Of a stretch of DNA of 64,000 bases, positions 1-64,000 are shown in pieces (position 1 is the stretch's first letter; each line of letters starts with the position of its first letter). The notes beneath the pieces are model-generated. The model worked only from the letters and a program-made list of their open reading frames with translations, searched no databases and was not told where the DNA came from. The DNA is from Neotamlana sedimentorum. Lineage in GTDB: Bacteria; Bacteroidota; Bacteroidia; Flavobacteriales; Flavobacteriaceae. The stretch spans positions 186,001-250,000 of the forward strand of contig NZ_JTDW01000001.1 in the NCBI RefSeq assembly GCF_000943565.1, given 5' to 3'. The position numbers and the translations under genes were made by a program.

Positions 1-111
1 GAATTCTTGTTTGTTGTCTCGTTCTATAACTCCTGGTAGTAACTCGGTTTGTGCAAAATCGCGAGCCGCATCGCGTATTAATTTATGTTCTTCGGTAAGT
101 TTAAAATTCAT
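1..111 (-). CDS. Acyl-CoA dehydrogenase, N-terminal fragment (runs off the window)
   Basis: Only the first 37 codons are inside the window. They read MNFKLTEEHKLIRDAARDFA followed by QTELLPGVIERDNK, which is the typical helical start of the acyl-CoA dehydrogenase N-terminal domain (the E-x-x-x-I/L-R-D-x-x-R-x-F-A pattern). The family oxidises acyl-CoA thioesters with FAD and passes electrons to electron-transfer flavoprotein. The ATG is at 109-111 and a promoter-like pair of boxes lies 40-70 bases upstream, so the start is well supported. Substrate chain length cannot be judged from this fragment, and the catalytic Glu and FAD-binding parts are outside the window. Confidence 0.85.
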   Translation of the reverse strand, partial: MNFKLTEEHKLIRDAARDFAQTELLPGVIERDNKQEF

Positions 112-150
112 TTTTCGTAATATTTCGTTTAGTTTATTAGGGATTTTTTT

Positions 151-182
151 CAAATATAGTTTTTTGATGTGAATTTGTCAAT
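151..182 (-). promoter_or_regulatory. Putative promoter of the acyl-CoA dehydrogenase gene
   Basis: On the minus strand, TATATTTG (151-158) matches the Bacteroidota -7 consensus TAnnTTTG. An ATTG (179-182) lies 20 bases further upstream, where the -33 TTG element belongs. The leader to the ATG would be about 35 bases. This is a motif match only. Confidence 0.55.
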
Positions 183-292
183 GAGAATATCTTTTTTACT
201 AGTTTTTTGACTGGAGAAATAAACTATTGATTTTTCAAAATTTATCTCTCTTAAAAATAACACAAAATTAATCTTAAAGATTTTTAGTTTTT

Positions 293-300
293 TATATTTG
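293..300 (+). promoter_or_regulatory. Putative -7 promoter box of the dehydrogenase-nhaB operon
   Basis: TATATTTG matches the Bacteroidota -7 consensus TAnnTTTG exactly and lies about 110 bases before the ATG at 412. I see no clear -33 TTG at the expected distance, so this rests on one box. Confidence 0.4.
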
Positions 301-411
301 TTACCTTACAATTAAATCGTTTTGTTATGACACAGCTTTAGCTACAATTTATTTTCAATTCAGTCTTCCCCGAATATAAATTTTAGTTTAAACCAAGTCA
401 TAATTATAACA

Positions 412-1638
412 ATGAAAACATTACTTAAAAAGTACGAGAATAAGGAACCCGAAATCGTTTTTAACTGGAAAGACGCCGAAACCGAAGCCGAAGGATGGGT
501 GGTAATAAACTCTTTACGAGGTGGAGCAGCTGGTGGAGGAACACGCATGCGATTGGGGCTGGATGTTAACGAAGTTTTATCGTTAGCAAAAACCATGGAA
601 ATTAAATTCACCGTTTCTGGTCCTGCAATTGGAGGTGCAAAATCGGGTATAAATTTTAATCCACAAGATCCAAGAAAAAAAGGCGTATTAGAGCGCTGGT
701 ATAAAGTGGTTTCTCCCTTATTGAAAAGTTATTACGGTACGGGTGGCGATTTAAATGTAGACGAAATTCACGAAGTTATTCCAATAACCGAACAAAGTGG
801 TGTTTGGCACCCGCAAGAAGGTGTTTTTAACGGACATTTTAAACCTACTGAAGCCGATAAAATAAATCGCATTGGTCAATTACGTCATGGAGTTATCAAA
901 GTTATTGAAAACCCAGAATTTTCACCTAATGTGGCAAGAAAATATACGGTAGCCGATATGATAACTGGTTATGGTGTTGCCGAAGCCGTAAAGCAATATT
1001 ATAGTATTTATGGTGGGAATATAGTAGGTAAACGAGCTGTGATTCAAGGGTTTGGAAATGTTGGTTCGGCAGCAGCTTTTTATTTGTCGCAAATGGGAGC
1101 TAAAATAGTTGGAATTATTGATGTAGTTGGTGGTTTAATAAATGAAGATGGATTTTCGTTCGAAGAAATAACCGAACTATTTTTAAATAAGTCAGGAAAT
1201 ACATTAAATGCTGAAAATTTAATACCTTTCGACGAAATTAATGAGAAAATTTGGGGATTAAATACCGAAATTTTTGCACCTTGTGCAGCATCTCGATTAA
1301 TTACAAAACATCAAATAAATACAATGATAAATAGTGGGTTAGAAGTAGTTTCTTGCGGAGCAAATGTACCGTTTGCCGATAAAGAAATTTTCTTTGGCCC
1401 TATTATGGAATATACCGACGATCGTGTAAGTTTAATTCCCGATTTTATATCAAATTGCGGAATGGCTAGAGTTTTTGCTTATTTTATGGAACGTAAAGTA
1501 CAAATGACAGACGAGGCTATTTTTAACGATACCTCTAGCATTATAAAATCGGCGTTACAGAATATTCACAAAAAAAATAAATTAAAATCAAAAATAAGTG
1601 CAACAGCTTTCGAAATTGCACTAAACCAACTTATTTAA
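412..1638 (+). CDS. Glu/Leu/Phe/Val dehydrogenase family protein
   Basis: A 408-residue NAD(P)-dependent amino-acid dehydrogenase, which would interconvert an amino acid with its 2-oxo acid and ammonia. The glycine-rich substrate segment (GGAAGGGTRMR, residues 37-47) is followed by Lys65 and Lys77. They are 12 residues apart, as are the two catalytic lysines of leucine dehydrogenase, and Asp113 sits in a GTGGDLNV context. The Rossmann fingerprint is G213-x-G215-x-x-G218. Length and layout fit this superfamily, but I cannot tell glutamate from leucine specificity by eye. The stop is only 10 bases before nhaB, so the two are probably co-transcribed. Confidence 0.85.
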   Translation: MKTLLKKYENKEPEIVFNWKDAETEAEGWVVINSLRGGAAGGGTRMRLGLDVNEVLSLAKTMEIKFTVSGPAIGGAKSGINFNPQDPRKKGVLERWYKVVSPLLKSYYGTGGDLNVDEIHEVIPITEQSGVWHPQEGVFNGHFKPTEADKINRIGQLRHGVIKVIENPEFSPNVARKYTVADMITGYGVAEAVKQYYSIYGGNIVGKRAVIQGFGNVGSAAAFYLSQMGAKIVGIIDVVGGLINEDGFSFEEITELFLNKSGNTLNAENLIPFDEINEKIWGLNTEIFAPCAASRLITKHQINTMINSGLEVVSCGANVPFADKEIFFGPIMEYTDDRVSLIPDFISNCGMARVFAYFMERKVQMTDEAIFNDTSSIIKSALQNIHKKNKLKSKISATAFEIALNQLI

Positions 1639-1648
1639 ATTTTTCACT

Positions 1649-3121
1649 ATGTTAAAATATTTTTTAGGAAGTAGTCCAAAGTGGTTTAAATTGACCATGA
1701 TTAGTTTTTTAATTTTCAACGTATTTTCGTTTTACGTTTTAGGTAAAACTGTAACCTCGTGGTTGTTTATAGCCGAATTTATTTTCACCTTAGCTATGGC
1801 TTTAAAGTGTTATCCGTTGCAATCGGGTGGTTTGTTGGCTATCGAGGTTATTGCACTTGGTTTAACATCACCACATAATGCCTACCACGAAGTAGACCAA
1901 AACTTAGAAGTAGTTTTACTTTTAGTGTTTATGGTGGCAGGTATTTACTTTATGAAACCGCTATTAATGTTTATTTTTAGTAAAGTGTTTACTAAAATAA
2001 AGTCAAAAATAGTACTATCGCTTTTATTCGTATTTTTATCAGCAATACTCTCAGCATTTTTAGATGCTTTAACCGTTACTGCAGTTTTAATTAGTGTGGC
2101 GGTAGGTTTTTATGGTGTTTATCATAAAATACATTCTAGTGAGGAAGATTTAAATAAAAGTGGTATAAAGGATAGACAGGAGTTAAGTGGGGAAACTTTA
2201 GAGCAATTCCGTAGTTTTTTACGTAGTTTAATAATGCATGGAGTAGTCGGTACTGCATTAGGTGGTGTATGTACACTAGTAGGAGAGCCTCAAAACTTAC
2301 TTATTGGAGAACGAATGGGGTGGGATTTTATTCAGTTCTTTTTACAAATGGCACCAATAACTATCCCCGTTTTATTCGCTGGTTTATTAACGACGGTAGT
2401 TTTAGAACTTACAGGTAGTTTTGGGTTTGGTGCAAAATTACCTCTGGTAGTAGCCGATATTATAGAGAATTATACAGTAAAACAAGATGAAAATCGTTCT
2501 GATAAAGAAAAATATGCCTTAATTGTTCAAGGTGTTGCTGCTGTTTTATTAATTATTGGTTTGGCTTTACATATTGCTCCAGTTGGTTTTATTGGTTTAG
2601 CATTAATAATATTCCAAACCGCGTTTATTGGTATTATTGATGAGCATCAACTTGGACATGCTTTCGAAGAAGCATTGCCATTTACAGGTTTGTTAGTAGT
2701 GTTCTTTGTAATTGTAGCGATGATTCACGATCAGCACTTGTTTAGTCCAATTATACACTGGGCTTTAGAGCAGGATCCGGCATCACAACCAGGGTTGTTT
2801 TATATTGCTAACGGGGTTTTATCGGCCATTAGTGATAACGTATTTGTTGCTACAGTTTATATAGGTGAAGTACAAGAAGCATTTAAAAGTGGTGTGATAG
2901 ATAGAGAACATTTTGAGAAATTAGCAATTGCAATAAACACCGGTACAAACTTACCTAGTGTAGCAACACCAAATGGTCAAGCAGCATTTTTGTTTTTATT
3001 AACATCTGCTTTAGCACCATTAATTAATCTATCTTATGGTAAAATGGTTAAAATGGCTTTACCTTATACTATTGTTTTAGGCGGATTAGGATATTTAATG
3101 GTAAAATTTGTTCTAGTATAA
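1649..3121 (+). CDS. nhaB: Na+/H+ antiporter NhaB
   Basis: A 490-residue polytopic inner-membrane protein that exports sodium in exchange for protons. The region around residues 50-70 (KCYPLQSGGLLAIEVIALGL) and the segments VFMVAGIYFMK and LSAFLDALTVTAVLISVAVG closely match NhaB proteins of proteobacteria, which are about 510 residues long. NhaD and NhaA have different signatures. Roughly a dozen hydrophobic segments can be traced, and a conserved-looking GEPQNLLIGE loop lies near residue 215. It follows the dehydrogenase gene by 10 bases and precedes exbB by 45. An NhaB fits a marine, sodium-rich habitat. Confidence 0.9.
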   Translation: MLKYFLGSSPKWFKLTMISFLIFNVFSFYVLGKTVTSWLFIAEFIFTLAMALKCYPLQSGGLLAIEVIALGLTSPHNAYHEVDQNLEVVLLLVFMVAGIYFMKPLLMFIFSKVFTKIKSKIVLSLLFVFLSAILSAFLDALTVTAVLISVAVGFYGVYHKIHSSEEDLNKSGIKDRQELSGETLEQFRSFLRSLIMHGVVGTALGGVCTLVGEPQNLLIGERMGWDFIQFFLQMAPITIPVLFAGLLTTVVLELTGSFGFGAKLPLVVADIIENYTVKQDENRSDKEKYALIVQGVAAVLLIIGLALHIAPVGFIGLALIIFQTAFIGIIDEHQLGHAFEEALPFTGLLVVFFVIVAMIHDQHLFSPIIHWALEQDPASQPGLFYIANGVLSAISDNVFVATVYIGEVQEAFKSGVIDREHFEKLAIAINTGTNLPSVATPNGQAAFLFLLTSALAPLINLSYGKMVKMALPYTIVLGGLGYLMVKFVLV

Positions 3122-3166
3122 TTTTATTAATAATTTTCCGTTACCAAATTAAGTAATTTATAACCT

Positions 3167-3859
3167 ATGATTATACAAGAAGTTCAAGATGGTGCAGAAG
3201 CACTAGCTGATGGAGAATCGGTAGAGAAAACCCTCTCGATAATAGAATTAATAAGTAGCGGAGGCGTTGGTGGCCAAATAATTATCGCTATTTTATTTTT
3301 ACTTTTAGTAGTGGCAATTTATATTTATTTTGAACGCATTTTCGCAATAAAAGCAGCGTCAAATGTCGATGCGAATTTTATGAACCAAATAAAAGATCAT
3401 GTAAGTAATGGTAAAATTGATTCTGCTCAAATGCTTTGTGCGCAAGTAAATACTCCAGTTTCTCGTCTAATAGCTAAAGGTATTTCTAGAATTGGTAAAC
3501 CTTTGGCAGATATTAATACGGCCATTGAAAATGCCGGAAGATTAGAAATTTACGGTCTTGAAAAAAACGTAAGTATTTTAGCAACCATTTCTGGTGCAGC
3601 TCCAATGATAGGGTTTTTAGGAACAGTTACTGGTATGATTCTTGCAATTTTCGAATTAGCTAATGCCGGTGGTACTATTGAAATGGATGTGCTTGCTGGT
3701 GGTTTGTACACCGCTATGACGACTACTGTTGCTGGTTTAATAGTTGGTATTGTTGCTTATATGGCTTATAACCACTTGGTGGTTAGAACCGATAAAGTAG
3801 TGTATCAAATGGAAGCGAATTCGTTAGAATTTTTAGATCTGTTAAACGAACCAACATAG
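3167..3859 (+). CDS. exbB: ExbB/TolQ-family proton channel (MotA/TolQ/ExbB)
   Basis: A 230-residue inner-membrane subunit of the Ton energising complex, which uses the proton gradient to drive TonB. A short polar N-terminus is followed by one membrane segment (about residues 36-56), a cytoplasmic stretch, and two further segments. The conserved TolQ/ExbB core is visible as LATISGAAPMIGFLGTVTGM and GLYTAMTTTVAGLIVGI. The stop is one base before exbD, so translation is probably coupled, and tonB and folC follow in the same run. A TolQ role is possible on sequence alone, but the exbD-tonB neighbours favour Ton. Confidence 0.88.
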   Translation: MIIQEVQDGAEALADGESVEKTLSIIELISSGGVGGQIIIAILFLLLVVAIYIYFERIFAIKAASNVDANFMNQIKDHVSNGKIDSAQMLCAQVNTPVSRLIAKGISRIGKPLADINTAIENAGRLEIYGLEKNVSILATISGAAPMIGFLGTVTGMILAIFELANAGGTIEMDVLAGGLYTAMTTTVAGLIVGIVAYMAYNHLVVRTDKVVYQMEANSLEFLDLLNEPT

Positions 3860-3860
3860 T

Positions 3861-4253
3861 ATGAATTTTAGAGGTAGAAATAAAGTAACACCAGAATTCA
3901 ATATGTCTTCTATGACAGATATTGTATTCTTGTTACTTATCTTTTTTATGATTGCTTCAACGTTGGTAACTACAAATGCTATCGATATTATTTTACCAAA
4001 AGCTAGTGGTAAAACCGAAAACAAACGCTCTGTTTCGGTAAGTATAAAAAAAGATTTAACATACTATATAGATCAAAAACGTGTAGGTGAAAGTGTTCTT
4101 GAAAATCAGTTGTTATCTGTATTGTCTAGTCAAGAACAACCAACCATTGTATTAAGGGCCGAAAAATCGGTGCCTGTGGAAAATGTGGTGAAGGTTATGG
4201 ATATTGCTAATCGCAATAAATTCAAAGTCATTTTAGCCGTACAACCTAATTAA
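3861..4253 (+). CDS. exbD: ExbD/TolR-family biopolymer transport protein
   Basis: A 130-residue protein with a short cytoplasmic N-terminus, one membrane helix (about residues 18-38) and a periplasmic domain. The sequence SSMTDIVFLLLIFFMIASTL contains the membrane aspartate (Asp20) that in ExbD/TolR carries protons with ExbB. The ending VVKVMDIANRNKFKVILAVQ matches the ExbD C-terminal fold. It starts one base after exbB and ends 27 bases before the tonB-like gene, giving an exbB-exbD-tonB operon. Confidence 0.88.
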   Translation: MNFRGRNKVTPEFNMSSMTDIVFLLLIFFMIASTLVTTNAIDIILPKASGKTENKRSVSVSIKKDLTYYIDQKRVGESVLENQLLSVLSSQEQPTIVLRAEKSVPVENVVKVMDIANRNKFKVILAVQPN

Positions 4254-4280
4254 TGGGTTTCAAACAGTATAGATAAAAGT

Positions 4281-5132
4281 ATGAAGTACTTTAGAACAAA
4301 ACATGAACGCAATTCGGCCAAATTAACAGCTTTAATTACTGTTATTTTGCTGTTGTTGTTATTTGTTGTGGGTACAACTTATATGGATCCTCCAGAGGAA
4401 TACGGTGTAGCTGTAAATTTTGGAACAAGTAACTTTGGTAGTGGTACAGTGCAGCCAAAAGCACCTATTAAATCGGTGCCAAAGGAAATAAATGAGCCGC
4501 CACAACCTGATGTTATAAAATCTGAGCCTGCCGCAGCACCTTCTGAAGTAAAAGAAAATGTTTTAACGGCAGATAATGCTGAAGAAATTGCAATTAAAAA
4601 GCAAAAAGAAGCTCAGGCTAAAGCAAAGGCTGAGGCCGATGCAAAAGCAAAAGCGGAAGCTGAACGTATAGCCAAAGAAAAGCGCGAACAAGAAGAAAAA
4701 AAGAAAAAACTTGATGCCTTAATTGGGGGTGTAAGTAAATCTGATGGTACAAGTTCTGGTAGTGAAGGCGACGATAATAAGGTTGGAGATAAAGGCCAAT
4801 TAGATGGTGACCCTTATGCGCCAAGTTATTTTGGAGGACAAGGCACCGGAAGTGGTGGTGTAGGGTATGGATTAAATGGACGCGGAAGAGCAACTTTTAA
4901 AACTCAAAAACAAGATTGTAACGAATCGGGTAGAGTAGTGGTTAAAATTACTGTTAACCAAAATGGTAATGTAGTATCTGCCGAACCTGGTGTAAAAGGA
5001 ACTACAAATACAGCATCTTGTTTATTAAAACCTGCGAAAGAAATAGCACTTTCACATAAATGGCCAGCAAATTCTAATGCGCCGGCAAAACAAATAGGTT
5101 TTGTTACGGTAAACTTCAAATTAGGTCAGTAA
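4281..5132 (+). CDS. tonB: TonB-like energy transducer
   Basis: A 283-residue protein with one N-terminal membrane helix (about residues 15-32). A long extended region follows, first proline-rich (about 55-90) and then Ala/Lys/Glu-rich coiled coil (about 100-145, with repeated AKAKAEA and EEKKKK patterns). A Gly/Ser-rich linker leads to a C-terminal domain of about 75 residues, including GRVVVKITVNQNGNV and WPANSNAPAKQIGFVTVNFKL. That layout is typical of TonB/TolA proteins that span the periplasm to reach outer-membrane receptors. The preceding exbB and exbD support TonB over TolA. The next gene, folC, begins 4 bases later. Confidence 0.82.
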   Translation: MKYFRTKHERNSAKLTALITVILLLLLFVVGTTYMDPPEEYGVAVNFGTSNFGSGTVQPKAPIKSVPKEINEPPQPDVIKSEPAAAPSEVKENVLTADNAEEIAIKKQKEAQAKAKAEADAKAKAEAERIAKEKREQEEKKKKLDALIGGVSKSDGTSSGSEGDDNKVGDKGQLDGDPYAPSYFGGQGTGSGGVGYGLNGRGRATFKTQKQDCNESGRVVVKITVNQNGNVVSAEPGVKGTTNTASCLLKPAKEIALSHKWPANSNAPAKQIGFVTVNFKLGQ

Positions 5133-5136
5133 CTAC

Positions 5137-6354
5137 ATGACGTATCAAGAAACCCTTAATTGGATGTTTGCTCAACTACCGATGTATCAAAAACAAGGGA
5201 AAACAGCTTTTAAAAAAGATTTAACCAATACCATAAAATTAGCAAAACATTTAAATAACCCTGAAAAAAGGTTTAAATCTATTCATGTTGCTGGCACTAA
5301 TGGTAAAGGGTCCACAAGCCATATGTTAGCATCTATTTTACAAGAAGCTGGCTATAAGGTTGGATTGTATACTTCACCTCATTTAAAAGATTTTCGAGAA
5401 CGTATTAAAATTAACGGACAAGTTGTTAGCAAGCAATTTGTAATGGGTTTTATAAGACGAAATAGAGCTTTTTTTGAAGAAAATAAACTTTCCTTTTTTG
5501 AAATGACGGTTGGTATGGCTTTCGACTATTTTGCGAAGCAAAAAGTAGATATTGCCGTAGTTGAAGTTGGTATGGGAGGTCGATTAGATTCTACAAATAT
5601 TATAACTCCAGAAGTTTCGGTAATTACCAATATTGGTCTCGATCATACACAGTTTTTAGGAACTACCTTAAAAGAAATAGCGGGGGAAAAAGGAGGAATA
5701 ATTAAACCTAATGTGCCAGTTGTTGTTGGAGAAACCCAGAGTGAAACAACGCCTGTGTTTAAATTGTTAGCGGATAACAATAACGCTTCAATTATGTTTG
5801 CTGATGATTGCGTGACTGAAACTTTTGAATCTGACTTAAAAGGAACCTATCAAGAGAAAAATAAAAAAACAGTTGTTTGTACAGTTAGAGAACTTCTAGC
5901 TTTAGGTTATTCTATTTCAAAAGAAAATTTAAGGTCAGGGTTTTTAAGAACAATCAAAAATACAGGTTTAATGGGGAGATGGCAAATACTGCAAGAAGAC
6001 CCTAAAGTGATTTGCGATACTGGTCATAATAAGGAAGGCTTAGTATATGTGATAAATCAATTGAACAATGAAACTTTTAATAAGTTGCATATAGTTTTTG
6101 GAGTTGTAAATGATAAAGATTTAAAGCCGATATTGCCTTTACTGCCAAAAGAAGCGACTTATTATTTTTGTAAGCCAGAAATTTCTCGTGGATTAAATGA
6201 AAAAGTGCTGCAAAAAATATTTAAAGATAACGACCTGCACGGCAGAACATATGAATCTGTAAATGAGTCTTATAAATCTGCATTAAAAGCAGCTAATGTA
6301 AATGATTTGATTTTTGTTGGAGGTAGTACTTTTGTTGTTGCAGAAATAATTTAA
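5137..6354 (+). CDS. folC: Folylpolyglutamate synthase / dihydrofolate synthase
   Basis: A 405-residue Mur-ligase-superfamily enzyme that ligates glutamate to dihydropteroate and/or folates with ATP. The ATP loop is VAGTNGKGST (residues 51-60). It is followed by the folate-binding stretch YTSPHLKDFRERIKING, by VVEVGMGGRLDSTN and NIGLDHTQFLGTTLKEIAGEKGGIIK, and by a C-terminal DTGHNKEG motif, all characteristic of FolC. The start is 4 bases after the tonB stop, so it is read as the last gene of that run. An A+T-rich inverted repeat directly after the stop may end the transcript. Confidence 0.93.
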   Translation: MTYQETLNWMFAQLPMYQKQGKTAFKKDLTNTIKLAKHLNNPEKRFKSIHVAGTNGKGSTSHMLASILQEAGYKVGLYTSPHLKDFRERIKINGQVVSKQFVMGFIRRNRAFFEENKLSFFEMTVGMAFDYFAKQKVDIAVVEVGMGGRLDSTNIITPEVSVITNIGLDHTQFLGTTLKEIAGEKGGIIKPNVPVVVGETQSETTPVFKLLADNNNASIMFADDCVTETFESDLKGTYQEKNKKTVVCTVRELLALGYSISKENLRSGFLRTIKNTGLMGRWQILQEDPKVICDTGHNKEGLVYVINQLNNETFNKLHIVFGVVNDKDLKPILPLLPKEATYYFCKPEISRGLNEKVLQKIFKDNDLHGRTYESVNESYKSALKAANVNDLIFVGGSTFVVAEII

Positions 6355-6373
6355 AAATTTTTTCAAAAAAGTT

Positions 6374-6403
6374 TTTGCAGTATTAAAAACTAGTTTATAT
6401 TTG
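6374..6403 (+). promoter_or_regulatory. Promoter of tRNA-Val
   Basis: TTTG (6374-6377), an 18-base spacer, then TATATTTG (6396-6403). This matches the Bacteroidota promoter (TTG at -33, TAnnTTTG at -7) in both boxes and in spacing, and ends 15 bases before the tRNA. It is the clearest promoter in the window. Confidence 0.8.
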
Positions 6404-6418
6404 CACACCTAATTATAA

Positions 6419-6493
6419 GGGCGCGTAGCTCAGTTGGTTCAGAGCACTTGGTTTACACCCAAGGGGTCAGGGGTTCGAATCCCTTCGCGCCCA
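6419..6493 (+). tRNA. tRNA-Val, anticodon UAC
   Basis: A 75-base cloverleaf. The acceptor arms GGGCGCG (6419-6425) and CGCGCCC (6486-6492) pair perfectly, with discriminator A at 6493. The D arm contains AGCTCAGTTGGTTCAGAGC. The anticodon arm is CTTGG-TTTACAC-CCAAG, so the anticodon is TAC (valine). The T loop is TTCGAAT. The 3' CCA is not encoded. It has its own promoter upstream and a terminator downstream, so it is a single-gene transcript. Confidence 0.96.
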
Positions 6494-6494
6494 C

Positions 6495-6527
6495 AAAAAA
6501 AGCTTCCGAAAATGGAAGCTTTTTTTA
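6495..6527 (+). terminator. Rho-independent terminator of tRNA-Val
   Basis: AAGCTTCC (6500-6507), loop GAAAAT, GGAAGCTT (6514-6521), preceded by six A and followed by a T run. Perfect 8-bp stem starting two bases after the tRNA. Confidence 0.9.
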
Positions 6528-6593
6528 TTTCCTCAAATTTTCTGTTTTTTAATTTAATTGTGTTTTCTTATTTTAGTATAAATCACTATTACC

Positions 6594-7367
6594 ATGCCAA
6601 CCAGTTTTATTAAAGCATCTTATAAAGAAATTTTTCAATCTTACGATAACAGACCTTCTGTAGAGAAGCATATTAATAAGTTGATAGAGTTAGATCCTTA
6701 TTTACCTTACAATTCAACGTTTTTTTGCATAACCAATACTCAGGAACTTACTTTTGAATATGTGAGTAAAAATTTAACAGCTTGTTTAGGGCTGGATAGG
6801 GAAACTCTTAAAGCCGGTGGAATGAATATGTTTTGGAAACGTATGCATCCAGACGATTTGGAACAATGGTTAAACGCTTTAAATCATTTAATGGAGTTTA
6901 CACTTTCTGAAATAGCTACTGAAGATCGCGAGAAAATGAGCTATACATGGAATTATAGGTTAAAAAATGCAAAAGGTGAATATGTGAATATTATTCAGAA
7001 TACAACACCTTTAGAGTTTGATGCGTTTAATAAACCTATTATTGGCTTAGCTCATTATACTGTTTTAGATAGTAATATTTATATGGAGATTTGTGCTTCG
7101 GCAAAAATGCTTAATGCAAAAAATGAATACGAAACTAAATACTTTAGTAATTTTTCTAAAAAATTACTTTCTGACGGTGTTAGTAATAGAGAACGTGACG
7201 TTATCAGGTTGTTAATTTTAAAGCATACGAGTAAGGAAATAGCTATTAAGCTTGGTATTAGCCATAATACAGTGGATACTCATAGAAGAAATATAATGAA
7301 AAAACTTAATGTGTCTTCTACAGGAGAACTTGTGGGTTTATTAAAAGTAAATAAGTACTTTATATAA
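6594..7367 (+). CDS. PAS-domain LuxR-type transcriptional regulator
   Basis: A 257-residue regulator. Residues about 45-165 form a PAS-like sensor domain (FFCITNTQELTFEYVSKNLT, then MFWKRMHPDDLEQW and a C-terminal strand pair). Residues about 190-255 form a LuxR/FixJ helix-turn-helix with SNRERDVIRLLILKHTSKEI, then LGISHNTVDTHRRNIMKKL. It has no phospho-receiver domain, so it probably senses a ligand or partner directly. The PAS ligand is unknown. It stands alone between tRNA-Val and the convergent murF gene. A 19-base palindrome follows its stop. Confidence 0.8.
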   Translation: MPTSFIKASYKEIFQSYDNRPSVEKHINKLIELDPYLPYNSTFFCITNTQELTFEYVSKNLTACLGLDRETLKAGGMNMFWKRMHPDDLEQWLNALNHLMEFTLSEIATEDREKMSYTWNYRLKNAKGEYVNIIQNTTPLEFDAFNKPIIGLAHYTVLDSNIYMEICASAKMLNAKNEYETKYFSNFSKKLLSDGVSNRERDVIRLLILKHTSKEIAIKLGISHNTVDTHRRNIMKKLNVSSTGELVGLLKVNKYFI

Positions 7368-7379
7368 AAAAATGGCTTA

Positions 7380-7398
7380 AATACTCAATTTGAGTATT
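7380..7398. repeat. 19-base perfect palindrome after the LuxR-type gene
   Basis: AATACTCAA (7380-7388) and TTGAGTATT (7390-7398) are exact inverted copies around a central T. No T run follows, so it looks more like a protein-binding dyad than a terminator. No function is shown. Confidence 0.45.
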
Positions 7399-7469
7399 GC
7401 GTAGTTAAAATGTTTAAAAGATATTTGTATTGCTATTAATTATAGTTCTTAGGGAGAATTTTTTTGAAG

Positions 7470-7499
7470 TGCCTGTTTAATTTTTTAATTGAACAGGCA
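7470..7499. terminator. Inverted repeat between convergent genes, possible bidirectional terminator
   Basis: TGCCTGTT (7470-7477) pairs with AACAGGCA (7492-7499), and inner bases extend the stem through an A+T-rich loop. It lies between the plus-strand LuxR-type gene and the 3' end of murF. The flanking T tracts are imperfect on both sides, so termination is inferred from position and stem. Confidence 0.5.
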
Positions 7500-7508
7500 T
7501 TCGTTCTT

Positions 7509-8774
7509 TTATAAAAGGTCTAAAATACGTTCTAAAGCCATTCCTCTAGAGCCTTTAATAAGTATAGTGGAAGGTTTTAGTTTATTAAAGTTAAATACTA
7601 ATTTAAAGTCATTGAAAGATTTAAATTTTGGATATATAGATTCTGTTTTGAAAAAGTTCTCACCTATAAAAATAACATAATCTATATTTAAATTTGATGC
7701 TAAATTCGCAATATTTTGATGCTCTATTTCTGCTTCATTACCTAATTCAAACATATCACCTAATATAGCCATGGTTTTACCCTTTTGTTTCTCAAAATTT
7801 AAAAGGGCAGCATGCATACTACTTGGATTAGCATTATATGCGTCTAAAATGATTTTATGATTATCCTTTTGAATAATTTGAGATCTGTTATTATTAGGAA
7901 TATAGTTTTCAATGGCTTGTTTAATGTTGTTATTTGATACGTTAAAATGTTTGCCAATGGTTATGGCCGCTGCTATATTATTGAAGTTGTAGTCTCCAAT
8001 TAACCGACTGTTTATTTTAAGACTTTCAAATCTACATGAAACAAAAGGGTTAGCCTCAATAAATTCAATGTTTACTAGGGCATTGGTTTTACCAAAAGTT
8101 ATGGTATTTGCAGTTTTTGTTTTTTCAACTTGAATAGCATCATTAGAATTAACAAAAACAGTTTTATTATTTTTAATTAAATAAGCATACATTTCACTTT
8201 TTCCTTTTATAACACCATCAACGCCTCCAAAACCTTCTAAATGAGCTTTTCCAAAGTTGGTTATATAGCCGTAGTCGGGTTTTGTAATGTTGCAAAGAAA
8301 CTCTATTTCTTTTTGATGATTGGCGCCCATTTCAACAATACCCATTTCGGTACTTTTATTCATAGATAATAACGTAAGCGGCACACCGATGTGATTGTTT
8401 AAGTTTCCGGTCGTTGCTGTAGTGCTGTATTTTTGTTTTAAAACAATATTAATTAACTCCTTAGTTGTAGTTTTACCATTGCTGCCTGTCAAGGCTATTA
8501 TAGGAATCTTTAAATAGTTTCTGTGGTATGTGGCAAGGGCTTGAAGTGTTTGTAGGGTATTGTTTACCAAAATGCACTTATCAGAAATATTATATTCAGC
8601 CTCATCAATTATTGCGAATTTTGCTCCTAAACTTAGGGCTTTTGCGGCATAAATATTGCCATTAAAATTGTCGCCTTTAAGGGCGAAAAACATATCGTTT
8701 GTTGTTATTTTTCGAGTGTCTGTGCTTGCAGAATTACAAGTTAAAAATAATTGATGAAGTTTAGCTATTTCCAA
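7509..8774 (-). CDS. murF: UDP-N-acetylmuramoyl-tripeptide--D-alanyl-D-alanine ligase
   Basis: A 421-residue cytoplasmic Mur ligase that adds D-Ala-D-Ala to the UDP-MurNAc tripeptide, the last cytoplasmic step of peptide-stem synthesis. The substrate-recognition N-terminus includes STDTRKITTNDMFFALKGDN, a MurF/MurE pattern. The ATP loop is TGSNGKTT (residues 96-103), followed by NLNNHIGVPLTLL and EMGANHQKEIEFL, typical of MurF. The C-terminal domain holds DAYNANPSSM and LGDMFELG. It lies downstream of gldJ on the same strand, separated by 84 bases and a strong terminator, so it may have its own promoter. Confidence 0.95.
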   Translation of the reverse strand: MEIAKLHQLFLTCNSASTDTRKITTNDMFFALKGDNFNGNIYAAKALSLGAKFAIIDEAEYNISDKCILVNNTLQTLQALATYHRNYLKIPIIALTGSNGKTTTKELINIVLKQKYSTTATTGNLNNHIGVPLTLLSMNKSTEMGIVEMGANHQKEIEFLCNITKPDYGYITNFGKAHLEGFGGVDGVIKGKSEMYAYLIKNNKTVFVNSNDAIQVEKTKTANTITFGKTNALVNIEFIEANPFVSCRFESLKINSRLIGDYNFNNIAAAITIGKHFNVSNNNIKQAIENYIPNNNRSQIIQKDNHKIILDAYNANPSSMHAALLNFEKQKGKTMAILGDMFELGNEAEIEHQNIANLASNLNIDYVIFIGENFFKTESIYPKFKSFNDFKLVFNFNKLKPSTILIKGSRGMALERILDLL

Positions 8775-8803
8775 GTTTGTTGATCTTTTGTTGAATTAAA
8801 AGT

Positions 8804-8836
8804 ATAAAAAAAGTCCTAACAATTTGTTAGGACTTT
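8804..8836 (-). terminator. Rho-independent terminator of gldJ
   Basis: AAAGTCCTAACA (8810-8821) and TGTTAGGACTTT (8825-8836) form a perfect 12-bp stem with a 3-base loop. On the minus strand the stem is followed by a run of T (A at 8804-8810). It sits 23 bases after the gldJ stop. Confidence 0.88.
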
Positions 8837-8858
8837 AAAATTTTATTTAAACTAAAAT

Positions 8859-10520
8859 TTAATTTTTTGTTTTATTTTTTCCTTTGCTTTTAGAGCCTAC
8901 ACGAGACATAGCACATCTGAATCCAATATAATCTGTTGCCATATCTTGTGGGAAGAAACGACGTTGAGCAGGGTCTAACCAATACTCTCTATCTTTCCAT
9001 GAGCCTCCTTTGTAAACTCTTACTTCATCATTAATTAATGAGTTACGGCCATTAGCTTTGTCGTTTTCTCTAATTAATTCACCATTTTCAATACGTGTGT
9101 TGTGACGTGGAGCATTATACATTTCACTTGTTTTGCCCTCATCTTCAAAATTACCAAATTCTCTTGATGATCGTCTGTCACCATCTCTAAAGTTAATTTC
9201 ATTACTTTTATCGAAGTTAGTGCGTAAATAAGTTTCGTTTTCATCAATAGGAACTTGTAAAATTTCACCAGGTAAATTTCTAGCAATTACTTTTCCATTA
9301 GAAAGCGTATCGTAAACAATATCATCGGTAGTAATAACTTTTACTGTACCATCTTCATTTAGAGCGTTTTTAGTATAAACGTTACCACGATAGTAGTTAA
9401 AGTCGTTAAATTCATCATCAACAATTGGTCTGTAAACATCTGCAACCCATTCAGCAACATTACCAGCCATATCATATAATCCAAAATCGTTTGGTTCATA
9501 AGACTTAACTGCGTTTGTTATATCTGCGCCATCATCAGACCAGCCTGCTATACCGCCATAGTCTCCTTTTCCTTGTTTGAAATTTGCCATTTGGTCTCCA
9601 CGAATTTTACGTTTTCCAGATCGAGTATATTGACCATCCCAAGGATATTTTTTACGACCTCGGTACATGTTATAGCTTCTTAATTCACTTAAACCTAATG
9701 CTGCATATTCCCATTCGGTTTCGGTTGGGAGTCTGTATTTTGGTGCAAATAAACCTGTCTCGCGAGTTGCGTATATATTTGATTCGTTGCCATCAGCATC
9801 AGTGCGAACATAGCGTTTATTTTTGCGTTCGTCGTTTATTATTTCTTCGTTACCTCCATAAGTCATGGTAGGCGCGTTTATATAAGTGTCTGTGCTAAAC
9901 GTTTGGTCAGAATTGACATCGGTTACTTTGGCATCACGCTTTAAAAACCCTGCTTGTTCCAAGTTATATTCGTTAACACGGTCTGAACGCCAATTAGCGA
10001 ATTCAACAGCTTGAATCCAGCTTACACCAACTACTGGATATTCACCATAACCTGGGTGACGTAAGTAGTTTTCTGTCATTACTTCGTTAAATCCTAAACG
10101 GTTTCTCCAAACTAATGTATCTGGTAAGGCTCCTTCGTAAATGGCTTTAAAGTGATCTTCAGATGGTGGATAGACGCGTTTAATCCAATCTAAGTATTCC
10201 ATGTACATAGCATTGGTAACTTCGGTTTCGTCCATATAAAAAGATTGAACATGTTGCTGATTAGGACTGTTATTCCAATCATGCATTACATCGTCTTGAA
10301 CTTGCCCTTTGGTAAAAGTTCCTCCTTCTATAAAGACTAAACCCGGCGCCGTTTCCTGCTCTTTGAAATCAGAGTTGTACTGAAACCCACCTTTTTTATC
10401 GTTAATAGCCCATCCAGTTGCGCGAGAACTATTTTTTGAGCTGGAAGATTTTTTACAACTTGTTGCGAATATAGTAATTGCCATAACTACTATAATCTTG
10501 AATGCCATTACTTTTTTCAT
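8859..10520 (-). CDS. gldJ: Gliding motility lipoprotein GldJ
   Basis: A lipoprotein of 553 residues from the chosen start. The ATG at 10520 gives MKKVMAFKIIVVMAITIFATSC, a lipoprotein signal ending in a Cys. An ATG two codons upstream (10526) is equally usable, and a longer start at 10571 would bury the signal peptide. The body is a formylglycine-enzyme-like (sulfatase-modifying) fold: GLVFIEGGTFTKGQ and MDETEVTNAMYMEYLDW near the N-terminus, GLYDMAGNVAEWVADVY in the middle, and VYKGGSWKDREYWLDPAQRR then GFRCAMSRVG at the end. In Flavobacterium johnsoniae GldJ is needed for gliding and type IX secretion. The divergent neighbour porU matches the known gldJ-porU-porV order. Confidence 0.93.
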   Translation of the reverse strand: MKKVMAFKIIVVMAITIFATSCKKSSSSKNSSRATGWAINDKKGGFQYNSDFKEQETAPGLVFIEGGTFTKGQVQDDVMHDWNNSPNQQHVQSFYMDETEVTNAMYMEYLDWIKRVYPPSEDHFKAIYEGALPDTLVWRNRLGFNEVMTENYLRHPGYGEYPVVGVSWIQAVEFANWRSDRVNEYNLEQAGFLKRDAKVTDVNSDQTFSTDTYINAPTMTYGGNEEIINDERKNKRYVRTDADGNESNIYATRETGLFAPKYRLPTETEWEYAALGLSELRSYNMYRGRKKYPWDGQYTRSGKRKIRGDQMANFKQGKGDYGGIAGWSDDGADITNAVKSYEPNDFGLYDMAGNVAEWVADVYRPIVDDEFNDFNYYRGNVYTKNALNEDGTVKVITTDDIVYDTLSNGKVIARNLPGEILQVPIDENETYLRTNFDKSNEINFRDGDRRSSREFGNFEDEGKTSEMYNAPRHNTRIENGELIRENDKANGRNSLINDEVRVYKGGSWKDREYWLDPAQRRFFPQDMATDYIGFRCAMSRVGSKSKGKNKTKN

Positions 10521-10638
10521 ATCCATACGTTTAAGTAAGCTAATATTATTTTTGGTGCTGCAATATAGCAATTTAACCTAACAAACCAAGTTATTTTATG
10601 CATTTTATCCAAAAAATTATGTATTTCACCTTGTTTTT

Positions 10639-10726
10639 TATACACTACAACGATGATTTTACTGTTTTTTGTCGTTGTTTTGTGTTGTATAAACGACGGT
10701 TTTACTAATTTATTATTGTATTTTTG
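10639..10726. promoter_or_regulatory. gldJ-porU divergent promoter region
   Basis: TATTTTTG at 10719-10726 (plus strand) matches the TAnnTTTG -7 box, 62 bases before porU; I find no -33 box at the right distance. A broken dyad lies just upstream: TATACA and ACAACGA (10639-10653) against TCGTTGT (10672-10678) and TGTATA (10686-10691). I see no good box for gldJ on the minus strand. Confidence 0.4.
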
Positions 10727-10788
10727 AACTTGTTTAAAAATTGTTGCGAATTTAATACTAACGTATTTCTAAACGCGTTTATTTATTA

Positions 10789-13700
10789 ATGAAAAAGAGA
10801 ATTTTTATTGTGTTGCTTCTTTTAACAGGAGTAATTTATAGTCAACAAAAAAAATATACTATTACTTGGGGTGAAAATAAAACACTTACAGGCGATAGTT
10901 TTGTTAAAGAATTTCCGGGTTTTAACGAAGCGAATTTTTCGTTTAGTTTTAATGAAGGTTTGTTTTTTGTAGATCAATGGGAAACCAATTCGTTAATAAA
11001 TGAAGCTTCAGTTTCTGTAACTCAGGTAATTTATGCATCTATTTCTAAAACCGAATTAAAAGATCTTAACGAGCAACTAATTCCAACTAAATTAAAATTT
11101 ACTTTAAAAAATGCAAATGCTAGAACTAAGCATTATGCTTATTTTCAAATCTCGCCTATAATTAAAGATGGTAAAGGCAACTTTAAAAAAGTTATCTCAT
11201 TTCAATTAAATTATAGTTTAGGTGCTACAGGTAGATCTAGCTTTAATAAAAGCTTTAGTGATTTTAAAGGCTTGTCTAATTCTGTGCTTAACTCGGGAGA
11301 ATGGTATAAGTTTTATGTGGATACTACAGGGGTTTTTAAGTTGTCTCGTAGTTTTTTACAGCGTTTAGGGGTTAATGTAAATAGTGTAGATCCTCGAACT
11401 ATTAAACTTTACGGTTATGGCGGAGCCATGGTCCCTTATGCTAATGCTACCGAATATCCTACCGATGTACCCGAGAATGCTATTAAGTTTGTTGGAGAAG
11501 AAGACGGCAGCTTCGATAGTAGCGATTACATTTTATTTTATGCAAAAGGACCAAACGGTTATAACAGTGAAAGCCAAACGCACATTAATTGCTATAACGA
11601 TAAAACCTATTATTATATTAATGTTAGTTCGGGGAACGGTAAACGCATGTCGCAAATGGCGCAGCCAATCGAAACACCTAGCTTAATTATAGATACGTTC
11701 GAAGATTATCAATATCATGAAACAGACGATTATAACCTAGTTTCCGTAGGAAGGCGCTGGTTTGGAGATAGGTTTGATGTTGAAACAAGTAAAACCTTCG
11801 AGTTCGATTTTCCAGGTTTAGTAACCACAACTCCGATACAATTTTCTGTAAAAGTTGCTGCCGTATCCTCAAGTACTAGTAGCATGGAGGTGTCTTTAAA
11901 TGGAAGTTCAATTACTAATTTGTCGCTTTCGCAAATATCGTCTCCTATTTTAGCAAGTGGAGCTTCATATAATAGTAGCTTTACTGTTAATTCTTCAACA
12001 GTTTCGGTAACCTTAAATTATGATAAAGGAAGTAATCCTAGTGCTGTAGGTTATCTCGATTATATTTCAATCAAGGCACTACGAAATCTCGCATTCAACG
12101 GTAAACAATTTCAGTTTGAAAATAGTGCTGTAGTTTCAAATTCTGGAGTCGGGCAATACAATATATCTAATGCTAATCAAGTTTCAGAAATTTGGGAAAT
12201 AACAGATTTATATAATGTAACTACTGTAAGTAATTCCGAAAATAGCTCAGATTTTAGTTTTCTTTCAACCCTTGGTAGTTTAAAAACATTTGTAGCTGTT
12301 GCACCTCAAGATTATTATGAACCTAGTTTTGATTCTGATACTCGTGTTGTAAATCAAAATTTAAAAGGCACCATATTTAACAATAACTCTGGTGTATTCC
12401 AAGATATAGATTATATAATAATTGCACCGTTAAATATGTTAAGTCAAGCCCAACGATTGGCAACAATAAACGAAACGCAATATGGCTTAAATGTTAAGGT
12501 GATTAATTTAAATGAAATTTACACCGAGTTTAGCACCGGTAATCCAGATGTTGGCGCTATTCGAAATTTTGTAAAATATGTTTATAACAATGCTAGTACA
12601 ATAGAAAACAGATTAAAATATCTGTGTCTATTTGGCGATAGTTCATACGATTACAAAGACCGCGTTTCTAACAATACAAATATTGTCCCGTCGTGGCATG
12701 CTTATAATAGTTTTAGCTTAACAAATTCATTTATTTCTGATGATTTTTACGGTTTAATGGACGAGAATGAAGGTAATTTAGCCACAAGCGATAAGTTAGA
12801 TATTGCTACAGGTAGAATACTTGCAGATACGCCACAAAGAGCGGTTGAACTGGTTGATAAAATAGAAAATTATTATAGTAAAGAAGCTTTTGGAGGCTGG
12901 CGAAATAATTATGTGGTAATTTCGGATGATGTAGATGAAGATTGGGAAGGCCTTTTACAAGAAACTACCGATAATATTGGAGATTTAGTTTCCGAAGAAA
13001 AACCTTTTATTAACGTAACTAAAATTCACTCCGATGCTTTTCAGCAAGAAACATCGGCAGGAGGAGAACGCTACCCCGAAGTTACCACCGAAATTGCTAA
13101 CGCTATCGAAAACGGTGCTTTAGTTGTAAATTATTTTGGACACGGTGGTGAAGACGGGCTTGCAAGCGAGCTGCTGTTGCAAAAGCCCGATATAAATAGT
13201 CTTCGTAATTCGTTTAAGTACAATTGTTTTGTAACGGTAACTTGCGAATTTACACGTTTCGATAATCCACATCGTGAAACGGCTGGAGAGTTTACCTATT
13301 GGAATGCCGATGCCGGGGCCATTGGTTTAATTACAACTACACGTCAAATATTTGTGAGTTTTGCAATAAACTTTAATAACACTTTAGGGCAATATTTGTT
13401 TTCTTATAACGATGATGATGAATATGGCGATTATGAATATCCGTCAATTGCAGAAGCTTTACGTTTAGCAAAAATCGATCCTGCAGTAACCAGTGCCAGC
13501 CAAAAAAGACTCATATTTTTTATTGGCGATCCAGCAATGAAGCTGGCCTTTCCTCAGCCAAATATTCGACTAACAAAAATTAACGATGTGCCTATTGCGC
13601 AAACAACCGATACTTTAAAAGCCTTAAGTTATGTTAAGTTGGCTGGAGAAGTTACCGATTTGTCTGGTAACTTATTGAATAATTATAATGGTACATTATC

Positions 13701-14652
13701 AACAACCATTTTCGATAAAGGAATAGAGCGAGAAACCTTAGCGAACGACGGCACTAGATTAAACGGAGAATTAGTTAAATTAGATTTTACAACCTTAGGA
13801 GAAATTATTTTTAGAGGACAAGCTGTTGTTACCAATGGCGAATTTGAATTCGATTTTATTGTACCAAAAGATATTGGAATTCCAGTAGGTTATGGTAAAG
13901 TAAGCTTTTATGCAAAAAATGAAGCCTTAACCGAAGATCAAACAGGAGCTAGCGTAAACACGGTGCGTATTGGCGGCTTAAACGAAAATGCACCCGAAGA
14001 CAACACAGGGCCATTAATAAGTTTGTTTATGAACGATGACAGCTTTGTTTCTGGCGGTATAACAAACGAGAGTCCTACATTATTAGTTAAGTTAGAAGAT
14101 TTAAACGGAATTAATACAGCAAGTGGTGTTGGCCACGATATAAAAGCTGTTTTAGATGGCGATGAAACCAACCCTTATATATTAAATAGTTATTATCAAA
14201 CCGATGTAAACGATTATACAAAAGGCAAAATTGCTTATGCGTTTCGAGATTTAGAACCCGGTTTACACACTTTAACTATTACCGCTTGGGATGTTTATAA
14301 TAATTCATCAACCGCAGAAATTCAATTTATTGTTTTCGACGAGAACGAGCAGTTGGTCGTAAATAATGTGCTAAATTATCCAAATCCATTCGTAAATTAC
14401 ACAGAATTTTGGTTTAACCACAATAGTTCGCAGGCTTTAGACGTTTCTATACAAATATTTACCGTTTCGGGTAAACTTGTGCGAACATTAAATGGTCAAA
14501 CCACAAGTACTTTGTCTCGAGATATAGTTTGGGATGGTCGCGACGATTTTGGCGATAAAATTGGAAAAGGCGTGTATATTTATAAATTAAAAGTGCATTC
14601 AAACCTATTAAATAAAACAGTTGAAAAAATTGAAAAACTTGTTATACTCTAA
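10789..14652 (+). CDS. porU: Type IX secretion C-terminal signal peptidase / sortase PorU
   Basis: A 1287-residue cell-surface cysteine protease of the gingipain (C25) family that cuts off the C-terminal sorting domains of type IX cargo. A signal peptide (MKKRIFIVLLLLTGVIYSQ) opens the protein. A large N-terminal beta region follows, then the C25 domain from about residue 540, with the catalytic pair His785 (in YFGHGGEDG) and Cys819 (in TVTCEFTRF). The last 90 residues resemble a FlgD-like or sorting-type beta domain (YPNPFVNYTEFWFNHN, GKLVRTL, DGRDDFGDKIGKGVYIYKL). It is divergent from gldJ and 34 bases upstream of porV. Confidence 0.93.
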   Translation: MKKRIFIVLLLLTGVIYSQQKKYTITWGENKTLTGDSFVKEFPGFNEANFSFSFNEGLFFVDQWETNSLINEASVSVTQVIYASISKTELKDLNEQLIPTKLKFTLKNANARTKHYAYFQISPIIKDGKGNFKKVISFQLNYSLGATGRSSFNKSFSDFKGLSNSVLNSGEWYKFYVDTTGVFKLSRSFLQRLGVNVNSVDPRTIKLYGYGGAMVPYANATEYPTDVPENAIKFVGEEDGSFDSSDYILFYAKGPNGYNSESQTHINCYNDKTYYYINVSSGNGKRMSQMAQPIETPSLIIDTFEDYQYHETDDYNLVSVGRRWFGDRFDVETSKTFEFDFPGLVTTTPIQFSVKVAAVSSSTSSMEVSLNGSSITNLSLSQISSPILASGASYNSSFTVNSSTVSVTLNYDKGSNPSAVGYLDYISIKALRNLAFNGKQFQFENSAVVSNSGVGQYNISNANQVSEIWEITDLYNVTTVSNSENSSDFSFLSTLGSLKTFVAVAPQDYYEPSFDSDTRVVNQNLKGTIFNNNSGVFQDIDYIIIAPLNMLSQAQRLATINETQYGLNVKVINLNEIYTEFSTGNPDVGAIRNFVKYVYNNASTIENRLKYLCLFGDSSYDYKDRVSNNTNIVPSWHAYNSFSLTNSFISDDFYGLMDENEGNLATSDKLDIATGRILADTPQRAVELVDKIENYYSKEAFGGWRNNYVVISDDVDEDWEGLLQETTDNIGDLVSEEKPFINVTKIHSDAFQQETSAGGERYPEVTTEIANAIENGALVVNYFGHGGEDGLASELLLQKPDINSLRNSFKYNCFVTVTCEFTRFDNPHRETAGEFTYWNADAGAIGLITTTRQIFVSFAINFNNTLGQYLFSYNDDDEYGDYEYPSIAEALRLAKIDPAVTSASQKRLIFFIGDPAMKLAFPQPNIRLTKINDVPIAQTTDTLKALSYVKLAGEVTDLSGNLLNNYNGTLSTTIFDKGIERETLANDGTRLNGELVKLDFTTLGEIIFRGQAVVTNGEFEFDFIVPKDIGIPVGYGKVSFYAKNEALTEDQTGASVNTVRIGGLNENAPEDNTGPLISLFMNDDSFVSGGITNESPTLLVKLEDLNGINTASGVGHDIKAVLDGDETNPYILNSYYQTDVNDYTKGKIAYAFRDLEPGLHTLTITAWDVYNNSSTAEIQFIVFDENEQLVVNNVLNYPNPFVNYTEFWFNHNSSQALDVSIQIFTVSGKLVRTLNGQTTSTLSRDIVWDGRDDFGDKIGKGVYIYKLKVHSNLLNKTVEKIEKLVIL

Positions 14653-14686
14653 TAAAAACATATATTTGTTAACTAAACCTACATTT

Positions 14687-15934
14687 ATGAAGAATCAAAT
14701 ACTACTTTTCTTATCGTTTGTTTTTGTGGTTAATACGAATAGTTTTGCCCAAGAAACTACAGAAATAGTACCTTACGAAAACGATTCACGAGTAATAACC
14801 ACAGGTATTCCTTTTGTACTTATAGCGTCCGATGCGCGCGCAGCCAGTTTAGGGGATATGGGGGTTGCTACCAGCGTTGATGCTTTTTCTCAAGCATGGA
14901 ACCCATCAAAATATGCATTTTCCGAGACCCAATCAGGCGTTGGTGTTAGTTATACGCCTTATTTAAGTAAACTGGTTAACGATATTTTCTTAGGGAATTT
15001 AACCTATTTTAATCGTTTCGACGAACGAAGTGCTTTTTCGGCAAGTTTAAAGTACTTTTCTTTAGGTGATATTGAGTTTGTAAACGACGAGTTTTCCGAA
15101 GCATTAGTACAAAGACCAAACGAATTTTCAATCGATGCAGGATACGGTTTAAGATTGTCCGATCAGTTTGCAATGTCTGTAGCTATGCGTTTTTTAGTTT
15201 CAGATTTACGATTGGATGATGGTAGCGGAAACACCGATGGTGCGAGCACTTTTGGTGTCGATATTTCTGGATATTATCAAGGTGAAGAAGAAGCTTATAA
15301 TAGTTTTAATGGTAGATGGCGCGGTGGTTTCGCTATCCAAAACATTGGACCAAAATTTAAATATACCGAAGGCGGACAAGAAAATTTTCAACCAACAACC
15401 CTGCGTTTAGGAGGTGGTTTCGATTTTATTTTCGACGATTATAATAAAATTGCAGTTACTGCCGAAGTTACAAAGCTTTTAGTGCCAACACCACCAAAAT
15501 ACGGTGTAGAATATGTATTTGATGATTTAAATGGAAATGGAACTTACGAAGAAGATGAAGACGATCTAATTAGTGAAACCGAAAACGTTATTTATCAAGG
15601 TCAATCAAACGATGTTGGTTTCTTATCAGGGATTTTTCAATCTTTTGGCGATGCACCAGGTGGTTTTAGTGAAGAATTAAACGAGTTTACTTGGGCATTA
15701 AGTGCCGAATATCAATACCAAGATTCTTTTGCGTTTAGAGCTGGTTATTTTAATGAGGCCGAAGACAAAGGAGCACGTAAATTTTTAGCATTAGGAGCTG
15801 GTTTTAAGGCAAATATTGTAAATATAGACTTGTCGTATTTATTCTCTGCCTCGAAAGTTCAAAGTCCGTTAGAGGGTACTTTGCGTTTTTCATTAAGCTT
15901 CAACATTGGTGAGGGGGCTTATGTAGAGTATTAA
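14687..15934 (+). CDS. porV: Type IX secretion outer-membrane shuttle protein PorV (LptO)
   Basis: A 415-residue outer-membrane beta-barrel of the FadL-like fold. In the type IX system PorV binds cargo leaving the translocon and brings it to PorU. The ATG at 14687 gives MKNQILLFLSFVFVVNTNS-FAQ, a clean signal peptide; a longer frame starting at 14621 overlaps porU and lacks one. Family motifs visible are FVLIASDARAASLGDMGVAT and FSQAWNPSKYAFS near the N-terminus, with alternating strands to the end. A terminator 26 bases after the stop suggests porU-porV is a two-gene unit. Confidence 0.93.
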   Translation: MKNQILLFLSFVFVVNTNSFAQETTEIVPYENDSRVITTGIPFVLIASDARAASLGDMGVATSVDAFSQAWNPSKYAFSETQSGVGVSYTPYLSKLVNDIFLGNLTYFNRFDERSAFSASLKYFSLGDIEFVNDEFSEALVQRPNEFSIDAGYGLRLSDQFAMSVAMRFLVSDLRLDDGSGNTDGASTFGVDISGYYQGEEEAYNSFNGRWRGGFAIQNIGPKFKYTEGGQENFQPTTLRLGGGFDFIFDDYNKIAVTAEVTKLLVPTPPKYGVEYVFDDLNGNGTYEEDEDDLISETENVIYQGQSNDVGFLSGIFQSFGDAPGGFSEELNEFTWALSAEYQYQDSFAFRAGYFNEAEDKGARKFLALGAGFKANIVNIDLSYLFSASKVQSPLEGTLRFSLSFNIGEGAYVEY

Positions 15935-15959
15935 AAATCTTAACATATAAATGAAATAA

Positions 15960-15989
15960 AAAAACTATTGTCTTTGGCAGTAGTTTTTT
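15960..15989 (+). terminator. Terminator of porU-porV
   Basis: AAAAACTATTG (15960-15970) pairs with CAGTAGTTTTT (15978-15988) with one G-T wobble around a 7-base loop. The T tract is in and after the right arm. Confidence 0.78.
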
Positions 15990-16019
15990 ATTTAAACAAG
16001 ATTATAAGTACATTTGAGT

Positions 16020-16502
16020 ATGAAGGAAATATCAATAGAATCTAAATTATTTATTTTCGATAATTTAGAGGCGCTTCCCGAGCAAGTTTATAAGTTAATG
16101 CTTAAAGCTGTGGAAGCCAGAAAAAAAGCCTATGCACCTTACTCTCAATTTCATGTTGGTGCTGCTTTGTTGTTAGATAATGGCGAAATTATTTTAGGAA
16201 ATAATCAAGAAAACGCATCTTATCCGTCCGGCTTATGTGCCGAACGTACTGCAATTTATTATGCAGGCGCACAATTTCCAGAGGCTAAAATACTTCAAAT
16301 GGCAATTTCGGCAGGTTCATTAAAAAAAGAAACCACAGTGCCAATTCCACCATGTGGGGCTTGTAGACAAGCTATAGCAGAATATGAAATCAAACAAAAA
16401 ACACCCATAGAAATATATTTTATGGGACATTTTGGTAAGGTTGTAAAATCGAATTCTTTAGAAAATTTATTGCCTTTAATGTTTAATAAAGAGGCATTAT
16501 AA
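16020..16502 (+). CDS. cdd: Cytidine deaminase
   Basis: A 160-residue zinc enzyme that deaminates cytidine and deoxycytidine to uridine and deoxyuridine. The zinc site is complete: Cys73-Ala-Glu75 in SGLCAERTAIY, and Cys112/Cys115 in PIPPCGACRQAI. The N-terminal substrate segment APYSQFHVGAALLLDNGEI is also present. I start at the ATG at 16020; an in-frame TTG lies two codons upstream. It sits between porV and pdhA, behind the porV terminator. Confidence 0.93.
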   Translation: MKEISIESKLFIFDNLEALPEQVYKLMLKAVEARKKAYAPYSQFHVGAALLLDNGEIILGNNQENASYPSGLCAERTAIYYAGAQFPEAKILQMAISAGSLKKETTVPIPPCGACRQAIAEYEIKQKTPIEIYFMGHFGKVVKSNSLENLLPLMFNKEAL

Positions 16503-16556
16503 TAAAATGAAGCAAAAAATTACGATTTTCGGTTTTTTCATTAATAACTAAAGTGT

Positions 16557-16564
16557 TACTTTTG
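16557..16564 (+). promoter_or_regulatory. Putative -7 promoter box of pdhA-pdhC
   Basis: TACTTTTG matches TAnnTTTG and lies 58 bases before the pdhA ATG. No convincing -33 box is visible. Confidence 0.42.
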
Positions 16565-16622
16565 TTACCCGCTTGTTAAAGTTTTAAAAGCAAGTAGTAT
16601 TTTACTTTATAAATTAAATTAA

Positions 16623-17621
16623 ATGCAAAAAGTCACAAAAGAGGTTTACCTTAAATGGTATGAAGACATGTTATTCTGGAGAAAGTTTGAAGACAAACTA
16701 GCTGCAGTTTATATCCAACAAAAAGTAAGAGGGTTTCTTCACTTGTACAACGGTCAAGAAGCGGTATTAGCAGGAGCTTTGCACGCTATGGATTTAACAA
16801 AGGATAAAATGATAACCGCTTACCGTAATCACGTTCAGCCTATAGGTATGGGAGTAGATCCTAAACGTGTAATGGCAGAATTATACGGTAAAGTAACTGG
16901 AACCTCGAAGGGAATGGGTGGTTCTATGCACATTTTCTCTAAAGAACATCGTTTTTATGGTGGTCATGGTATTGTTGGTGGTCAAATTCCTTTAGGGGCT
17001 GGTATTGCATTTGGTGATAAATACCATGGTGTGGATGGTGTAACACTGTGTTGCTTTGGTGACGGTGCTGCACGTCAAGGTTCTTTACACGAAAGTTTTA
17101 ACTTAGCAATGCTTTGGAATTTACCAGTAGTATTTGTTTGTGAAAACAACGGTTATGCCATGGGAACATCGGTTGAAAGAACTGCAAATCACGAAGAAAT
17201 TTGGAAGCTTGGTTTAGGTTACGAAATGCCTTGCGGACCTGTAGATGGTATGAATCCTGTTAAGGTTGCCGAAGCTTTTGATGAAGCAATTACGCGTGCT
17301 CGAACAGGTGGCGGACCAACTTTCTTAGAATTAAAAACCTACCGTTACAGAGGGCATTCAATGTCTGATGCACAACACTACAGAACAAAAGAAGAAGTAG
17401 AGGAATACAAAAAAATAGATCCTATTACTCAAGTTAAAGATATTTTACTTAAAAAGAAATACGCTACCGAAGAGGAAATTAAGGTTATAGATAAACGTGT
17501 AAAAGATCGCGTTGCTGAATGCGAGAAGTTTGCCGAAGAATCGCCATTCCCAGAAGTGCAACAATTATACGATGTTGTTTACGAACAAGAAGATTATCCA
17601 TTTATAAAACATAAACTATAA
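16623..17621 (+). CDS. pdhA: Pyruvate dehydrogenase E1 component, alpha subunit
   Basis: A 332-residue thiamine-diphosphate subunit of the pyruvate dehydrogenase complex. The cofactor motif is GDGAARQGSLHESFNLAMLW ending in ENNGYAMGTS. Also present are the phosphorylation-loop-like TYRYRGHSMSDAQHYR and the N-terminal RKFEDKLAAVYIQQKVRGF. Length and motifs are those of the alpha chain of two-chain E1 enzymes. The E2 gene starts 3 bases after the stop. The E1-beta gene, often adjacent in other phyla, is not in the window. Confidence 0.94.
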   Translation: MQKVTKEVYLKWYEDMLFWRKFEDKLAAVYIQQKVRGFLHLYNGQEAVLAGALHAMDLTKDKMITAYRNHVQPIGMGVDPKRVMAELYGKVTGTSKGMGGSMHIFSKEHRFYGGHGIVGGQIPLGAGIAFGDKYHGVDGVTLCCFGDGAARQGSLHESFNLAMLWNLPVVFVCENNGYAMGTSVERTANHEEIWKLGLGYEMPCGPVDGMNPVKVAEAFDEAITRARTGGGPTFLELKTYRYRGHSMSDAQHYRTKEEVEEYKKIDPITQVKDILLKKKYATEEEIKVIDKRVKDRVAECEKFAEESPFPEVQQLYDVVYEQEDYPFIKHKL

Positions 17622-17624
17622 GCA

Positions 17625-19235
17625 ATGGCAGTAGTAGTAAATATGCCGCGTTTAAGCGACACGATGGAAGAAGGAACCGTGGCAACTTGGTTGAAAAAAG
17701 TTGGCGATAAGGTTGAAGAAGGAGATATTTTAGCAGAAATTGAAACAGATAAAGCTACCATGGAGTTTGAGTCTTTTAACGAAGGAACATTACTTCATAT
17801 TGGTGTGCAAGAAGGTGAAACTACAAAAGTAGATGAACTTTTAGCAATAATAGGTGAAGCAGGTGAAGATATATCTGGTTTACTAAATGGAGGTAGTGCT
17901 CCAGTTGAGGCTCCTGTAGAAGCACCAGCGAGTGCAGAAGCAGCACCAGCCGCCGAAGCTCCTGCTCAAGAATTACCTGAAGGTGTTGTAGTTGTTACTA
18001 TGCCACGTTTAAGTGATACTATGGAAGAAGGAACCGTTGCTACTTGGTTGAAAAAAGTTGGTGATACGGTTGAAGAAGGCGATATTTTAGCAGAAATAGA
18101 AACAGATAAAGCTACTATGGAATTCGAATCATTCCAATCAGGTACTTTATTAGAAATAGGTTTACAAGAAGGAGAATCGGCAAAAGTTGATTCTTTATTA
18201 GCAATAATTGGTCCTGCAGGAACAGATGTTTCTGGAGTAGCATCAGGTTTCTCTGCACCAGCAGCAAAAACTGAAGCAGCACCAAAGGCCGAAGCTCCAA
18301 AAGCTGCGGCACCGGCTGCAGCAAAAACGGAAGCTAAACCAAGTGCACCAAAACCAACGCCAGTTACAGCAAACGGACGTATTTTTGTTTCGCCATTAGC
18401 TAAAAAGTTAGCTGAAGAAAAAGGTATTAACTTAACAAAAGTTCAAGGTACTGGTGAAAACGGACGTATCGTTAAACGCGATATCGAAAATTACGAACCT
18501 GCAGCTGCAGTATCAGAAAGTGCTGCTGTTACTAGTTTTGCTGTTGCCGGAGAAGAAAAAACGGAAGAAGTTAAAAACTCTTCAATGCGTAAAGCTATTG
18601 CTAAGTCGTTAGGTAAATCTAAATTTACTGCACCACACTTCTATTTAAATATTGAAGTAGATATGGATAACGCTATTGCTTCTCGTAAAACAATAAACGC
18701 GATTCCAGATACAAAAGTGTCTTTTAACGATATGGTTGTAAAAGCTTGTGCTATGGCACTTGTAAAACACCCACAAGTAAATACTACTTGGGACGATAAT
18801 GTAACTAAATTCCATAGTCATATTCACGTTGGTGTTGCAGTTGCAGTAGACGATGGTTTAGTTGTGCCAGTAATAAAACACACAAATGCGTTAAGCTTAA
18901 CTCAAATTGGAGGATCTGTTCGTGACTTAGCTGGTAAAGCAAGAAACAAAAAAATTAAGCCAGATGAAATGTCTGGAAGTACATTTACAGTTTCTAACTT
19001 AGGAATGTTTGGTATTCAGAGTTTTACATCTATTATCAATCAGCCAAACTCAGCAATTTTATCGGTTGGAGCAATTGTACAAAAACCAGTTGTAAAAGAT
19101 GGGCAAATAGTTGTAGGTAATACTATGATGTTAACCTTAGCATGCGACCACAGAACGGTTGATGGTGCAGTAGGTGCACAGTTTTTACAAACTTTAAAAA
19201 CATTTATTGAGAACCCAGTAACTATGATTGCTTAG
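17625..19235 (+). CDS. pdhC: Dihydrolipoamide acetyltransferase, E2 of pyruvate dehydrogenase
   Basis: A 536-residue E2 core protein. It has two near-identical lipoyl domains, with lipoylated lysines in EIETDKATMEFESF at Lys43 and Lys162. They are joined by Ala/Pro/Glu-rich linkers. A subunit-binding domain follows (VSPLAKKLAEEKGINLTKV, about residues 250-290), then a catalytic acyltransferase domain with His509 in CDHRTVDGAVGAQF. It takes acetyl groups from E1 and passes them to CoA. It follows pdhA by 3 bases, and a terminator lies 30 bases after the stop, so pdhA-E2 is a closed operon. Confidence 0.94.
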   Translation: MAVVVNMPRLSDTMEEGTVATWLKKVGDKVEEGDILAEIETDKATMEFESFNEGTLLHIGVQEGETTKVDELLAIIGEAGEDISGLLNGGSAPVEAPVEAPASAEAAPAAEAPAQELPEGVVVVTMPRLSDTMEEGTVATWLKKVGDTVEEGDILAEIETDKATMEFESFQSGTLLEIGLQEGESAKVDSLLAIIGPAGTDVSGVASGFSAPAAKTEAAPKAEAPKAAAPAAAKTEAKPSAPKPTPVTANGRIFVSPLAKKLAEEKGINLTKVQGTGENGRIVKRDIENYEPAAAVSESAAVTSFAVAGEEKTEEVKNSSMRKAIAKSLGKSKFTAPHFYLNIEVDMDNAIASRKTINAIPDTKVSFNDMVVKACAMALVKHPQVNTTWDDNVTKFHSHIHVGVAVAVDDGLVVPVIKHTNALSLTQIGGSVRDLAGKARNKKIKPDEMSGSTFTVSNLGMFGIQSFTSIINQPNSAILSVGAIVQKPVVKDGQIVVGNTMMLTLACDHRTVDGAVGAQFLQTLKTFIENPVTMIA

Positions 19236-19264
19236 TTATTAAGTACTTTTTAATTTATAAAACA

Positions 19265-19298
19265 AAACCTGAGTCATTTATTTGATTCAGGTTTTTTT
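19265..19298 (+). terminator. Terminator of the pdh operon
   Basis: AAACCTGAGTCA (19265-19276) pairs with TGATTCAGGTTT (19283-19294) with one G-T wobble, followed by a T run to 19298. Confidence 0.85.
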
Positions 19299-19325
19299 AT
19301 CTTTATAACAGAAAATTATTTTAAA

Positions 19326-20261
19326 ATGAAACATATTTTGTCGGTATTTAGCATTCTTATTTTGCTTAGTTGCTCCACATCAAAGGGACTTCAAGTTAAA
19401 AAAGATGCAGTTGAAGCAAGTTTAACATATTTAGCTTCCAATGAGTTAAACGGAAGGCAAACCGGAACACCCGGTATTGAAAAAGCGGCAACTTATATAG
19501 AATCTATTTTTAAAGATTATAAAGTGTCTACTTATTTCGAAACCTATCGAGATAGCTTTCAGCTTAAAGATATTACAGGTTATAATATAGTTGGATATTT
19601 AGAAGGAAACGACCCTAAATTAAAAGATGAATTTGTAATTCTAGGCGCACATTACGATCACATTGGAACTGCAAAAACTGTAGATGGAGATAGTATTGCT
19701 AACGGAGCTAACGATGATGCTTCAGGAACTGTGGCGGTTTTAGAATGGGCAAAATATTTCGCGAAAGCAAAAAACAATAAACGCAGTATTTTATTTACGC
19801 TTTATTCGGCCGAAGAAATGGGCTTAAAGGGCTCTGCACATTTAGCCAAAGTTTTAAAAGAACAAAATTTAAACTTATATACCATGATAAATTTTGAAAT
19901 GATTGGTGTGCCAAGAACTTTTGGTAATAAATTAAGTTATTTAACAGGTTATAAAAAATCGAATATCGCTGAGAAATTAAATGCTTATGCAGGTGAATCT
20001 CTAGTCGGGTTTTTGCCGCAGGCTAAAAAGTTTAATCTGTTTAAACGTTCAGATAATTTTCCGTTTTTCAATGAGTTTAATGTGCCTGCTCATGCCATTT
20101 CGACCTTTGATTTTACCAATTTTGATTATTATCATCATGTTGACGACGAAGCTGAAAACATGGACTTTACTCACATAACCAACTTTATAAATAAAATGAT
20201 TCCTGCACTTGAAGGCATGATTAATGCACCTTCAAAAGAAATAAAACTAAACGATGAGTAA
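19326..20261 (+). CDS. M28-family zinc aminopeptidase, lipoprotein
   Basis: A 311-residue peptidase of the M28 family. The N-terminus is a lipoprotein signal with LILLSC (Cys16). The two-zinc site is visible: His109 in LGAHYDHIG, Asp130 in ANGANDDASGT, Glu163/Glu164 in YSAEEMGLKGS, and a late His in FDYYHHVDDEAENM. M28 enzymes usually remove N-terminal residues from peptides, and the anchor suggests a periplasmic or outer-membrane location. It overlaps the next gene by 8 bases, starting a run of short-spaced genes up to the DUF389 gene. Confidence 0.88.
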   Translation: MKHILSVFSILILLSCSTSKGLQVKKDAVEASLTYLASNELNGRQTGTPGIEKAATYIESIFKDYKVSTYFETYRDSFQLKDITGYNIVGYLEGNDPKLKDEFVILGAHYDHIGTAKTVDGDSIANGANDDASGTVAVLEWAKYFAKAKNNKRSILFTLYSAEEMGLKGSAHLAKVLKEQNLNLYTMINFEMIGVPRTFGNKLSYLTGYKKSNIAEKLNAYAGESLVGFLPQAKKFNLFKRSDNFPFFNEFNVPAHAISTFDFTNFDYYHHVDDEAENMDFTHITNFINKMIPALEGMINAPSKEIKLNDE

Positions 20262-20937
20262 AAACATAATTATTACAGGAACTAGTCGAGGTATTGGTTT
20301 CGAATTAGTTAAGCAATTTGCAAAAGCAGGTCATCATGTGTTAGCGCTTTCGAGGAATGAAAAAACTGTTCAAGATTTAAAACTTCAAAATGTAACTGCT
20401 TTTTCGTTCGATTTATCCGATGTTGAAGCCTATAAAAAAATAGAAGATTTTATATCTAAAAACTGGCAACAAGTCGATGCTTTAATAAATAATGCGGGAG
20501 CTTTGGTTAATAAACCATTTTCAGAATTAACAATGAAAGATTATGAGACTGTATACAAAACCAATGTATTTGGGGTTGCCGAATTAACTCGTGTAGTTTT
20601 ACCATTTATGAAAGCGAATAGTCATGTGGTAGCCATAAGTTCTATGGGCGGCGTACAAGGCAGTTTAAAATTTCCTGGTTTAGCTGCTTACAGCTCAAGT
20701 AAAGGCGCTGTTATTACTTTAACAGAGTTACTTGCCGAAGAGTATAAAGATTCTGGTATCGCATTTAATGTACTTGCTTTGGGTGCCGTACAAACCGAAA
20801 TGTTAGAAGAAGCGTTTCCAGGTTACCAAGCGCCAACAACGGCTCAAGAAATGGCAGATTATATCTTTAATTTTTCACTTACAGGACAAAAATACTATAA
20901 TGGGAAACTGTTGCAAGTTTCAAATTCTACGCCTTGA
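20254..20937 (+). CDS. Short-chain dehydrogenase/reductase
   Basis: A 227-residue cytoplasmic NAD(P)-dependent oxidoreductase of the SDR family. The cofactor motif is TGTSRGIGFE at the N-terminus, then NNAGALVNKP. The catalytic residues are in AISSMGGVQG (Ser) and AAYSSSKGA (Tyr and Lys). The substrate cannot be inferred. Its ATG lies inside the last codons of the peptidase gene, and its stop is 3 bases before the next start, so it is translationally linked to both. Confidence 0.86.
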   Translation: MSKNIIITGTSRGIGFELVKQFAKAGHHVLALSRNEKTVQDLKLQNVTAFSFDLSDVEAYKKIEDFISKNWQQVDALINNAGALVNKPFSELTMKDYETVYKTNVFGVAELTRVVLPFMKANSHVVAISSMGGVQGSLKFPGLAAYSSSKGAVITLTELLAEEYKDSGIAFNVLALGAVQTEMLEEAFPGYQAPTTAQEMADYIFNFSLTGQKYYNGKLLQVSNSTP

Positions 20938-20940
20938 TTT

Positions 20941-21579
20941 ATGAGCAAATACAAATGCATAATTTTCGATTGCGATGGTATTTTAGTCGATAGCGAAATT
21001 GTTAGCAATCAAGTTTTAGTTGATATGGCTAACGAACATGGAGCAAACATCGATTTAGAATATGCGTTTAAACATTTTAAAGGCAGTTTTATTGAAGCTT
21101 GTACCGAAAAAATAGAAACACTAGCAACAAAACCACTACTAAATAATTTTATAGATGAGTATAGAAAACGAAGCTTTGAAGCTTTTAAACAAAACATGAA
21201 ACCAGTTAATGGTATTAAAGATGTACTAGAAAATTTACAGTTGCCTTTCTGTGTAGCATCCAGCGGGCCAGAAGATAAAATAAAACTCAATTTAGGTTTA
21301 ACGGGCTTATTACCATTTTTTGAAGATCGCATTTTTAGTTGTTACGCTATTAATAAATGGAAACCTGATCCGTCTGTGTTTTTATGGGCAGCAGAAACCA
21401 TGGGGTTTAAACCTAGCGAATGTTTAGTTATAGAAGATAGCTTATCTGGTGTAACTGCTGCAATAAATGGCGGTTTTGATGTGTTTGGTTATACCGAGCG
21501 CGATTACAAAAATGCTTTGCCAACCAAAGCCACAAAAACCTTTAGTAATATGGTAGAATTACTAAACTTAATTTCATAG
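20941..21579 (+). CDS. HAD-superfamily hydrolase, phosphoglycomutase-like
   Basis: A 212-residue HAD phosphatase. Motif I is IFDCDGILVDSE (nucleophile Asp and acid/base Asp near residues 9-11), motif II is the Ser in CVASSGPEDK, motif III is the Lys in NKWKPDPSVF, and motif IV is LVIEDSLSGVTAA. The cap domain lies between motifs I and II. This subgroup includes beta-phosphoglucomutases and small sugar-phosphate phosphatases. The neighbouring mannose-1-phosphate guanylyltransferase makes a sugar phosphate plausible, but that is inference. Confidence 0.85.
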   Translation: MSKYKCIIFDCDGILVDSEIVSNQVLVDMANEHGANIDLEYAFKHFKGSFIEACTEKIETLATKPLLNNFIDEYRKRSFEAFKQNMKPVNGIKDVLENLQLPFCVASSGPEDKIKLNLGLTGLLPFFEDRIFSCYAINKWKPDPSVFLWAAETMGFKPSECLVIEDSLSGVTAAINGGFDVFGYTERDYKNALPTKATKTFSNMVELLNLIS

Positions 21580-21585
21580 AATTAA

Positions 21586-22188
21586 TTGCAGTCTAAATTA
21601 ATACATTATATACCAGAGGAAGCTTTGTCAAAAGTTTTAAAGTTATTAGATCATGATAATTTAGTGATTAAAGTAAAAGGCGAACGTAAAACCAAACATG
21701 GCGATTATAGGGCTTTACCTAACGGAAAACATCAAATTACAATAAATGCTAACTTAAATGAATACAGGTTTTTAATTACTTTAATTCATGAAATTGCTCA
21801 TTTTGAAGCTTTTCAAAATTATGGTAGACAGATAAAACCACATGGATTGGAGTGGAAGCGCACGTTTCAGCATTTAATGTTGCCCTTTTTAAACCCAGAA
21901 ATTTTTCCAAATCATTTACTTCCGCTTTTAGCAAATCATTTTAAAAATCCAAAAGCATCAAGCGATACAGATGTTAAATTAGCTTTATCATTAAAACAAT
22001 ACGATGTACCAAATAATAAAACTTATATATTTGAAGTTGCGCCAAATACCATTTTCAAAATTTATAATGGTAAAATGTTTAAAATGCTTAAAAAACGAGT
22101 TAAACGTTACGAATGTGTTGAGATTGAAACAGGAAAATTGTATCTTTTCAATCCGAATGCAGAAGTAGAAGTAATAAAGAATAAATAA
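21586..22188 (+). CDS. SprT-like zinc protein
   Basis: A 200-residue protein with a SprT-type metal site: HEIAH (residues 68-72) in LITLIHEIAHFEAF, then His86 in KPHGLEWKRTF. The C-terminal part has zinc-ribbon-like spacing but few cysteines (YECVEIETGKLYLFNP). The start is TTG, six bases after the HAD stop; I see no better ATG. SprT-like domains are found in DNA-protein-crosslink proteases of eukaryotes. The bacterial role is unclear, so I give no gene symbol. Confidence 0.75.
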   Translation: MQSKLIHYIPEEALSKVLKLLDHDNLVIKVKGERKTKHGDYRALPNGKHQITINANLNEYRFLITLIHEIAHFEAFQNYGRQIKPHGLEWKRTFQHLMLPFLNPEIFPNHLLPLLANHFKNPKASSDTDVKLALSLKQYDVPNNKTYIFEVAPNTIFKIYNGKMFKMLKKRVKRYECVEIETGKLYLFNPNAEVEVIKNK

Positions 22189-22214
22189 ACATAAAATAAC
22201 TAAAATACTTTAAA

Positions 22215-23294
22215 ATGAACAAAAATTATTATGCCATCCTAATGGCAGGTGGAGTTGGCTCTAGGTTTTGGCCGGTGAGTACTCAGGATTTTCCAAAACA
22301 ATTTCACGATATGTTAGGTACTGGCGATACTTTAATTCAAAAAACATTTCAAAGACTTTCACATTTAATTCCAAAAGAAAACATATACATTTTAACCAAC
22401 GAGCGTTATAACGATTTGGTTTTAGAGCAACTTCCAGAGGTTACACAAAAGCAAGTGGTTTTAGAACCTGCAATGCGTAATACAGCGCCTTGTATTTTGT
22501 ACGCTTCATTAAAAATTCAAAAGGAAAATCCAGATGCGGTTATGATTGTTGCACCAAGCGACCATTGGATTGAAGATGAAGCAACATTCTCAAAAAACGT
22601 AGAACAAGCATTCGAGTTTTGTTCCGATAACGATGCGTTAATGACCTTAGGTATTCAACCAACTTTTCCAAATACAGGTTATGGTTATATTGAATTTGAT
22701 AAAGCTGCCACTAACGATATAAAATCAGTAAATCAGTTTAGAGAAAAACCAGATTACGAAACGGCAAAATCGTTTATAGATCAAGGAAATTTTTTATGGA
22801 ATGCCGGGATATTTATGTGGAGTGCTAAAAGTGTGGTGAAAGCTTTTGAAAGTAATCAACCAGAACTGTACAAGCATTTTGAAGCTGGAATTTCAGTTTA
22901 TAATACCGAAGCTGAAGCAGCTTTTATAAAAGAAAATTACCCGTTAGCAGAAAACATTTCTGTAGATTATGCCATCATGGAAAAATCGAAAAATGTTTAT
23001 GTAATTGCTGCTGAATTCGATTGGAACGATCTTGGTACTTGGGGGAGCTTATACGATAAATTAGGAGCTTCAGATAATGGAAATGCTGTAGTAAATGCAA
23101 GAACTTTAGTTGAAGATGCTCAAGGAAATATGATTCGTACTAAAAACGATAAAATTGTAGTTATCGATGGGTTAAATGATTATATTGTTGTAGATAAAGA
23201 AGAGGTTTTACTTATTTATCCTAAATCGAAAGAGCAAGATATTAAAAAAGTACTCCAAAAAGTAAAAGACAAGTTTGGAGAGCAATACGGTTAA
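22215..23294 (+). CDS. manC: Mannose-1-phosphate guanylyltransferase
   Basis: A 359-residue nucleotidyltransferase that makes GDP-mannose from mannose-1-phosphate and GTP, for glycan and lipopolysaccharide precursors. The signature GGVGSRFWPVS (residues 12-22) with PKQF is diagnostic. Further motifs are EPAMRNTAPC, APSDHWI, GYGYIEF, FREKPD, WNAGIFMW and SVDYAIMEKS. The fused isomerase domain of longer ManC proteins is absent, so this is the short monofunctional type. It sits in the run with the HAD hydrolase and SprT-like genes, and the DUF389 gene starts 6 bases later. Confidence 0.92.
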   Translation: MNKNYYAILMAGGVGSRFWPVSTQDFPKQFHDMLGTGDTLIQKTFQRLSHLIPKENIYILTNERYNDLVLEQLPEVTQKQVVLEPAMRNTAPCILYASLKIQKENPDAVMIVAPSDHWIEDEATFSKNVEQAFEFCSDNDALMTLGIQPTFPNTGYGYIEFDKAATNDIKSVNQFREKPDYETAKSFIDQGNFLWNAGIFMWSAKSVVKAFESNQPELYKHFEAGISVYNTEAEAAFIKENYPLAENISVDYAIMEKSKNVYVIAAEFDWNDLGTWGSLYDKLGASDNGNAVVNARTLVEDAQGNMIRTKNDKIVVIDGLNDYIVVDKEEVLLIYPKSKEQDIKKVLQKVKDKFGEQYG

Positions 23295-23300
23295 AATAAT

Positions 23301-24773
23301 ATGAGTGACGAAAATAAATTTAATTTCTCTGAAGAAGAAGTTAAAAAGGAGCAAACGGTAGAACAAAGCAAAGAAGCTGTTAAAAAAGACGCTCAAGGTT
23401 TATTAAAGAGTATAAAAACCTTTTTTAGCGAGCTGCTAGATTTTCGAGACGATACCGATAGAGATGCAACCATTGCTGCTATTAAAGGAGATATTCCATT
23501 TAAAGGCGCTACTGCTTGGATTTTAGTCTGTTCTATTTTTGTCGCTTCTATTGGTTTAAATGCCAATTCAACAGCTGTTGTTATTGGAGCCATGTTAATT
23601 TCGCCACTAATGGGACCAATTTTAGGGGTGGGACTTTCTATTGCAATTAACGATATTGATACATTAAGGCGCTCGTTAATAAATTTAGCAATAATGATTG
23701 TGCTAAGTTTATTAACAGCGTTTTTATTTTTTAGGTTTTTCCCTTTAAGCGAAGATACTTCGGAGCTTTTAGGAAGGGTTAAACCAGATATTCGCGATGT
23801 ACTAATTGCCTTTTTTGGTGGTTCGGCGCTAATTATTGCGAGAACAAAAAAAGGAACTATTGCTTCTGTAATATTTGGTGTTGCAATTGCCACGGCTTTA
23901 ATGCCACCACTTTGTACCGCAGGTTATGGTTTAGCTAAAGCTAATTGGGAATATTTTGGGCAAGCCATGTATTTGTTTACAATAAACACCATTTTTATTG
24001 CCCTTGCTACCTTTTTAGTGCTGAAAATTTTGCGTTTTCCAATGCTTAAATACGCAAATTCTAAAAAGCGTAAACGTATAGCGCAATTAGCTACGTTAAT
24101 AGCTGTACTTGTTATGATACCCGCTTCTTTTACCTTTTTTAGTGTTTATAAAGAAAGTACATTTAACCGAGATGCTATAAAATTTATTGACGCAGAATTA
24201 GGGGCTTTACCGCATGCCGAATACATTAAAAAGAATACAACCTATAAATATGGAGAAGATAGCGACGGTTTAATAGAATTAAATTCATTTGGTTTAGATG
24301 AAATTCCAGAAAGTACTATGAGTTTATTGCGCACGCGATTAGCAGAGTATCCAGCATTGGTAAAAGAAAACACAAAATTGGTTTTTAACCAAAATAGGAA
24401 CTCTTCTGTAGATGGTTATAATACCATGAAACAACTCAGGTTAAGAGATTCGTTAGACTTGTTATCGCAACAGGATAAAATAGTTTATTTAGAAAATAGA
24501 GTTAAAGCTTTAGAACGACTAGAGGAAAATTATATTCCGTTTGAAGCTTTGACAAAAGAAGTTAAAATAAACTACGAAACTATTGAAGAGTTCTCGTATG
24601 CTAATGTGATAAATTCTAATTTCACAAAAACCGATACTTTAAAGGTGTTTTCTGTTAAATGGATAGATTCTTTAGCAAAAGAACCGGTTAGAATAAAGGA
24701 TAAAGAAAAATTAGAAAAATGGCTTAAATTAAAGCTTAATTTAGATACTTTAGTGGTTAAAAGAATAAATTAA
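23301..24773 (+). CDS. DUF389-family membrane protein
   Basis: A 490-residue protein. A charged cytoplasmic N-terminus (about 70 residues) leads to a membrane core that begins with the DUF389 hallmark SIGLNANSTAVVIGAMLISPLMGPI (residues about 80-105). Then come ALIIARTKKGTIASVIFGVAIATALMPPLCTAGYGLA and several further helices. The last 200 residues are soluble and helical (LDLLSQQDKIVYLENRVKALE suggests coiled coil). The function of the family is not established. It overlaps the 3' end of the convergent mlaF gene by 4 bases. Confidence 0.85.
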   Translation: MSDENKFNFSEEEVKKEQTVEQSKEAVKKDAQGLLKSIKTFFSELLDFRDDTDRDATIAAIKGDIPFKGATAWILVCSIFVASIGLNANSTAVVIGAMLISPLMGPILGVGLSIAINDIDTLRRSLINLAIMIVLSLLTAFLFFRFFPLSEDTSELLGRVKPDIRDVLIAFFGGSALIIARTKKGTIASVIFGVAIATALMPPLCTAGYGLAKANWEYFGQAMYLFTINTIFIALATFLVLKILRFPMLKYANSKKRKRIAQLATLIAVLVMIPASFTFFSVYKESTFNRDAIKFIDAELGALPHAEYIKKNTTYKYGEDSDGLIELNSFGLDEIPESTMSLLRTRLAEYPALVKENTKLVFNQNRNSSVDGYNTMKQLRLRDSLDLLSQQDKIVYLENRVKALERLEENYIPFEALTKEVKINYETIEEFSYANVINSNFTKTDTLKVFSVKWIDSLAKEPVRIKDKEKLEKWLKLKLNLDTLVVKRIN

Positions 24774-25537
24774 GAATTCTCATCTAAATACATTTTACGA
24801 ACCTTTTTAAATAAATTTGAAGAATATACAAAATCGGTAACCGAGGCGTTATCCGTTTTAAATATAGTGTCTTTTGAGCCTTCCCATTCTTTTAATCCGT
24901 TTTTTAGGAATACAATTTTCTCGCCTATTTCCATAACTGAGTTCATATCGTGTGAATTAATCACCGTAGTAATTTGATATTCGTCGGTAATTTCTTGAAT
25001 TAAATTGTCGATAACGATTGCTGTTTTCGGATCTAAACCAGAGTTTGGTTCATCACAAAATAGATATTTAGGGTTATTAACTATCGCACGAGCAATGGCA
25101 ACACGTTTTTGCATACCACCAGAAGCTTCACTAGGCATTTTGTTGTGAGCATCAGGAAGATTAACACGTTTTAAAACAAAATTTACACGATCTTCCATTT
25201 CACTTTTACTTTGTTTTGTAAACATTTTTAAAGGAAACATCACGTTTTCAGCAATCGTCATAGAATCGAATAAAGCACTACCTTGAAAAACCATACCTAT
25301 TCTAGCTCTTAAATTTCGTTTTTCGTCGTCGTTTAAATTAGAAAATACATCACCATCATAAGAAATACTGCCAGATTCGTAACTAAATAAACCTAATAAG
25401 CATTTTAAAAAAACGGTTTTACCAGAGCCACTTTGCCCTATAATAAGGTTGGTTTTTCCTTTGTCGAAAGTAGTTGTAATACCTTTTAAAATATGAGCAT
25501 CACCAAACGATTTATGTAAATTTTCAACTTCTATCAT
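24770..25537 (-). CDS. mlaF: MlaF-like ABC transporter ATP-binding protein
   Basis: A 255-residue ATPase. Walker A is GQSGSGKT (residues 34-41), the signature is EASGGMQKRVAIARA, and Walker B is YLFCDEPNSGLDPKT, followed by the switch SHDMNSVMEIG. The SGGMQKR form and the partner MlaE mark it as the MlaF/Ttg2A class, which powers phospholipid movement between inner and outer membranes. Its ATG overlaps the last base of mlaE. The substrate-binding MCE protein (MlaD) expected for the complex is not beside it. Confidence 0.88.
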   Translation of the reverse strand: MIEVENLHKSFGDAHILKGITTTFDKGKTNLIIGQSGSGKTVFLKCLLGLFSYESGSISYDGDVFSNLNDDEKRNLRARIGMVFQGSALFDSMTIAENVMFPLKMFTKQSKSEMEDRVNFVLKRVNLPDAHNKMPSEASGGMQKRVAIARAIVNNPKYLFCDEPNSGLDPKTAIVIDNLIQEITDEYQITTVINSHDMNSVMEIGEKIVFLKNGLKEWEGSKDTIFKTDNASVTDFVYSSNLFKKVRKMYLDENS

Positions 25538-26274
25538 TAGCCTAACATCATATCGGTTAATAAATAATTAAGTAAAATTATAACCACCGATGTCCATACA
25601 AACGAGGTTGTACTCGCTTTGCCAACTTCAAGGGCCCCCCCTTTCATATAAAATCCATAATATGAAGGTATGGTGGCTAAAACAATAGCAAAAATAAAAG
25701 TTTTTATAAAAGCGTATGTAATATGAAATGTTTCAAAGTCGGTTTGAATACCAGTAATATAATCAGCCAATGAAGAATAGCCACCATAAACACATGCGGC
25801 CATACCACCTAAAATTCCTAAAAACATGGCAATACTAATTACAAAAGGGTAAAGAAGTAAAGCAATAAATTTAGGGAAAACAAGATAATTTAATGCGTTA
25901 ATACCCATAACCTCTAGGGCATCAATTTGCTCGGTAACTCGCATGGTTCCTATGCTCGATGTTATAAAAGATCCCACTTTACCTGCCATTATTATTGAAA
26001 TAAAAGTGGGAGCAAATTCTAAAATTACCGATTGTCTGGTAGCGAAACCAACTAAGTATTTAGGTATTAACGGGCTATCAATATTTAAAGCGGTTTGTAT
26101 GGTAACAACGCCACCAACAAAAAAAGCAATAAAAGAAACAATACCTAATGAGCCAATAATTAAATCGTCAATATCTTTTAAAACGAGCTGCTTCATAACG
26201 CCCCATTTGGTGGGTTTGCGAAACATTTCGGCAATCATTAAAAAATAAGCTCCTATATTCTTTAAGTAGGTCAT
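25537..26274 (-). CDS. mlaE: MlaE-family ABC transporter permease
   Basis: A 245-residue inner-membrane permease with about five hydrophobic segments. It shows the MlaE family pattern: FFVGGVVTIQTALN, APTFISIIMAGKVGSFITSS (usually read as an A-G-R-x-G-x-x-x-x-E motif in relatives), GTMRVTEQIDALEVMGINAL and LVFPKFIALLLYPFVI. Together with the overlapping ATPase it forms the membrane part of a lipid transporter. It starts 104 bases from the divergent phosphatase gene. Confidence 0.88.
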   Translation of the reverse strand: MTYLKNIGAYFLMIAEMFRKPTKWGVMKQLVLKDIDDLIIGSLGIVSFIAFFVGGVVTIQTALNIDSPLIPKYLVGFATRQSVILEFAPTFISIIMAGKVGSFITSSIGTMRVTEQIDALEVMGINALNYLVFPKFIALLLYPFVISIAMFLGILGGMAACVYGGYSSLADYITGIQTDFETFHITYAFIKTFIFAIVLATIPSYYGFYMKGGALEVGKASTTSFVWTSVVIILLNYLLTDMMLG

Positions 26275-26321
26275 ACTAAATATTAATAATGCTAAAGTAA
26301 AAAAACTTATGCGTATTTAAC

Positions 26322-26360
26322 CTTAATTTTAAATTAAGATATTTTAAATATGTATTTTTG
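26322..26360 (+). promoter_or_regulatory. Putative promoter and dyad of the pafA gene
   Basis: TATTTTTG (26353-26360) matches the -7 box. A 17-base A+T palindrome CTTAATTT-T-AAATTAAG (26322-26338) lies just upstream and could bind a regulator. The box is so close to the ATG at 26361 that transcription would start inside it, which supports the ATG at 26379 as the true start. Confidence 0.45.
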
Positions 26361-26378
26361 ATGCAGAAAAATCATGTC

Positions 26379-28016
26379 ATGTTTAAAAAAATATTTATTA
26401 CATTACTAACTGTAATTGCTAGCTTTTCCACGAAAGCGCAAACTGTAAATTCAACTCAAAAACCTAAACTTGTTGTGGGCATTGTAGTAGACCAAATGCG
26501 CTATGATTACCTAACTCGGTTTTATAATAAGTTTGGAGAAGGTGGTTTTAAACGTATGATGAATGAAGGGTTTAATTGTAAAAACCATCATTTTAACTAC
26601 ATTCCAACAAAAACTGGTCCCGGACATGCTTCGGTTTATACGGGAACGACGCCAAAGTACCACGGTGTAATTGGTAATGATTGGTATGACAAATACGAAC
26701 AAAAAATGGTGTATTGTGCCGAAGACGATTCGGTGCAGTCCGTAGGTACAACTTCTAGCGATGGTAAAATGTCGCCTCATAGAATGCAAACAACTACTTT
26801 TTCAGACGAAAACAGATTATTCACCCAAATGAAAGGTAAAACGATTGGAGTTTCTATTAAAGATAGAGGCGCTATTTTGCCGGCAGGACATACTGCAAAT
26901 GCAGCTTATTGGTTTAGAGGTAAAAGCGAAGGCAAGTTTATTTCTAGTACGTATTATATTAACGATTTACCAGAATGGGTTAAAGATTTTAATGCTTCAA
27001 AAGCGGTTAAATCATATTTAAAAGAGTGGAATACACTACAAAATATTGAAACATATACCGAAAGTGGGGCCGATTTAAATGAGTTTGAAGGTGGTTTTAG
27101 AGGTAAAGAAACAGCAACATTTCCATACGATTTAAAGAAACTTAGTAAAATTAACGGCGGGTTCGATATTTTAAAAGCTACACCTTACGGAAATAGTGTG
27201 GTAATAGATTTTGCCATTGCTGCGCTTAAAGGCGAAAATTTAGGAAAAGATACCATTACAGATGTGTTAACCGTTAGCTTTTCTAGTACCGATTATGTGG
27301 GACATAATTTTGGAGTAAACTCTAAGGAAGTTGAAGATACTTATATTCGTTTAGATAAAGATTTAGAACGTTTTTTTAAAACCTTAGATGCTCAAGTTGG
27401 TGAAGGCGAATATACCGTGTTTTTATCTGCCGATCATGGTGCAGTCGATGTGCCTTCGTACTTACAAGATGTAAATATTCCAGCTGGATATTTAAACAAT
27501 AAAGAAACCAAAGCTAAGTTCTCGGCTTTTTTAATGGATACTTTTGGAGTTGATAATTTAATTGAAAACATTAGCAACGATCAAATATTTTTAAATCATA
27601 ATGCTGTAAAAGACTTAAATAAAACACTTGCCGAAGTTGAAGCAGCTATTGTTAACGAACTTATTACATATAAAAACGTTTATAAAGTTTATGCTGCAAC
27701 TACTATGCATAATAACGATTTTACATCTGGTATGGAAGAGTTATTGCAAAAGGGTTATAGCCAAAAACGCTCTGGTGATGTGTTAATAATACCTAGTCCT
27801 AATTATATCTCTTATAGCAAAACAGGTTCTACTCATGGTAGTGGTTATAAGTACGATACTCATGTGCCATTATTATTGTTTGGTAAAGGAATAAAACATG
27901 GTGAAACATTGCAAAAAACGGTTATTCCAGATATTGCACCTACTATGTCGGCTTTATTGGGCATCAGTTTTCCTAACGGAGCAACAGGACAGCCTTTAGA
28001 ATTTGTGTTAGATTAA
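26379..28016 (+). CDS. pafA: PafA-type alkaline phosphatase
   Basis: A 545-residue secreted phosphatase with signal peptide MFKKIFITLLTVIASFSTKA. I chose the ATG at 26379 over 26361 because it opens the signal peptide and because of the promoter position. With this start the nucleophile is Thr79 (PTKTGPGHASVYTGTTP), the paired Asn is Asn100 (VIGNDWY), and a Lys161-Asp-Arg163 motif follows. The studied PafA of Elizabethkingia uses Thr79, Asn100, Lys162 and Arg164, and is 546 residues long. Metal ligands appear as VVDQMRYD, SSTDYVGHNFG, SADHGAVDVP and THGSGYKYDTHVPL. It releases phosphate from monoesters outside the cytoplasm. The nuclease gene overlaps its stop by one base. Confidence 0.9.
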   Translation: MFKKIFITLLTVIASFSTKAQTVNSTQKPKLVVGIVVDQMRYDYLTRFYNKFGEGGFKRMMNEGFNCKNHHFNYIPTKTGPGHASVYTGTTPKYHGVIGNDWYDKYEQKMVYCAEDDSVQSVGTTSSDGKMSPHRMQTTTFSDENRLFTQMKGKTIGVSIKDRGAILPAGHTANAAYWFRGKSEGKFISSTYYINDLPEWVKDFNASKAVKSYLKEWNTLQNIETYTESGADLNEFEGGFRGKETATFPYDLKKLSKINGGFDILKATPYGNSVVIDFAIAALKGENLGKDTITDVLTVSFSSTDYVGHNFGVNSKEVEDTYIRLDKDLERFFKTLDAQVGEGEYTVFLSADHGAVDVPSYLQDVNIPAGYLNNKETKAKFSAFLMDTFGVDNLIENISNDQIFLNHNAVKDLNKTLAEVEAAIVNELITYKNVYKVYAATTMHNNDFTSGMEELLQKGYSQKRSGDVLIIPSPNYISYSKTGSTHGSGYKYDTHVPLLLFGKGIKHGETLQKTVIPDIAPTMSALLGISFPNGATGQPLEFVLD

Positions 28017-28822
28017 TGAATAAAAGAACGTTATATTCTGTAATAGCCATTGTTTTAGTTCTTTGTGTTTATGGTTACGAGCATTTTTTAAAAGAAGAAG
28101 ATAAAGCTGAAACTATTTTTGAAGGCACTAAAGCAAAACAAAATACAAACGAGTATTTTTTGCCAACAAGCACAACAGGGCAAATAGTACATCATAACGG
28201 ATATTCATTATCGTATAATGAAGCTCATGAACAAGCAGAATGGGTGGCGTACGAATTAAAAAAGGAGCATTTAGCCAATACTAATTTTAAGCGTCCTTAT
28301 TTCGAAATAGATGAAGCCGTAAAAACAACAGCTGCGCATTGGAGAAATTATAAAAATTCGGGTTACGATCGCGGACATCTTTGTCCTGCAGGCGATAGAA
28401 AGTATAGTAAAGCGGCTCACGACGAAACATTTTTAACTAGTAATATAAGTCCGCAAGAGCACGAATTTAATGCCGGAATTTGGAATACTTTAGAACAAAA
28501 AGTGCGCCATTGGGCTAGTAAATACAATGGTGTTTTTGTTGTTGCAGGAGGTGTATTAAAAGGCAATATGAAAACCATAGGTAGCGAAAATGTGTCGGTA
28601 CCCAATACGTTTTTTAAAGTGTTAATTGATAACAATACAGGCAATACTAAAATGATTGCTTTTTTATTACCACACGAAAATTCAAGAAAGCCCTTATATG
28701 AATTTGTTGTTTCTGTTGATGACATTGAAGCCTTAACAGGTATAGATTTTTTTCCAGAATTAGATGATGATATAGAAAATAAACTTGAAGCTTCAAGCAG
28801 TTATAAAGGTTGGAGTTTTTAG
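28016..28822 (+). CDS. DNA/RNA non-specific endonuclease (DRGH type), membrane-anchored
   Basis: A 268-residue beta-beta-alpha-metal nuclease. One N-terminal hydrophobic segment (about residues 7-22) serves as signal or anchor. The catalytic motif is DRGHLCPAGDRK with DRGH at residues 118-121, and the metal Asn lies in LTSNISPQEHEFNAGIWNTLEQ. This matches the Serratia nuclease / EndoG family. Its ATG shares one base with the pafA stop (TAATG), so the two are translationally coupled. A nuclease coupled to a phosphatase suggests extracellular nucleic acids as a phosphate source, which is an inference. Confidence 0.9.
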   Translation: MNKRTLYSVIAIVLVLCVYGYEHFLKEEDKAETIFEGTKAKQNTNEYFLPTSTTGQIVHHNGYSLSYNEAHEQAEWVAYELKKEHLANTNFKRPYFEIDEAVKTTAAHWRNYKNSGYDRGHLCPAGDRKYSKAAHDETFLTSNISPQEHEFNAGIWNTLEQKVRHWASKYNGVFVVAGGVLKGNMKTIGSENVSVPNTFFKVLIDNNTGNTKMIAFLLPHENSRKPLYEFVVSVDDIEALTGIDFFPELDDDIENKLEASSSYKGWSF

Positions 28823-28833
28823 GGTTATAAGTA

Positions 28834-28857
28834 TCGTGCTGAGCGAAGTCGAAGTAT
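28834..28857. repeat. Dispersed repeat copy (GAGCGAAGTCGAA type)
   Basis: The stretch TCGTGCTGAGCGAAGTCGAA (28834-28853) belongs to the same family as copies at 53468-53494, 58968-58992 and 59020-59042. It lies between the nuclease gene and the convergent small-protein gene. Confidence 0.65.
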
Positions 28858-28943
28858 AACTTACCTAACATCGATTATGACCCTGTAACAATTCCATTTA
28901 AATTGCTTTATAAGTAGTTGCAATTTACAATTAAGTCTTTCTC

Positions 28944-29153
28944 TTAATGCTTTTGAGTTACAATGTAGTAAGCACGTCCTTTAATATTACAACAGGCTTT
29001 ATGCTTTGTGCTATCAGTAATTAATCCATAAGGGGCTATACAGCCTTTTGTAGCCATTGTTTTTTTAAATTCTATAATTTTAGGTTCGGGCTTTAACTTT
29101 ATTACAAAGAAAGTTCCTAGACCAATTAAAACTATAAGTGTTAAAGATTTCAT
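28944..29153 (-). CDS. Small membrane-anchored protein, function unknown
   Basis: A 69-residue protein that I do not recognise. An N-terminal hydrophobic helix (MKSLTLIVLIGLGTFFVI) is followed by about 50 polar residues with three cysteines (Cys38, Cys53, Cys54). The ATG is at 29151-29153, directly abutting the stop of the glycosyltransferase gene, so it looks like the last gene of the KAS III / methyltransferase / glycosyltransferase operon. Exact abutment and a plausible export signal argue that it is real, but I have no family match. Confidence 0.55.
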   Translation of the reverse strand: MKSLTLIVLIGLGTFFVIKLKPEPKIIEFKKTMATKGCIAPYGLITDSTKHKACCNIKGRAYYIVTQKH

Positions 29154-30002
29154 TTATTTTAATTTTTTAAGCATGCCGTTCCAGCGTAAGTTTCTGATAA
29201 ATTTTCCTTCTTCGTTATTTACTAAAAATTCAGGTTTCTCTTTTAAAGCTTTAAAATATCCAGATATATAATCAAGAAATAACCTTAAACTCCCTTTTTT
29301 ATAAGCTAATTTTAAAGCTGAAATTAGTGTAATTATAAAACCATAGCGCATTTTGTACATGGCTTCTCCTTGTAAATATTTTGATGCTTTATTATAACTA
29401 ACGCCAGTTGGCTTTAAATGTTTTACATGAAGTGTATCATCAGTAAAAATTTCCCAACCGTAGTATTTAGCCAAAAGCTCATCTACAGTGTCCCAGCCCA
29501 TAGAAGGTTTTAGTTTACCAATATCTAAAAAGCATTGTTTTCTGTAAGCCTTTAAAGCACCACGAATATGGTCTTTACGGGTTAGGTTCTCTAAAACCCA
29601 ATGGTTATTTTTTTCAATGTAACAAAAACCCGCAGCCATTCCTAATTTAGAATTATTTAAAAAATGATTAGCAATAGATTCCAAATAATTTTCTGGGAAA
29701 ATGAGGTCGGCATCGAACTTACATAGCACATCATAATCATCGTTTATAACATTAAAACCTTTGTAAAAGGCTTTAATAATTTTACTTCCTGGTAAGTGTT
29801 TATTGGACGATTTGGAATTTATTAATGTAATCCAATCGTGTTTTTGGCAATAACTTTCAATAATGCGCTGTGAATCGTCGGTAGAATTATCATTAACCAC
29901 AACAACTTGTTTTGGTCTAAGGGTTTGTTTAACCAAAGATTCTAGGGTTAAACCTATAACATCTTGCTCGTTATGTGCGGGAATTATTACTGAAAAGGTC
30001 AA
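29154..30002 (-). CDS. Family 2 glycosyltransferase
   Basis: A 282-residue GT-A-fold glycosyltransferase. The N-terminus FSVIIPAHNEQDVIGLTLES, the nucleotide site VVVNDNSTDDS and the DxD-type motif CKFDADLIFP are those of family 2 enzymes, which transfer sugars from nucleotide donors to lipids or glycans. No membrane channel helices like those of polymer synthases are evident. The start is TTG at 30000-30002, sixteen bases after the methyltransferase stop. Donor and acceptor are unknown. It is the third gene of a four-gene minus-strand operon. Confidence 0.86.
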   Translation of the reverse strand: MTFSVIIPAHNEQDVIGLTLESLVKQTLRPKQVVVVNDNSTDDSQRIIESYCQKHDWITLINSKSSNKHLPGSKIIKAFYKGFNVINDDYDVLCKFDADLIFPENYLESIANHFLNNSKLGMAAGFCYIEKNNHWVLENLTRKDHIRGALKAYRKQCFLDIGKLKPSMGWDTVDELLAKYYGWEIFTDDTLHVKHLKPTGVSYNKASKYLQGEAMYKMRYGFIITLISALKLAYKKGSLRLFLDYISGYFKALKEKPEFLVNNEEGKFIRNLRWNGMLKKLK

Positions 30003-30018
30003 AGTTTAAATTTTAAAG

Positions 30019-30540
30019 TTAAACTCTTTCGGCGTAAACAATGTAATATCTGGGAGTAAACCATCTTAAAAAGGGACGAATACCAATTTTTTTTGTGGGA
30101 TTGGTCCATTTTTTAGAGTCTATAATTTTCCACCCCGTTTTTTCTAAAAGCCAATCGAATTGCCAATCTTCAAACTCATGGTAATGTCTGTCCCATTTAT
30201 CTGTTTTACTTTTGTATGCTGAAGAAAACCATAGTTTTAATGGAACGCTAGCTATTAATTTATTTGTTTTTATAGATTTTAAAACTGTAAAAGGAGAAAG
30301 TAAATGTTCAAAAATTTCGAAAGCTGTGACAACTTCGGCTTCAGAATTTTTAATTGATGACGTGTCAAGATCTAAATCTTCCCCTTTGGTGTTTTCAACT
30401 TTATAACCTTGATTTTTCATAATCTTAGAAAACGGATTTTCAACTCCTAAGTCTAGAATAGATTCTCTGGTGTCAATATGTTTTTCTAAAAATTCTAAAG
30501 TATGTTTAAAACGTTTATTAGGAAATGTTTTTTCGTACAT
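30019..30540 (-). CDS. SAM-dependent methyltransferase (class I, short)
   Basis: A 173-residue protein resembling class I methyltransferases. The SAM loop is ESILDLGVENPFSKIMKNQG (a variant lacking the usual G-x-G-x-G), then GEDLDLD and AEVVTAFEIFEHLLSPF, which correspond to motifs II-III. The C-terminus (GWKIIDSKKW, then FLRWFTPRYYIVYAER) matches the ends of small methyltransferases. It is shorter than many relatives but has no sign of truncation. It lies 26 bases after the KAS III gene and 16 before the glycosyltransferase. Substrate unknown. Confidence 0.75.
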   Translation of the reverse strand: MYEKTFPNKRFKHTLEFLEKHIDTRESILDLGVENPFSKIMKNQGYKVENTKGEDLDLDTSSIKNSEAEVVTAFEIFEHLLSPFTVLKSIKTNKLIASVPLKLWFSSAYKSKTDKWDRHYHEFEDWQFDWLLEKTGWKIIDSKKWTNPTKKIGIRPFLRWFTPRYYIVYAERV

Positions 30541-30566
30541 TTTTTTACTTCCGCGTAAGCGATAAA

Positions 30567-31625
30567 TTAATATTTGTAAACAATAGCGTTTATGTGCATA
30601 CCAGCACCTACGCTTGCAAATATAATAACATCGCCAGCATTTAATTCATGGTTTTCTAATTGATTTCGTTTAACTAAATCTAATAATGTAGGTATAGTTG
30701 CTACAGAGCTATTTCCTAATTTATGAATACTCATTGGCATAACATGTTCTGGAGCTTCTAGGTTGTAAAGTTTATAGAAACGCTCTAAAATGGCTTCATC
30801 CATTTTTTCGTTAGCTTGATGTATAAATATTTTTTTTACTTCAGAGATAGAAACACCACTGTTATCTAAACACGTTTTCATTGCTTGTGGCACGTTTGTT
30901 AAGGCGAACTCGTATATTTTTCGTCCATCCATTTTCATGTAACGCGTATCGTTAACAGTCTCTTGTTTATTAGATTTACCAAAGTATAAATAATAGGCTT
31001 CATCATAAGTGAAACTGGCTGTTTCGTGAGCTAAAATACCACCATCATTATCTGTTGCTTCAATAATAGTTGCACCGGCACCATCAGAAAAAATCATGGC
31101 ATCTCTATCGTGTTTGTCTACAACTCTAGAAAGTGTTTCTGTGCCAATTACTAAACAGCGTTTTGCCATGCCCGATTTAATGTAGGCTTTGGCTTGTATA
31201 ACACCTTCTACCCAACCTGGGCAACCAAAAAGAATATCGATGGCAACACATTTTGGGTTTTTTATTCGCAAACTGTGTTTAATTCTAGAGGCTAAAGAAG
31301 GTAGTAAATCGCTTTGAATAGTGTTGTGTTTAACATCTCCAAAATTGTGAGCGACAATAATATAATCTATTGTTTCTGGGTCTAGATTAGCATCTTCTAT
31401 GGCTTTTTCAGCCGCAAAGAAACCTAAATCACTAGAATTTAAATGGTTTTTGGCATACCTGCGTTCGCTAATACCTGTAATAGCTTTAAATTTTTTTACA
31501 ATGATTTCGTTAGGGTGTTTTATGGTAGAGCCATCAGTATTTAAAAATTCATGTTGATGAAAATTTTCGTTTTTTTCAACAGTGCTTGGTATGTAGCTCC
31601 CGGTGCCTGTAATTTTAATATTCAT
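30567..31625 (-). CDS. 3-oxoacyl-ACP synthase III family protein
   Basis: A 352-residue thiolase-fold condensing enzyme of the FabH/KAS III family. The catalytic triad is intact: Cys135 in ILFGCPGWVEG, His269 in IFIHQANEK, and Asn305 in KLGNSSVATIP. The N-terminus ITGTGSYIPS and the GISERR motif are family marks. It joins a primer acyl-CoA to malonyl-ACP or a similar donor. A residue-30s insertion (NTDGSTIKHPNE) and its place beside a methyltransferase and a glycosyltransferase suggest a dedicated lipid pathway rather than housekeeping FabH. It is the first gene of that operon. Confidence 0.85.
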   Translation of the reverse strand: MNIKITGTGSYIPSTVEKNENFHQHEFLNTDGSTIKHPNEIIVKKFKAITGISERRYAKNHLNSSDLGFFAAEKAIEDANLDPETIDYIIVAHNFGDVKHNTIQSDLLPSLASRIKHSLRIKNPKCVAIDILFGCPGWVEGVIQAKAYIKSGMAKRCLVIGTETLSRVVDKHDRDAMIFSDGAGATIIEATDNDGGILAHETASFTYDEAYYLYFGKSNKQETVNDTRYMKMDGRKIYEFALTNVPQAMKTCLDNSGVSISEVKKIFIHQANEKMDEAILERFYKLYNLEAPEHVMPMSIHKLGNSSVATIPTLLDLVKRNQLENHELNAGDVIIFASVGAGMHINAIVYKY

Positions 31626-31726
31626 AGAACTAAAAATGCCTTATTTATGTAGCCTTGCAATGTAAAGGCTTTTAGTAAAAAGACATTTTTAATTTTATAA
31701 TTTATTACGATGTTCAAAGGTTAATT

Positions 31727-34576
31727 TTAAGCCTCAATATAATCTTCAATTGGCGTACATGAGCATATTAAATTACGGTCACCAAAGGCATCGTCAACAC
31801 GACGTACACTTGGCCAAAACTTATTGTTTTTTACGTAGTTTAACGGAAATGCAGCTTTTTCTCTTGTATAAGGTAAATCCCATTCGTTGGCTGTAATCAT
31901 CTCTAAAGTATGAGGTGCATTTTTTAATACGTTGTTTTGGTTCTCTTTTGATACAGAATCGATTTCATTTTTAATTGAAATCATAGCATCACAAAAACGA
32001 TCTAATTCTGGTTTATTCTCGCTTTCAGTAGGTTCTATCATTAAAGTGCCAGCCACAGGAAAAGAAACTGTTGGCGCATGAAAGCCATAATCCATTAAGC
32101 GTTTCGCAATATCAGAAACCTCAATGCCGTTAGCTTTAAAAGGACGACAATCAACAATCATTTCGTGAGCAGCTCTACCACGTTCACCAGAATATAAAGT
32201 ATCAAAACTTCCTTCTAAACGTTTCTTAATATAATTAGCATTTAGTATGGCAATTTTAGTAGATTCTGTTAAGCCTTCTGCTCCTAACATTTTAATATAT
32301 CCATACGATATTAAACATACTAACGATGAGCCAAAAGGAGCACCAGAAATTGCAGAAATTGCTTTTTTTCCTCCAGTTTTAACTATTGGGTTTCCTGGTA
32401 AAAACGGAACCAATTGTTTGGCTACACAAATAGGTCCAACGCCAGGGCCACCACCACCGTGTGGAATTGCAAATGTTTTATGTAAATTTAAATGACAAAC
32501 ATCGGCACCAATTTGCCCAGGATTTGTTAAGCCAACTTGTGCGTTCATGTTAGCGCCGTCCATATATACTTGTCCGCCGTTGTCGTGAATAATTTTAGTA
32601 ATTTCTTTAATAGCCGATTCGTAAACCCCATGAGTAGAAGGGTAAGTTACCATTAAACAGGATAGATTATCTTTGTGTAATTCGGCTTTTTCACGTAAAT
32701 CATCAACATCAATATTTCCTTTTTCTGTAGATTTTGTTACAACAACTTTCATTCCTGCCATAACTGCACTAGCAGGGTTAGTACCATGCGCTGATGATGG
32801 AATCAAACATATGTTTCTATGATGATCGCCACGCGATTCATGGTAAGCTTTTATAACCATTAAACCAGCAAACTCACCTTGTGCACCAGAGTTTGGTTGT
32901 AAAGATGTTGCTGCAAAACCTGTAATTTCGGTAAGTTGGTCTTCTAGTTCTTTTAAAACCGTTAAATAACCTTTGGCTTGTTTGGCTGGTACAAAAGGGT
33001 GAATGTTAGCCCATTTAAAAATACTTAGTGGTAGCATTTCTGAAGCCGCGTTAAGCTTCATAGTACATGAACCTAAGGATATCATCGATTGATTTAAAGC
33101 TAAATCTTTGCGCTCTAAAAATTTAATGTAACGCATTAATTCGGTTTCAGAATGATAAGTGTTAAATACTTCTGAAGTTAAGAAACTAGAATTACGTAGA
33201 AGGTTGTTATCAATATTATTTCTTTCTTCTATATCGTTTATTTTAATTGTTTTTTTATCGGCAGCTTCGGCAAAAACTGAAACTATGTAATTTAAATCAC
33301 GAATAGAAGTGGTTTCGTTAATTGAAATTGTTACCGTTTCTTTATCTGGATAATAAAAATTAACTTTCTTTTTGGTAGCTGTTTTTTTAATGGTTTTAGC
33401 CTTTGCTTTTATTTTAAGGGTATCAAAATACGAGGTGTTTTCTTGTTCATAACCTAAATCATTTAAAGCATTTTCTAAAGCGACAGCTTTCCTGTGTACA
33501 CTGTTTGCAATAAATTTTAAACCTTTAGGTCCGTGGTAAACAGCATACATACTTGCCATAACAGCTAGCAAAACTTGGGCTGTACAAATATTTGAGGTGG
33601 CTTTATCGCGTTTAATATGTTGTTCGCGTGTTTGCAAAGCCATACGCAAAGCACGATTGTCGTTAACATCCTTTGTAACTCCAATAATTCGTCCAGGAAT
33701 TTCTCGTTTATAAGCTTCTTTGGTGGCAAAATAAGCAGCGTGTGGACCACCATATCCCATAGGTATTCCAAATCGTTGCGTAGTACCAACAACTACATCT
33801 GCGCCAAATTTACCAGGCGATTCAAGTTTTACTAAACTTAATATATCGGCAGCAACGGCTACCTTAATATTATTACTGTTTGCTTTTTCTAAAAAGGATT
33901 TTATATCTGTAACTTGACCGTGTTTTCCAGGATATTGAAGTAGGGCGCCAAAGAATTCTTCAGAAAAAAGAAATTCACTTTCTCTACCAATAACCAATTC
34001 TATACCAATTGGTAACGCTCTTGTTTGTAAAAGCGATAAGGTTTGTGGTAAAACATCTTCAGAAACAAAAAACTTATTAATACCTGCTTTTTTTTGATCG
34101 CGTGCCCTAACAGCAAAAAGTAAGCTCATGGCTTCTGCTGCAGCGGTACTTTCATCAAGTAAAGAAGCATTTGCTATTTCCATTCCAGTTAATTCAATAA
34201 CCATGGTTTGAAAATTTAAAAGGGCTTCTAAACGACCTTGAGCAATTTCGGCCTGGTAAGGTGTGTAAGCCGTGTACCAACCTGGGTTTTCTAGAATATT
34301 TCGTTGTATAACTGCAGGTAAAATAGTAGGGTGGTAACCTAAACCTATGTATGTTTTGTATGCTTTGTTTTTTTTAGAAAGTTCATGAATATGTAACAAA
34401 TATTCATGCTCTGTCATGGGCTCGTCTAAATCTAATTCTTTTTTAAGTCGGATGTCGTCTGGAATAGTTTCATAAATTAACTGGTCTAACGAGTCAACAC
34501 CAATAGTTTCTAACATTAATTTTTGGTCGTTATCACGCGGACCAATATGGCGAAGAGCAAAAGCATTTGTATTCAT
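31727..34576 (-). CDS. gcvP: Glycine dehydrogenase (decarboxylating), P-protein
   Basis: A 949-residue single-chain P-protein of the glycine cleavage system. It decarboxylates glycine with pyridoxal phosphate and passes the aminomethyl group to the lipoyl H-protein. The PLP lysine lies in LNLHKTFAIPHGGGGPG. Other marks are RHIGPRDNDQKLM at the start, GLGYHPTILP, YTPYQAEIAQGRLEALLNFQ and SLGSCTMKLNAASEM. I start at the ATG about 34576, because MNTNAFALRHIGP begins where homologues begin. A TTG-initiated extension to 34654 adds 26 residues without resemblance. The other gcv genes are not in the window. Confidence 0.95.
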   Translation of the reverse strand: MNTNAFALRHIGPRDNDQKLMLETIGVDSLDQLIYETIPDDIRLKKELDLDEPMTEHEYLLHIHELSKKNKAYKTYIGLGYHPTILPAVIQRNILENPGWYTAYTPYQAEIAQGRLEALLNFQTMVIELTGMEIANASLLDESTAAAEAMSLLFAVRARDQKKAGINKFFVSEDVLPQTLSLLQTRALPIGIELVIGRESEFLFSEEFFGALLQYPGKHGQVTDIKSFLEKANSNNIKVAVAADILSLVKLESPGKFGADVVVGTTQRFGIPMGYGGPHAAYFATKEAYKREIPGRIIGVTKDVNDNRALRMALQTREQHIKRDKATSNICTAQVLLAVMASMYAVYHGPKGLKFIANSVHRKAVALENALNDLGYEQENTSYFDTLKIKAKAKTIKKTATKKKVNFYYPDKETVTISINETTSIRDLNYIVSVFAEAADKKTIKINDIEERNNIDNNLLRNSSFLTSEVFNTYHSETELMRYIKFLERKDLALNQSMISLGSCTMKLNAASEMLPLSIFKWANIHPFVPAKQAKGYLTVLKELEDQLTEITGFAATSLQPNSGAQGEFAGLMVIKAYHESRGDHHRNICLIPSSAHGTNPASAVMAGMKVVVTKSTEKGNIDVDDLREKAELHKDNLSCLMVTYPSTHGVYESAIKEITKIIHDNGGQVYMDGANMNAQVGLTNPGQIGADVCHLNLHKTFAIPHGGGGPGVGPICVAKQLVPFLPGNPIVKTGGKKAISAISGAPFGSSLVCLISYGYIKMLGAEGLTESTKIAILNANYIKKRLEGSFDTLYSGERGRAAHEMIVDCRPFKANGIEVSDIAKRLMDYGFHAPTVSFPVAGTLMIEPTESENKPELDRFCDAMISIKNEIDSVSKENQNNVLKNAPHTLEMITANEWDLPYTREKAAFPLNYVKNNKFWPSVRRVDDAFGDRNLICSCTPIEDYIEA

Positions 34577-34695
34577 TAAAGTGAATTTGATATATTTTTC
34601 GCAAAAATAAACAATAAAATGCGTGTTTTGTTGCAAATAATGTAAAGTTTTCAACCATTTAAAAACCTTATCAACACTTTGGTTATTTTTGTGGT

Positions 34696-35529
34696 ATGCA
34701 AATGTTAAAACGGATACTTAATTTTTATTTAAATAGTAGCATTCACGTAGGTTTGTCGGTAGTTTCCTTGGCTTGTGTTACTTTTTTAAACTATAGTATT
34801 TTAATAGACTTTAACATGTTGTTTTTTTTGTTTTTTTCTACCATTACTGGCTATAATTTTGTGAAGTTTTATGGTATAGCAAAATTTCATCATCGTAGTT
34901 TGGCACCATGGCTAAAATACATACAAATATTTTCGTTTTTCTGCTTTGTTTTTTTGTGCTTTTTTGCCTACCAATTACAAACTAAAACCTTAATGTATAT
35001 TTTGGGGTTTGGTGTGGTTACTTTTTTATATGCTATACCGTTTTTGCCTAAACATATTTTTGTTGATAGTAAGCAAAATTTAAGAAGTATTAGCGGATTA
35101 AAAATTTACTTAATAGCCTTAATTTGGAGTGGTGTTACGGTAGTTTTACCCTTAATTGAAGCAGATTACACTTTAAATGCCGATGTTGTTTTATCGGTTA
35201 TACAACGGTTTATTTTTATTGTAGTTTTAATGTTACCGTTCGAGATTCGCGATTTGCGTTATGATAGTTTAAAACTTTCGACAGTGCCACAAAAAATTGG
35301 TGTTAAAACCACAAAATTGATGGGTGTTTTTTTGTTGTTTGTGTTTTTTTTGATTGAGTTTTTTAAAGATGAAGCCACACATTTAAAATTGCTTACTCTG
35401 GCCTTGGTTTGTTTTTTAACTGGAGGATTTGTTGTAGGCTCGAAAATTTACCAAGGAAAATATTATAGCGCATTTTGGGTTGAAGCTATACCCGTATATT
35501 GGTTAATTATTTTACTAATACTTTGTTAG
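34696..35529 (+). CDS. UbiA-like polytopic membrane protein (degenerate prenyltransferase fold)
   Basis: A 277-residue membrane protein with about eight hydrophobic segments. The second conserved loop reads LPFEIRDLRYDSLKLSTVPQ followed by KIGVKTTKLMG, which closely recalls the D-x-x-D and P-x-x-x-G loop of UbiA prenyltransferases. The first Asp-rich loop (N-D-x-x-D) is replaced by a stretch without aspartates (GYNFVKFYGIAKFHHRS). It may be an inactive or repurposed UbiA relative. A TATTTTTG box (34684-34691) lies just upstream, so ATG 34702 (MLKRILNF) is an alternative start. Its end overlaps the next, convergent gene by 15 bases. Confidence 0.65.
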   Translation: MQMLKRILNFYLNSSIHVGLSVVSLACVTFLNYSILIDFNMLFFLFFSTITGYNFVKFYGIAKFHHRSLAPWLKYIQIFSFFCFVFLCFFAYQLQTKTLMYILGFGVVTFLYAIPFLPKHIFVDSKQNLRSISGLKIYLIALIWSGVTVVLPLIEADYTLNADVVLSVIQRFIFIVVLMLPFEIRDLRYDSLKLSTVPQKIGVKTTKLMGVFLLFVFFLIEFFKDEATHLKLLTLALVCFLTGGFVVGSKIYQGKYYSAFWVEAIPVYWLIILLILC

Positions 35530-35769
35530 CTCTTTTTTAAATTTCATTTCTAACGCTTCTCGCTCTTTTGGCTTAAGGCAATCTGTATTTGAAGACTTTA
35601 CCACCTTAGTAAGTTTTTTGTTTCTTTTGTAATATTTTTGAGTCACATTACAATACATAAGACGAACGCTTAATTTAAATTTTTCCCAAGGGCTTGCCTC
35701 ATCATACTGTGCTTTATCACAGATATGTTTTGCTTCGTCACAGCTTATAAAAAATACACTTTTCTTCAT
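35515..35769 (-). CDS. Small Cys/His-rich protein, putative sigma-factor partner
   Basis: An 84-residue soluble protein encoded 3 bases after the ECF sigma gene. The N-terminus has Cys10, His15 and Cys17 (SCDEAKHICDKAQ), and Cys40 lies in LSVRLMYCNVTQKYY. The arrangement resembles the small zinc-finger (zf-HC2-like) proteins found after sigma factors in Bacteroidota, which read SCxEA then a C-x-x-C. Here the second C-x-x-C half has become C-N-V-T. It has no membrane segment. An anti-sigma or sigma-modulating role is inferred from position and metal-ligand pattern. Confidence 0.62.
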   Translation of the reverse strand: MKKSVFFISCDEAKHICDKAQYDEASPWEKFKLSVRLMYCNVTQKYYKRNKKLTKVVKSSNTDCLKPKEREALEMKFKKELTKY

Positions 35770-35772
35770 GTT

Positions 35773-36327
35773 TTATAACCAATTTTTTTCTAAGCAATCT
35801 GCCATTGCAGTTCTTGCTCTATGGATAATAACCCAAAGGTTAGACGCTGTTATATTCAATTCATTACAAATAACTTCTGTTTCGTAATTTAAAATGGTTT
35901 TCATTTTAAAAACGTCTGCTTGTTTTTGTGGTAGTTTGCTTAAGCAGTTGTGAATAGCATTACCAAGTTCTGCATTTTGTAAAGTGTCTTCAGCGGTTTT
36001 GTCAAAAGGATCGGCAACTCGTTCTTCTAACCAATCGCCTTCACTTTCTGCATCGTCACTATAACCAATTCTTACTTCAGCTTTTCCTTTGTTGGAATTA
36101 ATTTTTCTGTAATAATCTATAATTTTTCGTTTTAAAATAGATATTAGCCAAGTACGCTCACTAGCATCTCCTTTAAAATTTTTCATAGATTTTAATCCAG
36201 CCAAAAAAGTTTCGGAAACTAAATCTTGCGCCATTTCTCGATCGTTTACTCGCGAGATGGTATAGTTGAATAAGTAATCGGAGTACAAATCGATCCACTT
36301 ATTAGGGTTAATTTCATGTTTTGGCAT
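35773..36327 (-). CDS. ECF-type RNA polymerase sigma factor
   Basis: A 184-residue sigma-70 factor of the extracytoplasmic function group. Region 2 is seen in DLYSDYLFNYTISRVNDREMAQDLVSETFL and ERTWLISILKRKIIDYYRK. Region 4 is seen in LSKLPQKQADVFKMKTILNYETEVICNELNITASNLWVIIHRAR. The two are joined by an acidic linker. A TAnnTTTG box lies 21 bases upstream of the ATG. The downstream small Cys/His-rich gene forms a likely two-gene unit with it. Signal and regulon are unknown. Confidence 0.88.
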   Translation of the reverse strand: MPKHEINPNKWIDLYSDYLFNYTISRVNDREMAQDLVSETFLAGLKSMKNFKGDASERTWLISILKRKIIDYYRKINSNKGKAEVRIGYSDDAESEGDWLEERVADPFDKTAEDTLQNAELGNAIHNCLSKLPQKQADVFKMKTILNYETEVICNELNITASNLWVIIHRARTAMADCLEKNWL

Positions 36328-36347
36328 CCTAGGGAGTTTTCTTTTTT

Positions 36348-36355
36348 CAAAAATA
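36348..36355 (-). promoter_or_regulatory. Putative -7 box of the ECF sigma operon
   Basis: On the minus strand TATTTTTG (36348-36355) matches TAnnTTTG, 20 bases before the ATG. No -33 TTG is seen at the usual distance. Confidence 0.42.
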
Positions 36356-36384
36356 GAATAAAAAAATTAAACTTCTATCGTCTT

Positions 36385-36747
36385 TTAATTAATAGCTCGC
36401 CCCGTTTTTAATAAATAGCTAATGTATAAATGGTAAGTGGCAATAAGCATTGGTACTACAATAAATGAAATGATTGATAGAATAATTATATCGTCATTAT
36501 TTTTAAGCTTATATGAAATACCCATTGAAATAAAACTTATTAGAACGGCTAACCAGTAGTTGTTAAGATGCTTTTTAGCTTTAGTAGGCAATCTGTTTGT
36601 TTTAAGTGCAAATATTAATGTAAAAATGAGTTGTATTGGCCCTAATAATATTTGAGCGTATAAACCATAGATATAATAGTAATATGTTAGGTAAGGAACT
36701 ATTGTAATAAGGTAAAAGAAGCAGTTTATATAATACAAGGTTTTCAT
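36385..36747 (-). CDS. Small four-helix membrane protein, unknown function
   Basis: A 120-residue protein I do not recognise. It is almost entirely hydrophobic, with about four membrane segments (residues roughly 5-25, 30-48, 65-82 and 88-112) and short charged loops (KTNRLPTKAKKHLNNYW in the middle). It is the last of three membrane genes read from the gbsR side, 4 bases after its neighbour, so it is probably in the same transcript. It is not obviously a paralogue of the other two. Confidence 0.6.
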   Translation of the reverse strand: MKTLYYINCFFYLITIVPYLTYYYYIYGLYAQILLGPIQLIFTLIFALKTNRLPTKAKKHLNNYWLAVLISFISMGISYKLKNNDDIIILSIISFIVVPMLIATYHLYISYLLKTGRAIN

Positions 36748-36751
36748 AGTT

Positions 36752-37120
36752 TTATTTCGTTTGGTTAGATTTTCGTCGGCCTCTAAAAAATAAAAAGAGG
36801 TTTAGAAATAGCATGACGCCAAGATAAATGGTGAAGCCTCCTATTTTTTTGCTTAATAACTCCATTAATGTTTGGCTTGTTATTGGATTTTGACTGTAAT
36901 AGTGAATTTCCATAATAAATAACGCGAAACCTATGTTAATTAAATAAAAGCCAGTTTCAAAAAGTTTGTTGGTGGCCAAAGCAATGGTTTCTTTTTCTTT
37001 AAAAATGTCTATCATAAATATTTTGCTGTTTTTAAAGAGAATTTTCGATACAAAAATGGTTAGTGCAATTACAATTGGTAAATAAATAACGTACCCGATT
37101 ATTAGTTTTGATTGTTCCAT
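36752..37120 (-). CDS. Small membrane protein, tandem paralogue 2 of the GbsR-linked cluster
   Basis: A 122-residue protein with about three membrane segments. It aligns along its length with the upstream 115-residue protein: both have an opening I-x-L-P helix, a K-N-x-x-x-F loop, then L-x-x-x-G-x-Y-L-x-N-I-G (FETGFYLINIGFALF here), then a helix before the end (GGFTIYLGVMLFLNLFLFF). It therefore looks like a tandem duplication. A basic tail (RGRRKSNQTK) is probably cytoplasmic. It starts 4 bases after its paralogue. No function is known to me. Confidence 0.65.
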   Translation of the reverse strand: MEQSKLIIGYVIYLPIVIALTIFVSKILFKNSKIFMIDIFKEKETIALATNKLFETGFYLINIGFALFIMEIHYYSQNPITSQTLMELLSKKIGGFTIYLGVMLFLNLFLFFRGRRKSNQTK

Positions 37121-37124
37121 GTTG

Positions 37125-37472
37125 TTAAATTTTAATGTTTGATTTGTTTAAATAAATAATCCAGAAAATATTATTAAAATGAAGTGTTGCAAGAACTAGT
37201 AAAATAAGCCCCATGTTTTTGGTTAATGAATTTATAAGATCGACTACATTTGATACATTTTGCCAGAGTGAAATTGAAAAAATGGTGTAGCCTATGTTTA
37301 CCAAATAATAGCCTATTAACAGTAAATTATTTACTTGTTTTGCGAATGTTGCGTTTTGAAGTATTTTAAAAAGAAATACAGTACCGTTTTTATAAAATAC
37401 CCAACCTGTTTTTATAGTCACGACAGATATCGTTGGTAAAAAAATGCTATATGCGAGTATGTTATAATTCAT
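37125..37472 (-). CDS. Small membrane protein, tandem paralogue 1 of the GbsR-linked cluster
   Basis: A 115-residue protein with about three membrane segments, sharing the L-x-x-G-Y-Y-L-V-N-I-G core with the next gene. It is the first of three membrane genes downstream of gbsR, 51 bases from the gbsR stop. A perfect operator-like dyad ends 13 bases before its ATG, and the same dyad lies before gbsR. It is therefore likely to be controlled by that regulator. Function unknown. Confidence 0.65.
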   Translation of the reverse strand: MNYNILAYSIFLPTISVVTIKTGWVFYKNGTVFLFKILQNATFAKQVNNLLLIGYYLVNIGYTIFSISLWQNVSNVVDLINSLTKNMGLILLVLATLHFNNIFWIIYLNKSNIKI

Positions 37473-37484
37473 TCTATTGTTTTT

Positions 37485-37509
37485 AAACTTTCAGTAAATA
37501 TTGAAAGTT
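37485..37509. promoter_or_regulatory. Operator copy 2, upstream of the small membrane-protein genes
   Basis: AAACTTTCA (37485-37493), a 7-base spacer, TTGAAAGTT (37501-37509). Arms and spacer length are identical to those of the dyad before gbsR. On the minus strand it overlaps TAACTTTC (37503-37510), a near match to the -7 box. Confidence 0.72.
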
Positions 37510-37523
37510 AGTTTTAAATTTTT

Positions 37524-38027
37524 TTATTTAAATAGTTTTAGTAACGATTTTGTAAGCCAGTTTTGATTTTGGTTTACTACTTTATTAATCATTAAATCCA
37601 TTGTATCTGTTAGTTCGTGTAACGCTTGGGTTTGTTTAATTAGCTCTTTGGTGTTTTCATTACCATCATCTTTAATCGATGATACTTCTTTTAGTACTTT
37701 TATTACGGGTTTAATTTCTCGTCGACTGCGCTCTTTTGCCACAATTCTGGCTAATTCTTGCACATCTTTTTCGGTTGAAAAATATTCTTTTCTTTCGCCA
37801 GGTATAATTTCTTTGGTAACAATTCCCCAATCCATAAGCTGTCTTAAATTCATGCTGGTGTTACCGCGAGATATTTTAAGTTCTTCCATAATATCTTCCA
37901 TTGATAATGGTTTGGTTGAAATAAATAACAACGCTTGAATTTGAGCCATGGCCTTGTTAATTCCCCAAAGCGAACCTAAACTTCCCCAAGTGCTTATAAA
38001 TTTTTCTTTGCCTTCTTTGTAATTCAT
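37524..38027 (-). CDS. GbsR/MarR-family transcriptional regulator
   Basis: A 167-residue winged-helix regulator. The start GSLGSLWGINKAMAQIQALL and the HTH segment MEDIMEELKISRGNTSMNLR with QLMDWGIVTKEIIPGERKEYF are the GbsR pattern (named after the Bacillus choline-responsive repressor). The C-terminal half is helical and probably dimerises. An inverted repeat overlaps the -33 box of its own promoter and recurs before the membrane genes downstream. It is thus probably an autoregulated local repressor. The effector is unknown, and no choline or betaine genes are nearby. Confidence 0.85.
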   Translation of the reverse strand: MNYKEGKEKFISTWGSLGSLWGINKAMAQIQALLFISTKPLSMEDIMEELKISRGNTSMNLRQLMDWGIVTKEIIPGERKEYFSTEKDVQELARIVAKERSRREIKPVIKVLKEVSSIKDDGNENTKELIKQTQALHELTDTMDLMINKVVNQNQNWLTKSLLKLFK

Positions 38028-38031
38028 ACGC

Positions 38032-38075
38032 CAAATATATAAAACATTTTAAACTTTCAAAAATTATTGAAAGTT
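38032..38075 (-). promoter_or_regulatory. gbsR promoter with overlapping operator copy 1
   Basis: Minus strand: TTTG (38058-38061), an 18-base spacer, TATATTTG (38032-38039), the same spacing as the tRNA-Val promoter. The dyad AAACTTTCA (38051-38059), 7 bases, TTGAAAGTT (38067-38075) covers the -33 box, as expected of a repressor site. Transcription would start at or very near the ATG. Confidence 0.75.
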
Positions 38076-38085
38076 TATTTTGATT

Positions 38086-38116
38086 TTAATGTCGATGTTT
38101 TTTGCATCGACATTAA
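38086..38116 (-). terminator. Strong hairpin after the M3 peptidase gene
   Basis: TTAATGTCGATG (38086-38097) and CATCGACATTAA (38105-38116) form a perfect 12-bp stem, 7 bases after the M3 peptidase stop. On the minus strand no good T run follows, so it may end transcription inefficiently or protect the 3' end. Confidence 0.6.
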
Positions 38117-38122
38117 ATAATT

Positions 38123-40165
38123 TTATTTTTCAATTAACCCAGCGCGCTTCAATAAAGCTTCTGGCTCAGGTTCTTTTCCGCGAAAGCGTTTGTATAAAAC
38201 CATAGGATCTTCTGTGCCGCCTTGCGACAAAACATTGTCTTTAAATTTTGTAGCAACTGTTTTACTAAATATGCCTACTTCTTTAAAATACTCAAAGGCA
38301 TCGGCATCTAAAACTTCGGCCCATTTATAGCTGTAATATCCAGATGAATAACCGCCTTGAAAAATATGTGAGAACGATGTACTCATACAATTTTCGGCCA
38401 CATCTGGATATAATTGTGTGTTTTTAAAAGCCTCTAACTCGTGTGCTTTAACAGAGCTAATGTTTTCTGGCGATTCACCAGCATGCCAACTCATATCTAA
38501 CAAACCAAAACTTATTTGTCGTAAGGTTTGCATGCCTTCGTTGAATGTGGCCGATGCTTTTATTTTTTCAATTAAATCCATTGGGATAACTTCGCCAGTT
38601 TCGTAATGGGTAGCAAATAACTCAAGAGCTTCTTTTTCGAAACACCAGTTTTCTAACACTTGGCTTGGTAATTCTACAAAATCCCAGAATACGCTTGTGC
38701 CCGATAAACTTGGGTAAGTTGTGTTTGCAAGCATACCATGTAAGGCATGTCCAAACTCATGGAACAACGTGGTTACTTCGTTAAAAGTTAACAACGACGG
38801 CTTGTTTTTTGTAGGTTTTGTAAAATTACAAACTATAGATATGTGTGGGCGATCGTTTTTACCATCCTTTTTATATTGGGGCTTGTAAACGGTCATCCAC
38901 GCGCCACCACGTTTTCCTTCTCTTGGGAAAAAATCGGCATAAAAAATGGAAATGTAATTGCCTTCAGTATCTGTTACCTTGTAGGTTAAAACGTCGTTGT
39001 GATATTTATCGATGTCGTTTATTTCTTCAAATTGGAGCCCAAATAGTTTATTGGCAATTGTAAATACACCATTAATTACATTTTCTAGTTTGAAGTATGG
39101 TTTAAGCTTCTCGTCATCTAAATCAAATAATTTTTGTTTTAGTTTTTCTGAGTAATAAGATGCATCCCATTTTTGTAATTGGTCTATTCCATCTAATTCT
39201 TTTGCGAATTCGGTGAGTTTATCAAATTCTTGTTTGGCTGCTGGTTTTGCTTTTTCTAATAAATCGTTTAAAAATGTGGTTACGGTTTCTGGGTTTTTAG
39301 CCATACGCTCTTCTAATACAAAGTGAGCATGAGTTTTATATCCTAATAAATTAGCACGTTTATGGCGAAGTTTTACAATTTTTAAAACGATATCTTGATT
39401 GTCTAATTCATCATTATTAAAACCTTTTGATGCAAATGCTAGCGAGAGTTTTTTTCGTAATTCTCGGTTTTTTGCGTAGGTCATAAATGGTACATAACTT
39501 GGATATTGCAAAGTAATAATCCAGCCCTCTTTTTCTTTTTGTTCGGCTGTTTGTTTAGCGTCCTCAATGGCACTTTCTGGAAGTCCATCTAAATCAGCTT
39601 CGTTGGTAATGTGTAATTCGTATTTATTGGTTTCGGCCAGAACATTTTCGCCAAATTTTAAGCTTAGTTGGCTTAATTCTTTGTCTATTTCACGAAGTTC
39701 TTGCTTCTTCTCGTCAGGTAAATTGGCGCCATTACGTGAAAAGCCTTTGTATTTTTTGTCCAATAGCGTTTGCTGTTCAGTAGTTAAATTTAAGCTGTCT
39801 TTGGCATTATAAACGGCTTTTACACGCTTAAATAAGGCTTCGTTTAGTGTTACATCGTTACTAAATTCTGACAATAAAGGCGATACTTCTTGAGCTATTT
39901 TTTGTATTTCTTCATTAGTTTCGGCAGAATTTAAATTAAAAAATATACTAGAAATTCTGTTTAATTGTTCACCTGAAAAATCTAAAGCTTCAATGGTGTT
40001 TTTAAAAGTTGGGGTTGCGGGATTATTGGTAATTCCGTCTATCTCCATTTTAGCATCTTCTATACCTTTTTTAAAAGCTTCGAGGTAAAAACTGTTTTCA
40101 ATTTTAGAGAAAGGTGCTGTATTATATTTTGTGGAAAATTTTTGATTTAATAAGTTTTTTGCCAT
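38123..40165 (-). CDS. M3-family metallopeptidase (oligopeptidase A / Dcp type)
   Basis: A 680-residue zinc peptidase of the thimet-oligopeptidase family. The zinc motif FHEFGHALHG lies near residue 468, with the downstream third ligand region LPSQVLENWCFEKEAL. The N-terminal helical half (PFSKIENSFYLEAFKKGIEDAK) and FYADFFPREGKRGGAWMT are typical of Dcp/OpdA enzymes, which cut short peptides. There is no signal peptide, so it should be cytoplasmic and recycle peptides. A hairpin follows the stop. Confidence 0.92.
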   Translation of the reverse strand: MAKNLLNQKFSTKYNTAPFSKIENSFYLEAFKKGIEDAKMEIDGITNNPATPTFKNTIEALDFSGEQLNRISSIFFNLNSAETNEEIQKIAQEVSPLLSEFSNDVTLNEALFKRVKAVYNAKDSLNLTTEQQTLLDKKYKGFSRNGANLPDEKKQELREIDKELSQLSLKFGENVLAETNKYELHITNEADLDGLPESAIEDAKQTAEQKEKEGWIITLQYPSYVPFMTYAKNRELRKKLSLAFASKGFNNDELDNQDIVLKIVKLRHKRANLLGYKTHAHFVLEERMAKNPETVTTFLNDLLEKAKPAAKQEFDKLTEFAKELDGIDQLQKWDASYYSEKLKQKLFDLDDEKLKPYFKLENVINGVFTIANKLFGLQFEEINDIDKYHNDVLTYKVTDTEGNYISIFYADFFPREGKRGGAWMTVYKPQYKKDGKNDRPHISIVCNFTKPTKNKPSLLTFNEVTTLFHEFGHALHGMLANTTYPSLSGTSVFWDFVELPSQVLENWCFEKEALELFATHYETGEVIPMDLIEKIKASATFNEGMQTLRQISFGLLDMSWHAGESPENISSVKAHELEAFKNTQLYPDVAENCMSTSFSHIFQGGYSSGYYSYKWAEVLDADAFEYFKEVGIFSKTVATKFKDNVLSQGGTEDPMVLYKRFRGKEPEPEALLKRAGLIEK

Positions 40166-40194
40166 TTTGTTTAAAATATGTTAAAAAAATGATT

Positions 40195-40214
40195 TTATTA
40201 TGAATGCATAATAA
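40195..40214. repeat. 8-bp inverted repeat upstream of the M3 peptidase gene
   Basis: TTATTATG (40195-40202), AATG, CATAATAA (40207-40214), perfect. It lies 30 bases before the M3 peptidase start and just before the small-RNA candidate, so it could be an operator for either. Function not shown. Confidence 0.4.
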
Positions 40215-40230
40215 TTTTTTCGTATAATTG

Positions 40231-40316
40231 CGCACAGCAATTTAAAGAGTGACTAACTCTTGAGAATTATTGTTAATAGCTAAGCAAAGCCTTGAAGAAA
40301 TTCAAGGCTTTTTTTA
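40231..40316 (+). ncRNA. Candidate small RNA with its own terminator
   Basis: Both neighbouring genes are on the minus strand, yet a textbook plus-strand terminator lies here: AAGCCTTGAA (40287-40296), GAAA tetraloop, TTCAAGGCTT (40301-40310), then T to 40315. Upstream is a second hairpin, AAGAGT-GACTA-ACTCTT (about 40245-40261). Upstream again is TATAATTG (40223-40230), one base off the -7 consensus. This fits an 80-90-base structured transcript. The terminator also overlaps the purE stop and could serve purE on the other strand, though the T tract there is poor. Confidence 0.4.
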
Positions 40317-40796
40317 TTTTAAGTTTTTAGCTGATTCTTGAACTTTTATTTTTAAGCCTTCTTTATAGGCTACAACCTTGTCTAATATGTATTTATCGTG
40401 CGATCCAATAATTTGAGCTGCTAATATGCCTGCATTTTTTGCACCGTTTAAGGCAACTGTAGCCACAGGAACACCTCCAGGCATTTGTAAAATTGATAAA
40501 ACAGAATCCCAACCATCAATAGAATTACTGCTTTTTACAGGAACACCAATTACAGGTAAAGGAGAAAGTGAGGCTACCATGCCAGGTAAATGTGCAGCTC
40601 CGCCAGCACCAGCAACTATTACATTAATTCCTCTTGTGTGAGCGTTTTTACTGTAATCGAATAATTTTTCTGGAGTACGATGTGCCGAAACAATATCAAC
40701 TTCTACTTCAATATCGAAACCTTTTAAGATGTCTATCGCATCTTGCATAACAGGAAGGTCGCTTTTGCTTCCCATAATTACGCCTACTTTACTCAT
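40314..40796 (-). CDS. purE: N5-carboxyaminoimidazole ribonucleotide mutase
   Basis: A 160-residue PurE, which rearranges N5-CAIR to CAIR in purine synthesis. Signature segments are [33 protein letters not shown] and VIGVPV followed by [20 protein letters not shown]. The adjacent purK, which makes its substrate, confirms the class I type. It starts 68 bases after the purK stop on the same strand. Confidence 0.95.
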
Positions 40797-40864
40797 AAAT
40801 ATATGTTTTTGTCAGGTTAAGCCCGCAGTCCAGTAGTTATTGTGAGCACTTAGGCTAACCTTAT

Positions 40865-42022
40865 TTATTCACTTATTACTTTAATTTTCTTTTTTACTTC
40901 TTCTGCAATTTTACGGGCTTCATTTAAATCTTCATCAACTATCGTTACATGTCCCATTTTTCTAAACGGACGTGTTTGTTTTTTACCGTAAATATGCGGA
41001 GTAACACCGTCCATTTTCATGATAGCTTCAATGTTTTCGTATATAACATTGCCAGTGTAACCTTCGGCGCCAACTAAGTTTACCATAACGCCTCCAACTT
41101 TGCTATCGGTTCTTCCTAGTGGTAAATTTAAAATGGCACGTATGTGTTGCTCGAACTGCGAGGTGTAACTAGCCTCAATAGTTTGGTGTCCTGAATTATG
41201 TGGTCTTGGAGCGACTTCATTAATTAAAATTTGGTCGTTTTCTGTTTGAAACATTTCAACAGCCAATAAGCCAACGTGGTTAAAAGCTTCCGATACTTTT
41301 AAAGCGACTTCGGTGGCTTTTTTAGCAACAGCTTCATCAATTCTTGCCGGACAAATTACATATTCTACTTGGTTGGCTTCTGGGTGAAATTCCATTTCTA
41401 CAACTGGGAAAGTTTTAATTTCGCCACTTGAGTTTCTTGCTACAATTACAGCTAATTCATTTTTAAAAGGAATAAGTTCTTCTGCTAAACATTCGCCACT
41501 TGGTAAACCTTTTAAGTCGTCTAGTTTTCTAACCACTTTTACGCCATTTCCGTCGTAACCAAATTGGGCGGCTTTCCAAACAAAAGGCATCGCTAAACCG
41601 CCGTTATTAATGGCGTCTTCAATTTCAGATAAATATGCAAATCGTGTAAAGGGAGCCGTTGGTAAATTGTGGTCTATGTAAAACAATTTTTGTTTGGCTT
41701 TGTTTTGTATGGTGCGTAAGGTTTTTGAGGCTGGATATACTTTAATACCTTCTTTTTCTAAAGTTTCTAGAGCGTCTACGTTTACATTTTCAATCTCAAT
41801 GGTAAGCACATCTACTTGTTTTCCAAAGTTGTAAACGGCATCGTAATCCATTAAATTTCCTAAATGAAACTCATCGCAAGCAATTTTGCTTGGAGCATCG
41901 TTGCTTGCCTCTAAAACACAAGTGTAAATATCAAATTTCCGGGTGTTGTAAAGCAGCATTTTTCCTAGTTGTCCGCCTCCTAAAATTCCTAATTTAAAAT
42001 CTGAAGAAAAGTAATTTGTCAT
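40865..42022 (-). CDS. purK: N5-carboxyaminoimidazole ribonucleotide synthase
   Basis: A 385-residue ATP-grasp enzyme that carboxylates aminoimidazole ribonucleotide with bicarbonate and ATP. The N-terminus LGILGGGQLGKML, the ATP-grasp core FVWKAAQFGYDGNGVKVV and ECLAEELIPFKNELAVIVAR, and the metal site LINEVAPRPHNSGHQTIEA are diagnostic of PurK. It precedes purE. A TAnnTTTG box lies 33 bases before its ATG. Confidence 0.95.
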   Translation of the reverse strand: MTNYFSSDFKLGILGGGQLGKMLLYNTRKFDIYTCVLEASNDAPSKIACDEFHLGNLMDYDAVYNFGKQVDVLTIEIENVNVDALETLEKEGIKVYPASKTLRTIQNKAKQKLFYIDHNLPTAPFTRFAYLSEIEDAINNGGLAMPFVWKAAQFGYDGNGVKVVRKLDDLKGLPSGECLAEELIPFKNELAVIVARNSSGEIKTFPVVEMEFHPEANQVEYVICPARIDEAVAKKATEVALKVSEAFNHVGLLAVEMFQTENDQILINEVAPRPHNSGHQTIEASYTSQFEQHIRAILNLPLGRTDSKVGGVMVNLVGAEGYTGNVIYENIEAIMKMDGVTPHIYGKKQTRPFRKMGHVTIVDEDLNEARKIAEEVKKKIKVISE

Positions 42023-42054
42023 GTGTAAATGCTAAAAACTCGTTTTTTGATACG

Positions 42055-42062
42055 CAAAAATA
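42055..42062 (-). promoter_or_regulatory. Putative -7 box of purK-purE
   Basis: Minus strand TATTTTTG (42055-42062), 33 bases before the ATG, matches TAnnTTTG. No -33 box is evident. Confidence 0.42.
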
Positions 42063-42130
42063 CATTTAAAATATTAAATTAGTGATTAAAACAGCTACCA
42101 AAAAAAGCGGTAAAAGTCAATCTATCTAAC

Positions 42131-42138
42131 TATATTTG
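42131..42138 (+). promoter_or_regulatory. Putative -7 box of the hpt-adk gene
   Basis: TATATTTG, an exact match to TAnnTTTG, 20 bases before the GTG start. No -33 box is evident. Confidence 0.45.
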
Positions 42139-42158
42139 CCACTTTAAAACCATTTTGT

Positions 42159-43268
42159 GTGATAAAGCTACACGACAAATATTTTAAACCTTTTATTTCG
42201 GCGGCCGAAATAGATAAGGTAATGCAAAAACTTGCCGATGATATTTTAAGAGACGTAGGCGACGAAATACCTGTTTTTGTAGGTATTTTAAATGGGTCGT
42301 TTATGGTGGTTAGCGATTTTGTAAAGAAATATAAAAACCCATGCGAGGTTACTTTTATAAAATTGGCCTCTTATGAAGGTGTTAAATCTACCGAAGATAT
42401 TCAACGTTTAATTGGTTTAACTCAAGACTTAACAGGAAGAACAGTTGTTGTACTTGAAGATATTATTGATACTGGAAATACACTTGCAGAAGTACACCGT
42501 ATCTTTAAAAAAGAAGCCGTGAAATCTCTTAAAATCGCGACTTTATTTTATAAACCAGAAGCTTACAAAAAAGATTTTAAACTACATTACGTGGGTATGG
42601 AAATTCCTAACAAATTTATAGTTGGCTATGGCTTAGACTATGATGGTTTAGGAAGAAATTTACCTGAAGTATATCAAATAAAAGAAACACAACACATGAC
42701 AAATTTAGTGCTATTTGGTCCTCCAGGAGCAGGCAAAGGAACCCAAGCTAACTTTTTAAAAGAGAAATATAATTTAGTACATATTTCTACTGGCGATGTT
42801 TTTAGATATAACATTAAAAACGAAACGGCTTTAGGTATGTTAGCAAAGTCTTATATGGATAAAGGTGAATTAGTTCCAGACCAAGTAACTATTGATATGT
42901 TGAATGCTGAAGTTGAAAAAAATGCACAAGCAAATGGATTTATTTTCGACGGATTTCCAAGAACTAATGCTCAAGCCGAAGCGTTAGATAATTTAATGGA
43001 TAATAAAGATTCTCAAATTAATGCGATGATCGCGCTTGAGGTTGATGATGAAATTTTAGTTGGACGTTTATTAAAACGTGGTGAAACTAGTGGAAGACCA
43101 GACGATGCCGATGAGTCTATAATTAGAAATCGTATTAAGGAATATTACGATAAAACGGCTATTTTAAAAGATTTTTATTCTGCACAAGATAAATATTATG
43201 GCGTTGATGGCGTTGGGAGTATTGAAGATATTACCAAACGTTTAAGCGACGTTATTGATTGTTTATAG
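42159..43268 (+). CDS. adk: Hypoxanthine phosphoribosyltransferase - adenylate kinase fusion
   Basis: A 369-residue two-domain protein. Residues 1-175 are a hypoxanthine phosphoribosyltransferase, with the PRPP loop VVVLEDIIDTGNTL (about 96-109) and FVGILNGSFMV. Residues 180-369 are a complete adenylate kinase: P-loop GPPGAGKGT (187-195), STGDVFR, DGFPRT, and the short LID around GRLLKRGETSGRPDD. The frame is uninterrupted, and the join is short (KETQHMTNLVLFG). Met180 (ATG at 42696) could in principle give a separate kinase by internal initiation. The start is GTG at 42159. The fusion couples purine salvage to nucleotide phosphorylation. Confidence 0.92.
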   Translation: MIKLHDKYFKPFISAAEIDKVMQKLADDILRDVGDEIPVFVGILNGSFMVVSDFVKKYKNPCEVTFIKLASYEGVKSTEDIQRLIGLTQDLTGRTVVVLEDIIDTGNTLAEVHRIFKKEAVKSLKIATLFYKPEAYKKDFKLHYVGMEIPNKFIVGYGLDYDGLGRNLPEVYQIKETQHMTNLVLFGPPGAGKGTQANFLKEKYNLVHISTGDVFRYNIKNETALGMLAKSYMDKGELVPDQVTIDMLNAEVEKNAQANGFIFDGFPRTNAQAEALDNLMDNKDSQINAMIALEVDDEILVGRLLKRGETSGRPDDADESIIRNRIKEYYDKTAILKDFYSAQDKYYGVDGVGSIEDITKRLSDVIDCL

Positions 43269-43275
43269 AGGTAGT

Positions 43276-43300
43276 ATTTCCACGAAAGTGGAAATCTCTT
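43276..43300 (+). terminator. Hairpin after hpt-adk (terminator or dispersed palindrome)
   Basis: ATTTCCAC (43276-43283), GAAA loop, GTGGAAAT (43288-43295), then CTCTTTATT. It sits 7 bases after the stop, so it may end the transcript. The TTTCCAC-GTGGAAA core also recalls dispersed palindromes of flavobacterial genomes. Confidence 0.6.
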
Positions 43301-43330
43301 TATTAAATTATATACATTTCAATTAAAAAG

Positions 43331-43350
43331 ATTCTCGATTTCGCGAGAAT
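43331..43350. repeat. Palindromic repeat before obg
   Basis: ATTCTCG (43331-43337) and CGAGAAT (43344-43350), followed by GACA. Such ATTCTCGnnnnCGAGAATGACA units are, from memory, dispersed in flavobacterial genomes. It ends 9 bases before the obg start, where it could affect translation. Confidence 0.5.
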
Positions 43351-43359
43351 GACAAAATT

Positions 43360-44358
43360 ATGACTGAAGGAAACTTTGTAGACTACGTAAAAATGTATGT
43401 AAGTTCGGGTAATGGCGGAAAAGGTTCTGCGCATTTACACCGTGAAAAATACATTACAAAAGGAGGACCCGATGGAGGTGATGGTGGTCGTGGTGGTCAT
43501 GTTATTGTACGAGGTAGAGCGAATCTTTGGACATTATTGCACTTAAAATTTAAAAAACATACCAGAGCAGGACACGGCGAACATGGTAGTAGTGGCCGTA
43601 GCTTTGGTTCCGATGGTGAAGATGCTTACATCGATGTGCCTTTAGGAACTGTAATTAGAGATACCGAAACCAACGAAATACTTTTTGAAATTACCGACGA
43701 TGGTGAAGAAAAAATATTAGCCCGTGGTGGTAAAGGTGGTTTAGGAAACTGGCATTTTAAAAGCTCGACAAACCAAACGCCGCGTTATGCCCAACCTGGG
43801 TTGCCCATGGAAGAGAAGTTTGTAACCATGGAGCTTAAGGTACTTGCCGATGTTGGTTTAGTTGGTTTTCCAAATGCTGGTAAATCTACATTATTGTCGG
43901 TGTTAACTGCCGCAAAACCTAAAATTGCAGATTACGAGTTTACTACTTTAAAACCTAATTTGGGGATTGTAAAATATCGTGATTTCCAAACCTTTGTAAT
44001 GGCAGATATTCCTGGTATTATTGAAGGTGCGGCAGAAGGTAAAGGTTTAGGTCACTATTTTTTACGCCACATTGAAAGAAACTCTATTTTGTTATTTTTA
44101 ATTCCATCGGATGCTCCAGATATTAGAAAACAATACGATATTCTGCTCGATGAGCTTAAGCGTTACAATCCAGAAATGCTTGATAAAGAACGCATGATTG
44201 CCATATCGAAAAGTGATATGTTAGATGATGAGTTACAAGCAGAATTAAAAACCGAATTAGATAACGAATTGCCAATTCCATATATGTTTATTTCTTCGGT
44301 GGCTCAAAAAGGAATAACAGAGCTAAAAGATACGCTTTGGAGAATGTTAAACGCTTAG
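43360..44358 (+). CDS. obg: GTPase Obg (CgtA)
   Basis: A 332-residue ribosome-associated GTPase. The Obg domain occupies residues 1-160, with the glycine-rich [18 protein letters not shown] and [18 protein letters not shown]. The G domain follows: GFPNAGKST (169-177), the switch around [28 protein letters not shown], and SKSD for guanine. It acts in large-subunit assembly and the stringent response. The first coding ATG gives [17 protein letters not shown], the normal N-terminus. It follows hpt-adk by 91 bases with two palindromes between. Confidence 0.95.
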
Positions 44359-44428
44359 TTAACAGTTTTTTGGGTGTCGTTATTTTTCTTAAAATTTAGG
44401 AGTATTTAGTAGTAATATCGAATAAAAT

Positions 44429-44453
44429 TCTTACTTTATGTAACAAAGTAAGA
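44429..44453. repeat. 9-bp inverted repeat between obg and the S9 peptidase gene
   Basis: TCTTACTTT (44429-44437), ATGTAAC, AAAGTAAGA (44445-44453), perfect. It lies 70 bases after obg and 50 before the peptidase gene. With no T tract it could be an operator or a weak terminator. Confidence 0.45.
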
Positions 44454-44502
44454 TGCTTTTATACTTATCGATATCTATTGTTAACTAAATCCAGAATATT
44501 TA

Positions 44503-46803
44503 ATGAAATCAAATCGTCAATTACTCGTTGTTTTTACACTTTTACTTTGTACTTTTTTTGCAAAAGCACAAGACATAACAGGCCCTTGGAAGGGCACGTT
44601 AAAAGTTCAAGGTATGGAAATGCCCTTAATTTTTAATATTTCTCAAGAGAATAATGTTTTAAAATCTACTATGGATAGTCCGTCTCAAGGAGCAACAGGA
44701 ATCCCTATGGACGAGACTACTTTTACAGACAATACCTTAACTATATTATTTAAACAAGCTGGAATAAAATACACAGCATCACTAGAAGGCGAAACATTTA
44801 ACGGTACGTTTAATCAAGGCGGAAATGCGTTGCCTCTAACCTTAACAAAAACGGTAATTACGTTACCTGGAAATCCCGATTTGGTGTCTTCAGAAGCCGA
44901 ATTAAAAGCGCTTTCTAGTTTGTCGAAAGGGCAATATAAATATAGTGTTGAAGATTATTTTTCAAATCCAAAAGGGTATACATTTCGGTTTTCTCCTAAC
45001 GGAAAATATCTGTCTTATCGAGAACGCGATGAAAATGGAAAACAACATGTGTACGTAAAAAATATTGAAACGGGCGAGGCTAATCGAGTTATTGTAGAGT
45101 CAGAAGAATTAATTCGAGGTTATGGTTGGTTAAATCACGAACGTTTGTATTATGTAATGGATAAAGGTGGCGACGAAAATAATCACATTTATGCTATAAA
45201 TTTAGATGGAACTAACGATAAAGATTTAACACCTTTCGATGGGGTGAAAGCAAATTTTTCCGAACTTTTAAAGGAAGATAAGGATCATATAATTGTGGAA
45301 TTAAATAAAAATAATCCACAGGTTTTCGAACCTTATAAACTAAATGTAGTTACTGGAGAAATAACACAGCTTTTTACAAATGATGATATTAATAATCCTA
45401 TTTCTGGATATGAATTCGATAAAGACGGGAATTTAAGAGGCTACACCAAAATGAAAGATGGTGTATTTAACGATTTGTATTATGAAGATGGAGAAGGCGG
45501 CTTTAAATTTATGAAACAGTTAAGCTGGAAAGATAAATTTGGTATCATTGCCTTCGATTACTCAACCGAGTATGCTCATGATGCCTACGTGGTTTCAAAT
45601 TTAGAATCCGATAAATCTGAAATTCTCTTGTGTGATATAAAAAGAATGAAAGTAATTGAAAAGGTGTTTTCTAATCCTAATTACGATGTAAGTAGCATGG
45701 GTTTATCTAAAAAAAATAACTATGCGATCGATTATTTTTCATATGAAGGCGAAAAAAATGTATTAATACCTGTTAGCGATACTTATAAAAAAATTGATGC
45801 CAAGGTAAACGAAGTTTTACCAAACATGCAATATTACGTTTTAGATAAAACCGAAGACGAAACTAAGTTTATGCTTTACGTAACAAGCGATAAGCTTTAT
45901 GGAGTTTATTATGCGTACGATTTGCAAAAAGATGAGTTAAAAGAAATTTATAATACCATGCCACAACTTAACCCCGATGATATGGCCGAAATGCGACCTA
46001 TTAGTTTTACAAGTCGCGATGGTGTTACAATTCATGGTTATATTACTTTACCAAAAGCGGCATTAAATGGGGAAAAGGTGCCCGTAATTGTAAATCCTCA
46101 TGGAGGGCCTCAAGGTGTTCGCGATTCTTGGGGGTTTAATCCAGAAACCCAATTGTTTGCTAGTCGAGGATATGCAACTTTACAAGTTAACTTTAGAATT
46201 TCGGGTGGTTATGGGCGTGCTTTTTTAGAATCTGGGTTTAAACAAATTGGTCGTAAAGCTATGGACGACGTTGAAGATGGCTTAAAATATGTTATCGATA
46301 AAGGTTGGGTCGATGGTAATAAAGCCGCAATTTATGGCGCTAGCCATGGTGGTTATGCTGTTTTAAGAGGCTTAACTAAAACCCCAGATTTGTATGCTTG
46401 TGGCGTAGATTATGTTGGGGTTTCAAATCTTTTTACATTCATGAAATCTATGCCGCCTTACTGGAAACCTTATTTAAAAATTATTAAAGAAATTTGGTAT
46501 GATGAGGATGTAGCCGAAGAAAAACTTATTATGGAAGAAGTTTCTCCTGTTAATCACATCGATAAAATTAAAAAACCATTATTTGTTGTTCAAGGTGCTA
46601 ACGACCCTAGAGTTAATATTGATGAATCCGACCAAATTGTTAGTGGTTTACGAGCCAGAAATGTCGATGTACCTTATATGGTAAAATACGATGAAGGTCA
46701 TGGTTTTGGAAAAGAAGAAAACACAATTGAATTGTACAAAGCAATGTTAGGGTTTTATGCGAAGCATTTAAAGGAAGAACATAGCGAACCTATTAAAGAT
46801 TAG
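44503..46803 (+). CDS. S9-family serine peptidase (prolyl-oligopeptidase type), exported
   Basis: A 766-residue serine peptidase. A signal peptide ends near FFAKAQ (about residue 22). It is followed by an extra domain of about 95 residues (GPWKGTLKVQGMEMPLIFNI), not part of the classic S9 architecture. Then come a beta-propeller and a C-terminal alpha/beta hydrolase domain. The catalytic triad is Ser614 in YGASHGGYA, Asp701 in QGANDPRVN, and His733 in DEGHGFG. S9 enzymes cleave peptides, often after proline or as dipeptidyl peptidases. The N-terminal domain may bind a ligand or a wall component, which is inference. Confidence 0.9.
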   Translation: MKSNRQLLVVFTLLLCTFFAKAQDITGPWKGTLKVQGMEMPLIFNISQENNVLKSTMDSPSQGATGIPMDETTFTDNTLTILFKQAGIKYTASLEGETFNGTFNQGGNALPLTLTKTVITLPGNPDLVSSEAELKALSSLSKGQYKYSVEDYFSNPKGYTFRFSPNGKYLSYRERDENGKQHVYVKNIETGEANRVIVESEELIRGYGWLNHERLYYVMDKGGDENNHIYAINLDGTNDKDLTPFDGVKANFSELLKEDKDHIIVELNKNNPQVFEPYKLNVVTGEITQLFTNDDINNPISGYEFDKDGNLRGYTKMKDGVFNDLYYEDGEGGFKFMKQLSWKDKFGIIAFDYSTEYAHDAYVVSNLESDKSEILLCDIKRMKVIEKVFSNPNYDVSSMGLSKKNNYAIDYFSYEGEKNVLIPVSDTYKKIDAKVNEVLPNMQYYVLDKTEDETKFMLYVTSDKLYGVYYAYDLQKDELKEIYNTMPQLNPDDMAEMRPISFTSRDGVTIHGYITLPKAALNGEKVPVIVNPHGGPQGVRDSWGFNPETQLFASRGYATLQVNFRISGGYGRAFLESGFKQIGRKAMDDVEDGLKYVIDKGWVDGNKAAIYGASHGGYAVLRGLTKTPDLYACGVDYVGVSNLFTFMKSMPPYWKPYLKIIKEIWYDEDVAEEKLIMEEVSPVNHIDKIKKPLFVVQGANDPRVNIDESDQIVSGLRARNVDVPYMVKYDEGHGFGKEENTIELYKAMLGFYAKHLKEEHSEPIKD

Positions 46804-46830
46804 TTATTAAGAAATAATTTGGTATATAAA

Positions 46831-46922
46831 AATGTCATCTCGAACATTGTCCTAAAGTATAAATGGTCTTAAGAGGAAGTTTTTATTTTTAGTAAATAAC
46901 AATGTTTGAGACGGCTTTTTTT
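46831..46922. terminator. Long inverted repeat between convergent genes
   Basis: TGTCATCTCGAACATTGT (46833-46850) pairs imperfectly with ACAATGTTTGAGACGG (46899-46914), followed by C and a T run to 46922. The arms are about 50 bases apart. It ends the plus-strand peptidase transcript and touches the stop of the convergent hydrolase gene. Confidence 0.55.
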
Positions 46923-48021
46923 ATTGCGTGTTTTTTAAAATCCAATCTGTTATAATTTTTAGTGCTTGAGGTGAAAAAGTTTCTTCAATACTACTATACT
47001 CATTAATCATGCCTGTTTTACAAGTTTGAAATAAGTGATTTAAGTCTGCTAATTCGTGTAACGTAACATTTTTATTATTGGTTAATTTTAAGGCGTTGCT
47101 TATGCTTTCCAAATTTAATTTAGGCAAAACCTGTACGTCTTTACTACCGTTTAAAGCTAAAACAGGACAGGTAGTTTTTTCAAGATAATCTTTAGGTTCG
47201 GTTCTAATAAAAGTTAAAAGCCAAGGTGAGTTTAAAACCTTAAACTGTTGCTCAATCATTACCGGTGTAATAGCATTAGCAATGGGCGACATTGGGTTTT
47301 TAAACTTATAATCGTTTAACGTGTCTGTTATTTTTGTTTTTATAATGTCGTTATCATTTTCATTTTGAATAATACTGTAAATTAGGCTGGAGAGTTTCTC
47401 GTTTTCGTTAATATACATTTCTGGTGTTCCAGATAATTTAGCTATTTTCCGCGATTGCGATTTTAAAATTTCAGCGCCATTTACACCAGGTCCAGCAAGT
47501 AATACGCAAAAGACAAGAGTTTTGTTTTTTGATGCTACTATAGGTGCAATTAATCCACCTTCGCTATGTCCAATTAAACCTATTTTGGTAGTGTCAATAT
47601 CGGTTCTCGTTTTTAAATACTTTATGGCTGCTTCAACATCTGTAGCAAAATCGAAAGTAGTTGCAGTACTAAAATCGCCTTCAGATTCAGCAATGCCTCT
47701 ATCATCATATCGTAAAACAGCAATGCCATGTTCAGATAAAAAATCGGCTAAAACCCAAAACGGACGATGGTTAAATTGTGTAACTTCTTCATTTCTATTT
47801 TGAGGTCCCGAACCAGAAATTAAAATGGCAACGGGTGCATTTTTTGTGTTTTTTGGCAAGGTTAAAGTACCTGCAAGTTTAATACTATCGGCTTCGGTAT
47901 TGATAAAATTAATAGCTTCAGAAGTGTAGTTAAAAGGAGGTTTAGGGTCTTGTGGTCTTTCGTTTTGCCCATGTAAAAACGTAACAATTAATGTGGCAAA
48001 CAAAGTAAAAAGTCGTTTCAT
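46921..48021 (-). CDS. Alpha/beta hydrolase, exported
   Basis: A 366-residue hydrolase with signal peptide MKRLFTLFATLIVTFLHGQ. The fold is visible as VAILISGSGPQNRNEE (oxyanion region), VLRYDDRGIAESEGDF, and the nucleophile elbow LIGHSEGGLIAPI. An acid lies in PVLALNGSKDVQVL, and a late His in DLNHLFQTCKTG. It is of the esterase/dienelactone-hydrolase-like type often annotated as an alpha/beta fold hydrolase. The substrate is unknown. It is convergent with the S9 peptidase gene. Confidence 0.86.
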   Translation of the reverse strand: MKRLFTLFATLIVTFLHGQNERPQDPKPPFNYTSEAINFINTEADSIKLAGTLTLPKNTKNAPVAILISGSGPQNRNEEVTQFNHRPFWVLADFLSEHGIAVLRYDDRGIAESEGDFSTATTFDFATDVEAAIKYLKTRTDIDTTKIGLIGHSEGGLIAPIVASKNKTLVFCVLLAGPGVNGAEILKSQSRKIAKLSGTPEMYINENEKLSSLIYSIIQNENDNDIIKTKITDTLNDYKFKNPMSPIANAITPVMIEQQFKVLNSPWLLTFIRTEPKDYLEKTTCPVLALNGSKDVQVLPKLNLESISNALKLTNNKNVTLHELADLNHLFQTCKTGMINEYSSIEETFSPQALKIITDWILKNTQ

Positions 48022-48134
48022 GTGCTTAAATGATGGTGTTATGCTTCAAGATACTATAAGTTTCACAAATATTTAGCATAAAAACTTAAATAGGAAGTCT
48101 GTTTTTCTGTTAATTTTAAATAAAAATTAAAGTT

Positions 48135-48656
48135 ATGAGATTTTTACTAGTCTTTTTAATAGCAGTTACAACCTTATCCTGCGCAACCGTTAAGGTGGAT
48201 TATGATTATGATAGCGCAGCCAATTTTAATAATTATAAATCCTATAATTATTATGCCGATATGAAAACAGGCTTTAGCGAATTAGATACCAACCGTTTAC
48301 TCGATGCCATTGATAGCACCATGACTGCAAAAGGATTTTACATAGCAGATAGCCCAGATTTTTTTATTGATATAAAAAGTGAAGCTTTTCAAGCACCACC
48401 CAGACAAACTGTGGGCGTAGGCGTTGGCGGTGGTGGTGGACACGTAGGCGGAGGCATATCTATAGGAATACCTGTTGGAGACTCTAACTTTAACCGCGTT
48501 ATTACTATCGATTTTGTTGATGAAAATAAAAAACAACTGTTTTGGCAAGCCGTTGCAGAAACATCACTAAAATTAAATAGCACACCAGATCAGCGTGAAG
48601 CTAAAATGCAAGCGGTTGCTAAAAAAGTATTGGCTGCATATCCGCCAGAATTATAA
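48135..48656 (+). CDS. DUF4136 lipoprotein
   Basis: A 173-residue lipoprotein with signal FLLVFLIAVTTLSC. The start of the mature domain (VDYDYDSAANFNNYKSYNY) and LLDAIDSTMTAKGFYIADSPDFFIDI match the DUF4136 family, small periplasmic or outer-membrane proteins without a known function. A glycine-rich loop (VGVGGGGGHVGGG) lies in the middle. The SDR gene starts 36 bases later, but I see no functional link. Confidence 0.8.
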   Translation: MRFLLVFLIAVTTLSCATVKVDYDYDSAANFNNYKSYNYYADMKTGFSELDTNRLLDAIDSTMTAKGFYIADSPDFFIDIKSEAFQAPPRQTVGVGVGGGGGHVGGGISIGIPVGDSNFNRVITIDFVDENKKQLFWQAVAETSLKLNSTPDQREAKMQAVAKKVLAAYPPEL

Positions 48657-48692
48657 TTTAAAAGGGAAACGAACAATTAAATAGCATATATT

Positions 48693-49418
48693 TTGAATAC
48701 ATTAAAACATAAAACCGCTTTAATAACCGGCGGATCAAAAGGCATAGGTTACGCTACGGCTTTAGCTTTATTAAACGAAGGCATTAACGTTGCTGTAACG
48801 AGCAGAAGTAAAGCAGCTGCCAATAAAGCAGCTGCAGAATTAAACAAAACTAAAACTACAGAAGCTGAAGCTATAGGGGTAGAAGCCGATGTTAGAAATT
48901 ATGAAAGTCAAGAAAATGCGGTAAAAGAAATTTTAGAGCGTTTTAAACAGATAGATATTGTAGTTGCTAATGCAGGTTTGGGGCATTTTGCGAGTATAGA
49001 AGATTTAACGCTGGAGCAATGGCACGAAATAATCGATACCAATTTAACAGGTGTTTTTTATTCCATTAAAACTACGGTTGAAGCTTTAAAACAAACACAA
49101 GGTTATTTTATTAGCATTTCGAGTTTGGCAGGAACAAACTTTTTTGCAAAAGGGTCGGCTTACAATGCGAGCAAATTTGGTGTTACAGGGTTTACCCAAG
49201 CCGTAATGTTAGATTTGCGCCAGCATAATGTAAAAGTTAGTACAATAATGCCAGGTTCTGTATCGACTTATTTTAACGGAAGAACACCAAGTGAAGATGA
49301 AGCTTGGAAAATTCAAGGTGAAGATATTGGTGAGTTGGTGGTAGATTTGCTTAAAATGAATCCGCGTACTTTACCAAGTAAAATAGAGGTGCGCCCAACT
49401 ATGCCGCCGCAAAAATAA
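48693..49418 (+). CDS. Short-chain dehydrogenase/reductase (3-oxoacyl-ACP reductase-like)
   Basis: A 241-residue NAD(P)-dependent SDR. The cofactor motif is TGGSKGIGYA, then VANAGLGHF. Catalytic Ser lies in FISISSLAGTN, and Tyr and Lys in SAYNASKFG. The family is broad, and fatty-acid, sugar or alcohol reductases all look like this. The start is TTG at 48693; no ATG precedes the conserved region. A terminator-like structure follows the stop. Confidence 0.84.
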   Translation: MNTLKHKTALITGGSKGIGYATALALLNEGINVAVTSRSKAAANKAAAELNKTKTTEAEAIGVEADVRNYESQENAVKEILERFKQIDIVVANAGLGHFASIEDLTLEQWHEIIDTNLTGVFYSIKTTVEALKQTQGYFISISSLAGTNFFAKGSAYNASKFGVTGFTQAVMLDLRQHNVKVSTIMPGSVSTYFNGRTPSEDEAWKIQGEDIGELVVDLLKMNPRTLPSKIEVRPTMPPQK

Positions 49419-49449
49419 ACACGAAGCATTTAGATTTTTTTTGATAATT

Positions 49450-49487
49450 AACGATTGAAGCTACATTTGTAGTTTTGGTCGTTTTTT
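49450..49487 (+). terminator. Terminator after the SDR gene
   Basis: AACGA (49450-49454) with TCGTT (49479-49483) and CTACA (49461-49465) with TGTAG (49468-49472) form two stacked stems separated by an internal loop, followed by a T run to 49488. Confidence 0.6.
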
Positions 49488-49527
49488 TATTTTAGGCTAG
49501 AAGCCTTTACTTTTAAAAAGAAAACAG

Positions 49528-50910
49528 CTACTGTTTAATAAGTTTTTTTGTAGATAACAACGCATTATCAGAATAAAAATTGGCTAAATAAACTCCGGCG
49601 TTTAATTTGCTAATATTTACACTTTCGGTTTCGAAATTTTTAAGCGATAACGTTTTAATTCGCTTACCGTCTAAACTTATAATTTCAATTTTTAGGTTAG
49701 AATTATTTCCGTTTTCAAATGAAAAATTAATGGTGTTTTTAGTAGGGTTTGGATACATTTTAATACTCAAATTGTTTTCGCTACTAATAGTTTCAATACC
49801 TAAAGTAGAGTAATTAATACTCCAAGTTACGGTGTGTATATTTATGGTTTCGTAATCGTCAATTCTAATAAGGCTTGTGTTGTCTGTAATGGCAGTTATA
49901 AGTGTGTTTTCGCCTTCAACTAAATCGGTTTCGTTAATAGAAACTTCATCTAAATTATTAGCAAAAACGTTGCTGTTTAATGTCCAATTGCTTTCTAAGG
50001 TGTTAGGGTTTGGTTTAATTAAACTAAGCGAGAAATCAATTGGGAAGTTTAACGCTTCTATGTTACTTGCACTCGGTAAATAACTATCAATTGGAGAAAT
50101 TAACTCGTGAATTCTTGCCACCATTCCTTCTTTACAAACCGAACAAAATCCTTTGTCTATTTTCTCCATAATGCAGTTTTGGTGTGGTTTATACCAGTCT
50201 GCACAATTTCCCGTGTCGCAAGTATATTGGTAAATGCCAACGCTATTTGTGTTAAGCCAGTTTTTCCATTTAACACTGTTCGTGTTGGTTTCTTTTGTCA
50301 TGTTAATAGCTTCTGACGCTAATTCATCTCCAGGATAATATTCATCTTTTAAATCGAAAAGCGAATGCCCGATTTCGTGCATAATTACATTATTACCCCA
50401 ATAGCCATTATAAGCCATAGGGAAACTACCACCGCTACCACCATAATCGGGAGAATTTACCAAAATAAGTCCAACGTCATAATTAGGTGTATTATCAGCT
50501 AAAACGCTAAGTATTTTTGCTTCGGTGTTATTGGTGCTATACCCATCGACTTCGTAATAAAGTAAATATGGTTTACCAAAGGCTTCATGGGTAGCGTTAA
50601 AATAAGTGTCTACGTAAGTGTTTGTAGAAGGCCTGTCGGCACCACTTTCGTTCGATGGTACTTTTACAGCGTAAACATTAAAATAATTAGTGTAATTAGA
50701 AAAAGGAGCTTCTGCAAACATGGTTGAAGTGAATTTTTCCGCATCAGAAATAAAATCCGCCAACTCACTTTCTTGATAACCTTCACTTAAAATAACTAGG
50801 TTAATACGATTATTGTCATCACCAGAATATTTAATAGTTTCTACATCAAAAACCTGAGCGTTTAAAAAGCTTGATAACATCAATATGATAAAAAAATTAA
50901 CCTTTTTCAT
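49528..50910 (-). CDS. M64-family metallopeptidase with type IX sorting tail
   Basis: A 460-residue secreted zinc peptidase. The signal peptide is MKKVNFFIILMLSSFLNAQ. The M64 (IgA-peptidase-like) domain has SEGYQESELADFISDAEKF and the zinc site His178-Glu-x-x-His182 in MHEIGHSLFDLKDEYYPG. Cysteine-rich QYTCDTGNCADWYKPH follows. The last 75 residues are a type A C-terminal sorting domain: IKMYPNPTKNTINFSF, then KIEIISLDGKRIKTL and LNAGVYLANFYSD ending in KKLIKQ. It should be exported by the type IX system and processed by PorU. The companion lipoprotein gene lies 2 bases upstream. Confidence 0.93.
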   Translation of the reverse strand: MKKVNFFIILMLSSFLNAQVFDVETIKYSGDDNNRINLVILSEGYQESELADFISDAEKFTSTMFAEAPFSNYTNYFNVYAVKVPSNESGADRPSTNTYVDTYFNATHEAFGKPYLLYYEVDGYSTNNTEAKILSVLADNTPNYDVGLILVNSPDYGGSGGSFPMAYNGYWGNNVIMHEIGHSLFDLKDEYYPGDELASEAINMTKETNTNSVKWKNWLNTNSVGIYQYTCDTGNCADWYKPHQNCIMEKIDKGFCSVCKEGMVARIHELISPIDSYLPSASNIEALNFPIDFSLSLIKPNPNTLESNWTLNSNVFANNLDEVSINETDLVEGENTLITAITDNTSLIRIDDYETINIHTVTWSINYSTLGIETISSENNLSIKMYPNPTKNTINFSFENGNNSNLKIEIISLDGKRIKTLSLKNFETESVNISKLNAGVYLANFYSDNALLSTKKLIKQ

Positions 50911-50912
50911 TT

Positions 50913-51410
50913 TTAATCCAGTTTTGTGGTTATAAGCTCTGTTGTGCTTTTTTTGTTATCGGTTATTACAAGTAACCTTAAATAATGCGCTTCGGGATGT
51001 AATTGTAATTTAAGTGAAATTGGAGCTTTTTTTAAGATGTGTTTTTGTCTTGAAAATTCAAGCGATTCGTTAGTCGTTTCGGTAAACTTAATTAACGGAT
51101 TTCTTATATAATCAACGTGAATTGTTTTGTAATTTTTATCTAATTGTACACATTTAATATCATCAACATTGGGTTGGCTAATAAATTTATGACTTTGGGT
51201 TTTTACCAGACCGTCTGTGATTTTTTTATTTATTAGTTGTATTTTTTTTGTGTTTTCTTCTTGTGCTTCTAAAGTGTAATTAATAAATAATAGTTTAGGG
51301 TTTTTGGTAATAGGAATGCTGTTATCGCTAATTTGTTTTTGCCCACCACAAGCTAGAAGGCATAACATACCAAGCAGGAAAATTAATTTAAAAAAGAATA
51401 ACCGTTTCAT
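50913..51410 (-). CDS. Lipoprotein paired with the M64 peptidase, unknown function
   Basis: A 165-residue protein I do not recognise. The N-terminus KLIFLLGMLCLLACGGQ is a lipoprotein signal with Cys at about residue 21. The rest is polar and probably beta-rich (SLKLQLHPEAHYLRLLVITD). The stop is 2 bases before the M64 peptidase start, so the two are co-translated. That arrangement suggests a helper, an inhibitor or a surface partner for the peptidase, but nothing in the sequence says which. Confidence 0.65.
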   Translation of the reverse strand: MKRLFFFKLIFLLGMLCLLACGGQKQISDNSIPITKNPKLLFINYTLEAQEENTKKIQLINKKITDGLVKTQSHKFISQPNVDDIKCVQLDKNYKTIHVDYIRNPLIKFTETTNESLEFSRQKHILKKAPISLKLQLHPEAHYLRLLVITDNKKSTTELITTKLD

Positions 51411-51455
51411 AGGCGTAATAGATTTTGGGACAAATCTGTTACAAATTTAAACAAT

Positions 51456-54400
51456 TTAGTTTATATGTAATCTTACGCCTTCGCTATGGCTACTAAATTC
51501 GGGTGCGTACATGCTTTGTATGGTGGTAATGCCATTACTCATATTACCAGCATTGTTAACACGTAAATCGTATTCGAAAACATAAATTCCTTTTGGTAAA
51601 TAGTCGAAAAAGAAGTTTGTGCTCGCATCTTTTGTGCTTTCATAATAGCCCAAACCGTCTTGCCATTTGTATTGACTAATTACATTTACGGGTTCTAAAC
51701 CTGCGGCACGCATGTCTTTCATGTGTATAAATTCCATAGCACGATCGCTGCGCAACTCAATACGAACGCGAACTAAATCGCCAACTTCAAGTTTGGTGTT
51801 TTCAGTAATTTCGGTGATTTCTTCTCCAAAATCTGTATTTGTTTTTTTGAAAAGCTTCTTTTTAAGACTTAATGGTGTTTCTGCCGATGAAATTTTATCT
51901 AAATCTTCAAAATATTGCCAATACAATCCGCCCCAAGCAATACCATCGCCTTTTTTAGTTAGTGTAACGTTGGCCATTTCGGGTTTAATTTCTGACGGAT
52001 TCCATGAGGTTTTAAAGTAACCCGTTCCGGCTTCAACTTTTACGTTCTCTAGCTTTTTAGGTTCAATTTTTTTATTAGCTACTAAAACATCAACAGCTTC
52101 AGTAACGCTTAACCAATCACTACCTTGAAGCAATAAAGCATAAACCGCTTCGGTAGTTGCTTTGGTAGTTTTCCAACGGTTGGTTTGCTTATTTTTAAGT
52201 AACCAAATTTTTAGATTGTCTATGGTTTTTAAATTCTTTTTCTGTGCTTCAATTTCGTTCCGCGAGACATAAAGCACTTCGCCTGCTTCAGAAAAGGCTT
52301 CAATTAAAAGTGCTTGTGTTTCAATGGGTGCTTGATACCAAAACCATGAGTTCGTGTTTGTTTTCCAGTACATGCCCAATTCTTCATTAGTAATACTCGT
52401 TTCTTTTAGCGATTTTAAAATTTTTGATGCTGTATTTTTATCATCTTTTCTATATGAAACGAGCGCCATTAATCCTTTTGCGTATAAACTTCTATTTATC
52501 CAATACTTTTGAATTTGAGTTTGGTAATAATCCATAATGTTTTCAACTTCCTTTGAAGGTTTAATTTCTGGGAAGAAGCTTCGCATGTATAAATATTGAA
52601 GCTGTGTATAGCTTAAATGATTTTTGCTTAAATCAACTTTAGCATTGTATTTTGTTAGGCCTTTATATTCTTTAACAAACTGCGCATCTAAATATTTGAT
52701 GGCTTTTTGAATCATTTTAGAGGTTTCATCATAATTATTTGTGACATTTAGTTTATTAAGATGCCCAAAACCAGAAATAATATGTTGGGTAATGTATCGG
52801 TTTTCGCGTCCGCCTTTAAACCAACTCCAAGCACCAGAACTCATTTGGTTAGATTTTAGTTTGTTGATTGCCGATTGTAATTCATTATTCATTTTGTTTA
52901 AATTGAATAATAAGGCGATGCGTTTTTTCTGTTCGGTTTCACTTTGTGCATCACGAAGCCAAGGCGTTTCTTGTATTAAAATAGATTTTAATTCTTCGTT
53001 TTTTTCAAGGTTAGAAACAAGAGCATCTGCATTGGCCCATTGGTTAAAAACCTCCTGAATTCGCGGATTAGAATTTGCAATGTGGCTTGCCAAAGCATTC
53101 GCATAATACCTGCTAAATGTTTGCTCGTTACATTCGTAAGGATATTCCATTAAATATGGTAAAGCTTGCACAGCGTACCATGCCGGATTTGAAGTGATTT
53201 CTAAAGTTAGCTTATGATGTTTTAATGTAGCAGACGAATTGGTCTTTAATTTATCGAGTGTAAAGGTTCGGGTTTCGTTACTTTTAATCCACATAGGAAG
53301 CGTTTCTGTAACTAACATACGATTACTTAAAACCGGTAGAGCGTTTTGTTCGCCATCGCTAAAGGTGTCGGATTTTGCGACAATTTTATATTGAACCGCA
53401 TCGATAGTGTCTGGAATACTAAGTTGCCATGACACTTGTGTGTTGGCTTGTGGGTTAACCACGAAGGTTTCGACTGCGCTCAACCTGACAAGTTCTTTTG
53501 TAACATCTTCTCCAGAAATAGCATCTGTAAGGACTAAAAATGCGTTTCCTGATAATTGGTTGTCTGTTAGGTTTGCAATTTTTGTACTAATAGTAATGCT
53601 ATCGCCATGGCGTAAAAAGCGTGGTGCGTTAGGTGTTACCATAAGTTCCTTTTGTGTAACTGTAGTAAGTGTTTTTGTTGCGCTTTCTAGGTTTTTGGTG
53701 TGTGCTAAAAGTTGCAATTTCCATTGGGTTAAAGCTTCAGGTGTGGTGAAACTAAAACTTACATTTCCAGCTTCGTCGGTTGTTAGCTGAGGAAAAAAGA
53801 AAGCGGTTTCTTGTAAATTTTTACGAATTTGTATGTTATCGAAATTTGGGGTTTCTGTGGCTGATTCTTCGGAAGTTTCTTCTATTATATCTTCATTAAG
53901 ACTGTCGGCTTCGGCTTCTGCAGGAGCGCTTGCAATTGCTCCAACTTTAGCGTTTCTTTTTTGTGTACCGTAACCAACCACAACTACTTCATCTAAAATG
54001 GCTTCGTCTTCAACAACCTGGACACCAGCTACACGACCACTAAGCGCGCTCGAAACATTACTCATGCCTCTTATCATTAAATTTCCATTACCAAACCTAA
54101 ATCCAAACCAATTCAATTCATCGTAATATTGCTGAGGGTAAGTTGTTCGCGGGTTGTAATTATAAACTTGAAAATTAGTGTTGCCAAAACTGCTGTAAGC
54201 TTTATTGCTAGTACCAATGTAATATGTTGGGTTATTCACAGGATTGAAATACCAATTATGAGGTTTAAACTGGTCGAGTGAAGCATCATACATGTTTGCT
54301 AAAAATTCGGCGCTTACTTTTTCGCTTTTAGGGCCTTTTATGTTAAAACTCCAAGTTTCGTTGGTTCCTGGTTGTAATTTATCGCGAAACGTATTGGTTT

Positions 54401-57400
54401 CAATGTTTAAATCGGTTTTAGGATAGGGCACAGCAATATAAGTTGTACCAGATTTATAACTGTTATAGGCGGCAAAACTATAATGCACTACAAAACCGCC
54501 AATGTCGTTAGTTTCAACGGGAACTGAAATGCTTTTTTTATTATTGTTAAGCTGAATTATTTCGGTTTTTATAATTTTTTTGTCTTTTTCAATACGAATA
54601 GTAACCGATACATCTTTGGAAGCAGAAGCTACAGTAACAACTGCAGTTTCACCAATATTATATTTTGATTTGTTGGTTGTGATACTAAACAATTGCTTAT
54701 CGGCTAAAGTTTTATCGGTTTCACTAAATAAGGTAGTTTTAACTTCGTCTTTAACTAATTGTCCGAATTTGTCTTTACTTTCTAAAGTGATGAGGTATTG
54801 GCCAGATTCCCATTTTTTAAGTTTTCCTAAATCTATTTGTTTAGCGTTTTCGGTTTTAAAATCGCTACTAAAAACAAGTGTGCCTTTTTCCCAATTAGCC
54901 GAATTGTCTTCATTTTTATAAGCTTCATTAGGGAATAAGTTTTTGTATGCTTCTTTCGAGAATTCTTGATAATCTGGCGTTGCCCAAGGGCGAGGTCTTA
55001 CAACGGTTTCCGGAGCTTTAAGTTTATAAATTTTAATATCACCTTGAGCCGGAACAAATTCGCCATTTAAGTTTTTTGTATCAATAGAAATACTTTGGTT
55101 TTTCTTGTTTTTATCAATTAAAGCATCTACGGTTAATTGGGCAGTTAAGGCATGATAACCTACGTTAACAATGGTTGTTGCACTTCTGGTTTCTCCGTTT
55201 AAATCGGTTACATCGGCAGTGATTTCGTAGTTAAAAATGGGTAAGCTGTTTTTATCTACACTTTGGTCTGGAAGCGCTTTAAAAGTAATTTCGAAGTTTC
55301 CGGAAGCATCGGTTGCGGTTTCGCCATGTGTAATTTCTTGAGCTTCGCTGCTAAAATATGGTCTGTACCAAAAATACCAACGCGGATATTGTACTTTTCG
55401 TTGTACACGGTAAACCACTTTAGCATCGGTAATATTGCTGCCGGCATAAGCTAGCGCATTTCCTGTTACGGTAACCGAATCGTTAATTTTATAAGTGTCT
55501 GTAACGGGTATAAATTCGGTTTTAAATTTAGGACGTTTGTATTCTTCTACAGAAAAATAGTGATCTGTATAAAAGTCTTTATTGTCGCCGTCAAATTCTA
55601 TGTAATATTCGCCATTTAAACCGTTGTTTGGTAAAATGAATTCACCGGAAACCGAGCCAAATTCGTTGGTTTTAAATTCTAATTTGCTAACTTCTTCGTT
55701 GTTTACATTATAAAGTGTAACATAAACAGGTTCGTTATCAACAACTTCAGATTTATTGTTTTTAGTTTTTATGGCAATGGCTTTAAAAAACACGGTTTGC
55801 CCAGGACGATAAATGCTTCTATCGGTGAAAATGAAAGCTTTGTATTGTGTTTTTTCTCGAGGTTCTTGGTATTTAGTATAGACATTATAATTGCCAAAAT
55901 AAGCCGTTTCGTTAGCGTTGCTTACTTTTAAAGTTATGTTTCTGTACCAATCGTTGGTTTTTTCAATACGTATTTCTCCGTAGTTGTTTGTGGTGTATTC
56001 TTCACGATTAATGGCGCGTGAATTTCTTTCAGAATAACTCATTTCAACTTTGGCGTTACTAACAGGAGCGCCATTAGTTCTGTTAATTACTTGAAATATT
56101 TTTTGTGTAATCGCTTCGGTTTCAACCAAAGCCAAATTGGTGACTTGTACTGTTGTGTAAGCAAAATTTTCTGGGTTGTTTTTTATTTCGGCATAAATTA
56201 AATAATCGCCGCCAACCAATTTCGGAATTAAAATTTCGGTGCTATGTTGTTGGTAATCGTTTTCATTTTTTAAAACACTTTCCCAAGATTGGTTCTCGTT
56301 TAAGGTTTTTATAAAATCTAGTTTTTCTTCTTTACGGTAAAGCTCTTCAAATTTCTCAAGCTCTTTTCTTTTTAGTTTAAATAGTTTAAAATTTAAAACG
56401 TCAATATTTTTATAATCAACCAAAACTTTGGCGTGCTTTTGTGTTGGTAAAAAGCGTTCTGCAGTTATTTTTAAAGAAGTAGCTTCAATGGTTTGTTTTA
56501 AAACTTGGCATTTTTCGGCGGCATGACTTTTTGGATAATTTGCAATGACATTATTACAAATTTCTAGAGCTTCTTTTGCTTTCCAACGATAGTCTTCTTG
56601 GGTTTTTGCATTGTGTTTTTTACTTTGATGCTGGTAAATATTAGCAATTTCATAATCGTATAAACCGGAAACCTCATGGTTTTTAACTTTGCTTTTTTCT
56701 GTTTTAAGGGCTTTTAAAAGGATTGTTTCTTTATTGCTAATTGGGGCGTGTTGGTTTACAAATTTTAAGCGCTCAATATCGGCATCTGCCTTAGCGTAAA
56801 TGGCATTGTCTTTTAAATGAAATTGAATTAAATCTTGATAAATTTTTAAAGCATTTAATTGTAACGAAGTCGAATCTTTTGAAGTTATTTTTAGTTCCGA
56901 AAAGGTTTTGGCATCGGCTAAAAAATCTGGATTATCAATTTCGAATTTGTAAGAAGGTCGGGTAATATGCGTTTCATTCGTTTTATAAAATTCTAGAGCT
57001 TCATGGTTTAAAAAATCGAATAGGGTAGGACGGTATTTTTTAGAGTCCTTTTGAAGAATTAAAATATCATTGAACTGACTTAAATCTTCTTGTTGAAGCA
57101 TTAACCCGCTCGCTAAGGCATTTTGGTAATGCACATGTATTTCATGAAAAAGTGTTTGTAAATCCCAAGTTCTAAAATCGGTTTTATCTACCTTTTCGCT
57201 TGTTTTTGTGCGGTTGTAAAATTGCCAACGGTTTTGCTGAAAATATTGCCAATACATTTTGGCAAGCATGCTCTCTAAAACATTTTTAGTAGGGAACTTG
57301 CTAGCTTCAATTTGGGATTTAAAATCGTTAATTATGTTAAGTTGCGCATCTTCTTCTAAAATAAGAGCAAACTTGCCTTTAAAAAGCATGGTTTTAATAA

Positions 57401-57587
57401 GTTGCGGCGTGTTATTATCTTGTTTTGCTTTTTCGGCAATGTCGTTCACTACTTTTAATGCCGATTTTGGTAAACCTTCGGCTTCAAATGTTTCAACCTT
57501 TTGCCATAAGTTGGTGTAGTCTGGATTTTGTGCAGTGGTGAAGTTTGCAAAAAGTATAATCATTAAAATAGTAAATGTCTGTTTCAT
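51456..57587 (-). CDS. Alpha-2-macroglobulin-family protein with SusC/RagA plug-like insert
   Basis: A 2043-residue exported protein with signal peptide MKQTFTILMIILFANFTTAQ. A helical N-terminal region (to about 380) precedes MG/MG2 domains (for example FIFTDRSIYRPGQTVFFKAI). Residues about 1171-1211 contain MIRG, ALSGRVAGVQV and DEVVVVGYGTQKR, marks of SusC/RagA TonB-dependent receptors. An acidic linker leads to the A2M domain (FFFPQLTTDEAGNVSFSFTT). The thioester motif Cys1486-Asn-Glu-Gln1489 lies in YPYECNEQTFSRYYA, then a helical thioester domain. Such proteins trap proteases; the bait region normally lies where the SusC-like segment is. Bases 53468-53494 are a dispersed repeat read in frame. 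Confidence 0.88.
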   Translation of the reverse strand: MKQTFTILMIILFANFTTAQNPDYTNLWQKVETFEAEGLPKSALKVVNDIAEKAKQDNNTPQLIKTMLFKGKFALILEEDAQLNIINDFKSQIEASKFPTKNVLESMLAKMYWQYFQQNRWQFYNRTKTSEKVDKTDFRTWDLQTLFHEIHVHYQNALASGLMLQQEDLSQFNDILILQKDSKKYRPTLFDFLNHEALEFYKTNETHITRPSYKFEIDNPDFLADAKTFSELKITSKDSTSLQLNALKIYQDLIQFHLKDNAIYAKADADIERLKFVNQHAPISNKETILLKALKTEKSKVKNHEVSGLYDYEIANIYQHQSKKHNAKTQEDYRWKAKEALEICNNVIANYPKSHAAEKCQVLKQTIEATSLKITAERFLPTQKHAKVLVDYKNIDVLNFKLFKLKRKELEKFEELYRKEEKLDFIKTLNENQSWESVLKNENDYQQHSTEILIPKLVGGDYLIYAEIKNNPENFAYTTVQVTNLALVETEAITQKIFQVINRTNGAPVSNAKVEMSYSERNSRAINREEYTTNNYGEIRIEKTNDWYRNITLKVSNANETAYFGNYNVYTKYQEPREKTQYKAFIFTDRSIYRPGQTVFFKAIAIKTKNNKSEVVDNEPVYVTLYNVNNEEVSKLEFKTNEFGSVSGEFILPNNGLNGEYYIEFDGDNKDFYTDHYFSVEEYKRPKFKTEFIPVTDTYKINDSVTVTGNALAYAGSNITDAKVVYRVQRKVQYPRWYFWYRPYFSSEAQEITHGETATDASGNFEITFKALPDQSVDKNSLPIFNYEITADVTDLNGETRSATTIVNVGYHALTAQLTVDALIDKNKKNQSISIDTKNLNGEFVPAQGDIKIYKLKAPETVVRPRPWATPDYQEFSKEAYKNLFPNEAYKNEDNSANWEKGTLVFSSDFKTENAKQIDLGKLKKWESGQYLITLESKDKFGQLVKDEVKTTLFSETDKTLADKQLFSITTNKSKYNIGETAVVTVASASKDVSVTIRIEKDKKIIKTEIIQLNNNKKSISVPVETNDIGGFVVHYSFAAYNSYKSGTTYIAVPYPKTDLNIETNTFRDKLQPGTNETWSFNIKGPKSEKVSAEFLANMYDASLDQFKPHNWYFNPVNNPTYYIGTSNKAYSSFGNTNFQVYNYNPRTTYPQQYYDELNWFGFRFGNGNLMIRGMSNVSSALSGRVAGVQVVEDEAILDEVVVVGYGTQKRNAKVGAIASAPAEAEADSLNEDIIEETSEESATETPNFDNIQIRKNLQETAFFFPQLTTDEAGNVSFSFTTPEALTQWKLQLLAHTKNLESATKTLTTVTQKELMVTPNAPRFLRHGDSITISTKIANLTDNQLSGNAFLVLTDAISGEDVTKELVRLSAVETFVVNPQANTQVSWQLSIPDTIDAVQYKIVAKSDTFSDGEQNALPVLSNRMLVTETLPMWIKSNETRTFTLDKLKTNSSATLKHHKLTLEITSNPAWYAVQALPYLMEYPYECNEQTFSRYYANALASHIANSNPRIQEVFNQWANADALVSNLEKNEELKSILIQETPWLRDAQSETEQKKRIALLFNLNKMNNELQSAINKLKSNQMSSGAWSWFKGGRENRYITQHIISGFGHLNKLNVTNNYDETSKMIQKAIKYLDAQFVKEYKGLTKYNAKVDLSKNHLSYTQLQYLYMRSFFPEIKPSKEVENIMDYYQTQIQKYWINRSLYAKGLMALVSYRKDDKNTASKILKSLKETSITNEELGMYWKTNTNSWFWYQAPIETQALLIEAFSEAGEVLYVSRNEIEAQKKNLKTIDNLKIWLLKNKQTNRWKTTKATTEAVYALLLQGSDWLSVTEAVDVLVANKKIEPKKLENVKVEAGTGYFKTSWNPSEIKPEMANVTLTKKGDGIAWGGLYWQYFEDLDKISSAETPLSLKKKLFKKTNTDFGEEITEITENTKLEVGDLVRVRIELRSDRAMEFIHMKDMRAAGLEPVNVISQYKWQDGLGYYESTKDASTNFFFDYLPKGIYVFEYDLRVNNAGNMSNGITTIQSMYAPEFSSHSEGVRLHIN
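53468..53494. repeat. Dispersed repeat copy inside the macroglobulin coding sequence
   Basis: On the minus strand this 27-base stretch contains GTCAGGTTGAGCGCAGTCGA and is read in frame as LVRLSAVET (residues about 1365-1373). Its 25-base core differs at only three positions from the intergenic copy at 58968-58992. Frame and length of the protein are preserved. Confidence 0.7.
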
Positions 57588-57698
57588 ATAGATTCGTATC
57601 TAAAAAGTAAAAATCAAAATCCGTTCCAAAATCCAAAATTTTAAAAAGATTTATAATGGAAGTTAAGTTAGCCATTTTTCAGGTTTAATTTGAAAGAT

Positions 57699-57706
57699 TA
57701 ACTTTG
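57699..57706 (+). promoter_or_regulatory. Putative -7 box of the TPR gene
   Basis: TAACTTTG matches TAnnTTTG, 19 bases before the ATG. No -33 box is seen at the usual distance. Confidence 0.42.
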
Positions 57707-57725
57707 TTTTTTCGACCGACATTCT

Positions 57726-58676
57726 ATGAGAAATTTTTTATTGTTTTTATTCTGCCCGATATGCTTATTTGCCCAGTTAAATACAGCGAATATTGATGCT
57801 TATTTTAGCAAAAAACAATACAAAAAAGCTGAAACCGAACTAAAAACGTATTTAAAAAGTACACCAAACGATTTACTAGCTACAGAGTATTTAGGCGATG
57901 CTTATGGTTACCAAAAACAATGGGATGCCGCTATAAAAATCTATAAAAACCTAGTCGATTTAAAACCCAAAGAAGCCAATTATCAATATAAATATGGAGG
58001 TGTTTTGGGCATGAAAGCTTTAGAAAATAAATTTAAGGCCATAGGCTTAATTAGCGATATAAAAACGGCTTTTACCACCGCTGCCAAACTCGATAAAAAT
58101 CATATAAATGTGCGTTGGGCCTTAGTAGAATTATACGTGCAGTTGCCTTTGCTTTTTGGCGGAAGTTCTACCAAAGCATTAAGTTATGCTAGCGAGCTAG
58201 AAAACCTTTCGAAAGTAGATGGTTATTTGGCAAAAGGCTATGTTTATGAGTACGACGACGAGCCAGAACTTGCCGAAAAATATTATAAAATGGCAATAAA
58301 AACAGGAGGTTCTTTAGTCTGTTTCGATAAGTTGACCAAGTTTTACGAAAATAAAAACAAGCCAGCAGATGCCATAAAAAATATTGAAGCAGCGCACGAA
58401 AAACATCAGCGTAACGCCCTGTATTACCAAATAGGTAAAGTGGCTGCAGAATATAATGTGGAGTTGCAAAAAGGTATAAACTGCCTTAATGTTTATCTTA
58501 ATAATTATTCTGCCATAGACGGTGTGCCAGTGGCTTGGGCAAATTACCGTTTAGCACAAATTTATTACCATAAACAAAATAAAACCGAAGCTTTAAAATA
58601 CATTAATTTAGCATTAAACGAATTGCCAAAAATAGAGCCGTTTAAAACGCATAAGCAGAAGGTTTTAAACATGTAA
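57726..58676 (+). CDS. Exported TPR-repeat protein
   Basis: A 316-residue protein with signal peptide MRNFLLFLFCPICLFAQ and tetratricopeptide-type helical repeats through most of its length. Examples are ATEYLGDAYGYQKQWDAAIK, YLAKGYVYEYDDEPELAEKY and VAWANYRLAQIYYHKQNKTE. A conserved-looking LPLLFGGSSTKAL lies between repeats. TPR proteins act as scaffolds, and the partner is unknown. It is divergent from the macroglobulin gene, 138 bases away. Confidence 0.78.
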   Translation: MRNFLLFLFCPICLFAQLNTANIDAYFSKKQYKKAETELKTYLKSTPNDLLATEYLGDAYGYQKQWDAAIKIYKNLVDLKPKEANYQYKYGGVLGMKALENKFKAIGLISDIKTAFTTAAKLDKNHINVRWALVELYVQLPLLFGGSSTKALSYASELENLSKVDGYLAKGYVYEYDDEPELAEKYYKMAIKTGGSLVCFDKLTKFYENKNKPADAIKNIEAAHEKHQRNALYYQIGKVAAEYNVELQKGINCLNVYLNNYSAIDGVPVAWANYRLAQIYYHKQNKTEALKYINLALNELPKIEPFKTHKQKVLNM

Positions 58677-58769
58677 ATAAGGGCGTTCCCCCGAATTTTC
58701 GTGGTCGGGCTTTTATTTATGGTTCTTTATTCTATATTTTTGAATTCATGAACATAAATGTTTCACTAT

Positions 58770-58800
58770 ACCTGCCTGCCGACAGGCAGGTCTTTTTTTT
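58770..58800 (+). terminator. Terminator downstream of the TPR gene
   Basis: ACCTGCCTG (58770-58778), CCGA, CAGGCAGGT (58783-58791), then C and eight T. Perfect 9-bp G+C-rich stem, unusual in this A+T-rich window. Confidence 0.82.
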
Positions 58801-58967
58801 GGCTTCTCGATACATTTTACTCATACTTCGTAAAACACTCGAAGTGACAAAAAAAAGGATGCCGCTACAATCCCTAACGCGCTACACCAGTGGCAAGTTT
58901 TTATAACAAAAGGTAAGTTCCATTTAACAACACTTTTATTAAGTTGAAAACAAAAAATAATATCTTT

Positions 58968-59042
58968 TGTCAGATTGAACGAAGTCGAAACCTAATTGAT
59001 ATAAGATTATTTGGAGACCTTTCGACTGCGCTCAAGGTGACA
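58968..59042. repeat. 75-base MITE-like inverted repeat
   Basis: The left arm (58968-58992, starting TGTCAGATTGAACGAAGTCG) and the right arm (59018-59042, ending GCTCAAGGTGACA) are inverted copies with about 6 mismatches in 25. They end in TGTCA...TGACA. About 25 bases separate them. Each arm belongs to the repeat family at 28834 and 53468. Confidence 0.65.
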
Positions 59043-59188
59043 AGTATCTGTTTTTATAGCGTTTTTGGCTATTCTTTTATGGGTTTTATATCGAGCTCAG
59101 GTTAACCAAAAACATAGAAGCCACCAATGCTTTTAAAAAATAAAAGCATAAACTTTGAGATTTAAGCTTATAAACAGATATTTGCTTT

Positions 59189-60544
59189 ATGAATGTACAT
59201 TTTATAGCCATAGGCGGTGCAGCAATGCACAATTTAGCCATTGCATTACACAATAAGGGTTACCAAGTTACAGGTAGCGACGATGTTATTTTCGATCCAT
59301 CAAAATCTAGGTTAGCTGCCAAAGGATTGCTGCCGGAAGCATTTGGTTGGTTTCCAGAAAAAATCTCCGAAAATTTAGATGCTATTGTTTTAGGAATGCA
59401 TGCCAAAGCCGATAATCCCGAGCTTTTAAAAGCGCAGGAATTAGGGCTTAAAATTTACAGTTATCCAGAGTTTTTATACGAGCAATCTAAAAATAAAACA
59501 CGTGTAGTAATTGGTGGTAGTCATGGTAAAACAACTATAACATCTATGATTTTGCACGTTATGCATTATCACGATCGTGATGTCGATTTTATGGTAGGCG
59601 CGCAACTCGAAGGCTTCGATGTTATGGTGAAACTTACCGAAGAAAACGACTTTATTGTGCTCGAAGGCGACGAATATTTAAGTTCGCCAATAGACCGCCG
59701 ACCAAAATTTCATTTATACAAACCCAATATTGCCTTATTAAGCGGTATTGCTTGGGATCATATAAATGTGTTTCCAACCTACGAGAATTACGTAGAACAG
59801 TTTAAAATATTTGTCGACTCCATTGTATTGGGCGGCAATATAAACTACAACGAAGAAGATGCCGAAGTTAAACGAGTTGTAGAAGCCAGTGAAAACCCTA
59901 TACGCAAAATAGCTTACCAAACACCAGAATATACTGTTGAAAATGGTGAAACCTTTTTAGAAACTACCGAAGGCCCAATGCCGATAGAAGTTTTTGGTAA
60001 ACACAACCTAAATAATTTAGCTGGTGCCAAATGGATTTGCCAACACATGGGCATTGATGAAGATGATTTTTACGAAGCCATTTCAACCTTTAAAGGCGCT
60101 AGTAAACGTTTAGAAAAAATTGCCGAAAGCCCTACAAGCGTAGCTTATAAAGATTTTGCCCATTCGCCAAGTAAAGTCGCTGCAACCACAAAAGCAGTAA
60201 AAGAGCAATATGCAAACCGTACTTTGGTTGCCTGTTTAGAGTTGCATACATACAGCAGTTTAAATGCTGAATTTTTAAAAGAATATAATGGCGCGCTCGA
60301 TGCCGCTGATGTTGCTGTGGTATTTTACAGTCCGCATGCCGTTGAAATTAAAAAGTTAGAAGCGGTTAGCGAGCAACAAATAGCCAATGCTTTTAAGCGC
60401 GACGATTTAATCATTTACACCAACCCAGACGATTTTAAAAACTATTTATTCTCACAAGATTTCGATAACAAATCGCTTCTTTTAATGAGTTCTGGTAATT
60501 ATGGCGGACTAGATTTTGATGCGGTTAAGAAATTAATTAACTGA
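59189..60544 (+). CDS. mpl: UDP-N-acetylmuramate:L-alanyl-gamma-D-glutamyl-meso-diaminopimelate ligase
   Basis: A 451-residue Mur ligase that recycles peptidoglycan by joining the recovered tripeptide to UDP-MurNAc. The N-terminus MNVHFIAIGGAAMHNLAIAL is close to MurC but lacks the usual G-I-G-G-x-G-M form, as in Mpl. The ATP loop is GGSHGKTT (residues 109-116), followed by EGDEYLSSPIDRRPKFHLY, an Mpl mark, and AWDHINVFPTY. The C-terminal domain holds YKDFAHSPSKVAATTKAV and ELHTYSSLN. It stands alone between repeat-rich regions. Confidence 0.93.
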   Translation: MNVHFIAIGGAAMHNLAIALHNKGYQVTGSDDVIFDPSKSRLAAKGLLPEAFGWFPEKISENLDAIVLGMHAKADNPELLKAQELGLKIYSYPEFLYEQSKNKTRVVIGGSHGKTTITSMILHVMHYHDRDVDFMVGAQLEGFDVMVKLTEENDFIVLEGDEYLSSPIDRRPKFHLYKPNIALLSGIAWDHINVFPTYENYVEQFKIFVDSIVLGGNINYNEEDAEVKRVVEASENPIRKIAYQTPEYTVENGETFLETTEGPMPIEVFGKHNLNNLAGAKWICQHMGIDEDDFYEAISTFKGASKRLEKIAESPTSVAYKDFAHSPSKVAATTKAVKEQYANRTLVACLELHTYSSLNAEFLKEYNGALDAADVAVVFYSPHAVEIKKLEAVSEQQIANAFKRDDLIIYTNPDDFKNYLFSQDFDNKSLLLMSSGNYGGLDFDAVKKLIN

Positions 60545-60551
60545 TGCTGTC

Positions 60552-60572
60552 ATCCTGAACTTGATTCAGGAT
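60552..60572. repeat. Palindromic repeat after mpl
   Basis: ATCCTGAA (60552-60559), CTTGA, TTCAGGAT (60565-60572), perfect. The GTCATCCTGAA context is, from memory, a common dispersed element in this family. It lies 8 bases after the mpl stop and may double as a transcript end, though no T run follows. Confidence 0.6.
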
Positions 60573-60678
60573 CTTACCAAAGTGAGGTTTTGCTTTTATG
60601 GATTCCGTACTAACGTGGAATACCTAAAGATTGGATTTTGATAAAGTTAACGGTGTGGCCGGGTAGTTTGGTTTAATG

Positions 60679-60775
60679 GGTTTGTGTACGATTTCGTTGT
60701 GTTGGCTAGGACTAAATTAGTAAAAGAAAACGAACCAAAGGAAAACCCGTAGGGTTTTCCGAGTACACACAGACC
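60679..60775. repeat. Structured intergenic element with three nested arms
   Basis: An outer stem TTTGTGTAC (60681-60689) with GTACACACAGA (60763-60773) encloses two inner hairpins. One is TTCGTT (60693-60698) with AACGAA (60729-60734). The other is a perfect 9-bp GGAAAACCC (60740-60748), GTA, GGGTTTTCC (60752-60760). The result is a closed three-way junction. It could be a structured RNA, a folded repeat or a recombination site. Confidence 0.5.
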
Positions 60776-60817
60776 GAACAATTAATTATATAGGCTGTTA
60801 CAAGCTGGTTTTATTTA

Positions 60818-61486
60818 TTATTCCACTTTCACAGGTTTAAGAATTAAGTCGTGTTCAGACGCTATTTTTCCAAATTCTTCAGGACTAAAAGTTGTAGCTT
60901 CTTTTCCAGGTTCAGCTCCAACCTTTTTGAAGAAAGAGATTAAACCATCTTTATCATTCGGTATAACTGTGAAAATTAATTTCAAGGGTTCGTCCCCTGT
61001 ATTTTTAAATGAGTGATATTCTCCTGGTGCAGTATACCATACATATCCTTCTTTCACTTGAGTTTCAATACGTTTTCCATTCTCATAAGTTATAACAACT
61101 CCTTCTCCTGATAAAAAATATGCAATTTCTTCGGTTTTATTGTGTTTATGTTCAGGTAATGCTCCACCAACTCCTAATTCATATTTCGCAAAACTCGCAG
61201 ATGCGTGAGGATGACTCTCTGCATCCATAAATACTTGAAGCTTTCCGCCTGAACCAAGTGTATCTTTATTTTTAGGAAAAACCCACACGTGTTCTCCTGC
61301 ATGTGGTTCCATAATTGAGCCAACGGATTTTTGAGTTGTCGAAATTGTTTTTTCTGTTTGTATTTCTGCAACTTTTTCAGTTTTGGCTTTTTTGTTTTCA
61401 CAACTTTGCATTACAATTGATAAGCCTAAACAAGCTAATAGTAATATTCCTTTACTTGATTTTAAATACTTTTTTTTGTTAATCAT
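60818..61486 (-). CDS. Cupin-domain lipoprotein
   Basis: A 222-residue protein. The N-terminus GILLLACLGLSIVMQSC gives a lipoprotein signal. The cupin metal motif is GVGGALPEHKHNKTEEIAYF with SGEG (H-x-H, then Glu). The second motif is weaker, with His in APGEYHSFKNTGDEP. Cupins bind a metal and include sugar isomerases, dioxygenases and storage proteins, so no function is assigned. A palindrome lies 48 bases upstream of the ATG. The gene is flanked by repeat elements on the mpl side. Confidence 0.78.
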   Translation of the reverse strand: MINKKKYLKSSKGILLLACLGLSIVMQSCENKKAKTEKVAEIQTEKTISTTQKSVGSIMEPHAGEHVWVFPKNKDTLGSGGKLQVFMDAESHPHASASFAKYELGVGGALPEHKHNKTEEIAYFLSGEGVVITYENGKRIETQVKEGYVWYTAPGEYHSFKNTGDEPLKLIFTVIPNDKDGLISFFKKVGAEPGKEATTFSPEEFGKIASEHDLILKPVKVE

Positions 61487-61533
61487 AATTTTGGTGTTAA
61501 TTGGTTAGTACTATTTTTATTTACTTGTTTCTC

Positions 61534-61551
61534 AATGTGTTGTAACACATT
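61534..61551. promoter_or_regulatory. Operator-like palindrome upstream of the cupin gene
   Basis: AATGTGTT (61534-61541), GT, AACACATT (61544-61551), perfect. It lies 48 bases before the cupin ATG, a fitting place for a regulator site. No T run. Confidence 0.45.
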
Positions 61552-61653
61552 TTGCTTAAGGATTCGATTCCAAAATAAAACTTTGTTTTTTTCTCTTTTT
61601 CGAATCTGCTAAATCCTATAGTTTCAAATATTTTTTAGTATATTTAAATAGTT

Positions 61654-61688
61654 GATTAATAGTTGTTTGTAAGGTACAACTATTAATC
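61654..61688. repeat. 13-bp perfect hairpin between cupin and cyclase genes
   Basis: GATTAATAGTTGT (61654-61666), 9-base loop, ACAACTATTAATC (61676-61688). No T tract follows on either strand. It lies 240 bases after the end of the cyclase frame. Confidence 0.5.
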
Positions 61689-61930
61689 TTGGGAAATGGA
61701 ATTTCAATAAAATTATCTGATTATTTTATCATTTTATGAATAATACATAGAATTATGTAGTCTTTATTGGGACAGGGTCAAAATTGCATGTAACTTAAAT
61801 GATATAACATCGTTTGAATGACTTATACTAGACGTTAAACGAATTTAGTGGAAATTTTTTACAAAATCAATTGGTGAGATTTGTTTTTTAAAAAGGGTTT
61901 AAAAATTAGTATTCACTAGTTTTAGTAATT

Positions 61931-62062
61931 TCAATTAGTGTTTTTTGTTATGGTGTAAAGTTTTACGGGTTTTTCTTTTCCTCTTAATTTTTGATGCGCT
62001 ATGAATTTGGGAGAAAACTCAAGGCCTAATTCTAAAATTTTTAATAGTGGTTCCGATACTAA
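61931..62062 (-). pseudogene. Severed 3' part of the cyclase gene (after an in-frame TGA)
   Basis: Directly after the TGA at 62063-62065, the same frame continues for 43 codons to a TGA at 61931-61933. The translation, LVSEPLLKILELGLEFSPKF then IAHQKLRGKEKPVKLYTITK, is the usual end of a class III nucleotide cyclase domain. This is therefore the lost C-terminus of the upstream gene. Confidence 0.82.
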
Positions 62063-63028
62063 TCAATCTTCAGAAAGTTCGTTGCATAAACTTTGAATTC
62101 TAGCGGTTGTGTTTAACGTATCTCCAGTAAAAATAACGTCTTTTTTTATTCTGCCAATTGCGCCAGTTGTAACCTCGCCAACGTGAATACCTGCTTTAAA
62201 GGTTGGAGCGTCATTAAATTCGTTAATAAATACATTTTTTTGTTTCAATAAGTCATCTTTCATTTTAAAAAAACATGTTATGCAATTGTTGTTTCTTTTG
62301 TTATTGGAAACCTTCCAAGAAACAACCATCTCGTCGCCAACATATTGGTAAATCTCACCAGAATATTTTATAACACCTTCGGAAATTATATTGTAATACC
62401 ATTTTAAAAGTTTAAAATATTGATGGTGGCCAATTTTTTCGGCAATTGCGGTAGAAGATTTCATGTCGAGAAACATAAAAATTCTAAGTTCGTTTTTGGG
62501 TTTGTGATATTTACCAGTAATAAAATTCCAGAAGGCATTAGCTCCAACTTTTTCACTTATTTCGTAATAAAACAATGTGAAAATTAGTGATATAGCCATT
62601 TGGAAACCGGTGCTAAAAAAAGTGATACTGCTTAAATAGTCCACGAATTTTGTCCAAACTTCTGCGCTTAAAACATCTGTTTTTAGTTCTATACTGGCTG
62701 CAATTGGGTAGGTTATGCAAATTATTACGAAAAGAAAAAGGGAGTATATTATGAGTTTTCCAATAACTTTAAAAAAGAAGCTTTTTTTGGTAAACAAATT
62801 ATTAATGAAAAGTAATTCTATTAATCCAATAATAAAACCAACCATGGTAACGGCGGTTAATGCAAACAGCACAATTTGGTAGTTTAGTTTTATGGCCCCA
62901 TGTGCGCTATAATTAAAATCTTTAGTAGCGGCGTGCTCTATAACTAAAAAAATGATACCAAATAGGAGCCAGATAATACCAAAAGGCATGATTTGTTTAA
63001 TAATTCTATTAATTTTTTGGCTAATCAA
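62063..63028 (-). CDS. Membrane adenylate/guanylate cyclase, interrupted by an in-frame stop
   Basis: A 321-residue protein with about four membrane segments (residues roughly 13-30, 48-72, 86-110 and 132-155) and a class III cyclase domain. The metal motif is FMFLDMKSSTAIAEKIG. Then come YVGDEMVVSWK and GIHVGEVTTGAIGRIKKDVIFTGDTLNTTARIQSLC. The frame stops at a TGA (62063-62065), but 43 more codons of normal cyclase sequence follow in frame. Without them the last strand is missing. The start appears to be TTG at 63028 (ISQKINRIIKQI, as in relatives), with ATG 62989 as the alternative. Confidence 0.85.
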   Translation of the reverse strand: MISQKINRIIKQIMPFGIIWLLFGIIFLVIEHAATKDFNYSAHGAIKLNYQIVLFALTAVTMVGFIIGLIELLFINNLFTKKSFFFKVIGKLIIYSLFLFVIICITYPIAASIELKTDVLSAEVWTKFVDYLSSITFFSTGFQMAISLIFTLFYYEISEKVGANAFWNFITGKYHKPKNELRIFMFLDMKSSTAIAEKIGHHQYFKLLKWYYNIISEGVIKYSGEIYQYVGDEMVVSWKVSNNKRNNNCITCFFKMKDDLLKQKNVFINEFNDAPTFKAGIHVGEVTTGAIGRIKKDVIFTGDTLNTTARIQSLCNELSED

Positions 63029-63084
63029 CTAAATGCTATTTTAATTTATTTTATGTGATTTAATTTTAATTGGAATATTAATTT

Positions 63085-63891
63085 TTAATGGTCATTTTTT
63101 TTAACATTTATAAAAGGACTTTTTATAAGATATAAAAAAGACTGTTTTTTTTCATCTTGAAATTCAATTAAACCATAATGCATTTTTGAGACAGGAATAA
63201 GTTTAAAGGTGCCAAAAAGACGATCCCAAATAATAAAAATATCTGCAAAATTAGAGTCGGTGTAAAATTGATTTTGGTGATGATGTACTCTATGATGATC
63301 GGGCATTACAAACAAAAGACCGATGGTTTTATTTAACCACTGCGGATAGTTGAGGTTTGAATGCTCGAAGAAAAAGAAAATATAAACAATAAAGTAATAA
63401 AGTGTTAGTGCGATTACATCTAGACCAAATAATGCAGCGGCAGCAATGTTTCCTGCTTGATAAACAACGGCAAGTTCTATTGGATGAAACCGAAACGTTG
63501 TAGACGAATCCATGGTGGTATCACTATGATGCACGCGGTGAAGTCGCCATAAAAGTGGTGATTTGTGCGAGGCTCTATGTAGCCAATACGTACAAAAATC
63601 GTATAAAATAACTCCCAAAATAAGTTTTAGCCAAAAAGGAAGCTCTATTATATAAAACAGCCCGATATTATTTGCGTTTAACCATTCTATTGCAGTGATT
63701 AAAACTGAAATAAAAAAAAGATTTATTACATAAAATAAAATTTGAAAAAGCAGATTTTGGAACAAATGCTTTCCTCTTTTTTTATATGTAAAAGGGTTGT
63801 TAAGTGCTTGTTCTAAAGTGAAGAATAGGGCTAATAAGGCAATTATTAAATAATTTAAATCTAAATTTAAAAGTGCATCTAAAATTTTCAT
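63085..63891 (-). CDS. Sterol desaturase / fatty-acid hydroxylase family protein
   Basis: A 268-residue membrane di-iron enzyme with about four to five membrane segments. The histidine boxes are complete: HRASHKSPLLWRLHRVHHSD (H-x3-H and H-x2-HH) and DHHRVHHHQNQFY. Members hydroxylate or desaturate lipids such as fatty acids, carotenoids or sterols. The substrate cannot be told here. It lies 57 bases upstream of the cyclase gene on the same strand, possibly in one transcript. Confidence 0.88.
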   Translation of the reverse strand: MKILDALLNLDLNYLIIALLALFFTLEQALNNPFTYKKRGKHLFQNLLFQILFYVINLFFISVLITAIEWLNANNIGLFYIIELPFWLKLILGVILYDFCTYWLHRASHKSPLLWRLHRVHHSDTTMDSSTTFRFHPIELAVVYQAGNIAAAALFGLDVIALTLYYFIVYIFFFFEHSNLNYPQWLNKTIGLLFVMPDHHRVHHHQNQFYTDSNFADIFIIWDRLFGTFKLIPVSKMHYGLIEFQDEKKQSFLYLIKSPFINVKKNDH

Positions 63892-63913
63892 ATCGAATTA
63901 TAACTTAGTTTTC

Positions 63914-63926
63914 CCTCCAAAGGAGG
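63914..63926. repeat. Short palindrome near the window end
   Basis: CCTCC (63914-63918), AAA, GGAGG (63922-63926), flanked by TAGTTTT and ACTAAAAA. It resembles the CCCTCC-GGAGGG dispersed palindromes I recall from flavobacterial genomes. The last 75 bases of the window show no gene. Confidence 0.45.
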
Positions 63927-64000
63927 ACTAAAAAAACGTTTGCTAAATTCTTAGGAATTATAAAGTTACTTAAAATTCTGCGAAAATGATGCTAATTACT

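Follow-up and report, generated by a model that had tools for sequence, protein, structure and literature searches.

SusC-like sequence in the bait region of a flavobacterial alpha-2-macroglobulin and its relatives

Introduction

The alpha-2-macroglobulins (A2Ms) of Escherichia coli (ECAM/YfhM) and Salmonella (SaA2M) contain MG, BRD, A2M, and bMG10 domains and a CxEQ motif, with a disordered bait placed before the A2M domain. Human A2M works with a bait replaced by Gly-Ser sequence, and in this engineered (tabula rasa) form the inserted substrate sequences set the specificity (PMC8267569, in part). Once cut, the bait retracts from a channel (PMC9352918, in part). In SusC transporters, the TonB box faces the periplasm (PMC7618045, in part), and deletion or replacement of VDEVVV in the SusC Bt1763 impaired growth as a non-functional transporter would (PMC7782687, in part).

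Here, we describe an A2M gene of Neotamlana sedimentorum, located in a 64,000-nucleotide stretch of contig NZ_JTDW01000001.1 (positions 186,001 to 250,000, hereafter the window). The protein shares with the E. coli and Salmonella A2Ms all the domains and the motif listed above, the disordered bait before the A2M domain, and the fold (Z about 20). It differs from them in its bait, which appears to be built from SusC N-terminal sequence and is very variable, and in the lipobox, which we did not see by eye. With the SusC/RagA transporters, the window bait shares the TonB box LDEVVVVGYGTQKR and the LxGRVAGVQV and IRG motifs, and the baits of some relatives share full NTE, box, and plug in the canonical order; unlike these transporters, the window protein is barrel-free, has a reversed motif order, and presents neither a plug match nor a plug fold. 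Bait exchange as a cassette also recalls the engineered human A2M, where the swap is made by design (PMC8267569, in part), whereas here it would be a natural capture from a transporter gene. Both components, macroglobulin and SusC, are known; their combination is real and unusual, and none of the titles listed in our search of the open-access literature described a SusC-derived macroglobulin bait. Public databases may well annotate Plug or CarboxypepD_reg in such proteins, next to their macroglobulin domains.

Results and Discussion

A thioester-type macroglobulin and its neighborhood

The MG2, A2M_BRD, A2M, and bMG10 domains of the 2043-residue protein (Table 1) each exceed the Pfam cut-off, and at E ≤ 0.001 the gene is the sole PF00207 match in its own genome. 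The AlphaFold2 model (residues 940–2043, 52 alignment rows) had a mean pLDDT of 69.4 and a pTM of 0.46, and its best matches were C3 (7zgj_B, Z 20.6, 645 aligned residues, rmsd 11.6), the macroglobulins of E. coli (5a42, Z 19.9, 759, rmsd 14.9) and Salmonella (4u48, Z 19.9, 683, rmsd 13.7), and human A2ML1 (7q5z, Z 19.5, 704, rmsd 13.3); since these rmsd values are large, the domain arrangement in the model is uncertain. The CxEQ motif falls in a helical region of the model, which matched TED structures. Judging from domains and predicted fold, the gene is a bacterial thioester-type alpha-2-macroglobulin, which would be cleaved and trap its target covalently. The N-terminus, read by eye, resembles a signal peptide and has no lipobox Cys; the protein thus most likely sits in the periplasm.

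Table 1. Features of the macroglobulin locus (positions refer to the window)
Feature	Position	Strand	Basis
M64 peptidase with type IX secretion tail, downstream of A2M	49528-50910	-	
165-aa protein without Pfam match, directly downstream of A2M	50913-51410	-	
Alpha-2-macroglobulin ORF, 2043 aa, with thioester motif CNEQ	51456..57587	-	Pfam domains and fold match
Thioester motif CNEQ, residues 1486-1489	53121..53132	-	Single occurrence in protein
A2M domain (PF00207), residues 1261-1346	53550..53807	-	Pfam
IRKNLQETAFFF, conserved segment right after bait (alpha'NT position)	53793..53828	-	
Hypervariable disordered bait, ~residues 1164-1253	53829..54098	-	Low model pLDDT; homologues vary in length and content
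DEVVVVGYGTQKR, residues 1199-1211, SusC TonB-box sequence	53955..53993	-	SusC HMM E=1e-8
ALSGRVAGVQV, residues 1181-1191, resembles SusC LQGRVAGVQV motif	54015..54047	-	
MIRG, residues 1171-1174, resembles SusC plug IRIRG motif	54066..54077	-	Motif position and order comparison
A2M_BRD domain (PF07703), residues 968-1079	54351..54686	-	Pfam

Among the 80 homologous loci, short contigs included, mpl was found near the A2M gene in 62, so that many share the gene order of the window. A homologue of the M64 peptidase was close to the A2M gene in 25/80, a lower bound given that some M64-negative loci lie on short contigs, and the 165-aa protein in 23/80. The TonB box was present in 19 of the 26 loci with the M64 gene and in 30 of the 55 without it, a comparison with too few independent pairs to support a link. 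As a further difference from the E. coli and Salmonella A2Ms, a regular expression for the GT51-like (PBP1C) motif found nothing in the neighboring ORFs listed; it matched once, within the A2M ORF at locus L059.

SusC-like motifs at the bait position

The initial annotation had reported MIRG, ALSGRVAGVQV, and DEVVVVGYGTQKR, hallmarks of SusC/RagA receptors, between the MG domains and the thioester part of the protein. All three were found exactly where it had placed them, each in one copy, as is CNEQ. The SusC-like segment occupies the position of the bait, since it lies between the BRD and A2M domains, is predicted to be disordered, and is directly followed by IRKNLQETAFFF. Indeed, pLDDT is below 50 at residues 1135–1246 (model residues 196–307), secondary structure is almost absent there, and the value falls to ~26 at the TonB box. 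In IRKNLQETAFFF, the residues R, N, E, F, and F are invariant across the 52 rows, and the segment aligns, below threshold, with human VRKYFPETW.

The strongest element is the box, LDEVVVVGYG, which equals that of Bt1763 (81-VDEVVV-86 / DEVVVTG; PMC7782687, in part). The NCBIfam SusC/RagA profile TIGR04056 matched a 200-aa fragment of the protein through its positions 73–102 (E = 1.5e−5, 23.6 bits, the full-length cut-off being 368.25), and this match and our own SusC profile both identify the segment as containing a TonB box. Searched with the whole window protein, TIGR04056 gave nothing at E up to 1. ALSGRVAGVQV taken alone lends weak support (SusC HMM domain E = 0.01 and 0.016). In the SusCs of the same genome, the motifs follow the order LDEVVVVGYGTQKK, ALQGRVAGV, IRIRG, VIDG; in the window, the order IRG, LSGRVAG, box is the reverse of this, and VIDG is absent. 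The same order recurs in 10/81 baits by regular expression, and other orders exist too. Downstream of the segment come the A2M domain, the helical thioester region, and bMG10, with no C-terminal beta barrel, and at E up to 1 the protein matched no receptor barrel family. Profiles and order comparison thus bear out the earlier description of a reordered, barrel-free SusC-like segment, and the Pfam layout and disordered model its placement at the bait.

A plug-like domain had also been envisaged for the segment. At E up to 1, Pfam Plug (PF07715) gave no match in the protein, and this result, together with the pLDDT of ~26 at the box, rules out a folded plug in the window. The prediction therefore agrees with a disordered loop outside any MG core, and not with a plug.

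Chance does not account for the resemblance

Short hydrophobic motifs could resemble SusC by chance or through an annotation artefact, and the curated match of the window is short (the TIGR04056 hit on a fragment). The bait regular expressions were written after the baits had been seen, and for this reason we placed the weight on profiles. We built a SusC HMM of 244 positions, from NTE to plug, on 18 SusCs of the same genome (out of 30 TBDT loci, those kept by regular expression), and searched 81 Flavobacteriaceae A2M baits, i.e., the window and 80 homologues, cut as stretches of 95 to 222 aa (E < 0.01, Z = 100). The profile matched 52/81 baits, compared with 2/81 reversed baits, 2/810 shuffled baits, and 0/162 N- and C-terminal rest pieces of the A2Ms; at E < 0.001, 1/81 reversed and 1/810 shuffled sequences remained. 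A shorter box-plug HMM matched 38/81 baits, 0/81 reversed, 2/810 shuffled, and 0/162 rest pieces at E < 0.01, and 6/81 reversed baits at E < 1. The 81 baits are related to each other and do not represent 81 independent trials.

These controls rule out a chance motif. Coherently, complete NTE-box-plug modules occur in the baits of relatives, the bait of L028 matches a SusC of its own genome at the DNA level, and the resemblance is found in independent genomes, among them that of L047, a complete chromosome. We therefore regard coincidence or artefact as scarcely credible, and derivation of the bait from the N-terminus of SusC as very probable.

Potential donors are numerous in the genome, which holds 60 Plug matches. 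The VVVVGYGT-type DNA pattern has five matches there, namely the window A2M and four adjoining Plug matches.

The same genome encodes another protein with plug-core sequences and no barrel, L267:284-1966 (C43), which we take to be an M56/BlaR1-like membrane protein. It carries two such stretches at its C-terminal end (IIDG...VIKD; VDG...VLKD...YG..GKNGVIII) and, unlike the window bait, no TonB box was seen in it. The M56-type plug was rejected as the source of the baits, since all 14 baits compared scored higher to SusC (62–164 vs 34–57 bits), a gap that partly derives from longer SusC matches.

SusC-like baits across the phylum

Of 218 genomes sampled across the phylum, 94 had a PF00207 match. 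From the 126 matches, 110 were fetched (the 16 left out include the window gene), and 109 of these had the anchor, one being dropped. The SusC profile matched 24/109 phylum baits at E < 0.01. In 18 of the 24 the match covered box and/or plug, three of them weakly (L131, L142, and L166, E 0.0014–0.0052); in the other six (L123, L140, L148–L150, and L205) it was confined to an NTE-like domain of a kind common elsewhere. When the baits were roughly sorted by a sequence signature, 23 of 47 matched the profile, compared with 1 of 62 in a second A2M subfamily. That one, L173, had been mis-sorted owing to a coincidental fit of its plug to the signature, and after correction the counts were 24/48 and 0/61; the contrast is indicative, given that weak alignments (many < 10 bits) served to locate the second subfamily's baits.

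Homologues thus do carry such inserts, as the initial annotation had proposed to verify. In four of them (L159, L162, L172, and L173), the bait contains whole modules of NTE, box, and plug, arranged as in SusC. Among eight bait segments chosen for their strong profile match, all had Pfam Plug and/or CarbopepD_reg_2 above cut-off; curated Plug matches, missing from the window protein, and NTE matches are hence found in the baits of some relatives. For L028, the model (mean pLDDT 56.9) predicts a folded plug core (residues 291–340, pLDDT 79–86) set in low-confidence linker. Foldseek with this model returned macroglobulins and complement; none of the best 50 matches listed was a SusC chain, and the profile of A1 had no match against PDB sequences. 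The general interpretation given at first is therefore supported in part: the SusC-like bait stands, and a foldable plug core is missing in the window and predicted in only some relatives.

Two macroglobulins of ~1500 aa (L218 and L226), below the length of the main family, carry box and plug ahead of the A2M domain. Moreover, another cassette that recurs among the baits, with no clear SusC motifs, was recognized by eye (~ELESVVVTD...K.LVYK..T.SGG.I.AEI); it is complete in the L016 and L019 baits and partial in L031 and L083.

Origin and turnover of the bait content

The clearest donor relationship was found for L028. The same contig encodes, at a distance of 68 kb, a 1040-aa SusC that shares 74% identity with the plug of this bait (73% at the DNA level, over 227 aligned columns), while the next best SusC in the 13 genomes searched reached 57% and, among other macroglobulin baits, the highest value was 48%; the genome of L028 is metagenome-assembled, and a nearer relative could hold a closer SusC. 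Being closer to the SusC of its own genome than to other baits, the plug derives from that SusC lineage and not from other baits. At these identities, it is a match to a SusC lineage and not a fresh copy. For other baits, the pattern varied. The best fetched SusC was one of the same genome for L173 (160 bits vs 147) and, by a hair, for L172 (138 vs 137); the L025 bait was 57% identical to a SusC of another genome and 51% to its own, and the nearest sequence to the L057 bait was another Tenacibaculum bait, followed by a SusC of its own genome.

SusCs among those closest to the baits lie ~15–70 kb from the A2M gene in G118, G219, G220, G021, G068, G222, and G000:C1. Several of these fall in one SusC clade. 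The proximity could reflect conserved gene order or local donor use.

Bait content changes quickly in several pairs of related A2Ms. The sister genes L019 and L020 are 93.7% identical outside the bait and 18% in the bait core (82 vs 146 aa); their DNA identity collapses, within the gene, only at the bait, which indicates that it was replaced en bloc. Similarly, bait core identity is 0.27–0.38 in L017/L039, L016/L072, L035/L039, and L016/L035, with 0.86–0.88 outside. Faster bait change is not universal in close pairs: the window and L006 share 0.96 of the bait core and 0.948 outside it, and L010/L080 share 0.90 of the core.

In a tree of 12 baits and 56 SusCs (from which four baits without complete NTE and two duplicate SusCs were omitted), the bait label changes seven times, at least five of which are forced by starred branches. 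The AU test did not reject a single bait clade (12 NTE-bearing baits; p = 0.168, and 0.197 without the longest branch), so that repeated capture rests mainly on L028, on the L019/L020 replacement, and on the tree shape. On the A2M tree, the NTE state changes four times, the plug state five times, and the box state 21 times (shuffled mean 25.4, with 24/500 shuffles as low). Overall, this suggests that related bacteria swapped SusC-derived pieces in and out of the bait many times.

Such turnover is what would be expected if a tolerant bait, in genomes with numerous SusC-like genes, received pieces by recombination with no selection on their content. The many Plug matches of the genome, the frequent placement of the closest SusCs within tens of kb, the variable parts kept, and the function of human A2M with a Gly-Ser bait (PMC8267569, in part) are in line with this neutral capture. 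The second A2M subfamily of the phylum, with 0/61 matches in its weakly located baits, speaks against it, as does the retention of the box described below. Neutral capture accounts for the turnover and not easily for the box peak, and we consider it a possible but rather doubtful reading.

Preferential retention of the TonB box

The part of SusC retained differs by lineage, and detection of the box is roughly tenfold more frequent than that of the NTE or the plug core: 49/81 baits, compared with 4/81 for the NTE and 5/81 for the plug core. Profile coverage (domain E < 0.05) reached 42–49/81 baits over the box (positions 95–115), 4/81 over NTE positions 20–70, and 5/81 over plug core positions 165–230. 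When uniform decay of whole SusC modules was simulated with 70% of residues replaced, the box was detected in 63, the NTE in 34–60, and the plug in 16–49 of 90. This profile is much flatter than the observed one, hence the peak at the box goes beyond what detectability by itself would produce. Partial capture or recombination favoring box DNA could be its source, and either could bring neutral capture into agreement with the peak. The box, 14 residues long, has the same sequence in the window, L006, and L007, with synonymous differences in four of its codons; the L007 bait core is 68–70% identical to those of the window and L006, compared with 93–94% outside.

A box kept in this way might be in use. 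The initial annotation had considered that the segment could engage TonB or a SusC-like partner, and an exposed box in the bait could bind the C-terminal domain of TonB, so that the trap is tethered at TonB-ExbBD or the bait is pulled. The box is the best-kept element, its residues are constant over synonymous codon changes, the predicted disorder of the bait would make it accessible, and the loss of VDEVVV in Bt1763 mimics a non-functional transporter (PMC7782687, in part). On the other side, 32/81 orthologues have no detectable box, which is therefore not needed for A2M function in general; turnover is frequent, and 4/5 plug-bearing baits have no box by profile. TonB docking covers box retention better than a decoy role does and leaves the frequent absence of the box unexplained; we judge it unlikely. 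The further step, in which TonB-ExbBD holds or pulls the macroglobulin and box cleavage or TonB force controls its closing, seems decidedly unlikely. If true, this would be a TonB client other than an outer-membrane transporter.

A bait that may act as a decoy

Among the ideas initially advanced, that of a domesticated fragment used as bait fits the data best. We propose a macroglobulin trap, most likely periplasmic, whose disordered and fast-changing bait would be repeatedly refilled from the N-termini of SusC/RagA proteins (NTE, TonB box, and plug) and then decay; the window bait would be a reduced and reordered remnant with an intact TonB box. The bait would imitate the flexible, periplasm-facing N-terminus of SusC transporters, and a protease attacking that N-terminus would cut the bait instead. 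The chain after the bait would then retract, the trap would close, and the CNEQ thioester would bind the protease. In human A2M, substrate inserts decide which protease is trapped, and a SusC-type bait would accordingly trap proteases that cut the SusC N-terminus.

A decoy role explains the bait position, the disorder, the capture from SusC, and the fast turnover, and it needs a protease. We know of no protease that cuts the SusC box, and our search of the open-access literature named none. A further point against the proposal is that lengthening the human bait by 10–20 residues hinders native folding (PMC9352918, in part), when the stretches studied here, as cut, measure 95 to 222 aa. As the best overall explanation, we give a SusC-refilled bait acting as a decoy in a protease trap roughly even chances. 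Its decoy role, which we infer together with the periplasmic location and the trapping, we place slightly below that: the bait may be a mimic of the usual substrate of an attacking protease.

Implications

The locus is a protease trap fed by sequence of an unrelated gene family from the same genomes. If bait content reflects protease pressure, bait cassettes would be a record of the host protein under attack, in this case the N-terminus of SusC, TonB box included. Natural bait cassettes would then also make it testable, with peptides and swapped baits, what bacterial macroglobulins guard against. The term integrated decoy comes from plant immunity; if our proposal is true, these macroglobulins would be a bacterial integrated decoy, i.e., a defence protein bearing a copy of the attacked target.
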